Shown here piece after piece: positions 1 to 51,843 of a DNA stretch of 51,843 nt (position 1 is its first letter; each line of letters begins with the position of its first letter). Source of the DNA: Prolixibacteraceae bacterium (lineage in GTDB: Bacteria; Bacteroidota; Bacteroidia; Bacteroidales; Prolixibacteraceae); NCBI GenBank assembly GCA_019459485.1, contig JAIBEZ010000090.1, forward strand, positions 1-51,843, written 5' to 3'. A program made the translations under genes and the position numbers. The notes below the pieces were generated by a model. That model saw nothing but the letters and a program-made list of their open reading frames with translations, was not told the DNA's origin and did no database searches.

Positions 1-427
1 TAAAGAATCTGCGGTTCAGTTCGCGACATTCATTTTCGAGTACACCAACCTCCACTTCAATTCCGGCATTTTTCATCCGTTCAATTCCTTTTCCGGCAAC
101 TTTGGCAAACGGATCAATGGTGCCAATTACAACATGTGGAATCCGGCTTTCAATAATCAGATCGGAACAGGGAGGGGTTTTTCCGAAATGGGAACAGGGT
201 TCGAGCGAAACATATATTGTTGATAGAGTCAGCAACTCCGGATTTTTTACCGATCGTATTGCGTTTACTTCAGCATGTGGCTGGCCAAATTTCTTATGAT
301 ATCCTTCGCCAATGATGATTCCATCGTGCACAATTACACAACCCACCATCGGATTAGGCGCCACATCGCCCATTCCGAGGAGCGCCAGATCGAGGCAGCG
401 TTGCATAAAGATATCCGGAGTACTCAT
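1..427 (-). CDS. ribD: Riboflavin biosynthesis protein RibD (N-terminal deaminase part, cut by the window edge)
   Basis: Diaminohydroxyphosphoribosylaminopyrimidine deaminase, the zinc-dependent second step of riboflavin synthesis in the cytoplasm. Translating the minus strand from the ATG at 427 gives 142 residues starting [15 protein letters not shown]. The cytidine-deaminase-type zinc site is visible: [10 protein letters not shown], then the HAE motif, then [11 protein letters not shown] with both zinc cysteines. The C-terminal reductase domain lies beyond position 1. It is divergent from prmC with only about 35 bp between starts. A TATTTTTG box at 456-449 on this strand would give a very short leader. 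The identification rests on the intact motifs and is secure. Confidence 0.93.
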
Positions 428-439
428 CAATGAAAAAAT

Positions 440-456
440 TAACTTTGCCAAAAATA
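440..456. promoter_or_regulatory. Possible face-to-face promoters of ribD and prmC
   Basis: Two matches to the Bacteroidota -7 box (TAnnTTTG) lie in the tiny gap: TAACTTTG on the plus strand at 440-447 and TATTTTTG on the minus strand at 456-449. They would place both transcripts' 5' ends close to the start codons. No convincing -33 TTG was found for either, so this is only a suggestion. It does favour the 463 start for prmC, because the boxes would otherwise be inside its coding region. Confidence 0.3.
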
Positions 457-462
457 ACAATA

Positions 463-1308
463 ATGAAGTCAGGCATTGCATCCATCCGAAAAGAATTGAC
501 AGGCATTTTTCCCAGGGAAGAAATTGAAAGTCTTATTTTCCTGATCTTCGAAAAGCTGAAAGGATACTCGCGGACCCAATTTCTACTTGCAAAAGACGAC
601 GAACTTAGCGGGAAGGAGCTGGCTGAAATTGAAAAAATTGTGTCCCGTCTTAAAAACCACGAACCCATCCAGTACATTCTGGGCGAAACTGAATTCTACG
701 GATTGCCTTTTTATTCGTTGCCCGGCGTATTAATTCCGCGCCCCGAAACAGAAGAACTGGTGCAATGGATTATTCAGGAGAACCAGCTTTTAGCGCCAAA
801 CATTCTCGACATTGGTACCGGAACCGGATGCATTGCAGTTTCGCTCAGCAAAAATATTCCAGAATCAAGTGTTATTGCCTGTGATATTTCGCCCGTTTGT
901 ATTGAAACTGCCCGCCGGAATGCTGACCTGAACTCGGTTCAAGTTTCAGTATTTGAATACGATGTATTAACCGGCGCTCCTGAAGTAAGTTTTCCGGCGC
1001 TGGATGTGATCGTCAGTAATCCGCCATACATCAGGGAAACCGAAAAACTCCTGATGGAAAAGAATGTGTTGGATTTTGAGCCGGAACTGGCACTTTTCGT
1101 TCCGGACGAAAACCCATTGCTGTTCTACAGGCAAATTGCCGATTTCGCCCTTATCCATCTAAAAGAAACGGGCAGCCTTTTCTTCGAGATAAACGAAGCT
1201 TTTGGAAACGAATGCAGAGAAATGCTTCGGCAAAAAGGTTTTTCTGATATTGAACTAAAAAAAGATATCAACGGAAAAGACAGAATGATTCGGGGAACGC
1301 TTTTTTAA
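463..1308 (+). CDS. prmC: Peptide chain release factor N5-glutamine methyltransferase PrmC (HemK)
   Basis: SAM-dependent methyltransferase that methylates the glutamine of the GGQ motif in release factors RF1 and RF2. The protein has the helical N-terminal domain ([14 protein letters not shown]), the SAM-binding motif [13 protein letters not shown], and the diagnostic NPPY motif near residue 186. I chose the ATG at 463 (281 aa, [12 protein letters not shown]), because family members start at this point. An in-frame ATG at 430 would add 11 residues but leave only 2 bp to the divergent ribD start. Length matches the family. Confidence 0.93.
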
Positions 1309-1346
1309 TCTGGGAAGCTCTGGCAAAATGCAATACAATAAATGCA

Positions 1347-1354
1347 TATATTTG
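1347..1354 (+). promoter_or_regulatory. -7 promoter box TATATTTG upstream of the EEP-family gene
   Basis: Exact match to the Bacteroidota -7 consensus TAnnTTTG. Transcription would begin near 1362, just before an ATG at 1371 and about 45 nt before the TTG start at 1406. No clear -33 element is seen. Confidence 0.45.
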
Positions 1355-1405
1355 TAATAATTGCAGGCGGATGAAAGGGAAGTTGGGACTTAAAAAACAA
1401 TCCAT

Positions 1406-2473
1406 TTGAAACACTTTTTTGTATATATACTTTTACTTCTTAATATCGTTGCAATTTTCGCAATTGGTGTCGCTTCCTTGTCGGTATTTATCAGTCCCGG
1501 CGAATTTTGGATTCCTGCACTGTTCGGAATGGCTTATCCTTACCTTCTGGTAGTTAATATCGTTTTCATTATTCTGTGGATTGTTGTCAAACCCAAATTT
1601 GCACTTTTTTCGGTTGTAACAATACTTGCCGGATTTAATCACATTGGCAATTATCTTCAGTTCTCAGGTGAAAAATCTACCGAAAAAGGAGTCCGGGTGA
1701 CCAGTTACAACGTGAAGTATTTCATGGGGAGTACAGAATTTCCGAACAAGGAAAATGCCGACCATATACTGAATTTTTTGCGGCAGGACAATGCAGATAT
1801 CATTTGTTTGCAGGAAGTGAGGCTAAATAAAAGACAGATTTTCGATATCAAAGACACCAAGCTTCCGCAGGTAAACCATTTGCAACTTGCGCACAACAGT
1901 TATGCCGGAGGACTGCTTACCATGACCCGTTTTCCGATCCTTAACATGGAAGAAATCAGGTTTGAGAATTCGGGAAATATGATCATTTATACTGATATAC
2001 TGATGGAAAGTGACACTGTGAGGGTTTACAATTGTCATTTACAATCGTACCGGCTAAGAGAAGCTGAAATAAATGTCATCGATTCAATCGACTTTAACAA
2101 CCAGCCCAAAACAAAAGAAAAGATGATGGTTGTAGGCCTGAAATTTAAAGATGCGCTGATTAAAAGGGCAGAACAGGCAGCAACACTTCGTCAATCTATT
2201 AACGAAAGTCCTTACCCGGTGATTGTTTGCGGCGATTTCAACGACACCCCTGTTTCGTTTACTTACCGAACTGTAAAAGGCGATCTGGAAGATTCGTTTA
2301 CCCAATCAGGAAAAGGTACTGCAAATACTTACAATGGCAAGTTGCCTTCTTTCCGTATCGACTACATTTTGTACAGCCCGAATTTTACAAGCTATAACTT
2401 TAAGGTTTCAAGTCTTAATCACTCCGATCATTTTCCAATAAGCTGCGATTTGTTTCCGGCTGGGAAGAATTAA
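1406..2473 (+). CDS. Membrane-anchored endonuclease/exonuclease/phosphatase (EEP) family protein
   Basis: 355 residues from a TTG codon. Residues 1-80 hold three hydrophobic helices. The rest is an EEP (DNase I/exonuclease III-like) fold with TSYNVKYF, IICLQEVR, CGDFNDTP, a DYILYS strand and the terminal SDHFPI motif. These are the metal-binding and catalytic His/Asp/Glu positions of the superfamily. The substrate (nucleic acid or phospholipid) cannot be told. The start is odd: an ATG frame at 1371 encodes a basic peptide that ends in TGA overlapping the TTG, and a one-base change in an A6 tract would join the frames (see findings). The gene converges on the DUF58 gene with a 20-bp gap. Confidence 0.85.
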   Translation: MKHFFVYILLLLNIVAIFAIGVASLSVFISPGEFWIPALFGMAYPYLLVVNIVFIILWIVVKPKFALFSVVTILAGFNHIGNYLQFSGEKSTEKGVRVTSYNVKYFMGSTEFPNKENADHILNFLRQDNADIICLQEVRLNKRQIFDIKDTKLPQVNHLQLAHNSYAGGLLTMTRFPILNMEEIRFENSGNMIIYTDILMESDTVRVYNCHLQSYRLREAEINVIDSIDFNNQPKTKEKMMVVGLKFKDALIKRAEQAATLRQSINESPYPVIVCGDFNDTPVSFTYRTVKGDLEDSFTQSGKGTANTYNGKLPSFRIDYILYSPNFTSYNFKVSSLNHSDHFPISCDLFPAGKN

Positions 2474-2493
2474 GCAGTCTCAGTTTTCAGTAA

Positions 2494-3423
2494 TCAGAAC
2501 AACCGCTTTCTCTTCAGCAAATACGTATAAAGCACATGCTTAAAATCTTCGTTGATGTCGGCTTCGGCCAGATCAATTTGATACTGACCACAGCGCACAC
2601 GCATTTCTTCGAAATAATCTGAAATAGCCTTTTCGTAATTCTTTTTCAGATCGTTGGGCGAAAATCTGAGGTGTTCACCGGTTTCGAGGTCCACAAACCG
2701 GTAGGGTTGGTTCCTGAAATCGAATTGCTGCTCCTGACGGTGATCGGTTACGTGATAAAGCAGTACTTCATGTTTGTTATATTTCAGGTGCTGAAGTGCT
2801 TCAAACAATTCGTCGGTGCTTTCCTCTTCAATCAAATCGCTGAAAAGAATTACCAGCGAACGTTTGTGAATATTTTCGGCAATCATGTGCAGGGCATCAA
2901 TTGTGTTTGTTTTCTTTTGCAATTGTGCCTGTTCCTGCCGCAGCAAACTTCCCAGCTGATTGTACAACAAATCAATGTGAACCGACGACAATCGTGCCTG
3001 TGAGTGAAATTCGATATCGTCTGAAAAAAGCGAAAGGCCAACTGCATCGCGCTGTTTTCGAAGCAGATAAATGATTGCCGCAGCCGAATAAACAGAAAAT
3101 GCCAGTTTATTGGCTTTCGAAGGTTTGCCCTTTTCGTAAGGGAAAAGCATCGAAGAAGAGGTGTCGATCACAATCTGGCAGCGGAGGTTGGTTTCTTCTT
3201 CGTATTGTTTAACGAATAAACGATCTGTCCGGGCAAACAATTTCCAATCAATGTGCTTGGTCGATTCGCCGGTATTGTAAAGCCTGTGTTCGGCAAATTC
3301 AACCGAAAAACCATGAAAAGGGCTTCGGTGCAAACCGGTGATAAAGCCTTCAACCACCTCTTTCGAGATAAATTCGAGGTTGTCAAATTGCTGAAACTGT
3401 TGTATGTCGAGAAGATTGTCCAA
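2494..3423 (-). CDS. DUF58 domain protein (von Willebrand A-like)
   Basis: 309 residues from a TTG start. It carries the DUF58 signature (GESTKHIDWKLFARTD around residue 55) followed by a vWA-like fold with IVIDTSSSM (a MIDAS-type DxSxS). DUF58 proteins usually work with a MoxR AAA+ ATPase in a chaperone or regulatory module; no moxR is adjacent here. No membrane segment is visible, so it is probably cytoplasmic. Immediately upstream on this strand is a repeat-rich spacer. The function remains general: probably complex assembly or cell-envelope-related regulation by analogy. Confidence 0.85.
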   Translation of the reverse strand: MDNLLDIQQFQQFDNLEFISKEVVEGFITGLHRSPFHGFSVEFAEHRLYNTGESTKHIDWKLFARTDRLFVKQYEEETNLRCQIVIDTSSSMLFPYEKGKPSKANKLAFSVYSAAAIIYLLRKQRDAVGLSLFSDDIEFHSQARLSSVHIDLLYNQLGSLLRQEQAQLQKKTNTIDALHMIAENIHKRSLVILFSDLIEEESTDELFEALQHLKYNKHEVLLYHVTDHRQEQQFDFRNQPYRFVDLETGEHLRFSPNDLKKNYEKAISDYFEEMRVRCGQYQIDLAEADINEDFKHVLYTYLLKRKRLF

Positions 3424-3444
3424 GGATATTGTATTTTCCCAGAT

Positions 3445-3575
3445 GCCCGTCAGCCTTCGGCGTGAGCTCAGTCGAACGCTAAAGCAGACGGCAAAGGATA
3501 TTGCTCTTACTTAATTGCTTCAATTTTAATTAGGACATTATCCTTTGCCGTTCGCCTTTAGGCAACGGACATTGA
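3445..3575. repeat. REP-like repeat cluster A
   Basis: Intergenic block made of inverted repeats. A 13-bp pair (ACGGCAAAGGATA at 3488-3500 and its complement at 3539-3551) encloses about 38 bp, and a GCC-TTTA-GGC palindrome follows at 3554-3563. The left part (CTTCGGCGTGAGCTCAGTCG, from about 3456) recurs inverted near 24782-24813, next to another ACGGCAAAGGATAT copy at 24752-24765. Together these define a dispersed modular repeat. Confidence 0.75.
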
Positions 3576-3585
3576 TTAGTCCAAT

Positions 3586-3623
3586 AAAAAAAGGCATAAG
3601 AAACATTTATTCCTATGCCTTTC
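3586..3623 (-). terminator. Intrinsic terminator of trxA
   Basis: On the minus strand AAAGGCATAGGAA pairs with TTTCTTATGCCTTT and is followed by a run of T. It lies 18 bp past the trxA stop codon. Confidence 0.85.
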
Positions 3624-3640
3624 CAGTTTCAAATTATTTT

Positions 3641-3958
3641 TTACAGAATGCTGTCAACTTTTGACGATAGGGTTGTTTTCGGAGCAGCTCCAACGTGTTT
3701 ATCAACCACAACTCCATCTTTAAAGAACAGGATTGTTGGGATGTTACGGATTCCGTATTTGGAAGCGATGCCAGGATTGCTGTCAACATCTACTTTCCCA
3801 ACGATCAACTTTCCGGCGTAATCTTCCGAAAGTTCCTGAACGATTGGACCAACCATGCGGCACGGGCCACACCATTCTGCCCAAAAATCTACCAAAACCG
3901 GCAAGCCTGCCTGAAGCACCAATTCTTCAAAATTTGCATCATTAATTTCTAAAGCCAT
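3641..3958 (-). CDS. trxA: Thioredoxin
   Basis: 105 residues, the full length of classical thioredoxin 1. It is a cytoplasmic disulfide reductase supplied by thioredoxin reductase. The active site WCGPC lies at residues 29-33 (FWAEWCGPCRMV), with the buried aspartate in VDFWAEW and the cis-proline in IRNIPTILFF. It is transcribed alone, with its own promoter in the dnaE 3' end and its own terminator. Confidence 0.96.
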   Translation of the reverse strand: MALEINDANFEELVLQAGLPVLVDFWAEWCGPCRMVGPIVQELSEDYAGKLIVGKVDVDSNPGIASKYGIRNIPTILFFKDGVVVDKHVGAAPKTTLSSKVDSIL

Positions 3959-4004
3959 AGTATAATATTTTATGTGTGAATAGTTACAAACCCTAAAACC
4001 ATCA

Positions 4005-4034
4005 CAAAATTAGCCTAATTAATCTTAAAAGCAA
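4005..4034 (-). promoter_or_regulatory. Promoter of trxA
   Basis: On the minus strand TAATTTTG at 4012-4005 fits the -7 box TAnnTTTG, with TTG at 4034-4032 as -33 element after a 19-bp spacer. Predicted start near 3997, leaving about 39 nt of leader. The -33 element lies inside the end of dnaE. Confidence 0.6.
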
Positions 4035-7000
4035 GATCATCGTTTTTTTCAAAATAGGCGAGCAATTCGTTGGTGATTTCAATGCGGGTATTTCTTGAAA
4101 ACAGATTAACCATCAATTTTGTTTCGGGATCCCAGACATCGAATTTCAAGAGCGATTTTCCTTTGCTTTTTTGTGTAAGGCGCTCCAGTTCGGCAACCAT
4201 TTCAAAATTGATCGCCGTCAGCGGAACCTGCACGGTAATACTTTTAAAATATTTCTCGCGGATGTCGTCCATCAACTCAATCCTGCTGACTTTGTACTCA
4301 AGCTGGTCGCCGCCATATCGGTTCTGAACGACTCCTTTTACCAGCAGGTAAAGGCCCACTTTGCAGTATTTCCCATATTCCACGTAATCTTTCGCGAAAA
4401 AGAACATTTTATACGAATCGGTATAATCAGTCAGAACTATTTGACTGTATGGTTTCCCGGTTTTGCCAAATGCTTCGCGGGCTTCGGTAACCATCCCGAC
4501 AAAAGTCAGTTCACGGCCTTTCAATGCATCAATATTGCTGTTCAGATCCTGAATAGTAACATCTCTGGAAGCCAGTGTTTCAATCTCAATTTTAAATTTG
4601 TCGAGCGGGTGGGAGGTGAGATAAATCCCGATTAGCGCCTTTTCTTTTTCAAGTAAAACCAGGTTGGGCCATTCGGGAACCAAAACAGGTTCGGGTCGTT
4701 GAACGGATTGAGTGGACATGATTTCACCAAAGAGTGAAGGTTGCATGTTGTTGCTTTCGTACTGCATTTTGTTGCCGTACCTGATCAGCTTTTCGATAAA
4801 CGTAACATCGCTTTCATCGGGGGCAAAAAACTGGCTGCGGGTATGTTTTTTAAATCCGTCGAAGGCACCCGCCATGGCAAGCGCTTCAATGTTTTTTTTG
4901 TTTGACGACTGAAGGTTCACCCGTTCAACAAAATCATAAATATCTTTGAACTCGCCGTCTTTACGTGCTTTGATGATATCGAGAACAGCCCCCTCTCCAA
5001 CTCCTTTTATGGCAGCCATCCCAAAACGGATGTTTCCGGCTTTGTTCACAGTAAATTTGGCGTAACTTTCGCTGACATCCGGTCCCAGCACATTCATTTT
5101 CATGCGCTTGCATTCTTCCATCAGCTTCGATATTTCAGTAATGTTGCTGAGGTTTCGGCTCATGTTGGCAGCCATAAATTCTGCCGGAAAGTTTGCTTTC
5201 AGATAACCTGTTTGATAGGCCACCCAGGCATAACACACCGAATGCGATTTGTTGAACGCGTAACTGGCAAAAGCTTCCCAGTCTTTCCATATTTTTTCGA
5301 TCAGCTTTGTTGCATCCTTATTGCCTTCAACGCAACCTTCCATAAATTTCGGATTGGCCAGACAGCCTTCCTTGAACTTTACTTTCAGCTTGTCCATCAT
5401 ATAGATCAGCTTCTTACCCATCGCTTTACGTAGTGAATCGGAATCGCCACGGGTAAAACCGGCCAGCGCCCTCGATTGTAACATCACCTGTTCCTGATAA
5501 ACCGTAATTCCGTAGGTATCTTTCAGGTAGGGTTCCATCAGCGGGTGATCGTACTCAATTTTTTCCTGACCATGTTTTCGCTTGATAAACGAAGGAATAT
5601 ACTCCATCGGGCCCGGACGGTAGAGCGCGTTCATGGCCACCAAATCTTCGAAACGGTTGGGCTTCAGGTTGCGCAAATGCTTTTTCATTCCGGGCGACTC
5701 GAACTGGAAAATGCCGGTGGTATCGCCATTTGCAAAAAGCTCCAAAGTCACGGGATCATTCTCCGGAAGATCATCCATATCGATGGTGATTTTCCGCGAA
5801 AGTTTTACATTCTCTATTGTTTCCTTAATGATAGAAAGGGTTTTCAGGCCAAGAAAGTCCATCTTTAGCAAACCGATGTCTTCCACAAATTTACCGTCGT
5901 ATTGGGTGGTAAGCAGGTTTTCATCGTCCTTTGAAAACATCACCGGAATATGTTCGATGAGCGGATCGCGGCTGATAAGAATTCCACAAGCATGAACACC
6001 TGTCTGACGCACCGAACCTTCGAGTGTCTGGGCAAATTTCAAGGTCGTCTTTACCAGTTCGTTGTTCGAAAACAGTTCCTTTTTTAGCTCCGGACTTTCC
6101 TTAAATGCGATGGAAAAATTCATTTTCGGAGCATCGGGAACCAGTTTCGTTAAACGGTCGGCTTCCGAAAGAGGCAGTTTCAGCACCCGCGCAACATCTT
6201 TTATGGCTGATTTAGTGGCCATCGTACCGAAAGTACAAATGTGCGCAACCTTGTCGTTGCCGTATTTTTTGGTTACATATTCAAGTACTTTTTGGCGGCC
6301 GTCATCATCAAAGTCGATGTCAACATCGGGCATCGAAATACGATCTGGATTCAGGAAACGTTCGAACAGCAAATCGTACTTCATCGGATCGATGTTGGTA
6401 ATCCCAACACAATACGAAACCACCGATCCGGCAGCCGAACCACGGCCCGGACCAACCAAAACGTCCATCCGGCGGGCTTCGTTGATGAAATCCTGTGTGA
6501 TGAGAAAGTAACCAGGGAAACCCATTTTTTTAATGGTCGCCAATTCAAATTCGATACGCTCCCTCACTTCTTCCGAAAATGGTTCTCCGTAACGCGGTTT
6601 TGCACCTTCCCAGGTTAGATGTGCAAGGTAATCGGCTTCAAGCTTCACCCTGACTACCTTATCGTATCCGCCAATTGATTTGTACCACTCTTCTGTAAAT
6701 TCTTCCAGCAACATTTCTTCAGTGAAACGTGCCCGGTAATCTTCCTCTTTTCCGAATTCTTCAGGAATAGGAAAAATAGGCATGATAGGCGAAGAATTCA
6801 GCTCATAAGCTTCAATCTTGTCGTTGATTTCCTGTGTATTTGTCAATGCTTCAGGAACATCGGCAAACAGTGTATTCATTTCGGAAGTGGTTTTAAACCA
6901 CTCCTGCTTGGTGTATCGCATTCGGGTCGGATCGTCCAAATCCTTGCCGGTATTGAGGCAAATCAGCAAATCGTGCGCATCCGCATCTTCCTCATTAATA

Positions 7001-7656
7001 AAATGAATGTCGTTGGTACAGATTAATTTAACCTGATGCTTTTTTGCCAGTTCCAGCATTTCCTTGTTTACCAGTACCTGATTTTCATACACATTCTGGC
7101 GCATTTCCTGCATTTGGGAAGGATGGCGCTGCAATTCAAGGTAAAAATCATCGCCGAAAATCGACTTGAACCACTGAATGGTTTCGTCGGCATCTTCCAA
7201 ATGCCCGGCCATAATGTGCTGCGGAACTTCGCCACCCAGACAGGCGGAGGAAACGATCAGCCCTTCGTGGTATTTTTCTAGCAACTCTTTGTCGATACGG
7301 GGTTTATAGTAAAAACCTTCGGTGTAGGCAGCCGAAACCAGTTTAAGCAGATTGCGGTAGCCCACCAAATTCTTGGCAAGCAAAATGAGGTGATAGCCCG
7401 AACGGTCAACTTTTGCGTCTTTCTTATCATGCCGTGAATTCTCGGCCACGTAAGTTTCGCAACCCAAAATGGGTTTGATTCCTTCCTTTTTACAAACATC
7501 GTAGAACTCTTTGGCGCCAAACATGTTGCCGTGATCGGTCAATGCCAGCGCTGTCATTCCGTCGCGTTTTGCTTTGGAAATCAGTCCGCGAACACTGGCA
7601 GCTCCATCCAGAATTGAGTATTGTGAGTGAACATGTAAATGTGTAAAAGGAATCAT
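4015..7656 (-). CDS. dnaE: DNA polymerase III subunit alpha
   Basis: Replicative polymerase of 1,213 residues. Domains in order: N-terminal PHP domain (FTHLHVHSQYSILDGA, residues 4-19; TDHGNM), the palm with VGPGRGSAAGSVVSYC near 401-416 and the catalytic PDVDIDFD near 443-450, fingers and thumb, a helix-hairpin-helix region (MAAIKGVGEGAVLDI), and an OB fold (ELTFVGMVTEA). The PHP metal residues appear retained, so a proofreading or pyrophosphatase role of this domain is possible. It is slightly longer than E. coli DnaE. The upstream spacer carries a TGTCATT-type repeat cluster. Confidence 0.97.
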   Translation of the reverse strand: MIPFTHLHVHSQYSILDGAASVRGLISKAKRDGMTALALTDHGNMFGAKEFYDVCKKEGIKPILGCETYVAENSRHDKKDAKVDRSGYHLILLAKNLVGYRNLLKLVSAAYTEGFYYKPRIDKELLEKYHEGLIVSSACLGGEVPQHIMAGHLEDADETIQWFKSIFGDDFYLELQRHPSQMQEMRQNVYENQVLVNKEMLELAKKHQVKLICTNDIHFINEEDADAHDLLICLNTGKDLDDPTRMRYTKQEWFKTTSEMNTLFADVPEALTNTQEINDKIEAYELNSSPIMPIFPIPEEFGKEEDYRARFTEEMLLEEFTEEWYKSIGGYDKVVRVKLEADYLAHLTWEGAKPRYGEPFSEEVRERIEFELATIKKMGFPGYFLITQDFINEARRMDVLVGPGRGSAAGSVVSYCVGITNIDPMKYDLLFERFLNPDRISMPDVDIDFDDDGRQKVLEYVTKKYGNDKVAHICTFGTMATKSAIKDVARVLKLPLSEADRLTKLVPDAPKMNFSIAFKESPELKKELFSNNELVKTTLKFAQTLEGSVRQTGVHACGILISRDPLIEHIPVMFSKDDENLLTTQYDGKFVEDIGLLKMDFLGLKTLSIIKETIENVKLSRKITIDMDDLPENDPVTLELFANGDTTGIFQFESPGMKKHLRNLKPNRFEDLVAMNALYRPGPMEYIPSFIKRKHGQEKIEYDHPLMEPYLKDTYGITVYQEQVMLQSRALAGFTRGDSDSLRKAMGKKLIYMMDKLKVKFKEGCLANPKFMEGCVEGNKDATKLIEKIWKDWEAFASYAFNKSHSVCYAWVAYQTGYLKANFPAEFMAANMSRNLSNITEISKLMEECKRMKMNVLGPDVSESYAKFTVNKAGNIRFGMAAIKGVGEGAVLDIIKARKDGEFKDIYDFVERVNLQSSNKKNIEALAMAGAFDGFKKHTRSQFFAPDESDVTFIEKLIRYGNKMQYESNNMQPSLFGEIMSTQSVQRPEPVLVPEWPNLVLLEKEKALIGIYLTSHPLDKFKIEIETLASRDVTIQDLNSNIDALKGRELTFVGMVTEAREAFGKTGKPYSQIVLTDYTDSYKMFFFAKDYVEYGKYCKVGLYLLVKGVVQNRYGGDQLEYKVSRIELMDDIREKYFKSITVQVPLTAINFEMVAELERLTQKSKGKSLLKFDVWDPETKLMVNLFSRNTRIEITNELLAYFEKNDDLAFKIN

Positions 7657-7951
7657 ATCAATGGATTATATCAAATATTTATAACTCCTGAAACCGAAAT
7701 TTCAGAAAAGTAAAGTTACCATTTCCAATGCCTGAAAATAGGATTGTTGATAAAATGTGGGAAAGAAGTTTTGACCGACATGCCAGAGATTATCATTTCC
7801 CTGATCAATATTACCCAATGTCATATAAGTCACTCAATTGTCATTTGGTAGTCATTAAGTTGTCAGAAAATGACAAGAGAATGACTACGAATGACTATAA
7901 CTGACTCATGCAAAATGCCAAGTGGGTAGGCAAACGGATAGTCATATTGAA
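7657..7951. other. Spacer with TGTCATT/AATGACT repeat cluster
   Basis: About 295 bp without a gene between the lamin-tail lipoprotein and dnaE. Between 7817 and 7908 the left part repeats TGTCAT/AGTCATT words and the right part repeats AATGACTA words at about 10-bp spacing, so the whole forms a loose inverted repeat. A similar cluster lies at 38087-38200. No ORF or clear promoter was found. Confidence 0.6.
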
Positions 7952-8473
7952 TTACTTATTTTCTGCCTTAAAAGTTGGAGTTGTCCAAACAAAATCTCCT
8001 GTTCCGTCCGGAATACGGGCATACGATTGCTCAATGGTGGTTGCCGGATATTTCACCTGATCGATCACTACCAGATCAGGTGTGAGCAATACCACATTTT
8101 CGCCCAAGGCTGAAAGTTTATAATTGGCATGAAGTCCGGCCTGAAGGGTATCTGCGTCAGCCCATACAATCAGATAACCGTTTTTATCAAGGATGGTTCC
8201 TTCAGGAAATTTCCATTTTGTCAGGTCCTTTTTGCTGTCCGCCAGATAAAATCCTGAAATGTCCAGATCCTCACTTGATAGATTATACAATTCAATCCAG
8301 TCATCGAACTGGCCATTCTGGTCGGAGCCATACTTTGTGTTTTTGGGCAATAACTCGTTGATAACGATGCTTTTGTTGATGTCTATACCCGGTTCAGTTA
8401 CTTCAGTATCTTTTTTGCAATTTGTCATCCCAACGATCATCAAAACAACAAGTATCCATCCAATTCGCTTCAT
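7952..8473 (-). CDS. Lamin-tail-domain lipoprotein
   Basis: 173 residues. A lipoprotein signal (MKRIGWILVVLMIVGMTNC) puts the acylated cysteine at residue 19. The rest matches a bacterial lamin tail domain (LTD): IVINELLPKN, FDDWIELYNLSSEDLDISGFYLAD and a late WTTPTF. LTDs are immunoglobulin-like adhesion or binding modules on exported proteins. Here the domain is alone, with no fused nuclease or sorting domain. Function on the cell surface or in the periplasm is unknown. Confidence 0.8.
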   Translation of the reverse strand: MKRIGWILVVLMIVGMTNCKKDTEVTEPGIDINKSIVINELLPKNTKYGSDQNGQFDDWIELYNLSSEDLDISGFYLADSKKDLTKWKFPEGTILDKNGYLIVWADADTLQAGLHANYKLSALGENVVLLTPDLVVIDQVKYPATTIEQSYARIPDGTGDFVWTTPTFKAENK

Positions 8474-8603
8474 TTCGGTAATTATTATGTTATTGTCCAG
8501 TTTTGATTGGTAGTTTATAAGGAGTCAAATATAGCTGATTGGGTTCTAAAACCAGAATGTTTTCAGTTAAGAAGTTTAAAGTGGAATATTCTTTTCTGAA
8601 TAT

Positions 8604-9287
8604 CTAATCACTAAAACGATACCCAATGCCTGATTCTGTAATCAGCAGCGAAGGTTTTGATGGATTGTCTTCAATTTTTTTCCGGAGTTGGGCAACAAAA
8701 ACCCGCAGGTATTGTGTTTGTTCGAGGTAGCCGTACCCCCAGACTTCCTTCAGGATATACTGATGGGTAAGCACGCGGCCCTGGTTTTTTGCCAGCAAAC
8801 AAAGCAATGAAAATTCGGTAGTTGTCAGTTTTAAAATCTCTTTGTTTTTTCGGGCAACATGGTTAATCATGTCAATACTCAGCGACCCAAATTCTAAAAC
8901 AGGGGCATCATTTTTTTTCGCTCCGGCTCTGATTGCAGCACGTATCCGTGCAAGTAATTCGCCGCTCCGGAAAGGCTTAGTCAGGTAATCATTTGCTCCA
9001 TTGTCCAAAGCTTTGATGATGTCTTCTTCCGAACTTCGCACCGATAACACGATGATCGGTTTGAAAAACCATTCGCGCAGCTTTTTCAAAATTTCCTGAC
9101 CGTCGATGTCCGGCAAGCCCAGGTCAAGGATGATCAACGAAGGATGATGGGTGGCCGCATCAACCAGGCCATCTTTGCCATTTCCGGCCTGAAGAATTTT
9201 ATACCCATTGGCTGAAAGTGTGATTTCAAGCAGCCGACGAATTTGTAATTCATCGTCAATTATTAATATGGTTTCGTTATCGTTCAT
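8604..9287 (-). CDS. KdpE-like OmpR-family response regulator
   Basis: 227 residues: a receiver domain with the acidic pair D11-D12, phospho-acceptor D55 (LIILDLGLPD) and lysine in LTKPFRSGE, then an OmpR/PhoB winged helix (FSLLCLLAKNQGRVLTHQYI, VFVAQLRKKIE). The overall pattern is closest to KdpE. Its start overlaps the stop of the kinase gene by 4 bp, so the two are co-translated. It is last in the operon trkH-kinase-regulator, so it probably controls potassium uptake genes. Calling it kdpE would overstate the case because no kdpFABC is present. Confidence 0.88.
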   Translation of the reverse strand: MNDNETILIIDDELQIRRLLEITLSANGYKILQAGNGKDGLVDAATHHPSLIILDLGLPDIDGQEILKKLREWFFKPIIVLSVRSSEEDIIKALDNGANDYLTKPFRSGELLARIRAAIRAGAKKNDAPVLEFGSLSIDMINHVARKNKEILKLTTTEFSLLCLLAKNQGRVLTHQYILKEVWGYGYLEQTQYLRVFVAQLRKKIEDNPSKPSLLITESGIGYRFSD

Positions 9288-10825
9288 TCGTTGTCGAGTT
9301 GCAAGTTTTGAATATCAGGATTTTCCGTAGGTATTTTCAAAGTGAATTCCGATCCGCCGTTTTTACGGTTTTCAACGGTTACGGTTCCTTTGTGGGCTTC
9401 AACAAAACCCTTTACAATGGACAGACCCAATCCCAATCCACCGGTTTTGCTGCCATCAACCCTAAAGAATTTTTTAAATACATTTTCAATAGCAGCCTCC
9501 GAAAATCCCGGGCCACTGTCTTTTACCTGAACCATCAGTGTTCCGTTACCACACCAGGTGCAAAGTTCGATCATGGAAGCCACCGGTGCATATTGTGTGG
9601 CATTGTATAACAAGTTGTACAAGGCCTGCTCCAGCAAACCGTAGTCAATTTTCACCATGGGCATGTCTTCGGGCATCGAAACCACCAGCGAAAAGGGTTT
9701 TAATTCATCGGCCAAATCTTCGGCCACTTTATTCACCAGATCATTCATGTCGTACCAGTCCAATCTGACTGAAATTTGCCCGCTTTCGAGGCGCGACATG
9801 TTTAGCAGATTTTCAATCAACCGGTTCAGGCGAAGTGAAGCGGTGAATATTTCGTTGAACAAAGCCGACTGAACATTTTCGGGGTGCGTTGAATTCAGCA
9901 ACGAATCAGAAGCGCCCATGATGGTGGCTACCGGAATCCGTAATTCGTGCGAAATGGAGTTGAAAAGGGTTTTGTACAGGCGATCCGACTCAACCAGAAA
10001 ACGCGCTTTCTGAGCCAGTTCACCCAAAAATTCACGTTCCAGCGCGTTCGAAATTTGTGTCAGAAAAGTATCCCAAAATGCTTTCTGATCTCCGGAGAAC
10101 AGTCCTTCAACTTTTACTGCCACGATGCCAGGATTTAATCTCGTTCCGGGCAAAGGATAAAATGTATAATCAACCGAAGGCAAGTTATTAGTGAATTTGC
10201 CGGCTTTTTGGGAATGCGTAAAAACCCATTCGGCAACACCGTATTCCTTTTCCGCTAATTTTTTCTCCTTCTGCAACCTGCCCGATGAATGAAGGATGTT
10301 GTTTCCGTCCTGCAAAATAAAAAACGGATCGGTACGAAAATGATTTTTGATGCCTTCAATGGCAACGGCCAAAACCTCGTCAATTCCGCTAGCCTTCGAG
10401 AGTTCCCTTGTAAGTTGAAACAATGCATTGGTGCGTTCTTCGCGTTCAAGTGCTAATCGTTCCTGGCGGCGCACTTTGTTTGTTAGCACCCCGTTCACAA
10501 GTGCGATGATGAAAAACATACCAAACATCAGAATGTCTTCGGTTTTGTCGATGTGGAAAGTCAGGTTTGGAGGTATAAAAAAGAAATTCCATACCAGTGC
10601 GCTTAGTGTTGCCGCAAGGAATACCGGGCCGATCCCCATGAACGTTGCCAGCATGGAAACAACAAAAAGCAGTATGAACGAAACCACATGATAGCCTTGC
10701 AGATTGTAAAGAGGCGTGCATAGTGCGGCTGTTAAACCAATGACAAAGATGGAAAGGACATAGGGATTAATCCTTGAAATAAATTTTGGCAGGGGTGCTT
10801 TTAGTATATTTTTCGTCTTGTCCAT
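9284..10825 (-). CDS. KdpD-like sensor histidine kinase lacking the N-terminal KdpD/USP domains
   Basis: 513 residues. It opens with a four-helix DUF4118 membrane domain (about residues 23-112), as in the middle of KdpD, then a coiled segment, a GAF-like region (about 135-265), the HisKA box with phospho-acceptor H293 (SISHELRIPVA) and an HATPase domain (N box NLLYNATQYAP, G boxes DSGPGF and GGLGLGLSIV). Full-length KdpD has about 370 further N-terminal residues with a Walker-type KdpD domain and a USP domain; these are absent. It follows trkH by 43 bp and overlaps the regulator gene by 4 bp. Confidence 0.88.
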   Translation of the reverse strand: MDKTKNILKAPLPKFISRINPYVLSIFVIGLTAALCTPLYNLQGYHVVSFILLFVVSMLATFMGIGPVFLAATLSALVWNFFFIPPNLTFHIDKTEDILMFGMFFIIALVNGVLTNKVRRQERLALEREERTNALFQLTRELSKASGIDEVLAVAIEGIKNHFRTDPFFILQDGNNILHSSGRLQKEKKLAEKEYGVAEWVFTHSQKAGKFTNNLPSVDYTFYPLPGTRLNPGIVAVKVEGLFSGDQKAFWDTFLTQISNALEREFLGELAQKARFLVESDRLYKTLFNSISHELRIPVATIMGASDSLLNSTHPENVQSALFNEIFTASLRLNRLIENLLNMSRLESGQISVRLDWYDMNDLVNKVAEDLADELKPFSLVVSMPEDMPMVKIDYGLLEQALYNLLYNATQYAPVASMIELCTWCGNGTLMVQVKDSGPGFSEAAIENVFKKFFRVDGSKTGGLGLGLSIVKGFVEAHKGTVTVENRKNGGSEFTLKIPTENPDIQNLQLDNE

Positions 10826-10868
10826 TTTTCAATTTGTCGGAATACAAATTTATACATTAAACATCAAC

Positions 10869-12320
10869 TTATTTGCCCCAGAAGTTCCGTGAAAACAATA
10901 CAATCACTGTATAAATTTCCAATCGCCCGACAAGCATCAAAAAAGAAAGTATCATTTTTCCCAAATCGGGCAAATGAGCAAAATTACTCGCCGGACCAAC
11001 TGTCCCGATTCCGGGTCCAATACCTGCCATACAAGTTGCAACTGAACTGCTGGCAGTTTCACCATCAATTCCAAGGAGTACAAGCGATGCGCTACCAATC
11101 AGAAATACAAGGAAATAAGCGGCTATAAAAGTCAATATAGATCTGTTCGTTTCACTGCTTATTACATTGTTATTTAACCTGATAGGCAGTATCGCATTCG
11201 GAGAAATCATCTGTCGGAAATTTCGCCTGATATTTTTTAGCATCATTAAATGCCTGACCATTTTTATCCCTCCGGCTGTAGAGCCCGTGCTGCCTCCAAG
11301 AAACATGGAAAAGAAAATGATCGTCCAGGCAAAAGCGGGCCACAGCAAATAATCTGCAGATGCAAACCCGGTGCACGTAACAATTGAAACAACCTGAAAA
11401 GAAGCGTCCCTGAATGATTTTTCGAGCGGTTTATTCATAGTAAAATATAAAGAAGCTGTAATAAGGACGATGATAGAAAAAACAACGATTGCGTAGAATT
11501 TCAATTCTTCGTTCTCTTTTACTTTTTTGAATTCGCGTTTGAACAAATAATAATGAATAACGAAGTTCGTTCCGGCCAAAAACATGAATATCGTTATGAC
11601 GTACTGAATGTAAGGTGAGTAGTCAATAATGCTCGTGTTTTTGGGCGAAAATCCACCGGTGGCAACGGTTCCGAACGAATGACAAATACTTTCAAAAAGA
11701 TTCATATTTCCGGCCAGCAGAAAGATGATTTCTGCAACAGTCAGAATAATATAAATCAGCAACAACCTGTTTCCAACGGCCTTTATTTTGGGCTGAATTT
11801 TTTCCTGCAACGACGATTCGAGGGTGAAAAGATGATAGCCGCCAATCTGAAGCGTTGGCATGACAATGATTACCAGTACGATAATTCCAATTCCGCCGAT
11901 CCAATGGGTTAAACTTCGCCAGAATAATATCGATTTTGGTAAAATTTCAATGTCTGTCAGGATGGATGCGCCAGTGGTGGTAAAGCCTGAAACCGATTCA
12001 AATAAAGCATTGACAAAGGAAGGAATGGCGCCTGAGAAAAGATATGGCAAACAACCGATCAGGCTTATAAATACCCACGATAAGGTTACGGTCAGGTAGG
12101 CATCTTTTCGGTGAATGGTAACATTTTCAGATTGTTTCCGGGTTGTGAGGAAGAATGTCAGGCCAATTGCGAGACTAATCAGCGACGACAAAATAAAAGG
12201 CAATGTGTTTTCCGAAAAAATTACTGCGACTCCGGCACAAACAAACAATGCCGCGGAAAGAATAAATAAGTTCCTGCTTATTACTTTAAAAACAATTTTG
12301 AGATTGACTATTTTACCCAT
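10869..12320 (-). CDS. trkH: Trk-type potassium uptake membrane subunit TrkH
   Basis: Potassium-translocating subunit of 483 residues in the inner membrane. The four pore loops are visible: SGFTTTGASIL, GTVATGGFSPKN, TCTGFASADY and AGIGPGIGTVGPASN. The loop STGSTAGGIKMVRH, which gates the channel in TrkH/KtrB proteins, is also intact. It is first in the operon with the kinase and regulator. The cytoplasmic NAD-binding partner TrkA/KtrA is not in this window and must be encoded elsewhere if the family rule holds. Confidence 0.94.
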   Translation of the reverse strand: MGKIVNLKIVFKVISRNLFILSAALFVCAGVAVIFSENTLPFILSSLISLAIGLTFFLTTRKQSENVTIHRKDAYLTVTLSWVFISLIGCLPYLFSGAIPSFVNALFESVSGFTTTGASILTDIEILPKSILFWRSLTHWIGGIGIIVLVIIVMPTLQIGGYHLFTLESSLQEKIQPKIKAVGNRLLLIYIILTVAEIIFLLAGNMNLFESICHSFGTVATGGFSPKNTSIIDYSPYIQYVITIFMFLAGTNFVIHYYLFKREFKKVKENEELKFYAIVVFSIIVLITASLYFTMNKPLEKSFRDASFQVVSIVTCTGFASADYLLWPAFAWTIIFFSMFLGGSTGSTAGGIKMVRHLMMLKNIRRNFRQMISPNAILPIRLNNNVISSETNRSILTFIAAYFLVFLIGSASLVLLGIDGETASSSVATCMAGIGPGIGTVGPASNFAHLPDLGKMILSFLMLVGRLEIYTVIVLFSRNFWGK

Positions 12321-12664
12321 CTACTGTTGCAATTTTGATTTACCGTCATTCAAAATTTATTGTTTGTGCTGCCACGTATGGGTATTCAAGAGAAAAGAGC
12401 ATGTCCGCAACTTTAACATTTAAGTTAAGCTTGCAAAGTTGCTCTTGATTTCATAAAGGAATTGTAAAGTTTTGATGCGGGGATATAAGGATTTTATAAA
12501 GATTTACATTTATGGGTTGAAAAGGTTTTTTTGATGGGTCAATACCATAGTTTTCAACCTGTAATTTTGATCTTGGTAGCCAATTGAAGCATATTTCAAT
12601 GTGGAAATTATAACTGTATTCAAAAAAAATCACTTAGCCAGTTAATAGCTAAGTGATTGATTTG
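12321..12664. other. Spacer upstream of trkH
   Basis: About 340 bp between trkH and the tRNA. It is AT-rich, with no ORF I believe and no exact TAnnTTTG box on either strand. The promoter of trkH is presumably here but cannot be pointed out. Confidence 0.4.
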
Positions 12665-12736
12665 TAGTCCCACCGGGAATCGAACCCGGATCTACGGTTT
12701 AGGAAACCGCTATTCTATCCGTTGAACTATGGAACC
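12665..12736 (-). tRNA. tRNA-Arg (anticodon CCU)
   Basis: A complete 72-nt cloverleaf on the minus strand: acceptor GGTTCCA/TGGGACT (with G-U pairs), D arm around GTTC-AACGGATA-GAAT, anticodon stem GCGGT/ACCGT with loop TTCCTAA (anticodon CCT), and T arm CGGGT-TCGATTC-CCGG with a T-A or G pair at its base. Discriminator A at 12665; CCA is not encoded. The first ten bases (GGTTCCATAG) also encode the end and the TAG stop of the upstream GIY-YIG gene. Confidence 0.95.
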
Positions 12737-12969
12737 ATTCTTCTTAACTTTTCTTTTCCTATGCCAGTTTTATAATATTTCTCCTTTTCTCTTGCTTCAA
12801 TCCTATTTGTGCATTCTTCAGTAAAAATAATTACCCAAGGACGAAATCCTTTGGTAGATTTGGTCTTTCCAGAACTATGCTCTTTAAGCCTTTTTTCAAC
12901 ATTTGAGGAAAACCCGACATATATTCTTCCATCAAACTGACTATGCAATGCATACACTGTATATTTCAT
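12727..12969 (-). CDS. GIY-YIG nuclease domain protein overlapping tRNA-Arg
   Basis: 80 residues, a stand-alone GIY-YIG domain of the small UPF0213/YhbQ type. The motifs are YTVYALHS (in place of GIY), RIYVGFSSN (YIG motif), the conserved arginine in VEKRLKEH, and the acidic region RIEAREKEKYYKTG. Its ATG (12969-12967) immediately abuts a truncated tRNA copy at the T loop. Its last residues MVP and the TAG stop are read from the first bases of the intact tRNA-Arg. No Shine-Dalgarno is seen. The placement between two tRNA copies suggests a small mobile or tRNA-targeting unit (see findings). Length is typical of the family. Confidence 0.85.
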   Translation of the reverse strand: MKYTVYALHSQFDGRIYVGFSSNVEKRLKEHSSGKTKSTKGFRPWVIIFTEECTNRIEAREKEKYYKTGIGKEKLRRMVP

Positions 12970-13044
12970 CGAACCCGGATCTATGGTTTATGAAACTGCT
13001 ATTCCCTGCCTACCGCAGGCAGGTATCCGTTGAACTATGGAACC
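12968..13044 (-). pseudogene. Degenerate partial copy of tRNA-Arg
   Basis: On the minus strand this begins GGTTCCATAGTTCAACGGAT exactly like the intact tRNA, continues through the anticodon arm and ends in the T loop (GGGTTCGAT), where it runs into the ATG of the GIY-YIG gene. The 3' half of the T arm and the 3' acceptor strand are missing. A 19-bp palindrome (13005-13023, CCTGCCTACCGCAGGCAGG) is inserted after the D arm. The anticodon loop reads TTCATAA and its stem no longer pairs. It cannot make a working tRNA. Confidence 0.85.
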
Positions 13045-13325
13045 ATAAAATTTAGTCCAGAATCTTGAATCTTGAATCTCGAATGAAGCTTCGATCAGCA
13101 TTAATTCTTGTTATTGGATATTGATTCAATATTTGACATTTCTTTTTCAGCCGCTGCAAAAATATGCAAATATGCCGTTTATGCAAAAAGCACCGAACAT
13201 ATTTTTTAAGCGACATACATTTGCTTTGAGGCTGCGAATTTTAACAATGTATAAATTCAATGCTGCGGTTCATCTTTGTTCCTGCTTAGAAACATTATAA
13301 ATTAGTTATTTTACACGTCATTTTA

Positions 13326-13356
13326 TTGTATGTGATACTTGTTAAGCCTACTTTTG
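13326..13356 (+). promoter_or_regulatory. Promoter of sdhCAB
   Basis: TACTTTTG at 13349-13356 matches the -7 box, and TTG at 13326-13328 lies 20 bp upstream as -33 element. The start would be near 13362, about 45 nt before the sdhC ATG at 13407. This argues against starting sdhC at an upstream in-frame ATG. Confidence 0.65.
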
Positions 13357-13406
13357 TCGGGCGAATTAAAATTGAATTTATTATTAAAATAAAAATCTGT
13401 TATTCT

Positions 13407-14117
13407 ATGAGCAATTTACTGACTGCCTCTATTGGACGGAAACTCCTGATGAGCGTTTCAGGTTTGTTCCTGATTTTGTTTCTCTTTGTGCATTTAATCC
13501 TGAATTCATTCCTGCTCCTTGATGGCTGCATGGGATTTGAAACAGGTCAATTATTTAATGCAGGGGTACATTTCATGGGAACAAATCCATTGATTAAAAT
13601 CATTGAGCCTACCCTGGCTTTGGGATTTGTAGTACACATCGTTTACTCATTAATTCTGACCGTTCAGAACATGAAAGCACGCGGCCCGCAAGCATACGCT
13701 TCGGGGAAAAAGACTACCGGTGTTGAATGGGCTTCTCTGAATATGTTGCCGTTGGGCATTGCGATTTTAGCATTCCTGATTGTCCACATTTTCAACTTCT
13801 ACATGAAGATGAAAGGCTACATTGCCTGGGAAGGTGGCGAAGTTGAATTTCCATTTTTCGGATCAATGGCAACCGGCGAGAATGCTTATGCTTTGGTAAA
13901 TGAAACTTTTAAAAGCCTGCCACTTGTACTTCTGTATGTTGTTGGTTCTGTTGCGCTTGCATTTCATCTTGCACACGGATTCTGGTCATCGTTCCAAACC
14001 ATCGGCTGGAATAATCCAATTTGGATGCCTCGCCTGCGGGTAATCAGTAATGTTGTAGCCATAATCCTTGGCGGTGGGTTCACCGTAATTGCATTGGCAC
14101 AACACCTGTTTTTCTAA
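13407..14117 (+). CDS. sdhC: Succinate dehydrogenase/fumarate reductase cytochrome b subunit
   Basis: Membrane anchor of complex II, 236 residues from the ATG at 13407 (MSNLLTASIGRKLLMSVSGL). It has about five transmembrane helices and conserved histidines (FVHLILN, VVHIVYS, IVHIFNF, LAHGFWSSFQTIGW) suited to bind two b hemes. This is the single-anchor Wolinella/Bacteroides type, without a separate SdhD. It passes electrons between the iron-sulfur subunit and (mena)quinone. It is first in the operon; sdhA follows 19 bp after the stop. Confidence 0.94.
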   Translation: MSNLLTASIGRKLLMSVSGLFLILFLFVHLILNSFLLLDGCMGFETGQLFNAGVHFMGTNPLIKIIEPTLALGFVVHIVYSLILTVQNMKARGPQAYASGKKTTGVEWASLNMLPLGIAILAFLIVHIFNFYMKMKGYIAWEGGEVEFPFFGSMATGENAYALVNETFKSLPLVLLYVVGSVALAFHLAHGFWSSFQTIGWNNPIWMPRLRVISNVVAIILGGGFTVIALAQHLFF

Positions 14118-14136
14118 TTCTTTAAATATCTGAAAC

Positions 14137-16077
14137 ATGAGTAAAATAAACGCAAGGACTCCTGAAGGGCCACTGGCTCAAAAATGGACCAATTATAAAG
14201 ATCACCAAAAACTGGTGAATCCTTCCAACAAACGTAAACTTGATGTAATTATCATTGGTACCGGTTTGGCTGGTGCTTCTGCTGCCGCTTCACTTGGAGA
14301 AATGGGATTCAATGTTAAAAATTTCTGCATACAGGATTCACCACGTCGCGCACATTCTATTGCGGCTCAGGGAGGTATCAACGCTGCGAAAAACTATCCA
14401 AACGACGGCGACTCTGTGTTTCGTCTGTTTTACGATACTATCAAAGGAGGGGATTACCGTTCGCGCGAAGCCAACGTTCACCGTTTGGCCGAAGTGAGCA
14501 ACAGCATCATCGACCAGTGTGTGGCACAGGGAGTTCCATTTGCACGCGAATACGGCGGCTTGCTCGACAATCGTTCGTTCGGTGGAGCCCAGGTAAGCCG
14601 TACTTTTTATGCCAAAGGACAAACAGGTCAGCAGTTATTGCTTGGAGCTTACCAGGCATTGATGCGCCAGGTAAATCTGGGTACAGTAACAATGTACACG
14701 CGCACAGAGTTGGTTGAGATCGTTCTGGTTGACGGAAAAGCCCGCGGTATTATTTCCCGCGATTTGGTTACCGGAGAGTTGCAGCGACATTTCGGCCATG
14801 CAGTTGTGCTGGCTACAGGTGGCTACGGAAATACTTTCTTCCTATCGACAAACGCAATGGGATCAAACGGATCGGCTTTGATTAAAGCTTACCAAAAAGG
14901 TGCAATGTTCGCCAATCCTTGTATGGCACAAATTCACCCGACCTGTATTCCTGTTCACGGCGAATCGCAGAGCAAGCTTACATTGATGTCGGAATCGTTG
15001 CGTAACGATGGCCGTATCTGGGTTCCCAAAAAGAAGGAAGATGCTGAAGCCATCCGTTCAGGAAAATTAAAAGCTACACAAATCGCAGAAGAAAACCGCG
15101 ACTATTATCTGGAACGTCGTTACCCTGCGTTTGGTAATCTGGTGCCACGCGACGTGGCTTCACGTGCCGCTAAGGAACGTTGTGATGCCGGATTTGGCGT
15201 TGGAGCGACTGGCCTGGCTGTTTATCTCGATTTCAAATCTTCTATTGACCGCTTAGGCCAAAAGACCATTGAAGATCGTTACGGCAACCTGTTTCAGATG
15301 TATGAGAAAATCGTTGACGAGAATCCTTATGAAACGCCAATGATGATATATCCTGCGATGCATTACACCATGGGCGGGATTTGGGTCGATTATGAATTGC
15401 AGACAACTATTCCCGGCTTATTTGCTGCCGGCGAAGCCAACTTCTCAGATCACGGAGCGAACCGTCTGGGCGCTTCTGCACTGATGCAGGGATTGGCCGA
15501 TGGTTATTTTGTTTTGCCATATACACTTCAGAATTATTTGGCTGATGAAATCCACACCAAACGCATGACGACCAATGAACCAGAGTTCGTGGATGCTGAA
15601 AAAGCTGTAAAAGAACGCTTTGCACAGTTGATGGGAATCAAGGGAAAACGTTCGGTTGACAGTCTGCACAAGGAACTTGGTTTGGTAATGTGGGATTTCG
15701 TTGGAATGGGCCGGAACAAAAAAGGACTGGAAGATGCCATCAAAAAGATCGCAGCCATCAAAAAAGAGTTCTGGACCAACGTTCGTATTCCGGGCGATCA
15801 GTCGGGAATGAATGTTGAACTGGAGAAAGCAAGCCGTTTGGCCGATTTTATTGAAATTGGAGACCTGATGGCCCGTGACGCGCTGAACCGTGAAGAATCA
15901 TGCGGTGGTCACTTCCGCGAAGAGTATCAGACTCCCGAAGGCGAAGCGCTTCGTCAGGATGACAAGTTTGCATACGTTTCGTGCTGGGAATACAAAGGCG
16001 AGCAACAGGAACCTGAACTTCACAAGGAAGAATTGATTTACGAAACAGTGAAAATGGTTCAGCGTAATTACAAGTAA
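14137..16077 (+). CDS. sdhA: Succinate dehydrogenase/fumarate reductase flavoprotein subunit
   Basis: Catalytic subunit of 646 residues on the cytoplasmic face of the membrane, interconverting succinate and fumarate. The FAD dinucleotide motif [19 protein letters not shown] starts near residue 39, followed by the [12 protein letters not shown] segment that carries the FAD-linking histidine. Substrate-site residues are seen in [24 protein letters not shown] and [10 protein letters not shown]; the C-terminal FAD segment is [18 protein letters not shown]. Length and sequence match the Bacteroidota fumarate reductase A group. Confidence 0.96.
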
Positions 16078-16100
16078 TGGCTATTTAAAAGAGATCAATC

Positions 16101-16856
16101 ATGGAAAAAATAATAAATCTCACGCTTAAGGTTTGGCGTCAAAACGGTTCAAAAGCAAAGGGCCGGTTCGAAACCTACAAGGTTAACAATGTTTCTACTG
16201 ATAGTTCGTTCCTCGAAATGATGGACATGCTGAATGAGCAACTCGTTAGTGAAGACAAGGTACCGGTTGCATTCGACCACGATTGCCGCGAAGGCATTTG
16301 CGGAACATGTTCGCTGTACATCAATGGCCGTCCACACGGACCCGATGACGATGTTACAACCTGCCAGTTGCACATGCGTAAATTTACTGATGGACAGACC
16401 ATCACGATTGAACCGTGGCGTTCGACAGCTTTCCCGGTAATCTACGATTTGATGGTCGATCGCAGGGCTTTCGATAAGATCATTTCAGCCGGAGGTTATG
16501 TTTCGGTTAATACCGGTGGAGTTCCTGATGCCAATGCAATCCCAATCGCGAAAGCTGATGCCGATGAATCAATGGATTCAGCATCCTGTATTGGTTGCGG
16601 AGCATGCGTTGCAGCCTGTAAAAACGGTTCGGCCATGCTGTTTGTTTCTGCAAAAGTGAGCCAGTTGGCCATGTTGCCGCAAGGTCGGATTGAAGCTTCA
16701 CGTCGTGCAAAAGCGATGGTTGCCAAAATGGACGAACTTGGTTTTGGAAACTGTACCAATACCGGCGCCTGCGAAGTGGAATGCCCGAAAAACATTTCGC
16801 TTTCGAACATCGCCCGTCTGAACCGCGAATTTTTATACGCAAAGTTTCAGGATTAA
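16101..16856 (+). CDS. sdhB: Succinate dehydrogenase/fumarate reductase iron-sulfur subunit
   Basis: 251 residues carrying three clusters. The 2Fe-2S ligands are in CREGICGTC (C62, C67, C70) plus C88; the [11 protein letters not shown] block (C163-C173) and [15 protein letters not shown] (C218-C228) bind the 4Fe-4S and 3Fe-4S clusters. It links SdhA to the heme subunit. It is last in the operon, 23 bp after sdhA, and is closed by a strong terminator. Confidence 0.96.
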
Positions 16857-16864
16857 GGGAATAA

Positions 16865-16933
16865 TGGCGGTCAAAAACCGCCACACCCAAACAATACAAA
16901 AGCTCCGGAGATTCGTTCTTCGGGGCTTTTTTT
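16865..16933 (+). terminator. sdhCAB terminator (copy 1 of a triplicated element)
   Basis: A small hairpin GGCGG/CCGCC is followed by the main hairpin: AAAAGCTCCGGAG pairs with TTCGGGGCTTTT and ends in a T run (16898-16933). Nearly the same sequence, with the CCGCCACACCCAAACAATA lead-in, recurs after two other genes at 19375-19445 and, without the lead-in, at 20689-20734. Confidence 0.9.
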
Positions 16934-17294
16934 ATGAGCTATCATTTAGTTAAGGCCAAAATGGAATTTGTGCTGTATATTTATAGAGTATTCATTTTAT
17001 TATATCTGATGATTAAATAGTTGGCAGTTATGTCAACATAAGATGGTAATCCTCAAAAATCAACTATTTTCTATGCTATGTAACAGTTTATTATATAAGT
17101 AATAGTTAGCGAGTTATTTATGGTTAAATAATGGGGGGGGGGGAATTAGAGCCATTTGATTTTAACAAAAAACTGTTTTATATTTATAAGATAAAACAAC
17201 CCGACCGTATAAAACAGCCGGGTTGCCAAATAAATATGATTGTTTAACCGGGTAGGAAAGTTACCGCTAACCTGCCCACAACCTTTGTAAAAGT
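16934..17294. other. AT-rich spacer with poly-G tract and leader hairpins
   Basis: About 360 bp without a gene. It contains a run of 11 G (17133-17143), a CAACCCG...CGGGTTG hairpin at about 17196-17226, and a GGGTAGG...CCTGCCC hairpin ending just before the start of the next gene. No exact TAnnTTTG box was found. The base composition drops sharply compared with sdhCAB. Confidence 0.6.
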
Positions 17295-18878
17295 ATGAAA
17301 AAAATTAGAAATGTAGTTTTAATTTTATCGCTCTTATTGAGCTTTAACGGATGCGAGAAAAATCCGGTTGAAATGGAATCATTGCAGAACAATGGAGAAT
17401 TAACTGTTGATCAGGCAAGAGAATTTGTAGATAATCAGAGACAGAGTGAGTTCACATTGAAGGGAGGTGATTTACAGAAACAAACAATTAGTATCCGAGC
17501 CGACTGGAACAAAGCAAAGAAAAGCAACAATGGAGAATTTAGTGTTATTGAAACGGAAATACAAGGCATGGGGCGATTCGGGTTTGCTACAATGGAATCA
17601 ATGGAATCTTGGAAGTCAACAAGAAACAATGGCTATCGGTTCTCGTTAACTAAGTTGGTAGTGATAAAGGTTAAGAAAACCGGAGAGCTACAATCGTTTA
17701 TTATGAGCATTGTAGGGGAAAGGCAACATTTGGTACAGAAAAACTTCAATCTTTCCAATAATTCATACCTAAAAAGAGACAACGATCTTACGGGATATGT
17801 ATTGTTCCATGAACTTACCGGGGAATTTTCCAATGGTTGGATATATTGCGACGGACAGATAACCCATTCGATTACCGAAGCCGACAATTTGGATTTAGCT
17901 GTCCAGTTAAAATCCGTATCCATGTATGCGCTTTACCAATGGGTAGAATATTGCTCAACCTACACAACCATTGGTACGGTTGGTGGTGAACTAGTTTCAT
18001 ATTATTCTGAGACACGTTGTTCTACCAGTCTTGAATATGTTGGAACTTATTCAACGTCAGGATATACTGCTACTTCAGGCTCAAGTGGAGGTAGCGGTTA
18101 TTATCAAGCACCAACCCAGCCCTGCTATTGTACCAGTATTTGCTCTGTTGCTGGTTGTGGCAAATGTTTAGAGTCAAACAATCTCAAGCAGGCTGTTTTG
18201 CCTGGTGATGGCACAATAGCTCCTGTTTCTGATCCTTGTGTGTATTGTTCGGGGCATCCAGTACCAGTGGCAGTTGTAGATGCAAGTGATTTGAAAAACA
18301 ATCCAAAAGCAGATTGTATCTATCAAAATTTGATTAATGGAGGAATATTAAGTGGTTTTATTAGTAGATACTTTGGTCTTACAGCTCCTAACCAATCCTA
18401 TTTGGGAGAATTAAACCTGACATGGACATTGGGTAGTTCGACAGAAACTTTGCCCATTGGCATTCCAAGGAACGGGACATATTATTCTGTAGCAATTAGG
18501 TTGAATGAAAATACATTAAACACAACCTCATCTACAAATGTTGCGCTTAGTATGTTACATGAAGCATTACATGCAAAATTGATCGCAGAAGTATATGATG
18601 AAGTAGGGACTACTGATTTTAAGTCTTTACTTTCATATTATCAAAGCTGGGGAAAACTTGACAAAGACCAAGAAAAAATGATGCTTGATTCCTATTTTGA
18701 TGCATTGGCTAATGGGCTAAATTATTTCGATCAATGTCAAGGCATTAATAGAACTTTAGAATTCTATAAAAAAGCAATTCGCTATAGCCTAACTTTTGAG
18801 ATTTATGGTGAAGGCTCTTCGCAAGATGATTACAATGCATTTATCGAGATGTTTTATTCTTCAAAAAATTGTAATTAA
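17295..18878 (+). CDS. Large lipoprotein with a C-terminal HExxH metallopeptidase-like domain
   Basis: 527 residues with a lipoprotein signal (LLLSFNGC, acylated Cys at about 20). The N-terminal 200 residues are a beta-rich domain of unknown type. A Gly/Ser-rich linker (SGSSGGSG) and a cysteine-rich stretch (CYCTSICSVAGCGKC, then CVYC) follow. The C-terminal 180 residues start near NPKADCIYQNLI and contain SMLHEALHAKL, an HExxH zinc motif; a later MMLDSYFDALANGL helix may supply the third ligand. This C-terminal domain resembles one I remember from many Bacteroidota surface and RHS-type proteins, often as the tip of a longer protein. Whether it is an active protease is unproven. One base separates its stop from the next start. 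Confidence 0.7.
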   Translation: MKKIRNVVLILSLLLSFNGCEKNPVEMESLQNNGELTVDQAREFVDNQRQSEFTLKGGDLQKQTISIRADWNKAKKSNNGEFSVIETEIQGMGRFGFATMESMESWKSTRNNGYRFSLTKLVVIKVKKTGELQSFIMSIVGERQHLVQKNFNLSNNSYLKRDNDLTGYVLFHELTGEFSNGWIYCDGQITHSITEADNLDLAVQLKSVSMYALYQWVEYCSTYTTIGTVGGELVSYYSETRCSTSLEYVGTYSTSGYTATSGSSGGSGYYQAPTQPCYCTSICSVAGCGKCLESNNLKQAVLPGDGTIAPVSDPCVYCSGHPVPVAVVDASDLKNNPKADCIYQNLINGGILSGFISRYFGLTAPNQSYLGELNLTWTLGSSTETLPIGIPRNGTYYSVAIRLNENTLNTTSSTNVALSMLHEALHAKLIAEVYDEVGTTDFKSLLSYYQSWGKLDKDQEKMMLDSYFDALANGLNYFDQCQGINRTLEFYKKAIRYSLTFEIYGEGSSQDDYNAFIEMFYSSKNCN

Positions 18879-18879
18879 C

Positions 18880-19356
18880 ATGAGAACAAGAACACAATTT
18901 ATCGTTGTTTTAATTGTAATTTTCCTAATAAGCTGCACTCAAAAGAAGAAAAATGAATTCTATATCTATGATAAAGATAAGGTTTTCAAGATTGACACTT
19001 CTGAATCAATGGTGAGTTTCTCAATCAGTAAGCCTATATTTACTTCTTGGGATGATTCAACAAAATTTGAAATAAGCCGAAAAGGGTATTTTCTAATGCA
19101 CTATTTGAGTATAGGCAGCAGTAACTTGAAAGATACAATTTTTATAAAGCATAAAACATTTTTGGATTCAATTGATTATTTTGATTCATCTTGGTTAAAA
19201 TGTGAAGATAATCTGGATTGGTTTTGGAGCAATTTAAAATATAAAGGTGGATTCCCCGATTCAGCTAAAATATTCATCATTGAACCAAAACAAAGAACAG
19301 ATTCACTGATAATAAGACAAGTTCATAGATTTTTCAATCCGGGCATGGAAGGTTAA
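18880..19356 (+). CDS. Small lipoprotein coupled to the HExxH lipoprotein
   Basis: 158 residues from the ATG at 18880, with a lipobox (IFLISC, Cys at about 17). The rest is soluble and rich in Trp, Asp and Phe (FTSWDDST, CEDNLDWFWSNLKYKGG). I do not recognise the family. The start lies 1 bp after the stop of the preceding gene, so the two are translated together; a binding or protective partner of the HExxH protein is an inference. An in-frame ATG at 18796 lies inside the upstream gene and lacks a signal peptide, so it was not used. Confidence 0.75.
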   Translation: MRTRTQFIVVLIVIFLISCTQKKKNEFYIYDKDKVFKIDTSESMVSFSISKPIFTSWDDSTKFEISRKGYFLMHYLSIGSSNLKDTIFIKHKTFLDSIDYFDSSWLKCEDNLDWFWSNLKYKGGFPDSAKIFIIEPKQRTDSLIIRQVHRFFNPGMEG

Positions 19357-19374
19357 AAGGATTAATTGGTTTTC

Positions 19375-19445
19375 TGGCCGTTAAAAACCGCCACACCCAA
19401 ACAATAACAAAGCTCCGGAGAATCATTCTTCGGGGCTTTTTTTTT
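19375..19445 (+). terminator. Terminator, copy 2 of the triplicated element
   Basis: Matches the sdhB terminator over about 65 bp, including the non-hairpin lead-in CCGCCACACCCAAACAATA. The first small hairpin is decayed here (GGCCGT against ACCGCC). The main hairpin AAAGCTCCGGAG/TTCGGGGCTTT and T run are intact. Confidence 0.88.
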
Positions 19446-19613
19446 CATGATTCCTCCATCTATCGATTTCAGAAATGTTAGCTTCAGGAGTGTAATGGTT
19501 CGGAAACTTTATAGTAAACTTGATGCAGAAATGAGTATTATTGTATTGATTTAGATCCTAACTTCTTAATTTTTTAATTTCAATATGTAAGCATAACATG
19601 GAGAGACAAATTT

Positions 19614-20096
19614 ATGAGACTTCAACTAAATAAAATTATTGCTATTGCATTTGTTCTACTTGTATTTAATTCCTGCTCCAGAAACTATACAATTAAAGGT
19701 GACTGGGAAGCGATAGAATCCGATGGAACGTATGCAGAATTGTATTTTTCAGGTGACAAGATGCAAATTCATCATGAAGTTGGAGGAACCTTGCAATTTC
19801 AGACCTATCGGATTGAAAACGACTCTTTAATAACCTCCATTTTGAAATATAAAATGAACTGGATAAATGCCGATTCGTTAAATCTAATTTCTCCTTCATT
19901 TTCGCTTAAGTTGAAGAGGATCAAAACAGGAGTTAAGTTGAGTGAATGTGACAACGAAAATGACGAGGATGCGTACATTCAAAGTTTTTATAAAAGAATG
20001 AATAAGCAAAAGGGATTAGATTCAATTCCGGTTGGGGGAACTAATTCCAATCAAAAAATCGAAGAAGAAGCGATTGAAATTGGGAAAAAGAATTAG
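19614..20096 (+). CDS. Small lipoprotein of unknown function
   Basis: 160 residues, lipobox LVFNSC (Cys at about 21). After it comes a compact beta-rich domain (YTIKGDWEAIESDGTYAELYF ... YRIENDSLI), which resembles the lipocalin-like or META-like 'GDW...' small domains of Bacteroidota lipoproteins; this is weak. The tail is charged and acidic. The same frame stays open for 38 more codons past the TAG stop (to 20213), so the C terminus may be shortened by a nonsense change. Composition is AT-rich, like its neighbours. Confidence 0.7.
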   Translation: MRLQLNKIIAIAFVLLVFNSCSRNYTIKGDWEAIESDGTYAELYFSGDKMQIHHEVGGTLQFQTYRIENDSLITSILKYKMNWINADSLNLISPSFSLKLKRIKTGVKLSECDNENDEDAYIQSFYKRMNKQKGLDSIPVGGTNSNQKIEEEAIEIGKKN

Positions 20097-20242
20097 AAGA
20101 ACGTAAACAAGGATTCCATCTTTCAAAAAGAGATTGAGTCTGCGATTGTGATAGGGAGGAATACTCTTTCGATTATTATGAAGCCTTTTGTATGGATTAA
20201 ATGGAGCCTGTGAATTGCAAAATAGGAATCAAACACAAAGTA

Positions 20243-20677
20243 ATGAAATCGAAAGAAAAGTTAATGAAATCAATTCCGGTATTAAGATCTGTAATTAATT
20301 GTTGCATATTTTGCTTTGTAACGGTTTTCTTAATCAACATTCATACTAGCAGCTGTCAAGCTCAAACAAAAGATACTTTGTATATTCTTTTTGAGAGCGA
20401 TAAGCCTAACATGATGATAATGAAGGAAAAAGATGATTGTCATTACGCATTCTGGATTAGCAAATATTATTATTTAGGTTTTCAACCGAAGGGAACAATT
20501 ACAAATTCGAAATGTCAAACTATTGAGATGGAAATGAAAGATATTAACTGGATTCGAGACTTAACTAAATCAAAATACTCTATGATAATGAAATGTCCCA
20601 ATATCTTCATTGTAGAAAGAATAAATAAGGACTCACTAAAATTTACGCCCGTTGAGGTTTTTGAGGCTATCGAATAA
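20243..20677 (+). CDS. Small exported protein of unknown function
   Basis: About 144 residues from the ATG at 20243; the ATG at 20264 is equally possible, and one at 20201 seems too early. A hydrophobic signal (SVINCCIFCFVTVFLINIHTSSC) suggests an exported protein or lipoprotein. The mature part (TKDTLYILFESDKPNMMIMK ... YYYLGFQPKG ... SKYSMIMKCPNIFIVE) is not a family I know. It ends just upstream of terminator copy 3. Confidence 0.65.
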   Translation: MKSKEKLMKSIPVLRSVINCCIFCFVTVFLINIHTSSCQAQTKDTLYILFESDKPNMMIMKEKDDCHYAFWISKYYYLGFQPKGTITNSKCQTIEMEMKDINWIRDLTKSKYSMIMKCPNIFIVERINKDSLKFTPVEVFEAIE

Positions 20678-20688
20678 GACAATATCGC

Positions 20689-20734
20689 AACAATACAAAA
20701 GCTCCGGAGATTTATTCTTCGGGGCTTTTTTTAT
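20689..20734 (+). terminator. Terminator, copy 3 of the triplicated element
   Basis: Almost identical to copy 1 from AACAATACAAAAGCTCCGGA through the T run and the following ATG, with only two mismatches in the loop. The GGCGG...CCGCC lead-in of copies 1 and 2 is missing. Confidence 0.88.
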
Positions 20735-21037
20735 GCAGTAAGCTGCCTGCTCATTCCTGAAATTGCATTGAATTGTACTTCAAACGATTGATTTTTCAGG
20801 CAGTAATCCTGATTTTTTAGCTACCTGATACCCAAAATCATACGAATTTCAGGAGAAAACGAATTGTTTATCAGCAATTGCCTGTTCATATCTTTTACGT
20901 TTTAATTTTTAATGTACAGTAGTACAGTGTAATAGATTGCGTTTTGAACAATTTGCTGTTGATTAGTTCTTTTGCGAATACCCGAAACATGAACCTGCAA
21001 TTTGTATATTCGCATTAGTCTATCTAAAATCCATTTT
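20735..21037. other. Spacer with a small operator-like palindrome
   Basis: About 300 bp without a gene. TGTAC-AGTA-GTACA (20913-20926) is a perfect 5-bp inverted repeat that could be an operator. TATATTCG at 21006-21013 is one mismatch from a -7 box and lies 25 bp before the next start. Confidence 0.4.
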
Positions 21038-21772
21038 ATGCCATACAGGAGGTTACCAAATACAGATCTGGCGAGGCTTCGCGCTATTGAAGCCGGACTC
21101 GAACTTGGGAAAAGAACAGCTGTGAAGCAATTGGCTTTTAGCCAGCAAACACTTGAAAAGATCCAACTATTTTATCCGAATTTTCTTGGGGCAATCCGCC
21201 AGTTAAATATCTCGAAACAGAACCAGTTCGACCGTTCAAAAGAGTACGGAGAAATTTTCAGGAAAGCAAAACTGTATTTGTCGCATTTTCTTCAGGTGGT
21301 GAATTTTGCCATTGCACGCGAGGAAATGAAACCTGAAGTAATTGAATTTTACGGGTTACAGGTTAATTCAAGGGCAACACCTCCTCTTAATCTCGAAGCT
21401 CATGTTATGACTTGGGGCGAGCGCATCATCGAAGGCGAACAAAAGCGGGTAATGAAAGGCGGAAGTCCGATTTACAGCCCTTCAATTGCACTGGTTAAAG
21501 TTCATTACGAAGAGTTTAAAGAAGCATACCGGCATCAGAAGATGCTCCAGAATAACACCAACAGAGCTTCTGTTCGGGTTGCAGAACTTCGCGAACAAGC
21601 CGATGAGCTAATTCAGACGATGTGGAACGAAGTGGAGAATTCGCTGATTCATCTTTCCGATGATGAAAAAAGGGAAAAAGCACAACACTACGGAATAGTT
21701 TACGTTTATCGTGCTACGGAACAGAAGAAAATGGAAATTGAAAAACTTCAGCAAAGTATTGTTTTTTCGTAA
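21038..21772 (+). CDS. Conserved Bacteroidota hypothetical protein (MPYRRLPNTD family)
   Basis: 244 residues from the ATG at 21038. It starts MPYRRLPNTDLARLRAIEAG, which I recognise as the fixed opening of a conserved Bacteroidota family without known function. It is largely alpha-helical, with long amphipathic helices, no signal peptide and no membrane segment. I see no catalytic motif. An ATG 36 bp upstream is less likely because it would add residues not usual in the family. It converges on the CPBP gene with a 6-bp gap. Confidence 0.8.
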   Translation: MPYRRLPNTDLARLRAIEAGLELGKRTAVKQLAFSQQTLEKIQLFYPNFLGAIRQLNISKQNQFDRSKEYGEIFRKAKLYLSHFLQVVNFAIAREEMKPEVIEFYGLQVNSRATPPLNLEAHVMTWGERIIEGEQKRVMKGGSPIYSPSIALVKVHYEEFKEAYRHQKMLQNNTNRASVRVAELREQADELIQTMWNEVENSLIHLSDDEKREKAQHYGIVYVYRATEQKKMEIEKLQQSIVFS

Positions 21773-21778
21773 TACAAA

Positions 21779-22744
21779 TCAATCAATTCGTGGTGCCTGT
21801 GAGTCAATTTGATTCATGGGCATTTTTGTTTTTACAGAACCGTTCCGATAGATCAAAAACAACAGTAAGCCGGTGGTAACAAGGCTCAACAAAACAAGTG
21901 GAAACTGCTCCGTTCCGGTACCCCATTCTTCAACATCCTTCGATATTGTTCCTTTATCGATCAGGTAATAACCCACCACGCCCATTGTATTGTTTGCAAA
22001 ATGGGCAAGAATCGGAACCCACATCGTTCCCGACCAAACAAGCAAATAGCCAAACATGGCACCGAGTGCCATTCGCGGAAGGAAACCATAAAACTGCATG
22101 TGCATGGCGCTGAATAAAAATGCGGTGATCCAGATTCCCCAATGGTAATTTTTGCTCCAATTGGTAAAAATGCGCTGAATAACACCCCGAAACATCAGTT
22201 CTTCGCCCAATGCCGGAAGTATGGCAATCATGAAAATATTGAAAAGCAGGCCGGAAATATTTTCAACTTTCATAAACTTTTTGACCATCACTTCAGCAGC
22301 ATCTTCCATGGTGCGCATCCAGTTTTCGATTCCTGAAAGTGATTCCGGGAATTTCATCTGACTGTTGATTTCACCCATAAAATTGATCAGCGGAATGAGC
22401 ATTAATACAGCCAGAACTGAATATAAATAGGAGGGAAGCGAGGTTGTTTTGTTGAGAAGTAAATATTCGTTGATGTTTCCATGGTACAACCATGCAAGCA
22501 CAATTGGCGGAACTACAAATAATCCGATCGATTGCACCACCTGAAAATATTTCAGGAAAGCAAGTCCTTCCGGCGTGTTCATTCCTGAAACAGACATTCC
22601 ATTCATCAGGGTATCCAGTCCGAAGAAAGGAATGGGCACAATCATCGCCAGAATCATAAAAACCAGCAACGACGCCACCATTATAAATGCTGAAAACATC
22701 AGTTGTGAAAAGGGTTTCATTCCCCGAAATGCAGTAAAAGCCAT
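21779..22744 (-). CDS. CPBP family intramembrane glutamic endopeptidase
   Basis: 321 residues, about eight membrane helices. The CPBP (CAAX protease/bacteriocin-processing, Rce1-like) motifs are present: GEELMFRG with E181, E182 and R186, then HMQFYGFLPRMALG with H215, and HFANN with H248. The enzyme cleaves substrates inside the membrane or acts in processing; the substrate is unknown and no bacteriocin gene is adjacent. It probably stands alone. Confidence 0.9.
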   Translation of the reverse strand: MAFTAFRGMKPFSQLMFSAFIMVASLLVFMILAMIVPIPFFGLDTLMNGMSVSGMNTPEGLAFLKYFQVVQSIGLFVVPPIVLAWLYHGNINEYLLLNKTTSLPSYLYSVLAVLMLIPLINFMGEINSQMKFPESLSGIENWMRTMEDAAEVMVKKFMKVENISGLLFNIFMIAILPALGEELMFRGVIQRIFTNWSKNYHWGIWITAFLFSAMHMQFYGFLPRMALGAMFGYLLVWSGTMWVPILAHFANNTMGVVGYYLIDKGTISKDVEEWGTGTEQFPLVLLSLVTTGLLLFLIYRNGSVKTKMPMNQIDSQAPRID

Positions 22745-22847
22745 ACTGTAATTTTTTGTTCAGGAGCAAAGATAAGTTTCCGCAGATAGAAATGAAAGAA
22801 ATTTTGAAAAGAGCAAATTTTCTATGGCAATTTAGAACCAAGATTTG

Positions 22848-23324
22848 TCATTCATTCATCAGTTCTTCCATTTCCCCGAGATGCAACTCGAAATGTGGCA
22901 AATAACCTTCTATATTCTGGTGCAGTGAGATGAGTTCTGTTTCGCTGCTCTGCCATTGGTTGCCGAGCTTTTCCTGATCAACATTCCGGATAACATGCAC
23001 CAAATGCAGGTTGATGTATTTCCAAAGACTGACCAGATTTTGCCAGTCTTCGTGCTGAAAATCCTGAATGGCAATCCACCGGTCGTTGTTGCCGTTGGTG
23101 GCATAATTGGGATAAGTACAAGGATTCTCGCGGTATTGCAAATGAATAATCCGGTGCGTATTGTTCGAAGCAGAATCGACCAGATGACCCAGAATTTGCC
23201 TGATGCTTCGGTTCTGACTGTTCTTCCTTGCACTGATTATTTCTTCGGAAAGTAGCAATATACGCGGTTCCCATACTTTCAATAAATCAAGAATGGTTTG
23301 ACAGGACGTTTCGAATGTATTCAT
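22848..23324 (-). CDS. DinB-like family protein
   Basis: 158 residues from the ATG at 23324. A four-helix bundle with the metal histidines expected of the DinB/YfiT superfamily: LGHLVDSASNNTHRI near residue 45 and YLPHFELHLGEM near the end. Such proteins are putative metal-dependent transferases, for example thiol transferases. The start at 23387 would overlap the upstream gene by 44 bp, so the later ATG is better. It lies 19 bp downstream of the DUF2007 gene, so the two may be co-transcribed. Confidence 0.82.
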   Translation of the reverse strand: MNTFETSCQTILDLLKVWEPRILLLSEEIISARKNSQNRSIRQILGHLVDSASNNTHRIIHLQYRENPCTYPNYATNGNNDRWIAIQDFQHEDWQNLVSLWKYINLHLVHVIRNVDQEKLGNQWQSSETELISLHQNIEGYLPHFELHLGEMEELMNE

Positions 23325-23343
23325 GGTGATGTGTTTTTGTTTG

Positions 23344-23808
23344 TTATCTGACAGCTTTTGTTGTGTCTTTTTTGAATTCGTGTCCACAGTCGAAACAATG
23401 ATGTACTTTTCTCATTTTAAATGGATAAACCATCATGAGAAAAGAAACAATCATTGAAAATATAAGCATAGTGCTCAATCCAAATTTTTGTTTTATCGAT
23501 CCACCGAAAGCAACATTGGCCGAATTACATTTTGGACACCTGATTTTTATTTTCTCTTTTTCACTTTCAGGCGCCGATTCCTGAATCCTGTTTTCTGATT
23601 CAAGAATTGCCGAAATGCGATAAATATCTTTCTCAAAAGCATTCAGTTTAACCCCGCCAACTGCCGAACTGTACATTGCGTTCAGGGTGACCATATTTTC
23701 GTCCGAAAGGAAACATTCTATACCGTAGGAATCAAGCAATCCTTTTACAATGTGGGCATTGATCGGATCTGTAAAAGTTTCGTAAACTACAATTTTGTCG
23801 TCATTCAT
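23344..23808 (-). CDS. DUF2007 and zinc-ribbon membrane protein
   Basis: 154 residues from the ATG at 23808 (MNDDKIVVYETFTDPINAHI), the usual opening of DUF2007 ('putative signal transducing protein'). After it comes a zinc ribbon split by two hydrophobic segments: CPKCNSANV, then a membrane hairpin (MLIFSMIVSFLMMVYPF), then HHCFDCGHEF. The promoter-like TAACTTTG at 23873-23866 would start transcription near 23858, which supports this start over the upstream in-frame ATG at 23868. Function unknown. Confidence 0.75.
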   Translation of the reverse strand: MNDDKIVVYETFTDPINAHIVKGLLDSYGIECFLSDENMVTLNAMYSSAVGGVKLNAFEKDIYRISAILESENRIQESAPESEKEKIKIRCPKCNSANVAFGGSIKQKFGLSTMLIFSMIVSFLMMVYPFKMRKVHHCFDCGHEFKKDTTKAVR

Positions 23809-23865
23809 CAGTCGTGAAATTAGTTGGTCTTGGAATTGTGTGTGCCGGTTTTTAAACCATTTATC

Positions 23866-23873
23866 CAAAGTTA
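23866..23873 (-). promoter_or_regulatory. -7 promoter box of the DUF2007 gene
   Basis: TAACTTTG on the minus strand matches TAnnTTTG; predicted leader about 50 nt. No clear -33 element. Confidence 0.4.
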
Positions 23874-23936
23874 TGTCTTTTAATTATATAAATTTACTTG
23901 TAATTGAAAATAATTTTGCTGCCCAAATTTGCCTTT

Positions 23937-23966
23937 TTTGGATAATGGAATTAAATTGTATTTTTG
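23937..23966 (+). promoter_or_regulatory. Promoter of the queuosine transporter gene
   Basis: TTTG at 23937-23940 and TATTTTTG at 23959-23966, spaced by 18 bp, fit the Bacteroidota promoter. The start would be near 23973, directly before the riboswitch-like leader. Confidence 0.65.
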
Positions 23967-23971
23967 CGGTG

Positions 23972-24018
23972 AGCTTTCACGTGAAAGTCGTGTACTTGGT
24001 AACCACGTAAAAAACAAG
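23972..24018 (+). promoter_or_regulatory. preQ1-I-like riboswitch
   Basis: The leader has a hairpin CTTTCACGTGAAAG (23974-23987) and then a compact H-type pseudoknot. Stem P1 CGTG/CACG is at 23989-23992 and 24004-24007. The loop contains CTTG (23995-23998), and an A-rich tail TAAAAAA is followed by CAAG (24015-24018), which pairs with the loop CTTG. This is the architecture of preQ1-I aptamers: a short stem, a loop with CTNG, then an AAAAAAC-type tail. The CAAG ends two bases before the ATG, so ligand binding would hide the translation start. The gene that follows is a queuosine-precursor transporter, which fits. Confidence 0.75.
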
Positions 24019-24020
24019 AA

Positions 24021-24701
24021 ATGAAAAAAGAAGTATCTGTACTATTTATGTTTGCGGGCATTTTATTTGCCACCTGTTTGTTGATTTCCAACATCCTTGC
24101 CACCAAAATTTTATTGATTGGACCATGGGCCGCACCGGCTGGTGTGCTGATTTTTCCGATTGCCTACATCCTGAACGATGTGATTACCGAAGTTTGGGGC
24201 TTTAAAAAAGCGCGGTTGATTATCTGGACCGGTTTTGCCGTGAATATTCTGGCGGTGTTGTTTTTCACAATGGGAATCGCAATTCCCGGCGCCCCTTTCT
24301 GGCAAAATCAGGAAGCGTTTTCAACAGTTTTGGGCAATACACCGAGAATTGTGGTGGCCAGTTTGAGCGCCTATTTAATTGGGTCGTTCCTGAATGCATT
24401 TGTAATGAGCCGCATGAAAGTTGCTACCAAAGGCAAAGGTTTCTCCGGAAGGGCAATCCTCTCAACGTTGGTTGGCGAAAGCGCCGATTCGGTCATTTTT
24501 ATCAGCATTGCTTTTGCCGGAATTTTTCCACTTGGCGTGTTGATCACAATGATTTTCACCCAGGCAATGCTGAAAACAGTATACGAAATTCTGATACTTC
24601 CCGTCACAATTTGGGTCGTTGGTTTTGTGAAACGCGTTGAAGGAGTGGATACGTTTGACGAAGGTTTGACTTATAATTTATTTAAAGTGAAAGAAATTTA
24701 G
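24021..24701 (+). CDS. yhhQ: Queuosine precursor transporter (YhhQ/VUT family)
   Basis: 226 residues, about six membrane helices. It is a member of the VUT/YhhQ family (COG1738), which imports preQ0 and preQ1. Typical segments are ISNILATKIL, IFPIAYILNDVITEVWGFKKAR and STLVGESADSVIFI. Regulation by a preQ1-type leader and the nearby queC and queF support the role. The stop lies inside a GGGCT-GA-AGCCC palindrome that starts the following repeat cluster. Confidence 0.92.
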   Translation: MKKEVSVLFMFAGILFATCLLISNILATKILLIGPWAAPAGVLIFPIAYILNDVITEVWGFKKARLIIWTGFAVNILAVLFFTMGIAIPGAPFWQNQEAFSTVLGNTPRIVVASLSAYLIGSFLNAFVMSRMKVATKGKGFSGRAILSTLVGESADSVIFISIAFAGIFPLGVLITMIFTQAMLKTVYEILILPVTIWVVGFVKRVEGVDTFDEGLTYNLFKVKEI

Positions 24702-25012
24702 GGCTGAAGCCCAGATAGCGCTTTGATCTTCATACCCGTTCACTGAAGTGAACGGCAAAGGATATGGCGCATTGAATAAGAGCTGAGTGTTCGACTGAGT
24801 TCACGCCGAAGTCTATCATTTGCCGTCCCATTTATGGGACGGATTTGTAATAAGAAACAAAAACCGTCCGCAAGAAATGTTCTTCAAAACAATAATATCC
24901 TTTCGGACGGAATTGGAATTGCCTTTTTAATAAAAAAATAAGAAACATCGAATAAGAAACAAGAAACATCAAAGTTCCTGTTCCTTGTTCGATATTTCAC
25001 ATACTGAAACAA
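24701..25012. repeat. REP-like repeat cluster B
   Basis: The 311-bp gap holds several palindromes: GGGCT-GA-AGCCC (24701-24712), CCGTTCACT-GA-AGTGAACGG (24736-24755), CCGTCCCA-TTTA-TGGGACGG (24823-24842) and a wide pair CCGTCCG (24864-24870) with CGGACGG (24904-24910). Between the second and third is an inverted copy of the CTTCGGCGTGA...CAGTCGAAC module of cluster A. The end (24943-24970) is a short repetition of AAGAAACA words. No gene seen. Confidence 0.75.
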
Positions 25013-25663
25013 ATGAAAACAAAAGCGCTGGTTGTATTTTCCGGAGGGCAGGACTCAACCACCTGTTTATTCTGGGCTTTGAGAGAATTTGATGAGGTGG
25101 AAACCCTTTGCTTCGACTACGGACAGCGTCACCGCATTGAGTTGGAAGCAGCACGCTCGATTGCCGAAAATGCCGGTGTGCCTTTCACGTTGCTGAACCT
25201 GGATTTGCTGAAACAAATCACCCACAATTCGCTGACCGATCAGGCGATGGAAGTGGATGAAAACAAACCTGAAAATCAACCACCCAACACCCTGGTTGAA
25301 GGGCGGAACATGTTGTTCCTGACTTTTGCAGCCATTTTCGCCAAGGGAAGGAACATTTCGAATCTGGTTACCGGAGTTGGCCAAGCCGATTACAGCGGTT
25401 ATCCCGATTGCCGCGACGAGTTTATCCGTTCGCTCAATCAAACGCTGAACCTGTCAATGGACTACAATTTTACCATCCACACTCCGCTGATGTGGAAATC
25501 GAAGCAGGATATTTGGGCTTTGTCTGACGAACTGGGCGTATTCGATCTGGTGCGTACCCGAACTGTAACCTGCTACAACGGAATTGTCGGTGCGGGCTGT
25601 GGTCATTGTCCGGCTTGCCAGTTGCGAAGAAATGGATTGGAAGAATACTTGAAAGCCCCCTAA
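25013..25663 (+). CDS. queC: 7-cyano-7-deazaguanine synthase QueC
   Basis: 216 residues. ATP-dependent enzyme converting 7-carboxy-7-deazaguanine to preQ0 in queuosine synthesis. The N-terminal PP-loop is [13 protein letters not shown] (residues 6-18), and the C-terminal zinc site is [14 protein letters not shown]. The last residues (LKAP) and the stop are read from the edge of a dispersed C/G-rich repeat (25653-25686), so the C terminus may have been altered by its insertion. Confidence 0.95.
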
Positions 25664-25686
25664 ATCCCCCGCAGGGGGACTTTAAA
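25653..25686. repeat. Dispersed TCCCCC...GGGGGA repeat at the queC stop
   Basis: An AAGCCCCCTAAATCCCCC stretch, then GCAGGGGGACTTTAAA; the core TCCCCC-GCA-GGGGGA (25665-25679) is a hairpin. I recall near-identical sequences scattered through many Bacteroidota genomes. It begins inside the queC coding region and supplies its TAA stop. Confidence 0.7.
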
Positions 25687-25757
25687 CCCACCAGTCATCA
25701 CGTAAGCGTTACGCACTTTTATCTTGGAATTTGAAACTTAAAACTTTGAACTGTACT

Positions 25758-26228
25758 ATGAGCGACTTAAAAAATCTCGGAAACGAAAGCAAATACCTGT
25801 TTGAATATTCTTCGGAAATGCTTGAAAGCTTTGACAACAAGCATCCGGAAAACGATACGATGGTGAAATTCAACTGTCCGGAGTTTACCAGTTTGTGCCC
25901 CATAACCGGACAGCCCGATTTTGCGACCATTTACCTGAGCTACATTCCCGATCAGAAACTGGTTGAAAGCAAAAGTTTGAAACTGTACCTGTTTAGTTTC
26001 CGCAACCATGGCGCGTTTCACGAAGATTGTATGAACATCATCATGAAAGACCTGATTGCCCTGATGGAGCCGAAATACATCGAAGTCTGGGGAAAATTCC
26101 TACCACGCGGCGGCCTCAGCATTGATCCGTATTGCAACCACGGAAAACCCGGCACCAAATACGAACAAATGGCCGAATACCGTATGATGAACCACGATTT
26201 GTATCCGGAGAAGGTGGATAATCGGTAG
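25758..26228 (+). CDS. queF: preQ0 reductase QueF
   Basis: 156 residues, the short unimodular type. It reduces the nitrile preQ0 to preQ1 with NADPH. The catalytic cysteine is in [20 protein letters not shown], with the QueF motif [20 protein letters not shown] and FHEDC following. The ATG at 25758 gives the usual start; an in-frame ATG 27 bp upstream is less likely. It follows queC by 94 bp and converges on ykvA. Confidence 0.95.
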
Positions 26229-26268
26229 GTTATTTTCAGTAAAATAAATCGGTGTTTTGAATTGCTTT

Positions 26269-26724
26269 CTATTCCTGACCCGATGCAAATTCCTGGTCAA
26301 GATGATCGAGCTTCACTTCATCGGTTTCTCCAAACCATTTGTGAAGGTGTTCGCGGGCGTTCTTTTTAATTTCAGGAGTAACTTTTGTTGCCATTTGGCG
26401 GAGTATCAGTAACAGAACGCCCACATCATCAGTAAATCCGATTAAAGGGGCAAAGTCGGGAATAAAGTCGATGGGCAAAATGAAGTAGCCAAGTGCCGCA
26501 GAAATAATTAATTTGGTTTTGAGCGAAACATCTTCCGACTTCATCATATATTGCAGCAGCAGTGCCGGATAAACAGCTTTCATTCCGGCGGATTTTGCAG
26601 TTCTCCGGAGTTTTTCCCACAAGGTGGATTCGGTATAATGTTTCCTGTATTTTCCTGATTTTGTCTCATCAGAAAACAGCTTCCATGCATTTGCCCCAAT
26701 CTCTATGGTTCGTAGTTTTTTCAT
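26269..26724 (-). CDS. YkvA-family (DUF1232) protein
   Basis: 151 residues. The DUF1232 core with the PIDFIPDF signature is present: LGYFILPIDFIPDFAPLIGF then TDDVGVLLLIL, which forms a helical membrane-associated hairpin. Function in the family is unknown. It starts 11 bp after the dusB stop, so it probably shares the dusB transcript. Confidence 0.85.
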   Translation of the reverse strand: MKKLRTIEIGANAWKLFSDETKSGKYRKHYTESTLWEKLRRTAKSAGMKAVYPALLLQYMMKSEDVSLKTKLIISAALGYFILPIDFIPDFAPLIGFTDDVGVLLLILRQMATKVTPEIKKNAREHLHKWFGETDEVKLDHLDQEFASGQE

Positions 26725-26735
26725 TTTCCTTTTGG

Positions 26736-27749
26736 CTATTTCAGACTGATATTTGAATAATCGACCCGAACTTCTCCGTACAATTCTTCTATCAGATCCA
26801 ACGTTTCCATAACCGATTCAATTGTTTCTGCCTGTAACAGCCGGATGCGGTGCTCGCGGAAATTGGGTAATGTGGGAAAATATTTGGCGAAATGCCGGCG
26901 CATCATCAAAATGCCGCTGCGAACATTGTCTTTCCATTCAATCGACATGTTGAGCTGATCGCGGACATTCTGCACCACATCTGAAACTGTTGGCGGTGGA
27001 AGCAGTTCGCCCGTTTTTAGATAGTGTTTCACTTCTCCGAAAATCCAGGGGCGGCCAATTGCACCCCGGCCAATCATCAGTCCATCCACTCCGGTTTGAT
27101 CAAGAAATGCCCTGGCTTTTTCCGGTCCGTTGATGTCGCCGTTTCCTATGATTGGAATTGTCATGCGGGGATTGTTCTTCACAGCTCCAATCAGCGTCCA
27201 GTCGGCCTCGCCGGTGTACAACTGGCTGCGTGTGCGGCCGTGAATGGCAAGTGCAGCCACTCCGGCATCCTGCAATCGCTCTGCGACTCCAACAATGATT
27301 TTGTTGTTTTCGTCCCAGCCCAAACGGGTTTTTGCCGTAACCGGTACTTTCACTGCTTTCACAATGGCTTCGGTCATTCGCTGCATTTTTTCAGGATCGA
27401 GCAACATGCCTGCACCTGCACCATGGCGTATAATTTTCTTCATCGGACAGCCATAATTGATGTCGATAAAATCGGGTTGACATTCTTCAGCGACTTTAGC
27501 TGCCCCAACCATCGAATCAATATCGTGTCCGTAAATCTGGATAGCCACCGGACGATCGAAATTGAATAGCGTCATTTTTTGCTTTGTTTTATCAACGTCG
27601 CGGATCAGGGCTTCCGACGAAACAAATTCGGTGTACATCACATCGGCACCGTATTTTTTACACATGTACCGAAATGATTTATACGTCACATCTTCCATTG
27701 GCGCCAAAAACAGCGGCATCTCCCCCAAATCTATAGTTCCGATCTTCAC
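26736..27749 (-). CDS. dusB: tRNA-dihydrouridine synthase (DusB type)
   Basis: 337 residues. Flavoenzyme reducing uridines in the tRNA D loop with NADPH. A TIM-barrel with LAPMEDVTYKSFR at the start, the active-site cysteine in DINYGCPMKKIIRHGAGAGM, the KTRLGW and LAIHGRTRSQLY motifs, and PIIGNGDI plus GLMIGRGAIGRPWIF for FMN phosphate binding. It is followed by ykvA 11 bp downstream and is divergent from the lipoprotein gene at 27822. Confidence 0.94.
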   Translation of the reverse strand: MKIGTIDLGEMPLFLAPMEDVTYKSFRYMCKKYGADVMYTEFVSSEALIRDVDKTKQKMTLFNFDRPVAIQIYGHDIDSMVGAAKVAEECQPDFIDINYGCPMKKIIRHGAGAGMLLDPEKMQRMTEAIVKAVKVPVTAKTRLGWDENNKIIVGVAERLQDAGVAALAIHGRTRSQLYTGEADWTLIGAVKNNPRMTIPIIGNGDINGPEKARAFLDQTGVDGLMIGRGAIGRPWIFGEVKHYLKTGELLPPPTVSDVVQNVRDQLNMSIEWKDNVRSGILMMRRHFAKYFPTLPNFREHRIRLLQAETIESVMETLDLIEELYGEVRVDYSNISLK

Positions 27750-27821
27750 AATCTATATTTTTATAACTTTACGCAACGTGAACAACCTGTTATTTGTATT
27801 GCTGAAACAAAGTGCAATGAT

Positions 27822-28253
27822 ATGAAACTTCTGACTGCAATGAAATATTTACTTATTTTTTCTCTTTTTGCCGGAATGGGGTGCAAAGAAACCATTCTTG
27901 AACAAACATTTACGGTTGGTGAGGAATCTACTTTTCGCGTCAATCAAATTTACACTTCATCCGATGGACAATATACTTTTCAGATTAATGAAATAAATGA
28001 TTCGCGGTGTCCTGAAGGGGTGGTTTGTTTTTGGTCAGGCGAAGTTGCGATAAACTGCGAGTGGATTGTAAATAAAAACAGGACGATTGTAGAACTTCAT
28101 TCGGTTTTAAAAGACCAGCAAAAGGAACCTGGCGGCTTTTCCATTCAAATTGTAGATGTAAAACCGTATCCCAAATTCGGCACTATAAACGAACCCAAAG
28201 ATTTGGTGATTACTTTGCTGATTTCGAAGAAATTGGGTACTGCCAATTTTTAA
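27822..28253 (+). CDS. Conserved small lipoprotein with a CPEGVVCFW motif
   Basis: 143 residues with a lipobox FAGMGC (Cys at about 21). The mature part is beta-rich and centres on DSRCPEGVVCFWSGEVAI, a motif I remember from small exported proteins of Bacteroidota (the two Cys probably form a disulfide). Start could also be the ATG at 27840. No function is known. It converges with the superoxide dismutase gene across a shared hairpin. Confidence 0.75.
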   Translation: MKLLTAMKYLLIFSLFAGMGCKETILEQTFTVGEESTFRVNQIYTSSDGQYTFQINEINDSRCPEGVVCFWSGEVAINCEWIVNKNRTIVELHSVLKDQQKEPGGFSIQIVDVKPYPKFGTINEPKDLVITLLISKKLGTANF

Positions 28254-28258
28254 AAGCA

Positions 28259-28291
28259 AGTGAGCGAATGACATGAAGTCACCCGCTCACT
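28259..28291. terminator. Bidirectional terminator-like hairpin
   Basis: AGTGAGCG at 28259-28266 pairs with CGCTCACT at 28284-28291, with a further GTGAC/GTCAT inner stem. It lies between two convergent genes. T-runs are moderate on both sides. Confidence 0.6.
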
Positions 28292-28317
28292 AAAATCAAT
28301 GTTTTTGATACGGCAGT

Positions 28318-29019
28318 TTATTTCTTTTCGAAACGTTTGCCAACCGTGTCCCAGTTTACCACATTCCAGAAATTGTCAACATATTCAGCCCTTAGATTCT
28401 GATACTTCAGGTAATAGGCATGTTCCCAAACGTCGATGCACAAAAGCGGAGTTCCTTTTTTATCGGCAACATCCATCAATGGATTGTCCTGATTGGGCGT
28501 TGATGAAACGAAAAGTTTACCATCTTTCCCAAGAACCAGCCATGCCCATCCGCTACCGAATTGTTTTTTTGCTGCACCGGCAAACTCTTCCTTGAATTTG
28601 TCCATCGACCCGAAATCTTTTTCGATGGCCGCTTTTAATTTGGCCGAAGGAGTCGTTTTTGTGGGTGACATATTTTCCCAAAAAAGCATATGATTGAAAT
28701 AACCACCACCATTGTTCCGGACTGCTGCTGGCTGTTTGCTTATTTCAGCAAAAAGGCTCACAATATCGAGGTTTGCAGCAGGAGTTTCCTTGATGGCAGC
28801 CAGAAAATTGGTGTAATATGCTTTGTGGTGTTTGCTGTAATGAATTTCCATCGTTTTCGCATCAATGGTTGGTTCGAGTGCATTGTAGGCATACGGAAGC
28901 TCAGGGAAAACACTGTCAATGGCTTTTACAACCGGAGTTGGTTTGTTTACTGCGTAGCCACATGATGTCGAAATAACCAATGCCAATCCGACGAGGGCAA
29001 TAAAAAATGTTTGTTTCAT
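28318..29019 (-). CDS. Exported superoxide dismutase (Fe/Mn type)
   Basis: 233 residues. An N-terminal signal with a possible lipobox (LVISTSC, Cys at 20) precedes a complete Fe/Mn SOD. Metal ligands are the first His in MEIHYSKHHKAYY (H60), the His of GGYFNHMLFWENMSP, and the Asp and His of DVWEHAYYLKYQN. The enzyme converts superoxide to peroxide and oxygen, here outside the cytoplasm, probably at the periplasmic or outer membrane. The metal cannot be assigned by eye. Export is unusual for this cytosolic family in Bacteroidota. Gene stands alone. Confidence 0.93.
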   Translation of the reverse strand: MKQTFFIALVGLALVISTSCGYAVNKPTPVVKAIDSVFPELPYAYNALEPTIDAKTMEIHYSKHHKAYYTNFLAAIKETPAANLDIVSLFAEISKQPAAVRNNGGGYFNHMLFWENMSPTKTTPSAKLKAAIEKDFGSMDKFKEEFAGAAKKQFGSGWAWLVLGKDGKLFVSSTPNQDNPLMDVADKKGTPLLCIDVWEHAYYLKYQNLRAEYVDNFWNVVNWDTVGKRFEKK

Positions 29020-29142
29020 GTCATTAAATTTTAAAATATCAAAACTGTTTACTGTTTAATTGTAAGCTGATAAACAGTCGGCAAGTTCGTTTTGTTTAAA
29101 ATAAAAGACATTCCGCGAAACAAAAAATGTCATTGTTTTGGT

Positions 29143-29418
29143 TTAGTTGCCCAACTCGAACATGCTGGCCATGTCGCTTTTCGACAAAGTTTTAAAAGCT
29201 ACCATTGATTCGGTTTTGGTGATTCCTTCCACTTTGGTTACTTTTTCGGTGATCAGCTCAGCCAGATCGTCGGCATGTGGAAGCCGGATGACAGCCACCA
29301 AATCGAACCTGCCGCTTACTGAATAAACTTCTGTAATCCCTGGCAGACTGACCAGTTGCTCGCCTACTGAATTGATTTTCGTACGTTCGGCGTTGATAAG
29401 TATTATTGCGTTGATCAT
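29143..29418 (-). CDS. Stand-alone Lrp/AsnC ligand-binding (RAM) domain protein
   Basis: 91 residues, only the alpha-beta RAM domain of Lrp/AsnC regulators: LPGITEVYSVSGRFDLVAVIR with the conserved G-x-F/Y-D and a late VEGITKTESMVAFK. There is no helix-turn-helix, so it cannot bind DNA by itself; such proteins form rings that bind amino acids or modulate full-length Lrp proteins. Not in an obvious operon. Confidence 0.88.
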   Translation of the reverse strand: MINAIILINAERTKINSVGEQLVSLPGITEVYSVSGRFDLVAVIRLPHADDLAELITEKVTKVEGITKTESMVAFKTLSKSDMASMFELGN

Positions 29419-29730
29419 GATTATTTTTCCTCCTGAATTAAATGTTGAAATTGCAGGATAAAGTTAAGATTTATCAACTAAAAGAAGGTAATAAATAGTG
29501 AACATCAATTAATTTACCATTGATGTTGAATAAAACTCTGATTATAAATTGCCGTTGACTTTAGTCAACGGGTTGTTGGTAAAAGTGACCATTGGCTTTA
29601 GCCACAATTTTTTAGGCTAAAGCCAATAGGTCTTTTTGTCTCATAATCCGTCAGCTAAAGCAGACGGCAATTAATAGCTTCTGATCACAAAAGAATATCG
29701 AATTTGGAAATTATCTGATTACTTTTTTCA
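29419..29730. repeat. REP-like repeat cluster C
   Basis: Dense palindromes: CCGTTGAC-TTTA-GTCAACGG (29552-29571); ATTGGCTTTAGCC (29591-29603) with its complement GGCTAAAGCCAAT (29615-29627); CCGTCAGCTAAAGCAGACGG (29648-29667), a near palindrome. Outer arms AATTGCCGT (29547-29555) and ACGGCAATT (29664-29672) frame the cluster. All carry a TTTA or TAAA centre. No gene seen. Confidence 0.8.
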
Positions 29731-32700
29731 TTACTCCACCTTCACCCTAATTCCTTCCGAATGTGCTGCAAATTCTGGCGCATACATGCATTGAACCGAT
29801 GTAATTCCGTTAGAGAATTCACCCTTTTGGGTGGCAACCAGCTTGTATTCGAACACATAAGTTCCTTTTGGCAGCCATGATATAAAGAAGTTGGTCGAAG
29901 CATCGAGGGTTGATTCGTAATAACCCAATCCATCTTGCCAACGGTATCCTGAAAGTACATTGACAGGTTCGAAAGCTGATGCCCGCATGTCTTTCAGATG
30001 AATGTATTCCATGTCACGGTCTGACCGAAGTTCAACGCGAACCACAATTTTGTCGCCAACTTTTATTGAAGAATTTTCCGTAATTGGTTCAATCACCGGT
30101 CCGGTTGGCGTATTTACTTCGCGGAATAATTTTTTGTTCAGGCTGAGTGGAGTTTGTGCCGGTGTGATTTTATCCAGCTGTTCGAAATACTGCCAGTACA
30201 TGGCGCCCCATGCAACTGTCGGATTTGGATTGTTAACGGTTACTTTTCCCATTTCAGGCTGAATGGCTGAAGCTTCCCAACTGGTTTTGAAATAGCCTGT
30301 TCCGGCTTCTGGTTTTAGTTCATCCTGTTTGTACGGATCAACTTTTTCGTTACCCACGGTGATTTCAACCTGTTTGTCGGAAGCAAGCAGTGAAGTTCCG
30401 CGCAATAACAATGCATAAACCGCTTCAGTAGTGGCTTTGGTGGTTTTCCAATCCTGAGTCTGTTTTTGTTTCAGTAACCAGATTTTCATTTTCTCCACCG
30501 ATTTCTGATCATTGCTTACTTCGTCGAAAGCCTCGATCAAAAGTGCCTGTGTTTCTATCGGCGCCTGATGCCATAACCAGCCACGCTGCTCGTTTCGCCA
30601 GTACATTCCCAATTCCTCATTGTGCAGGGCGGTTTCCTTCAGCGATCGCATAATCAACGTAGCTGTTTTTTCTTCGCCAAAACGGTTCAGGTACAAGGCC
30701 ATCATCGCTTTCATGTAGTTATTTTGCGACTTCCAGTATTTAACCGACTGGGCTTTGTAGTAGTCAAGCATCTCGCTGTGATCCTTGCCAATCGGGAATT
30801 CGGTATTGAAATAAGTCCGGGCATACAAATATTGGATATCACCATATCCCAGATGATTGTTTTTCAGGTAATCTTTGTCCTCTTTTTTGATTTTTTCAAA
30901 ATCAATTTTCAAAGTTTCATCAAGATAGTCAATAGCTTTTTTCAGCATCCCTTTGATTTCGTTGTTTTCAAGCGGATTTAAAACCTTCAGGGCGTATAAA
31001 TGACCAATGCCGGTTACAATGTGCTGGGTAATGTAACGGCTTTCGGGCATTCCGGCGAACCATGGCCAGCCGCCATTTGGATTCTGCATGTCGCGCAGTT
31101 TTTTCATGGCCGAAGATTGTTCCGAAGCCATCCGGTTCAGGTCGAAAAGCAAACCGATGCGCTGCTTGCGTTCACTTTCGCTGATTGCCTGGCGCACCCA
31201 TGGACTTTCCTGAAGTAACACCGATTTCAACTCCTCGTTTTTTTCAAGGTTCGACTTCAGCGCATCCGGAGAAATATTTTTCCAGGTTTCGAACACGCTT
31301 TTAATTTTCGGATCGCTGTTGGCAATGTGCGTTGCCAGGCTGTTAGCGTAATATCTGCTGAAAAGCTGTTCGGCGCAATCGTACGGATATTCCATCAGGT
31401 AAGGCAATGCCTGCACGGCATACCAGGCCGGGTTCGAAGTATATTCGAGCGTAAGCCTGTAATTTCGCAGCGTTGAGCCAGCCTTTCCGGAATTGATGAG
31501 TTTATCGAAGTTGAATTTCTTTTGCTGCATTCCGTTCACCGGCAAAGGCATCGATTCGGTGACCAGCATCCGGTTGGTCAATACGGGAATTGCTGCTTCT
31601 TCGCCATCGCTGAAAGTGCCTGAACTGGCAGTTATGCGATAAACGACCGCTTGCAAACCTTCAGGAATGATGATTTTCCAGCTTATCGGTGAACTGATTC
31701 CTTTATTTACGATGAACGGAATACTTGCCTGTTTCAAGCCCAACAGGTTGTCGATTGGTTTCATGGTCAGCGCGTCGAAGAAATGCAATTCGGCTGTACC
31801 CAAAAGAGCGCGGTCGCTGATGTTCGAGATTTTTGCAGCGAATTCCATGGTATCGCCTTCGCGCATAAAACGGGGTGCATTGGTGAAAATCATCAGGTCT
31901 TTTTGTGTCACCAGTGTTTTCTCGATCTGTCCGTATTTCAAGTCTTTGGTATGTGCCAAACCCATTATTTTCCAGCGGGTAAGGGCTTCCGGAGCTTTAA
32001 ATTTGATGACAATTTCACCGTTTTCATTGGTAGCCAGTTGCGGAAAGAAAAAGGCGGTTTCGTTCATATTTTTGCGGATCTGGATGGTCTGCGGTGCTGC
32101 AGGTTTTTGAACCGGTGTGCTTTCTGCAATCGACACTTCTTCTAAGGAAGATGCACTTTCCTTCATTCTCCCATATCCAATTGTTACAGCATCGGAAATT
32201 TCTAACTGATCTTCGACCACACTAACTCCCCTGATCATTATACTCCCACTCTTCATCATTCTTACCATTCCTCCTGAATATCCATAGTCAAATCCAAACC
32301 AGTTCAACTGGTCGTACTCACGTGATACCGGCTGGAAAAGCATTTCAGGATAATTAAACTGGTCGCCGGTTTTGATTCCGAAACATTGATTGTCGGTCCA
32401 TGGCCGTGCTCCGTAGTAGGAGTTGAAAATGTTGAGCGACCAGTCGTGCGGAACAAATGCGTCGAGCGAAGCATCGTACATTCCGGCAAGCATTTCGGCA
32501 ACGGCTTTTTCGCCCTTGCTGTCGCGCAGGGTAATCTGCCATTCTTCTTCCTGTCCGGGCAGTATCTTGTTCCGGAAAGTCGCGAATTGGATGTCCAGTT
32601 TTTTATTGGTGTACGGAACGGTGATTGCCCTGCTTTCCATGAAAGAACGGTTGTTTTTCACCATCGCTAGATTGATGGAGAAATTGCCCCGGTATTCTTC

Positions 32701-35700
32701 TTTTACGGGAATACTAATTAGCTTCTGCTCCTTGTTTAGGATGAGAATTGTACGGCTTATAATCTTGTCCTTCAGGACAATTTCATAAATAATGTTAGCT
32801 TTTTTAAGTGGTGTGGAAATTAGAAACTGAGCATTCTGCCCCGGTTCGGCAGTTGGAGTTAACAGGGTAAATGTAAAAGGCGAAACGGTTTCGGTTTTGA
32901 CAGATTTCGGCTGAAATGCGTTGAAATATTTTTGATAGACAACCTCTTCTCCGAAAGCATCCTTTGACTTAATTTCAATCACATACACGCCTGGTTGTAT
33001 GCCGTTTTCAGGCCTGAAAAGCGAATCGGCCGGTGTACTGAAGCTGGCTGAAAATACTGTACTCTCTTTTGCCCAGGTGGTTACATCGTCTTCGTCGTTA
33101 TAGACTTCGCCCGGAAATTCCTTTTCAAATTCCTTTTTTGTCATCGTGAATTTATCCGGATGTTGCCATTTGCGGGAATACAGCACCTGATTCGGTTTCC
33201 GGAGTTTTGAGATGGTAATGTTTCCTGAAGCGGCTTCTTTCTCGCCGTTCAAATTGGTTGTGGAAAGTGAAAACTGAAAGCCCTTTTCAAGGTTGATATC
33301 ATCTGCCAAATCTGTTTTTATCAGGAGTGCCTGGTATCCAACAGAAACAGCCGTTTCGGCGCTGTGGCTTTCACCGTTGACGTCGGCTACATCGGCATAA
33401 ACGGTATAGGAAAATACCGGATTGCTTTTGCGGTCAAGCGAAAGATCGGGAATTGCCTTGAAGGTAACTGAAAATGATCCATCGTTTCCGGTCACTGCTT
33501 CCCCATTGGTAATTTCCATTTCCGCTGATCTTGGCATCCCGCGCCAGTTCCACCAATAGTAAGGGAAATGAGTCCGACGAACCACCCTGTAATTCACTTT
33601 GGCATCGGAAACCGTACTTCCGGCGTAAGCCATTGCTTTTCCTTTGGCAGTGACCATTTCGCCCAGTTTGTACGATCCTTTTACGGGTTCAAATGTGACT
33701 TCAAATTTGGGTCGTTTGTATTCTTCAACGCGAATCGAAACGCCACCTGATTGGCAATTAATATTCATCGTTCCGGTTAATGCTCCTTGTGGTGCAGTGA
33801 AACTTCCGGCGAAAGAACCAAATTCATTGGTCGTAAGATTTAGCTTCGAAACTACCTGACCGTTTGCATCAGTGAAAGTAACTTCGGTTTTGAACCGCGT
33901 TTTTATCTTTACTTCTTCCCCTTTTCGTTCCAGTACAATTCCCTTGAAATAGATCGTTTGTCCCGGACGGTAAATGGCACGATCGGTAAAAAATTGTGTC
34001 TGAACAAAGGTCTGTAGCTCACCCTCCTGATGAAAATAAGATGAAAAATAGCTTTCTGTAATCAGCTGATCGTTTTTGGATTTGAAGACCAGGTAATATT
34101 GATTGAACTTTCGATCATCGCTTCTGGGAGGGATACTTACTATTCCTGATCGATCGCTGACATAGATATCGCCTTCCTTGCTATCGAATTTGCGGGCATT
34201 TGAATTATAGTCACGGTAAAATGGCTGGACTTTTACACCTGAAAGCGGTAAACCCGAATCGCGGTGTAACACCACAATTTCGTTGTTCCCTTCGCTGTCG
34301 TTTCGGCTGATAGAACTGATATTGCTTGCCCAGAAACTGTTTGCTGTTACCATGGCAGATTTGGATGGAAATGTGGGATCGCTGCTTGCCAGAAGTACAT
34401 AAAACCCTCTTGACATGGCGGGTAGTTTTATTTCGGCGGAATGATTCCGGTAATCTCCATCATCGGGAAGCGCCTGTTCCCAGCTTGTTTCTGGTTTTAT
34501 AGTACGATATTTTTCGAGACGGATTTCAGCATCTTTCTGCAGATGTTCACGTTCAGTTTCGGGATCTGTTTTCAGGAGGCGGAAGTAAATTTTGGAGACA
34601 TTTTGATAGTTCACCAGTGCCAGCGAAGGTTTCCCTATGATGGTGATATAACTCGTTGTGATGGACAAGGACGGTTGTTTGATACTTTCGATCAGCGAAC
34701 GGCAATTTGCAGCGCCAAAACTATCCGGAAAACGTTTTATCGCTGCCTGACAAATTTCAAAAGCTTGTTTTTTATCCCATTTATTTTTTTCTGAAACGAC
34801 CTGATTGGATGTTGATCCACCTTTAAAAGGAATCACTTCCTGCTCATTGTCGTTGTTCAGTTGAACTGCAATCTGCCAGGAAACTTCGGTGGATGAGGGA
34901 TGATTAATGTATTTATTTTCCAACAGATACAAAGCGGCAAGGTAAAGGCTGTCTTTTTCAGGCAGCGTACTTTTCGAATGAACGAAAGAAAGCCGCTCCA
35001 AATCAACATCAATCAAGGCAGTAGGATCTTTGTCGTTCAGATGAAGATTAACGACTTCCTGGTAAAGTTTCAATGCCTGAAATTCAAACGAAAAAGCATC
35101 CGGAGAAATGATTTTTAATGTTGAAAATTGGGTGGAAGTTCCAAAGAAATCATCGCTGTCCATTAAAAAAGTAATTGCCGGTTTTGTCAGCCCGGCTTCT
35201 GACGATGAATAAAAGTCGATTGCCCGGTGCGCCAGAAAATCAAATAAAGTGGGCCTGAATTTCTCCGAATCCTCTTGTTTGATCAGTATTTCGGAGTACG
35301 AGCTTAAGTCGGTATTTTTGAGCAAATCTTTATCCGACAGCGATGCTGCATAGTTCTCCATGCAGGCAGATACGATTTTTTTCAAATCCCATGTTTTGAT
35401 GTCTCCCGGCAGAAAATTAGCAGTTTCGCTTCGCTCGTGTATCTGCCAGCGGTTGTTCTGGTAATAGCGCCAGTAAAGTTCGGCCACCATTGAATGTAGT
35501 ATTTGCTTCATCGGAGCTTTTGCCGATTGAACTTCAAGTTGAGTCCGTCCGATGCTGTTTTCAAGATAATCTTCCTGAAAATCGGCTTCCAGTTTCATTC
35601 GGTACAACGATGCTTTTACAAACTGATCGGCCTGGTTGGAGGCTTTTGTTTGATCATAGATGCGATTCACGATATCGAGCGCACTTTGCGACTGTCCAAG

Positions 35701-35802
35701 GTTGGAAAGTGAGTCAACCTGCTGCCATTCCTTCGTAAAAGGGTTTTGCGACATGGAACTGATACTCAGTAAAAGGAAGGTGATGCTGAAAATTGTTTTC
35801 AT
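29731..35802 (-). CDS. Bacterial alpha-2-macroglobulin family protein
   Basis: 2,023 residues with an N-terminal signal peptide (MKTIFSITFLLLSISSMSQ). A helical/TPR-like N-terminal part (to about 370) precedes macroglobulin MG domains (TDRAIYRPGQTIYFKGIVL is the MG2 motif near residue 610), a bait-like linker around 1190-1240, the A2M domain (TRWKIMGLAHTKDLKYG near 1280), and a thioester-domain helical toroid with YPYDCAEQLFSRYYANSLA near 1470. The Cys and Gln of the thioester CAEQ are present, so covalent trapping of proteases is possible. It is probably a periplasmic or surface protease trap. No penicillin-binding protein 1C gene is adjacent. An unusual VTIGYGR segment is in the linker (see findings). 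Confidence 0.9.
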   Translation of the reverse strand: MKTIFSITFLLLSISSMSQNPFTKEWQQVDSLSNLGQSQSALDIVNRIYDQTKASNQADQFVKASLYRMKLEADFQEDYLENSIGRTQLEVQSAKAPMKQILHSMVAELYWRYYQNNRWQIHERSETANFLPGDIKTWDLKKIVSACMENYAASLSDKDLLKNTDLSSYSEILIKQEDSEKFRPTLFDFLAHRAIDFYSSSEAGLTKPAITFLMDSDDFFGTSTQFSTLKIISPDAFSFEFQALKLYQEVVNLHLNDKDPTALIDVDLERLSFVHSKSTLPEKDSLYLAALYLLENKYINHPSSTEVSWQIAVQLNNDNEQEVIPFKGGSTSNQVVSEKNKWDKKQAFEICQAAIKRFPDSFGAANCRSLIESIKQPSLSITTSYITIIGKPSLALVNYQNVSKIYFRLLKTDPETEREHLQKDAEIRLEKYRTIKPETSWEQALPDDGDYRNHSAEIKLPAMSRGFYVLLASSDPTFPSKSAMVTANSFWASNISSISRNDSEGNNEIVVLHRDSGLPLSGVKVQPFYRDYNSNARKFDSKEGDIYVSDRSGIVSIPPRSDDRKFNQYYLVFKSKNDQLITESYFSSYFHQEGELQTFVQTQFFTDRAIYRPGQTIYFKGIVLERKGEEVKIKTRFKTEVTFTDANGQVVSKLNLTTNEFGSFAGSFTAPQGALTGTMNINCQSGGVSIRVEEYKRPKFEVTFEPVKGSYKLGEMVTAKGKAMAYAGSTVSDAKVNYRVVRRTHFPYYWWNWRGMPRSAEMEITNGEAVTGNDGSFSVTFKAIPDLSLDRKSNPVFSYTVYADVADVNGESHSAETAVSVGYQALLIKTDLADDINLEKGFQFSLSTTNLNGEKEAASGNITISKLRKPNQVLYSRKWQHPDKFTMTKKEFEKEFPGEVYNDEDDVTTWAKESTVFSASFSTPADSLFRPENGIQPGVYVIEIKSKDAFGEEVVYQKYFNAFQPKSVKTETVSPFTFTLLTPTAEPGQNAQFLISTPLKKANIIYEIVLKDKIISRTILILNKEQKLISIPVKEEYRGNFSINLAMVKNNRSFMESRAITVPYTNKKLDIQFATFRNKILPGQEEEWQITLRDSKGEKAVAEMLAGMYDASLDAFVPHDWSLNIFNSYYGARPWTDNQCFGIKTGDQFNYPEMLFQPVSREYDQLNWFGFDYGYSGGMVRMMKSGSIMIRGVSVVEDQLEISDAVTIGYGRMKESASSLEEVSIAESTPVQKPAAPQTIQIRKNMNETAFFFPQLATNENGEIVIKFKAPEALTRWKIMGLAHTKDLKYGQIEKTLVTQKDLMIFTNAPRFMREGDTMEFAAKISNISDRALLGTAELHFFDALTMKPIDNLLGLKQASIPFIVNKGISSPISWKIIIPEGLQAVVYRITASSGTFSDGEEAAIPVLTNRMLVTESMPLPVNGMQQKKFNFDKLINSGKAGSTLRNYRLTLEYTSNPAWYAVQALPYLMEYPYDCAEQLFSRYYANSLATHIANSDPKIKSVFETWKNISPDALKSNLEKNEELKSVLLQESPWVRQAISESERKQRIGLLFDLNRMASEQSSAMKKLRDMQNPNGGWPWFAGMPESRYITQHIVTGIGHLYALKVLNPLENNEIKGMLKKAIDYLDETLKIDFEKIKKEDKDYLKNNHLGYGDIQYLYARTYFNTEFPIGKDHSEMLDYYKAQSVKYWKSQNNYMKAMMALYLNRFGEEKTATLIMRSLKETALHNEELGMYWRNEQRGWLWHQAPIETQALLIEAFDEVSNDQKSVEKMKIWLLKQKQTQDWKTTKATTEAVYALLLRGTSLLASDKQVEITVGNEKVDPYKQDELKPEAGTGYFKTSWEASAIQPEMGKVTVNNPNPTVAWGAMYWQYFEQLDKITPAQTPLSLNKKLFREVNTPTGPVIEPITENSSIKVGDKIVVRVELRSDRDMEYIHLKDMRASAFEPVNVLSGYRWQDGLGYYESTLDASTNFFISWLPKGTYVFEYKLVATQKGEFSNGITSVQCMYAPEFAAHSEGIRVKVE

Positions 35803-36059
35803 ATTGTTTGCTTGAAGTAAACCGATTGCGAAATTAGCAATAAAATTGGCCTGAAGGTGAAATTCAGACTTGGCTGAATATCAATTATGATGCCATGAAA
35901 CCAATAAATTCAGGTTAAAACCACATTGGGGCGCATAGAAAAATAAACTATGTGTGATTATTTTTTCAGTCACAGCCAATACCCAGACTTCTTGGAGCGA
36001 CGAATCCGTTCGACAAAAATAAATTTGGAAATAGTTGTCTGAATAGTTAACTTCGTCCC
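35803..36059. other. Spacer upstream of higBA
   Basis: About 257 bp. TAAATTTG at 36020-36027 fits a -7 box for the toxin-antitoxin operon, about 33 nt before the toxin ATG. No reliable -33 element, and no gene I can support. Confidence 0.45.
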
Positions 36060-36404
36060 ATGACTTTTGAGAGACAAATAATCGCCTATAAACACTATTT
36101 TCTCGACTTTTACGAGGTACAGACGGACATTGTCCAAGCAAAAATTGAATGGACTTTAAATTTTATCCGAGTGACCCGACAAGTCCCGGAAAAGTATTTT
36201 AGGCATTTGGAAGGTACAAAAGGACTTTATGAGGTAAGAGTTGAGGTTGGGAATAATATCTATCGAATCTTTTCCTTCTTTGACAAAGGAAATATAGTGG
36301 TTCTTGGAAACGCTTTCCAAAAGAAAACTCAGAAGACACCGAAAAAAGAATTGGAAAAGGCACTAAAAATAATGGAGGAATATCAAGATGAATACAAAAA
36401 GTAA
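36060..36404 (+). CDS. HigB-like toxin (phage-derived Gp49-like/RelE superfamily)
   Basis: 114 residues of the DUF891/Gp49-like HigB group, a RelE-fold ribosome-dependent mRNA interferase. Family features: VPEKYFRHLEGTKGLYEVRVE, NIYRIFSFFDKGNIVVLGNAFQKKTQKTPKKEL. The KxxxKTPxxEl tail is typical. The toxin precedes the antitoxin, as in hig systems, and overlaps it by 17 bp. Confidence 0.88.
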   Translation: MTFERQIIAYKHYFLDFYEVQTDIVQAKIEWTLNFIRVTRQVPEKYFRHLEGTKGLYEVRVEVGNNIYRIFSFFDKGNIVVLGNAFQKKTQKTPKKELEKALKIMEEYQDEYKK

Positions 36405-36690
36405 TATCACAACATTAGACCAAATTCTCGACAAAAAGTATGGTAAAAAAGGACAACCCAAACGTGAAGAATGGGAACAACAGTTTGAGTCATTCAGGCT
36501 TGGTGTTTTGCTCGAAGAAGCAAGGTTGAAACTTGGCATGACACAAGAAGAGCTTGCTGAAAAATGTGGGACAAACAAATCATACATTTCAAGAATTGAA
36601 AATAATGCATCCGACATCCGACTGTCTACATTAATGAAAATTATTCAACAAGGGCTTGGCGGACAATTAAAATTGACACTTCAACTATAA
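36388..36690 (+). CDS. HigA-like antitoxin (XRE helix-turn-helix)
   Basis: 100 residues. The C-terminal half is a Cro/C1-type helix-turn-helix (LKLGMTQEELAEKCGTNKSY ... ISRIENNASDIRLSTLMKI). It neutralises the adjacent toxin and represses the operon. Start overlaps the toxin end by 17 bp. It converges on the MOSC-MogA gene, with 4 bp between stops. Confidence 0.88.
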   Translation: MNTKSNITTLDQILDKKYGKKGQPKREEWEQQFESFRLGVLLEEARLKLGMTQEELAEKCGTNKSYISRIENNASDIRLSTLMKIIQQGLGGQLKLTLQL

Positions 36691-36694
36691 GTGC

Positions 36695-37624
36695 TTAATG
36701 GCTGTCAATTTCCTCAATCATGTAAATGGAATGTTCGACGGTGGGTAAAATCTCTTTGCAATATTCGGTTACAGCCTTTACACTTCCGGGCAGGCAGTAA
36801 ATCAATGTCTTTCCTGAAACTCCGGCAATTCCCCGACTTAAAAGTGCAGCTGGTTTTTCCATGCCGTATTTTACACGGATCAGTTCCATGATTCCCGGGA
36901 TTTCCTTTTCAAGCAAAGGACGAACGGTTTCAGGAGTGAAATCCCTTGGTCCGATTCCGGTTCCGCCTGTAGTGAAAACAACATCAACCTGTTGCGAGAT
37001 GGCAGATTTAATCAGTTGCGTAAGTTGTTCCTGATCATCCGGAATCAGATGATTGGTGAATTCGGTTGGGCGGTTGATTCCTGAAAGAAATGTTTCGGCC
37101 AGAAGTTTGATTTGCGGACCGCTTTTATCGGCATATTCCCCGGCACTGGCGCGGTCGCTTAGGGTGATGATGTGGATGTTGATCACTTTCCGGAGATAGT
37201 CTAGTTTGTCACCAGCTTTCAAATTTCCACTTCTGACAACACGGGCAAAAATTCCTTCCTTGGGCATCACACAATTGCCAATTTCGCGGAAAATGGAACA
37301 ATTGTCGCCGTGACATTTTTTACCAATTTGGGTGACTTCCAGCTCAATTTCTTCATTCATGAACCGGTCGAGCGGTTTGCATTCGTGCAGCAAAAGTCCT
37401 TCCGTGGTAATGTTTTCGGCAAATTCGCCGAATTTGATTTTCCGGCCAGCTTCTTCCTCAAACTTTGAAATACTTTCGGTTGCCAGCAAACTTACCTGCC
37501 GGTGCCATCTTCCTGAATGAGCATCACCTACGACACCAATTTCAGTAAGTTCAATGGATTCGACCGGTTTTTTTATCGTTCCTTTTTTTATTGAGGTGTT
37601 GACCGAGAGTATTTTGATATTCAT
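36695..37624 (-). CDS. MOSC domain fused to MogA/MoaB-type molybdopterin adenylyltransferase
   Basis: 309 residues. Residues 1-145 are a MOSC domain (VVGDAHSGRWHRQVSLLATES ... GEFAENITTEG ... GKKCHGDNCSIF with the conserved Cys). Residues 148-309 are a MogA/MoaB domain (IHIITLSDRASAGEYADKSGP, VVFTTGGTGIGPRDFTPE, LIYCLPGSVKAV). MogA adenylylates molybdopterin before molybdate insertion; MOSC domains handle sulfur or carry Moco. The fusion suggests two late Moco steps in one chain. Last gene of the Moco operon, 5 bp after moaC. Confidence 0.9.
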   Translation of the reverse strand: MNIKILSVNTSIKKGTIKKPVESIELTEIGVVGDAHSGRWHRQVSLLATESISKFEEEAGRKIKFGEFAENITTEGLLLHECKPLDRFMNEEIELEVTQIGKKCHGDNCSIFREIGNCVMPKEGIFARVVRSGNLKAGDKLDYLRKVINIHIITLSDRASAGEYADKSGPQIKLLAETFLSGINRPTEFTNHLIPDDQEQLTQLIKSAISQQVDVVFTTGGTGIGPRDFTPETVRPLLEKEIPGIMELIRVKYGMEKPAALLSRGIAGVSGKTLIYCLPGSVKAVTEYCKEILPTVEHSIYMIEEIDSH

Positions 37625-37629
37625 GGTTG

Positions 37630-38076
37630 TTATTTTTTTGTTTTGCTGATAAGTCTAATGTCTTCCATCACCATTTCCTTGTCGACGGCTTTGCACATGT
37701 CGTAAACGGTTAGCAGCGCTACGTTCACTCCGGTGAGCGCTTCCATTTCAACACCAGTTTTGCCGAAACAAAGCGTTGTACATTCGGCCAAAACACCGTT
37801 TTCCTGAAGGGTACATTTTACGTCAATCTTCCAGAGCTGCAGTGGATGACAAAGCGGAATCAATTCGCCGGTTCTTTTGGCTCCCTGAATTCCTGCAATT
37901 TCGGCAACTGTCAAAACATCACCTTTTTTCATCTGGTTCTGGCGGATCAATTCAATGGTTTCGGACTGAAGCCGGATAAAACCTCTGGCCACGGCTTCTC
38001 GCTCCTGATCAGGCTTCTGGCTGACATCCACCATTTTAGCCTTTCCTTTTTCGTCGGTATGGGTTAGTTTATTCAT
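37630..38076 (-). CDS. moaC: Cyclic pyranopterin monophosphate synthase MoaC
   Basis: 148 residues from the ATG at 38076 (MNKLTHTDEKGKAKMVDVSQK), which is where the family starts. Earlier in-frame ATGs lie in the TGTCATT repeat cluster and are rejected. MoaC closes the pterin ring after MoaA. Motifs: MVDVSQK, GELIPLCHPLQL, KTGVEMEALTGV and DMCKAVDK, including the catalytic lysines. Confidence 0.94.
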   Translation of the reverse strand: MNKLTHTDEKGKAKMVDVSQKPDQEREAVARGFIRLQSETIELIRQNQMKKGDVLTVAEIAGIQGAKRTGELIPLCHPLQLWKIDVKCTLQENGVLAECTTLCFGKTGVEMEALTGVNVALLTVYDMCKAVDKEMVMEDIRLISKTKK

Positions 38077-38235
38077 TGTTGTAATAATTTCAAGTTTGTC
38101 ATTTTTTGTCATTGAGTCATTCATGGTCATTGATTATAGTCAGACGCGCAGCAATTGACAATTAATGACGTGAAAAAAATGACCATTAATGACCGAAGGT
38201 TTCTGATCATTGCGACTGTTAACTGACCACTTCGT
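38077..38235. repeat. TGTCATT/AATGAC repeat cluster between moaA and moaC
   Basis: Words TTGTCATT, GAGTCATT and GGTCATT in the left half (38096-38135) are mirrored by ATTGACA, AATGACG and AATGACC in the right half (38153-38192). The block resembles the spacer upstream of dnaE (7817-7908). It reaches up to the moaC start. Confidence 0.65.
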
Positions 38236-39016
<781 letters not shown>

Positions 39017-39033
<17 letters not shown>

Positions 39034-40192
39034 CTACAATTTCTCCTTTTTTCAATGTTGTTTTCCCAGCGGGAATTGAAATGTATCCGAATGCCTGATG
39101 ATAGGCGTGAATATGCGCAGACCCGTGATAGGCAACCATCTGAACTTCATTTTGATCGTTTATCTGAACCGGCAAACATTCCTCCCTGTCCGTTTTTTTT
39201 CTGTTGAAATCCTGACACATGGCCATTGGCAACCGATATTCCGGTTGCTGGTAATTCATCAGTTTCAGGAGAAATGGTTTGGCAAAAACTTCGAATTGAA
39301 TGAATGACGAAACCGGGTTTCCGGGCAGTCCGATAATGTATTTGTTTCGTTTTGATGCAAAAGTGGTGTGTTGTCCGGGTTTGATGCTGATTTTACTGAA
39401 ATGAATTTCGAAGCCCAATTCCTGAATAATTTTGGGCACAAAATCGAAATCGCCAACAGAAACACCTCCCGAAAGGATGGTCACGTCGTTTTCTTCCAAC
39501 GATTTTTGGATGATTTGGCTGGTCAGATTTTCATCGTCGGGAACAATTCCGTAGTAATTAACCGGAAATCCATTTGTTTTTGCCTGCGCAAAAAGCTGGG
39601 GGCCGTTCGAATTGCGTATTTGAGATGTTTTTGGATTTTCTTCCGGATTAACCAATTCGGAACCTGTTGAAATAATTCCCACCACCGGATTTTTATAAAC
39701 AAGAGGAGAAACGCATCCGACAGAAGCCAGCATCGCAATGTGCTGCGGTTTCAGAAGAGTTCCTGAACTTAAAACCAGATCGCCTTCTTTTAGGTCTTCA
39801 CCTTTCAGGCAAATGTTTGAATTGGTTTTTGTCCCTGTAAAACGAATAATTCCCGAAGCAATTTCTTCAGAATATTCCACCATAAAAACAGTGTCAGCTC
39901 CTTCGGGAACCTGGGCTCCGGTCATGATTTTGCTGCATTCACCTGCACCAATTGCTTTCGTGGGTGCTTTTCCTGCCGGAATAATTTCGAGAACCGAAAG
40001 TTCCTGATTTAAATCTCCACGGCGGCAGGCATAACCGTCCATGGCCGATTTGTTGAAAGGCGGCATGTCGGCATCTGCAAAAACATCCTGTGCCAGAATA
40101 CGGTTTGTTGAATGCATATAATCAACCTGTTCGATTCCCATCGAAAGAGCCTTCGATAAAGCAATTTCAATGGCTTGTTCAAGCGTTATCAT
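39017..40192 (-). CDS. moeA: Molybdopterin molybdotransferase MoeA
   Basis: 391 residues from the ATG at 40192 (MITLEQAIEIAL). It inserts molybdate into adenylylated molybdopterin. Motifs: DMPPFNKSAMDGYACR, PAGKAPTKAIGAGECSKIMTG, ADTVFMVEY, GIISTGSELV, TILSGGVSVGDFDFV and GLPGNPVSSF. An upstream in-frame ATG at 40273 would overlap mobB much more, so the later start is chosen. Overlaps mobB by 14 bp and moaA by 17 bp. Confidence 0.94.
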
Positions 40193-40727
40193 CTTGTTTT
40201 GTTTTCCATGCTTGATCGAAAGTGAACGAGGCAGGATCGACACTGAATTGTCCGCTGTCGGAAAAAACAACAATATCAGCCAGTTCCTGCATTTTAAGAG
40301 CAGCGGGTTTGATGTCTTCGTATTCTTTCTGAATAAAAAGATAAAGTTCCGGAACTATGAATTTTCGCAAAGCTGCTGATTCGATGACAATTGGCTGTTC
40401 CGGAGAAATATGGCCGGTTACAATGCCGAAAGCTTCTTCCAGATGATCATCAGTCGTTTGAACATAGAAAACCTTTTCGGCTCCCGACTGAAGAAACAGC
40501 GAGCTGTCTTTGCCGAAATTGGGATCGGTTTCCTGAAAAATGCGGTAATTGTCTGTAATGGCGATAGGGACCAACCCGCCGGTTGGTTCATGAAAATGCG
40601 GGGTGATTTTGATCGCTGCTATTTTTTGACCAGCATTTTGAGCAATTATCCGGCGAATCAAACTTGTTTTACCAACGTTTTGTCCGGATCCTGAAACCAA
40701 AAGAATATTTTTTGATTTTTGAACCAT
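40179..40727 (-). CDS. mobB: MobB-like P-loop NTPase of molybdopterin synthesis
   Basis: 182 residues, Walker A GSGQNVGKTSLIRR near residues 13-26, followed by IAAIKITPHFHEPTGG, typical of MobB-like GTP-binding proteins that assist nucleotide attachment to Moco. The family is variable in its C-terminal half. First gene of the Moco operon; its leader is unusually structured. No mobA, moaD or moaE is in the window. Confidence 0.82.
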   Translation of the reverse strand: MVQKSKNILLVSGSGQNVGKTSLIRRIIAQNAGQKIAAIKITPHFHEPTGGLVPIAITDNYRIFQETDPNFGKDSSLFLQSGAEKVFYVQTTDDHLEEAFGIVTGHISPEQPIVIESAALRKFIVPELYLFIQKEYEDIKPAALKMQELADIVVFSDSGQFSVDPASFTFDQAWKTKQDDNA

Positions 40728-40773
40728 GCGAATTTATTTTAAATTTTATAAGGAAAAAAACATGTGCTGACAA

Positions 40774-40930
40774 GCCGTTGGGCGGACAGATGCTGCTCCT
40801 TTCCAAAATCATCCTGCAACTGCAGGAATCGGGAGGCTGGAGTGTTTCCACTTACAGCCCAACGGTTTCAGAAGCTTATGCGGGGCACTTAGCCTCTAAA
40901 ACTCGGAGTTTTAATACGTATGCAAATATA
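40774..40930 (-). promoter_or_regulatory. Promoter box and structured leader of the Moco operon, candidate Moco riboswitch
   Basis: TATATTTG at 40930-40923 is a -7 box; transcription would begin near 40916. The leader then holds an AAAACTC/GAGTTTT hairpin, a partly paired AGAGGCT/AGCTTCT stem, and a closed domain bounded by perfect 9-bp arms CCGTTGGGC (40865-40857) and GCCCAACGG (40783-40775). Inside are a hairpin AGTG-GAAA-CACT with a GNRA tetraloop (40852-40841), CCTCCCGA, a TCCTGC/GCAGGA hairpin and a GGAG that can pair with CTCC. A multi-branched domain with a GNRA-capped hairpin before Moco genes recalls the Moco RNA motif, but the match could not be tested. Confidence 0.5.
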
Positions 40931-41010
40931 GAAATAACTTAATGAGTTTCGGGTTACAAATTCAAGTTCAAACAATAATCGGGAACTTGCAACCTAAGAT
41001 TTGAACTTTT

Positions 41011-41589
41011 TTACTTTTTATAAAAGTTCATTTGCTGCATATAGTCCCATGTTCGGTAGGGAATAAAATGTCGGACATCTTTGCCTTCCTTAATTGAGTT
41101 TCGGATGAAGGTTGACGAGATTTCCATGAGCGGCGCATTGGCAACCTGAACACGTGGATATTTTTTGGCACTTTCAGGATTAAAACCATGCCGCGGATAA
41201 ACGATGATGTCGTAATTTGCCAGCAGCACATCAGCATTTTTCCATTTGTGAATGTTCTCCAGATTGTCGGTTCCCATCAGGATAAAAAACTGGTGTGTCG
41301 GATATTTTTCGCTTAAATAAGCCAGCGTGTCGATGGTGTACGATGGTTTGGGCAGATTAAATTCGACCTTGGAAGCGCGGAACCGGAGGTCGTCTCCAAT
41401 GGCACGGTTCACTAATTCCAGTCGCTGATAATCGTCCAGCAGAGTTTTTTTCTTCTTCAGGGGATTTTGCGGACTCACCACAAACCAAAGCTGGTCGATT
41501 TCGGTGTATTCGACCATAAAGTTGGCAATGGCCATGTGTCCGACGTGTATCGGGTTGAATGAGCCAAAGTAGAGTCCGGTTTTGATCAT
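41011..41589 (-). CDS. nadD: Nicotinate-nucleotide adenylyltransferase NadD
   Basis: 192 residues from the ATG at 41589 (MIKTGLYFGSFNPIHVGH). Makes deamido-NAD from nicotinate mononucleotide and ATP. The HxGH motif is H15-H18, and the second nucleotide motif is ISSTFIRNSI. The upstream in-frame ATG at 41652 lies inside gmk and is rejected. Gap to gmk is 35 bp; a yicC-gmk-nadD order is usual in Bacteroidota. Confidence 0.95.
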   Translation of the reverse strand: MIKTGLYFGSFNPIHVGHMAIANFMVEYTEIDQLWFVVSPQNPLKKKKTLLDDYQRLELVNRAIGDDLRFRASKVEFNLPKPSYTIDTLAYLSEKYPTHQFFILMGTDNLENIHKWKNADVLLANYDIIVYPRHGFNPESAKKYPRVQVANAPLMEISSTFIRNSIKEGKDVRHFIPYRTWDYMQQMNFYKK

Positions 41590-41624
41590 GATTTTGGTTT
41601 CAAATTTCAGTTTTACATTGAATA

Positions 41625-42218
41625 TCAGCTTCTGGCAGCTTGCGGCTGGCAACTGGCAAGAAATTCACGAATGCACTTTTCCGCTTCATCGAACGCGATT
41701 TCCAAATGTTCGTTGATGATGATCAAGTCGAACTGACTGGCAAAAGTCAATTCGTATTCGGCTTTGGCAATCCGGTTTTCAATTACTTCAGGCGAATCAG
41801 TTGATCTTGAAATCAGCCTGTTGCGTAATTCTTCCACCGAAGGTGGCTGAACAAACACGGCCAAAGCTTCATCGCCGTAATACTTTTTAATGTTGCATCC
41901 GCCAACCACATCGACATCGAAAATGACATTTTTCCCGTTGTTACGGATTCGTTCAACTTCCGATTTCAGCGTTCCGTAATAGGTTCCGGCATAAACTTCT
42001 TCCCATTCCAGAAATTCGTTGTTCTCAATTTTGTTCCTGAATTCTTCCGGAGTAAGGAAGTAATAATCTTTCCCGTTGGTTTCGGTGTGCCGCATTCCGC
42101 GACTGGTGGCCGATATGGAGAATTCAAGATTTAAATCTTTGTCGAGCAAATGGCGAACAATGGTTGTTTTGCCTGCTCCGGAAGGCGCTGAAAATATGAT
42201 GAGTTTTCCTGGGTTCAT
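41625..42218 (-). CDS. gmk: Guanylate kinase
   Basis: 197 residues. Phosphorylates GMP to GDP. P-loop FSAPSGAGKTTI near residue 10, the GMP-binding SATSRGMRHTETNGKDYYFLT and EWEEVYAGTYYGT segments. The gene starts 4 bp after the HEPN gene, and normally would follow yicC directly. Confidence 0.96.
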   Translation of the reverse strand: MNPGKLIIFSAPSGAGKTTIVRHLLDKDLNLEFSISATSRGMRHTETNGKDYYFLTPEEFRNKIENNEFLEWEEVYAGTYYGTLKSEVERIRNNGKNVIFDVDVVGGCNIKKYYGDEALAVFVQPPSVEELRNRLISRSTDSPEVIENRIAKAEYELTFASQFDLIIINEHLEIAFDEAEKCIREFLASCQPQAARS

Positions 42219-42222
42219 GTGT

Positions 42223-42639
42223 TTAATTTATTCTAATTCTATTTTTTCCTGATTCGATAGACCGAAGAATAATCGAATAAATTTTCAGGGCAATGTCATA
42301 AAGTTCTTTGCTTTCTTTCATCGTTGGTTTCCCAGTTGAAAGCAACCCGATTTCTCCGGGATATCGTGAACTTGTGTACACATTATCCAGCATTTCAAGT
42401 TCTGTTTCATCAATCATTGAAATCAGGAAAGATTCGGTCAACGCATACAATCGTGTCAGGTTATGAATGCGCGACATCCTAATTCCTTTTTCTTCGATCA
42501 GGGCTTTGAACGCTTTTTCGACCGCCTGTTGTGAGTGAAAAGCAACCACATTGGTTACAAATTCATCACTCAGATTATTCTCACAACTGCGTAAATCTGT
42601 TTGGGCAAATTCAAGCCATTGCCTGGTGCTTGCTTTCAT
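42223..42639 (-). CDS. HEPN-domain toxin, first MNT-HEPN pair
   Basis: 138 residues from the ATG at 42639 (MKASTRQWLEFAQTDL). HEPN fold: four helices with FHSQQAVEKAFKALIEEKG and the RX4H motif RMSRIHNL, the proposed RNase site. Also YTSSRYPGEIG, in which a Tyr could be modified by the partner. The start overlaps the MNT gene by 29 bp. Partner is the minimal nucleotidyltransferase upstream; such pairs act as toxin-antitoxin modules, with the MNT AMPylating the HEPN protein. Inserted between yicC and gmk. Confidence 0.87.
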   Translation of the reverse strand: MKASTRQWLEFAQTDLRSCENNLSDEFVTNVVAFHSQQAVEKAFKALIEEKGIRMSRIHNLTRLYALTESFLISMIDETELEMLDNVYTSSRYPGEIGLLSTGKPTMKESKELYDIALKIYSIILRSIESGKNRIRIN

Positions 42640-42967
42640 ATAAAACGATTCCTTTAGTGAGAATTTCCTTTGAAAAACTGGTGTTTGCAAGTTTAAACTG
42701 TTCAAACATTGGTATAGTAAACACCATCAAATCAATGGGTATCTGTTTGGCAACAGGGCGTGTGAATTTGGCAACTTTTAGGTATAAATCCTGTTTTTCT
42801 TTAAAAGTGACCGGCATACTTTGGTCGTTCAGAACAACAAATACATCCAAATCGCTGTCCGGGTCAGGTGTGCCATAGGCATATGATCCAAATAATAAAA
42901 CCAGATAAGGATCAATTTTGCTTAAATTGACTTTAAGTTCCTGTACATATTTGTTTTCAGATACCAT
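42611..42967 (-). CDS. Minimal nucleotidyltransferase (MNT) antitoxin, first pair
   Basis: 118 residues with the pol-beta signature GSYAYGTPDPDSDLDVFVVL (GSxxxGxxxxxSDxD) near residue 27, and the third acidic residue in IPIDLMVFT. In MntA-HepT systems this enzyme transfers AMP to the HEPN toxin. It begins 12 bp after the yicC stop, so it likely shares that transcript. Confidence 0.88.
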   Translation of the reverse strand: MVSENKYVQELKVNLSKIDPYLVLLFGSYAYGTPDPDSDLDVFVVLNDQSMPVTFKEKQDLYLKVAKFTRPVAKQIPIDLMVFTIPMFEQFKLANTSFSKEILTKGIVLYESKHQAMA

Positions 42968-42979
42968 AAAATAGAGCTT

Positions 42980-43858
42980 TTACAATACGTTCAAAACCTG
43001 TTCTTTAATTTTTTCCAGATTGTCTTTCATTTGTACAACAATGCGTTGCAGGTTACTTTCGTTGGCTTTCGATCCGAGTGTATTGATTTCGCGGCCAATT
43101 TCCTGTGCAATAAAACCCAGTTTTCTTCCTGAAGGTTCTGATTCATCCATCATGGTTTCGGTGAAATAGCTGCAATGGTTGGCCAAACGTACTTTTTCCT
43201 CGTTAATGTCGAGTTTTTCCATGTAGTAAATCAACTCCTGTTCGAAGCGGTTTTTGTCAACATTGCCATTCAGTTGCAGCGCATCCAGACTGTCAGTTAT
43301 CTTGGCTTTCACATTTTCCATCCGCTGATTTTCGTATGGCTCAACCTGTTTCAGCAAATCGAGAATGTTGGCAATATTGGCCACAATGTCGGTTTTAAGT
43401 GCCAGCCCTTCCTGATCGCGAAAACGATTGAGTTCTTCAAGCGTTCTGATCAGGTTTTCGCGAACTACCAGCCATTCCGATTCGTCGAGTTCGTCGTACA
43501 CCATTTTGACTGTTTCGGGCAAACGCAAAATGCTCTCCATGATGTTTCCATTCACTTCGAGCCCCAGTTCCTGATAAACATCACTGAGTTGGCGGTAATA
43601 ATCCTTGACAATTGCAGCATTGATTCTGGAAGTACTTTCAGTACCCAGATTATCGAGATAAAGTGCAAAATCAACTTTTCCGCGGGTGAGCATTTCGGAC
43701 ATCAGCCGGCGGATTTCAATGTCTTTTTCGCGGTACATCGCCGGAATCCGGGTATTGATATCGAGTTGTTTGCTGTTGAGTGACTTAATTTCGAGGGTGA
43801 TTTTTTTATTTCCTACTTCGAATTCGGTTTTCCCAAATCCTGTCATCGATCTGATCAT
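42980..43858 (-). CDS. yicC: YicC/YloC family endoribonuclease
   Basis: 292 residues. It starts MIRSMTGFGKTEFEVGNKKI, the fixed opening of the family (YicC_N), and ends with the DUF1732 part (ETMMDESEPSGRKLGFIAQE, REINTLGSKANESNLQRIVV). Members are metal-dependent endoribonucleases. It is the first gene upstream of the MNT-HEPN pair, gmk and nadD. Confidence 0.93.
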   Translation of the reverse strand: MIRSMTGFGKTEFEVGNKKITLEIKSLNSKQLDINTRIPAMYREKDIEIRRLMSEMLTRGKVDFALYLDNLGTESTSRINAAIVKDYYRQLSDVYQELGLEVNGNIMESILRLPETVKMVYDELDESEWLVVRENLIRTLEELNRFRDQEGLALKTDIVANIANILDLLKQVEPYENQRMENVKAKITDSLDALQLNGNVDKNRFEQELIYYMEKLDINEEKVRLANHCSYFTETMMDESEPSGRKLGFIAQEIGREINTLGSKANESNLQRIVVQMKDNLEKIKEQVLNVL

Positions 43859-43967
43859 TTGTGATATTTTTTAGTGTGCTAAAGATAAGGCAAAAAGGTA
43901 GAAGTAAAAAGGTAAAGGTCAAACGAGTCTGTTTTCCGGTTTTCGGTTTCCCTTTTCCGATTTTCGT

Positions 43968-45146
43968 TTAAGCAATTACACCCGACCCAATCAATTCGTC
44001 GCCTTCGTACCAGGCAGCAAACTGGCCGGAAGTAATGCCACGTTGTTCCTCATCAAACAAAATATAAAGACCATCTTCGCGCTGGTACATGATTGCTTTT
44101 TCAAGTGGCTGGCGGTAACGAATCCGAAGGTCGTATCTCCGGCTTTCGCCTGTATTCATAATTAAATCAGGTCTTATCCAGTGGATTTCTTCCTTTGGAA
44201 TAAAAAGGCCCGGTCGGTATAATCCCGGATGTTCTGTACCTTCGCCAACATACAAAATATTGCGGTTTACATCGGTCCCCAATACAAAAAGTGGCTCCTG
44301 ATGGCCACCAATGTTTAGCCCTTTTCGTTGTCCCACGGTGTAATAATGCGCGCCGCGATGTTCGCCGATTACCGCTCCGTTCCAAGGTTTATAGGGAAAA
44401 GCAGAACAAAGTTTCCGGAAGTTTTCCTCCGTTTTTTCGATAACCTTTTTCTTAGCGATAAATTCAGCCGCAATTTCAATCACATTGCCGGTTTTTGGTT
44501 CCAGTTGCTGCTGAAGGAAGGTGGGCAGATCTACTTTACCAACAAAGCAAATGCCTTGTGAATCTTTTCGTTCGGCACTCGGAAGGTTCGCATGTCGGGC
44601 AATTTCGCGTACTTCAGGTTTTTCCAGATGCCCGATTGGAAAGATGGCTTTCGATAACTGATACTGGTTCAACTGACACAGAAAGTAGCTTTGATCTTTG
44701 TTGTCGTCTTTTCCGGCGAGCAATTGATGAATGGTCTGTCCATCTTTCTCAAATTCCGCTTTCCGGCAATAGTGACCGGTTGCAACAAAGTCGGCATTGT
44801 ATTTCAGGCATTCTTCAAGAAAAATATCGAATTTAATTTCCCGGTTGCAGAGTACATCGGGATTGGGCGTGCGGCCTTTGCTGTATTCGGCGAACATGTA
44901 ATCGACCACGCGCTTTTTGTAATCAACGCTGAGGTCAACAATATGGAATGGAATTTCAAGTTTTTTTGCCACCATTTCAGCAATCATGGCATCGTCTTCC
45001 CATGTACAGCGGGATGTAATGGTTCCGGTACGGTCGTGCCAGTTCACCATGAACAAAGCCACGACATCATATCCCTGTTGTTTAAGCAAATACGCTGCAA
45101 CACTCGAATCAACACCTCCGGAAAGTCCTATCACCACACGTTTCAT
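43968..45146 (-). CDS. mnmA: tRNA-specific 2-thiouridylase MnmA
   Basis: 392 residues from the ATG at 45146 (MKRVVIGLSGGVDSSVAAYL). Thiolates U34 of tRNA-Lys, -Glu and -Gln. PP-loop SGGVDSS, MVNWHD and TPNPDVLCNREIKF carry the first catalytic Cys; the second is in DSQGICFVGKVDLPTFL. GEHRGAHYYTVGQRKGLNIGG follows. An earlier in-frame ATG adds only 12 non-family residues. Confidence 0.95.
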   Translation of the reverse strand: MKRVVIGLSGGVDSSVAAYLLKQQGYDVVALFMVNWHDRTGTITSRCTWEDDAMIAEMVAKKLEIPFHIVDLSVDYKKRVVDYMFAEYSKGRTPNPDVLCNREIKFDIFLEECLKYNADFVATGHYCRKAEFEKDGQTIHQLLAGKDDNKDQSYFLCQLNQYQLSKAIFPIGHLEKPEVREIARHANLPSAERKDSQGICFVGKVDLPTFLQQQLEPKTGNVIEIAAEFIAKKKVIEKTEENFRKLCSAFPYKPWNGAVIGEHRGAHYYTVGQRKGLNIGGHQEPLFVLGTDVNRNILYVGEGTEHPGLYRPGLFIPKEEIHWIRPDLIMNTGESRRYDLRIRYRQPLEKAIMYQREDGLYILFDEEQRGITSGQFAAWYEGDELIGSGVIA

Positions 45147-45306
45147 TGGATGCTCTTGTTTCAAATTCAAAGTTTGCTTCATTGGTTCGAATGGCGATTT
45201 AAACTTATGGGTTCAGCCCAAGTTTTTGCAGGCAGATGATTTTTGTACTGAATAACAATTGGGTTGGCAAAAGTATGGAAAACGCAGAACTATTCCAAAG
45301 CTTAGT

Positions 45307-45909
45307 TTAGATCAGTTCGTCCTGATTAATATCGCCGACGTCAATGATTTTTTTCAGGATGGCGTACATGGTCATTCCTGAAGCCGATTTAATGCCTGTT
45401 TTTTCCGAGATATTTTTGCGGTGGGAAATCACTGTGTGCGTGCTCACGAACAAATGATCGGCGATTTCCTTGTTTGAATAGCCTTTGGTGATGAGTTGCA
45501 GAACTTCTATTTCACGTTTTGTAAGCTCGGTGTCGGTATCCTTTGTATTATTTGTAAGGAAGGAATTCAGAATTTCATTCACCTTGTAGCAAATCAGCGA
45601 CGGGGCATCGAAAAGGTTAATCGTCTGATTTGAATGGGCTGAATTTGTATCAAGTTGGAGTTTTAGAAACTGAACAGTTCCTGCAGAAGAAAGGATTTGC
45701 CGGATAAATGTGCCACTTTTTTCAAATTCGTCGGCAGTGGCTATTACCAGAATATTTCCGTTTAACTGAGGATAATCAATGATCTCGTCGCCGCGGTGAA
45801 GTACAATAACTTCGCCCGCCAGGCAGCCTTTCAGTATTTCGGTAAGTCCTGCCAATACAATGTCAGAAGCACTGATTACCACGATGGATCTGTTTGGGTT
45901 GCTATTCAT
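45307..45909 (-). CDS. LuxR-type transcription regulator with a degenerate receiver
   Basis: 200 residues. The C-terminal LuxR helix-turn-helix is intact (ELTKREIEVLQLITKGYSNK, EIADHLFVSTHTVISHRKN). The N-terminal half has the length of a receiver but no clear phospho-acceptor Asp (NILVIATADEF where LVLLD would be), so phosphorylation is doubtful. Its start overlaps the stop of the hemerythrin gene by 8 bp, so the two are coupled. It may respond to that protein's signal. Confidence 0.82.
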   Translation of the reverse strand: MNSNPNRSIVVISASDIVLAGLTEILKGCLAGEVIVLHRGDEIIDYPQLNGNILVIATADEFEKSGTFIRQILSSAGTVQFLKLQLDTNSAHSNQTINLFDAPSLICYKVNEILNSFLTNNTKDTDTELTKREIEVLQLITKGYSNKEIADHLFVSTHTVISHRKNISEKTGIKSASGMTMYAILKKIIDVGDINQDELI

Positions 45910-46633
45910 GGCTTTCCAGTAGCTTTTCGAGTTGTTTTACCTTTGGAAGTAAAATATGATCTTCGATGCGCGAATGGTTTTTCAGGTCTTTTTCGAACAT
46001 GAATAAGTTTGCCAGAAATGAATTTCCGCGATTTTGATCGTAGTTGGGTGGTAAGTATTTGATGATGATGTTTTTAAGGTCATCCATTTTGTCGTCCATC
46101 TGCGAATGTTCTTTTTCGAAACTGGTGATCGAAAAATCCGGGTATTTTTTTGTAAACTGATTCCTGATCGTTGGATTTGTGATGACCGCATTCAATTCAA
46201 GTATGTATGGAAACATCTCGCGTTCCTCGAAATTGATGTGAATTACGAATTCCTCTTTGAATTTTGCATAGAACTTCCGGACCAGGCCATTGTCGGTGCT
46301 TTCGTCGGGACTGGCCGAAAGGAAAAGCTCAATCAGCCGGTCGTTTTCCGGAATCAGGTAATCAATGTAATAACGGTGTGTTTTTACGAGATATTCAATC
46401 ACCATTGAAACCGGAAAGTCGAGCAGTCGTTTTTCAGGAAAATAGGCTTCGTAATGAAATACATTGATTGTTTCGACGAAAAAATTGAGATCAATCCCTT
46501 TTTCCGCACAAATATTTCTGATTGAATTGTCGCCAAAACCCAATTGGATACCAAGTCGGTTGATAACCGGCAACAATGAATGATCTTTTAGAATGACCGA
46601 TGCGAGTTTGCTGTTTTCGTTAAACAATTCCAT
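45902..46633 (-). CDS. Hemerythrin-domain (Ric/ScdA-like) protein
   Basis: 243 residues. An N-terminal DUF542-like region (residues 1-60) precedes a hemerythrin HHE domain with candidate diiron ligands in VKTHRYYIDY, EEFVIHINFEEREMFPYI, EKEHSQMDD and LKNHSRIEDHIL. It may bind di-iron to sense or handle O2 or NO, or repair iron-sulfur clusters as Ric/YtfE does. Overlapping LuxR gene follows. Confidence 0.85.
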   Translation of the reverse strand: MELFNENSKLASVILKDHSLLPVINRLGIQLGFGDNSIRNICAEKGIDLNFFVETINVFHYEAYFPEKRLLDFPVSMVIEYLVKTHRYYIDYLIPENDRLIELFLSASPDESTDNGLVRKFYAKFKEEFVIHINFEEREMFPYILELNAVITNPTIRNQFTKKYPDFSITSFEKEHSQMDDKMDDLKNIIIKYLPPNYDQNRGNSFLANLFMFEKDLKNHSRIEDHILLPKVKQLEKLLESHE

Positions 46634-46696
46634 ACCCCGAAAAATTAATTGAATGATATTTAGATGACAATATTTCTGTTGGAAAGTTCACTGGAA

Positions 46697-46722
46697 ATGA
46701 GAAACCCCAAAGTGTGGTGAGG
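46697..46722 (-). terminator. Terminator of the second MNT-HEPN pair
   Basis: On the minus strand AACCTCA pairs with TGGGGTT just after the HEPN stop. The T run is short, so it is a weaker intrinsic terminator. Confidence 0.6.
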
Positions 46723-46725
46723 TTC

Positions 46726-47115
46726 TTAATCGATTAACTCTTTTATTGCTTCAAAAATGCTTTTTGCACTTTCGAATAATGCCTGCGCATCTCGCCGGGT
46801 TGGTTTACCTGAAGCAAGCATTCCAATATCACTTGGGTAACGCGAACTGGTATAAACGCTATCCAAAGCCATCAACTCCCTGATTTCAATCGGATTCTTT
46901 AAGAAAACTTCAACTACTTGATACAATCTGACTAAATTGTGAATACGCGGAATGTCTAAATTTTTTTCCTCAATTAGTGCTTTAAAGCATTTCTCCACAA
47001 CCTGTTGGGAGTGAAAAGCAACAATTGCGCTTAGAAATTCATCTTCAAGAATTAATTCACAGTTGATCAAGTCGGCTTTTGCAAAATCAAGCCACTGCTG
47101 GGTGCTTTGTTTCAT
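46726..47115 (-). CDS. HEPN-domain protein, second MNT-HEPN pair
   Basis: 129 residues, clearly paralogous to the HEPN protein at 42223-42639 (QQWLDFAKADL, AFHSQQVVEKCFKALIEEK, SVYTSSRYPSDIG, ASGKPTRRDA). The motif that is RMSRIHNL in the first copy is LDIPRIHNL here, so the RX4H arginine is absent, which may weaken RNase activity. Start overlaps the MNT gene by 29 bp. Confidence 0.87.
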   Translation of the reverse strand: MKQSTQQWLDFAKADLINCELILEDEFLSAIVAFHSQQVVEKCFKALIEEKNLDIPRIHNLVRLYQVVEVFLKNPIEIRELMALDSVYTSSRYPSDIGMLASGKPTRRDAQALFESAKSIFEAIKELID

Positions 47116-47443
47116 AAATCACTATTCCTTTGCTTAAAACTTCTTTGGAAAATGAGCTACCCGTTTCAACGAATTGTTTAAACATTGGCAATGTATAAAC
47201 TATCAGATCAACAGGTACTTGCTTTGAAATATTTAAAATGTGTTCGCTTACTGAAATGTATAAATTCGTTTTTTCCTGAAACGTTTGCGGTATAAATTCA
47301 TCGTTCGTAACCACTAGTAAATCAATGTCACTGTCAATATGTGGGATGCCATAAGCATAAGATCCAAAGAGAAATACCCGGTATGGATTTAGCTCTTTCA
47401 ATTTCTCTTTAAGTTGTTGTATATATGTATTATCAGTTTGCAT
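47087..47443 (-). CDS. Minimal nucleotidyltransferase (MNT), second pair
   Basis: 118 residues, same length as the first MNT and similar throughout. GSYAYGIPHIDSDIDLLVVT carries GSxxxGxxxxxSDxD, and VPVDLIVYT the third acidic residue. Presumed AMPylating antitoxin of the HEPN protein downstream. Confidence 0.88.
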   Translation of the reverse strand: MQTDNTYIQQLKEKLKELNPYRVFLFGSYAYGIPHIDSDIDLLVVTNDEFIPQTFQEKTNLYISVSEHILNISKQVPVDLIVYTLPMFKQFVETGSSFSKEVLSKGIVIYETKHPAVA

Positions 47444-47502
47444 GATTTATTTTTTTGCAAGATACAAAGTATTTTGCTTTACTGGAAATTTCAGTTCTGA
47501 AA

Positions 47503-47531
47503 CTAAGAAAACCCCACTTTGGGTGAGGTTT
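47503..47531 (-). terminator. Terminator of rhlE
   Basis: On the minus strand GAAAACCTCACCC pairs with GTGGGGTTTTC and ends TTTTCTTAG, 38 bp after the helicase stop. Confidence 0.75.
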
Positions 47532-47568
47532 TCGAATCTTTATTTGATCAGAATCAATAGCTTTTTGT

Positions 47569-48879
47569 TTACGGCCTTCTGCTCCAGAAACTCCTTTTGG
47601 GTTTCGGTTCAGGTTGGGCTGATGGATGATTGCTTGGTCTGGGCTCGCGGTTGCCGGAGGTTTCCCTCACTGCCTGCCCATTGTGTTCCCGCCTGATTGG
47701 TTTTCTTGCTGTTTTGGCAGGAGCTTTTTCAGGAGTAAAATCAGTCATGGCATACGGATGATCGTTTACTACCGGAATGTTTTGCGAAATTAATCGCTGT
47801 ATATCGCGCAAAAACAGGATTTCGGTATTGTCGCAAAATGAAAGGGCGATACCGCTTTGTCCTGCACGGCCGGTGCGGCCAATACGGTGTATATATGTCT
47901 CCGGAATATTCGGGATTTCGTAATTGATCACGTGTGATAAATCGTCCACGTCAATTCCGCGGGCAGCAATATCGGTCGCAACCAATACACGTATTTTTCC
48001 ACCTTTAAAGTCTGATAGGGCTTTCTGGCGCGCATTCTGCGATTTGTTACCATGTATAGCCTGTGCCTGATGTCCGTTTTTCTGAAGGAACTGAACGACT
48101 TTGTCGGCACCGTGTTTTGTTCTGGTGAAAACCAACGCAGATACAATTTCCTGATTTCTCAGAATGTGAAGCAGCAGACTGCGTTTGTCGGCATAATTCA
48201 CCATGTACATTTGTTGCTCCACCTTTTCAGCAGTAGTTACTTCAGGAGTTACTTCAACTTTTATCGGATTTTTCAGGATCGTAGCCGAAAGTTTTACAAT
48301 GTCGGTTGGCATGGTTGCCGAGAAAAACAGTGACTGACGTTCTCTGGGCAATTCGGCAATGATGCGTTTTACATCATGTATAAAACCCATGTCGAGCATC
48401 CGGTCGGCTTCATCGAGCACAAATAATTCAATACTCCGTAAATCGACGTATCCCTGATTCATCAAATCGAGCAGACGGCCAGGAGTGGCAATCAGAATAT
48501 CGATTCCCTGGCGCAAAGCGTCGGTTTGAGGTCGTTCGCCCACACCACCATAAATTACAGCATGTTTCAGTCCGGCATATCGTCCGTAAGCTCCAAAACT
48601 TTCGCCAATCTGTATGGCCAGCTCGCGTGTTGGGGTTACTATCAGGCACTTAATTTTACGTTTCCCTTTAGCAGGAATGTGCGTATCGTAAAGTATCTGG
48701 ATGATCGGAATGGCAAAAGCTGCCGTTTTTCCGGTTCCTGTTTGTGCACAACCAAGTAAATCTTTTCGCTGAAGTATAATGGGTATTGCTTGTTCCTGAA
48801 TGGGGGTTGGTTTTGTGTAACCTTCTGTTTTTAAAGCCCTCAGGATGGGCTCAATTAAATCTAAATTTTCAAATGACAT
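47569..48879 (-). CDS. rhlE: DEAD-box RNA helicase (RhlE type)
   Basis: 436 residues from the ATG at 48879 ([20 protein letters not shown]). Q motif with [10 protein letters not shown], Walker [21 protein letters not shown] in [28 protein letters not shown] and [10 protein letters not shown]. The C-terminal tail (about 60 residues) is basic and low complexity and ends in [14 protein letters not shown] remodelling, typically ribosome assembly or mRNA decay. An in-frame upstream ATG at 48954 adds 25 residues not usual for the family. Confidence 0.94.
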
Positions 48880-48941
48880 TTTATTTATTTGGAAAGACCA
48901 CGTTTTCTTAAAATCGTTCGGTGGCCTTTGTGTTATGGTCG

Positions 48942-48949
48942 CAAATTTA
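48942..48949 (-). promoter_or_regulatory. -7 promoter box of rhlE
   Basis: TAAATTTG on the minus strand fits TAnnTTTG, about 63 bp before the chosen start. It lies upstream of the rejected ATG at 48954 only by being inside it, so it supports the 48879 start. Confidence 0.4.
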
Positions 48950-49101
48950 GTCAATAATCCGACAACCAGCCTGTATTCAGAATTAATTGTGGTTTTTGAC
49001 TGGAAAATAAGACGTTACGGTAAGGTTAAAAACAAATCCGAACAACATACAAATGCTAATTGTTAATTCTGAATCTTATTAAACATCAAAAATTCATCAT
49101 C

Positions 49102-49572
49102 ATGAAAAAAACGATCTTAGTTATGGTAATTGCCTTGTTTTTTGTTTTTGAAACAAAGGCACAAGATTATAATACCGGTATTGGACTTCGCGGAGGTGCC
49201 TGGAGTGGCTTGACAGTAAAGCATTTTCTGAATGAAAAAGCGGCCATCGAAGGGCTTTTTGACTCACGATGGCATGGATTCAACATCACCGGATTGTATG
49301 AAATACACAGTCAGGCGTTCAATGTAAACCGTTTGAATTGGTTTTACGGTGCAGGCGCACATCTTTCTTTTTATGACAGCAAATACAAAAAGTGGGGTGA
49401 AAATACTGGCAGTTATTCAGTAATTGGTCTTGATGGAATACTCGGACTTGAATACAACTTCGAGGAAATTCCTATTAATTTGAGTATTGACTGGAAACCT
49501 ACAATTAACCTGTTTGGATACTCCGGATTCTGGGGTGACGGTGGCGCACTTTCTATCCGGTATATTTTTTAG
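49102..49572 (+). CDS. Outer-membrane beta-barrel-like protein
   Basis: 156 residues from the ATG at 49102, with a signal peptide (MKKTILVMVIALFFVFETKA). The rest alternates hydrophobic and polar residues as in an eight-strand barrel and ends with SIRYIF, a terminal aromatic typical for outer-membrane insertion. Glycine and aromatic-rich (GIGLRGGAWSGLTVKHF, WFYGAGAHLSFYD). Function unknown. Followed by a terminator. Confidence 0.75.
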   Translation: MKKTILVMVIALFFVFETKAQDYNTGIGLRGGAWSGLTVKHFLNEKAAIEGLFDSRWHGFNITGLYEIHSQAFNVNRLNWFYGAGAHLSFYDSKYKKWGENTGSYSVIGLDGILGLEYNFEEIPINLSIDWKPTINLFGYSGFWGDGGALSIRYIF

Positions 49573-49600
49573 AAAACTGATTTGTTAGTTGATAGTTTCC

Positions 49601-49631
49601 AAAAAGCGTGGTAGAAATATTGCGCTTTTTT
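49601..49631 (+). terminator. Terminator of the barrel protein gene
   Basis: AAAAAGCG (49601-49608) pairs with CGCTTTTT (49623-49630) and is followed by T, about 30 bp after the stop codon. Confidence 0.75.
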
Positions 49632-49848
49632 AGCTGAAAATCAGTTGAAAAGCCTAAAATATTTTCAGAAAAGGACTGCTTTATTTCACCCTATTTGCTT
49701 AAATTTGATTAGAAGTTATATTGACATTCGATTCATTGTGATATTAACTTTCTGTGCGCCAAAGTCTTCTTCCACCTTTTGTATCAAAAGGACTAATTTA
49801 TCAAAGAGTAAACCCGATTTATTAATTCAAATCCAAAACCGAAAAATT

Positions 49849-50976
49849 ATGAAGACAAAAATTTACTTACTGACAGTATTAATGTGTTTTGCCATGGTTG
49901 TACCAGCCCAAAAGTACAAGTACATGATTTTTGAAAACTGGATGGGAAATAACTGGGAAATGACATACCGAAGTACCAACAACTACAATTCAAATGGCAA
50001 TTTGACAGATGATTTCGATGAAGAGTGGAATGATGGAACCAATATTTGGGCGAAAGTTATAGTCAACACTCACACGTTAAATCCTGACGGGACAATAAAG
50101 GAAACCCTGACAGATGCTTGGAGTGATGAAAGTAATGAATGGGAAACAGCATCGAAAACACTTTATACATACAACGCATCGAAAGAAATACTAACAGAAA
50201 CAAGTCAGATTTTTTGGGATACATGGATAGATTATTCCAAAGACACGTACACTTATGATTCTAATGGTAAATTGACAAGCATGGTAACTCAGACCATGGA
50301 TCTGCTTTCAGGAATGGTATTGAAAAATTCCAGTCAAACTTTGTATTCTTATAATGATGACGGAACCGAAAAGCAAATTGTCAATCAGATATGGAATATT
50401 TTAAATCAATGGGAGGACGAGAGCCGCACTACCAACACCTACAATAATTCGAAACAACTGATTTCTGATTTGAGCGAAAATTGGGTGAACAATACCTGGG
50501 TGAACGATTCAAAATCTACAAATACTTACAATGCAAACGGTACATTAAAAGAAACGACAGAGGAGAAGTGGGAAGAGGGAAATTGGATTAAAAATGGAAA
50601 AGCTATTTATAGTTTCAATGCAAAAGGTGACATGGAAAGCATGGTGTCGCAGAGTTGGAATATAACTCTTAATCAATGGGAAAATGAAATGCGTATTCGT
50701 TTCGACTATACCACAGGCATTCAGCATGTTGATATGGCTGGCAATGACTCGAAAGTATATCCAAATCCATTTAATGATCAACTTATCATCGAGAACAGGG
50801 AACTATCGGATTATAGAATCGATGTTTTTAACTCAACAGGACAAATTGTTAGCACGTTTAAAACGAATAAATTGGTTACAAACCTGAACATGGGATCACT
50901 TAAAAAAGGAGTTTATTTTATGAAGATCAGATCGCCACAGAATGAACAAACAATTAAACTTCTAAAAGCAAATTAG
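49849..50976 (+). CDS. Repeat-rich exported protein with type IX secretion sorting domain
   Basis: 375 residues from the ATG at 49849 (MKTKIYLLTVLMCFAMVVPA, signal peptide). The in-frame ATG at 49645 is too far upstream and lacks a signal. The middle has about eight to nine imperfect repeats of 26-31 residues, with a TYTYDSNGKLTSM-type turn and spaced tryptophans (W...W). The C-terminal 75 residues form a Por/type IX sorting domain: VYPNPFNDQLIIENRE, YRIDVFNSTGQIVSTF, GSLKKGVYFMKI. It is probably secreted or surface-attached. Confidence 0.85.
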   Translation: MKTKIYLLTVLMCFAMVVPAQKYKYMIFENWMGNNWEMTYRSTNNYNSNGNLTDDFDEEWNDGTNIWAKVIVNTHTLNPDGTIKETLTDAWSDESNEWETASKTLYTYNASKEILTETSQIFWDTWIDYSKDTYTYDSNGKLTSMVTQTMDLLSGMVLKNSSQTLYSYNDDGTEKQIVNQIWNILNQWEDESRTTNTYNNSKQLISDLSENWVNNTWVNDSKSTNTYNANGTLKETTEEKWEEGNWIKNGKAIYSFNAKGDMESMVSQSWNITLNQWENEMRIRFDYTTGIQHVDMAGNDSKVYPNPFNDQLIIENRELSDYRIDVFNSTGQIVSTFKTNKLVTNLNMGSLKKGVYFMKIRSPQNEQTIKLLKAN

Positions 50977-50990
50977 TTAGCCGGAAGTGT

Positions 50991-51028
50991 AAAAAATCCT
51001 TCTTCAACCTGTCGGAGAAGGATTTTTT
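50991..51028 (+). terminator. Terminator of the type IX substrate gene
   Basis: AAAAAATCCTTCTTC pairs with GAGAAGGATTTTTT around a 9-nt loop, 14 bp after the stop codon. Confidence 0.85.
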
Positions 51029-51173
51029 AATGCAATTATCAGCTGTTCATCCATCGACCACCATAATTTGAATAAATACTTTTCCGCAGCATTTGTCTGT
51101 GACATATTGAAAGCAGGCATTGGTGTGCATAAAAACTGGTCAACTAAATGCAGCACTTTTCTGTAACAATCCA

Positions 51174-51181
51174 TAACTTTG
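51174..51181 (+). promoter_or_regulatory. -7 promoter box of the AIM24-family gene
   Basis: TAACTTTG fits TAnnTTTG, about 44 bp before the ATG at 51225. No clear -33 element. Confidence 0.45.
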
Positions 51182-51224
51182 CCTGACACATTCTACCAAA
51201 TTCGGATTATTAAAATATTATACC

Positions 51225-51843
51225 ATGCAATCACACGAAATTGATTACAAAATTATGGGTCACGATGTTCAGTTAGTGGAAATTGAACTCGACTCAGGAG
51301 AAACAGTAATCGCCGAAGCCGGCGCAATGCTTTATATGGAAGACGGGATAAGCTTCGAGTCGAAAATGGGCGATGGGTCGAATCCCCGAGCAGGATTTTT
51401 CGACAAGGTACTTTCCGCCGGTTCGCGGCTTATCACGGGAGAGTCGTTGTTCATTACCCATTTTACCAATCAGGGATGGGGCAAAAAGCATGTTGCTTTT
51501 TCGGCTCCATATCCCGGAACAATTATTCCGGTTCACCTGCCTCAATATCATGGCACCCTCATCGTTCAGAAAGACGCATTCCTTTGCGCTGCTTTGGGGA
51601 CAAAAATTTCCATGCGTTTTAACCGTAAACTGGGTGCCGGATTTTTTGGAGGCGAAGGTTTCATACTTCAAACATTGCAGGGCGATGGAAAAGTATTTAT
51701 CCATGCCGGTGGAACCGTAATTGAACGCCAGCTTAACAATGAAGTCCTGCGGGTTGATACCGGTTGCGTTGTGGCTTTTGAAGAATCCATTGATTTCGAT
51801 ATTCAGCAGGCCGGAGGTTTACGTTCCATGGTTTTTGGCGGCG
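51225..51843 (+). CDS. AIM24/TIGR00266 family protein (5' part, cut by the window edge)
   Basis: 206 codons are visible, starting [20 protein letters not shown]. The AIM24 (DUF124) beta-rich repeat fold is seen with [51 protein letters not shown] and GGT. The family is conserved and of unclear function in bacteria. The C-terminal end lies past the window, so length cannot be checked. Confidence 0.88.

Follow-up and report, generated by a model that had tools for sequence, protein, structure and literature searches.

A small GIY-YIG nuclease gene between two copies of a tRNA gene looks like an overlooked kind of selfish element living off tRNA genes

The closest described counterpart of the locus reported here is SegB of phage T6, a free-standing GIY-YIG homing endonuclease whose breaks map inside tRNA genes, with the motif RAWTSGAAC at 23 of 83 break sites (accessible portion of PMC13096335). 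The same portion of that paper states that SegB activity is required for tandem amplification of tRNA-Tyr together with segB, for which its authors propose that the 5' region of the tRNA recombines with the 3' region of segB, and that segB co-localises with many tRNA isotypes in phages. In T4, segB sits between tRNA-Arg and tRNA-Ile (accessible portion of PMC2988022). GTTCSAWTY, the reverse complement of the break-site motif, would correspond to the T-loop consensus.

The units described here resemble SegB, as far as the accessible text on that enzyme goes, in that a stand-alone GIY-YIG gene lies among tRNA genes and that segments of tRNA plus nuclease occur in tandem. SegB and its surveyed relatives are genes of phages or archaeal viruses in the accessible text of PMC13096335, whereas the tRNA-linked family resides on cell chromosomes. 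Moreover, the tRNA-linked protein is, compared with SegB, little more than a bare GIY-YIG domain, and the tRNA-linked units have a palindrome-bearing partial tRNA copy, which is not met for SegB in that same text. Matches to the PHROG homing-endonuclease families 314 (E = 9e-5) and 7168 (E = 5e-4) are weak, and the likeness to SegB is one of description. Relatives were found in 11 of 50,697 phage records, at 33–35% identity, and one scan of viral contigs in IMG/VR gave no confirmed relative, so a phage origin, or a phage-encoded family, is unsupported. A small GIY-YIG gene of Rhizobium phage RHph_TM21B (L309) is distantly related, at 34% identity; in this neighbourhood, the one among the phages that was annotated and opened, no tRNA is annotated next to that gene.

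By profile, the nearest proteins are the stand-alone UPF0213/Slx1-like ones, of which UPF0213 is of similar size. In a 2006 survey of the GIY-YIG superfamily, the text mentions tRNA a single time, in connection with a TrmH fusion, and the term also occurs in the titles of two references (accessible portion of PMC1564403). REPtrons consist of a RAYT and REP palindromes, and RAYTs are HUH tyrosine transposases (accessible portion of PMC3733652). The tRNA units share with REPtrons the pairing of a small gene of nuclease type with a palindrome, and one palindrome type is also dispersed in the genome; whereas REPtrons have the RAYT, the tRNA units have a GIY-YIG protein, and their palindrome lies within the tRNA copy. 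No RAYT-type (HUH) match was seen for the protein, which matches GIY-YIG families only. tRNA genes are also classic attachment sites, and islands integrated there typically retain the tRNA 3' end. In integrase-borne islands, as in the tRNA units, an intact tRNA and a partial duplicate flank the insert; the units differ in being without an integrase, in their small size, in retaining either tRNA end and in forming tandem arrays. We found no earlier description of the unit in the literature searched, a scope that mostly excluded subscription papers, and none is given in the accessible portions of PMC3733652, PMC12306157, PMC10448857 and PMC1564403.

The tRNA-Arg unit and its site in related genomes

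The window, i.e. the whole stretch of 51,843 nucleotides that was analysed, belongs to a Prolixibacteraceae genome of 5.53 Mb in 114 contigs. On its minus strand, a partial copy of tRNA-Arg(CCU) is followed by a GIY-YIG ORF and then by the intact tRNA-Arg(CCU) (Table 1), so ARAGORN, local alignment and PF01541 bear out the order given in the original prediction. The junctions are also as predicted. The A of the ATG is the A of the T loop TTCGA in the partial copy, and the TAG stop (12729–12727) coincides with bases 8–10 of the intact tRNA, within its first ten bases. No other tRNA is called by ARAGORN in the window, and a DNA search of the same genome with tRNA-Arg(CCT) returned the window's full-length gene and partial copy, and nothing else.

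Table 1. Features of the tRNA-Arg unit and its flanks (positions in the window)
Feature	Position	Strand	Basis or remark
Intact tRNA-Arg(CCT)	12664-12736	-	ARAGORN; Rfam RF00005, 64.6 bits
Small GIY-YIG nuclease ORF, 80 aa	12727-12969	-	PF01541, E 1.8e-15
Partial tRNA-Arg copy, tRNA bases 1-58 plus inserted palindrome	12968-13044	-	Local alignment
19-nt palindrome CCTGCCTGCGGTAGGCAGG	13005-13023	-	Follows tRNA base 21 (D loop) in partial copy
Probable tRNA promoter TTTG, 19 nt, TATTTTTG	13157-13187	-	Upstream of partial copy; read from sequence
Terminator-like hairpin and T run	12622-12656	-	3' of intact tRNA-Arg; read from sequence

The partial copy gives an alignment score of 78, compared to 24 or less elsewhere in the window. 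It had been described as decayed. It is indeed partial, but decay was an overstatement: apart from the 19-nt palindrome, it carries 3 substitutions in 58 bases. The same structure of partial copy plus palindrome is present in two further species (G013 and G021), and the palindrome is identical across these and the window's own genome (G000). The copy and the intact tRNA begin 308 bp apart (12737–13044). The nuclease is the only ORF of at least 50 aa on the tRNA strand of this stretch, and the 308 bp contain no integrase or recombinase gene, in line with what had been noted originally.

The probable promoter, which we take to be one from the Bacteroidota promoter consensus, would co-transcribe the partial copy, the nuclease and the intact tRNA-Arg. 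A stretch resembling it also precedes tRNA-Arg at the empty sites of relatives. Rfam matches to SNORA41, SpF41, MIR1507 and HOTTIP_2 were under their gathering scores and were taken as chance.

We then compared the tRNA-Arg site across 23 genomes of the genus (the window's own and 22 others), 18 of which yielded tRNA-Arg(CCT) beside the sdh operon; left out of the count are G005, whose locus has no called tRNA, and four genomes that were not reached. Both nuclease and partial copy are present in 3 of the 18 species (G000, G013 and G021), with copy scores of 83–91. The site in the remaining 15 contains neither (scores of 26 or less), the call for one of these (G016) resting on 96 bases downstream. 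Thus the site is empty in most relatives examined, as anticipated, and the nuclease is not a constant feature accompanied by an unduplicated tRNA. By eye, the sequence upstream of the partial copy looks like that preceding the tRNA in an empty genome (G015), which places the insert within the tRNA or on its border.

The Arg site is empty in the nearest relative (G014, sdhC 95% identical) and occupied in G013 and G021, whose sdhC is 75–76% identical to that of the window's genome. Among the occupied species, nuclease DNA at this locus is 80–82% identical and sdhC 75–80%. As nuclease identity is barely above that of sdhC, the gene may have descended vertically at the Arg locus, with losses. Here the nuclease is under purifying selection: by NG86, dN is 0.09–0.11 and dS 1.0–1.3 (near saturation), for a dN/dS of about 0.07–0.11. 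This result concerns one locus.

Recurrence of the unit beside tRNA genes

To find relatives, named genomes were scanned with an alignment of the family (A1), and the best 80 of 160 were kept. A tRNA lies within 400 bp in 66 of these 80, which represent one subfamily by design since the search used a PW-containing pattern. Pooling all GIY-YIG domains gave 272, or 237 without duplicates, and 217 distinct domains of at least 60 aa. A tRNA lies within 400 bp of 106 of the 217, and in every case (106/106) the nearest tRNA is on the same strand as the nuclease. It is upstream of the nuclease in 69 and downstream in 37 (hereafter tRNA-up and tRNA-down units), and 16 isotypes are represented. One caveat here is that ARAGORN at times calls palindrome-bearing copies as tRNAs (e.g. 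a 'Tyr' at locus L001), and hence a few of these nearest tRNAs may be copies. A phylum is named for 62 of the 106 domains. Bacteroidota account for 50, and the others are from CPR phyla, Chloroflexota, Chlorobiota, Ignavibacteriota, Rhodothermota and Verrucomicrobiota.

We also drew a sample by PF01541 alone, regardless of tRNA, comprising 90 loci from 118 Bacteroidota genomes, of which 60 loci were picked in list order rather than at random. In this sample, 23 of 32 domains with a PW/PF motif are near a tRNA, compared to 1 of 63 others. The corresponding Fisher P value (9e-14) is descriptive, as the motif class was defined with the first 30 loci already in view. Among the nine PW/PF exceptions, four have a tRNA 413–735 bp upstream and five have none, three of the latter being at contig ends. 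These data argue against a general enrichment of GIY-YIG domains at tRNAs; unlike the tRNA-linked units, other stand-alone GIY-YIG domains of the Bacteroidota sample are rarely found there. For the small nuclease itself, they support the earlier suggestion of a recurrent unit with homologues strongly enriched at tRNA genes.

The association extends to a CPR-rich set of 12 genomes reached from the loci (nine CPR, one Chloroflexota, one Verrucomicrobiota and one other bacterium), with 2–16 matches per genome. A tRNA is within 400 bp of 42 of 65 domains, 12 of whose loci had already been fetched, and is on the same strand in 41 of the 42. The motif is less sharp in this set, 23 of 30 domains with PW/PF and 19 of 35 without it being near a tRNA. 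In one CPR genome of 0.9 Mb (G439), nine of 14 loci examined are units at nine different tRNA genes, and in another of the same size (G435), seven of 11 loci examined adjoin tRNA genes, all on the same strand. Small GIY-YIG matches are numerous in these genomes of under 1 Mb (14 in G435 and 16 in G439), many of them beside different tRNAs.

tRNA copies, tandem arrays and palindromes

Is duplication of the tRNA as general as its proximity? We looked on the far side of the nuclease for a second copy of the same tRNA, requiring a score of 30 and one above those of 100 shuffles; one of the 106 loci had too little sequence and was omitted. A copy was found in 86 of 105 loci (60/69 tRNA-up, 26/36 tRNA-down) and was not detectable in 19. 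The true neighbour outscored all tRNAs of other anticodons in 81 of the 105. Far-side copies were less frequent in the CPR-rich set (12/29). The outer end is mostly kept, tRNA-down copies mostly starting from base 1 and tRNA-up copies mostly running through the last base. A fixed junction at the T loop in all units was considered and rejected, as tRNA-down copies break off anywhere from base 32 to base 58, and one of them at base 73. The original suggestion that the proteins have C termini of translated tRNA proved well founded: the ORF stop falls within the intact tRNA in 23 of 36 tRNA-down units, often at base 10, and within the copy in 40 of 60 tRNA-up units that have one.

Change in the copies is unevenly distributed. 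Outside the anticodon arm, mean identity is 94% for tRNA-up (n = 44) and 98% for tRNA-down copies (n = 15); inside the arm, it is 75% and 82%, respectively. Of the 86 copies, 59 enter this comparison, from which Leu, Ser, Tyr and unnamed tRNAs are excluded; it uses local alignments, which favour matching ends. Within these bounds, the concentration of change in the anticodon arm argues against decay as the whole story, and 'decayed' is inexact as a general label for copies that, where scored, are mostly near-identical outside the palindrome-bearing region.

The window's genome has tandem arrays at two other tRNA genes. After tRNA-Met, a terminator-like hairpin and a first nuclease gene precede a Met copy, behind which lie a second nuclease (with one in-frame TAA) and a further Met copy. 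At tRNA-Val, the nuclease follows the tRNA and is itself followed by a Val copy and the start of another repeat at the contig end. On this contig (C63; L001, positions 1–200), the assembly terminates within the second tRNA-Val/nuclease repeat, so the Val array is probably longer than assembled.

The Met locus was compared in 20 genomes. Five have a nuclease (G000, G014, G009, G002 and G001), two (G022 and G006) contain remnants in the form of a GIY-YIG fragment plus tRNA copy, and one (G007), whose locus yielded no tRNA call, was left unjudged. The other 12 are empty, with best copy scores of 14–32 in 500 bases upstream and 700 downstream. A gene that stands alone, at a site found empty in closely related genomes, is a mark of homing endonucleases of the Seg type, and it is seen here for both Arg (15/18) and Met (12/20). 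The Met copy of G014 is clearly decayed, too much so to be scored. In that of G006, the first bases and the anticodon arm (now TCCCGATGATATCGGGA) differ from the tRNA and the remainder is identical. The stretch after the first Met copy in G001 resembles the tRNA terminator of that same genome, to which the terminator of the empty G021 is also close. Terminators beside Met copies thus resemble those of the host, and tRNA plus terminator look locally duplicated; the suggested arrival of a replacement tRNA along with the element is not borne out.

Many copies have acquired a palindrome. With arms of at least 6, a new palindrome is present in 62 of the 86 copies, compared to 6.4 expected (maximum of 10 in 50 shuffles), and absent from 24. 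The types tend to occupy particular positions, although related loci are not independent in these counts: 14 of 16 palindromes of the CCTG type begin at tRNA position 20–22, 18 of 24 of the TCCCG type at 26–29, and nine of 17 of the TCCG type at 37–39, all nine in tRNA-Met. Five are of other types. We also searched in the reverse direction, scanning 395 Bacteroidota genomes with a pattern for the palindromic-arm Val copy. Six matched, compared to none for the reversed-pattern control, and five of the six loci have a GIY-YIG domain. The sixth (L073, near position 1500) lacks one; it has a palindromic-arm tRNA fragment between tRNA-Thr and tRNA-Trp, which is perhaps a unit that lost its nuclease.

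The nuclease and the origin of the units

The nuclease of the Arg unit belongs to the GIY-YIG superfamily, its PF01541 match being over the cut-off. In an alignment of 31 members, Y17, R27 and E63 are invariant and Y6 is at least 90% conserved; we take these two Tyr, the Arg and the Glu to be the GIY-YIG active-site residues. The nearest structures by profile are those of UPF0213 (PDB 1zg2, E = 5e-13; 1ywl, 7e-13) and SLX1 (5e-7), the match to I-TevI being weaker. For seven proteins tried, NCBIfam gave no family at its cut-off.

In a quick tree, the best split, picked after the fact and with a support of 71, assigns every one of the 106 tRNA-linked domains to the same side. The opposite side holds 65 domains without a tRNA and not one that is tRNA-linked. 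The tRNA side also includes 38 tRNA-less domains away from contig edges, such as second copies in tandem, small subgroups and a paralogue of doubtful catalytic competence. On the tree of the 106, there are at least 35 changes of isotype (63–72 when shuffled) and 17 of polarity (27–35 when shuffled), which suggests that units stay with one tRNA for a time and then switch. Named rows show 12 phylum changes, a count without a shuffled control.

We consider it probable that these units are chromosomal, free-standing elements that home into and segmentally duplicate tRNA genes, akin to SegB, the nuclease being a minimal one of the Slx1/UPF0213-like kind, and we infer that it cleaves DNA and that the units move. 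The nuclease would break DNA in or beside tRNA genes, and repair through tRNA homology would leave its gene between two tRNA copies; the tRNA–nuclease segment could then multiply in tandem. One copy would be retained as the working tRNA, and the other would keep its outer part, often fused to the nuclease ORF. A strong palindrome, usually in the D loop or anticodon arm, would disable the spare copy as a tRNA. By interrupting the direct repeat, it would also make clean loss harder and could render some possible deletions lethal at a single-copy tRNA. Several observations favour this homing mechanism, namely the presence of both empty and occupied sites, the empty Arg site of the sister species G014 when more distant species are occupied, the invariant strand (106/106), the enrichment of one motif class in the Bacteroidota sample (23/32 versus 1/63), the tree split and the isotype changes, the far-side copies, the loci matched by the palindromic Val pattern and the tandem arrays. 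There is also the precedent of T6 SegB for both tRNA-gene cutting and tandem tRNA–segB amplification, as given in the accessible text of PMC13096335. Homing does not account for how an occupied genome escapes self-cleavage, as the intact tRNA-Arg of occupied sites has the same variants as the tRNA of empty sites. Nor does it account for specificity towards tRNA genes in a small nuclease with no visible DNA-binding domain. Also weighing against it are the loci lacking a far-side copy (19/105), the lower copy frequency in the CPR-rich set (12/29), the copies lacking a new palindrome (24/86) and, at the Arg locus, the small margin of nuclease over sdhC identity.

If homing is the correct explanation, a common and very small selfish element at tRNA genes in several bacterial phyla has been hidden behind 'GIY-YIG nuclease' annotations and stray tRNA copies. 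It would be a cellular counterpart of phage SegB from which tRNA duplications and mis-called tRNAs could naturally arise, and would offer a testable handle on the spread of REP-like palindromes in these bacteria.

A bolder proposal, which we regard as doubtful, is that the units form a separate class of tRNA-gene parasite in Bacteroidota, CPR and other bacteria. Here, a structure-sensitive nuclease of ∼80 aa would recognise tRNA genes and palindromes by their hairpin geometry, duplicate the host tRNA and lead to a palindrome at a fixed position in the spare copy. The same enzyme would then account for the duplicated tRNAs as well as for the scattering of REP-like palindromes in these genomes.

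Alternatively, the nuclease may be a passive hitch-hiker, carried along when an adjacent tRNA undergoes ordinary tandem duplication, with the spare copies left to decay. The host-like terminators beside Met copies, which make duplication look local, and clearly decayed copies such as that of G014 are consistent with this idea. However, the 15 empty Arg sites show no tRNA duplication and the 12 empty Met sites no clear one (scores of 26 or less against 83–91, and of 32 or less, respectively). Hitch-hiking also fits poorly with same-strand placement across 16 isotypes, with the near absence of other Bacteroidota GIY-YIG domains from tRNAs (1/63), with the dN/dS of about 0.1 at the Arg locus and with the concentration of copy changes in the anticodon arm. 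We therefore judge it unlikely.

We likewise give little credence to a REPtron-like arrangement, in which palindromes would be mobile passengers mobilised by the GIY-YIG protein and the palindromic tRNA copy would be their place of launch or capture. The excess of new palindromes at mostly few tRNA positions (62/86 copies, 6.4 expected) is in keeping with such an arrangement, as is the nature of the nearest solved structures, UPF0213 and the structure-specific nuclease SLX1. Moreover, a REP-like palindrome of the TCCCGAT type (TCCCGAT-N2-6-ATCGGGA) is dispersed over 56 sites in the window's genome, with none for the reversed control. Arguing against it, 13 of 15 dispersed-palindrome loci fetched (L174–L188, extending as far as 1.5 kb on either side) are free of tRNAs and of GIY-YIG domains and the other two are the Met array, while the CCTGCCTG-type palindrome occurs at two sites in this genome, one being the Arg unit. 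A further dispersed site (C49) has a GIY-YIG gene, though not of this type, ∼70 bp away. Some TCCCGAT-N2-6-ATCGGGA sites are paired, 43 bp apart.

Integrase-type attachment, with the unit as cargo of an island whose recombinase was lost or acts in trans, is very improbable: tRNA genes are indeed classic attachment sites and a partial copy beside an intact tRNA resembles attachment-site duplication, but the nuclease is alone in its 308-bp stretch, both polarities occur (69 and 37) rather than the 3' end typical of islands, and tandem arrays exist.

One 3-Mb Bacteroidota genome (G093) has 25 PF01541 matches. Within the genus, 13 genomes, including the window's own (contig C40), have a small, conserved GIY-YIG paralogue that lost the active-site Arg and probably the Glu (GYFEDLEKVLEMHN; loci L009, L018–L020, L022, L025–L028, L030–L032 and L039). 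None of the 13 is near a tRNA, and the paralogue looks, from its residues, like a catalytically dead protein that has been kept.
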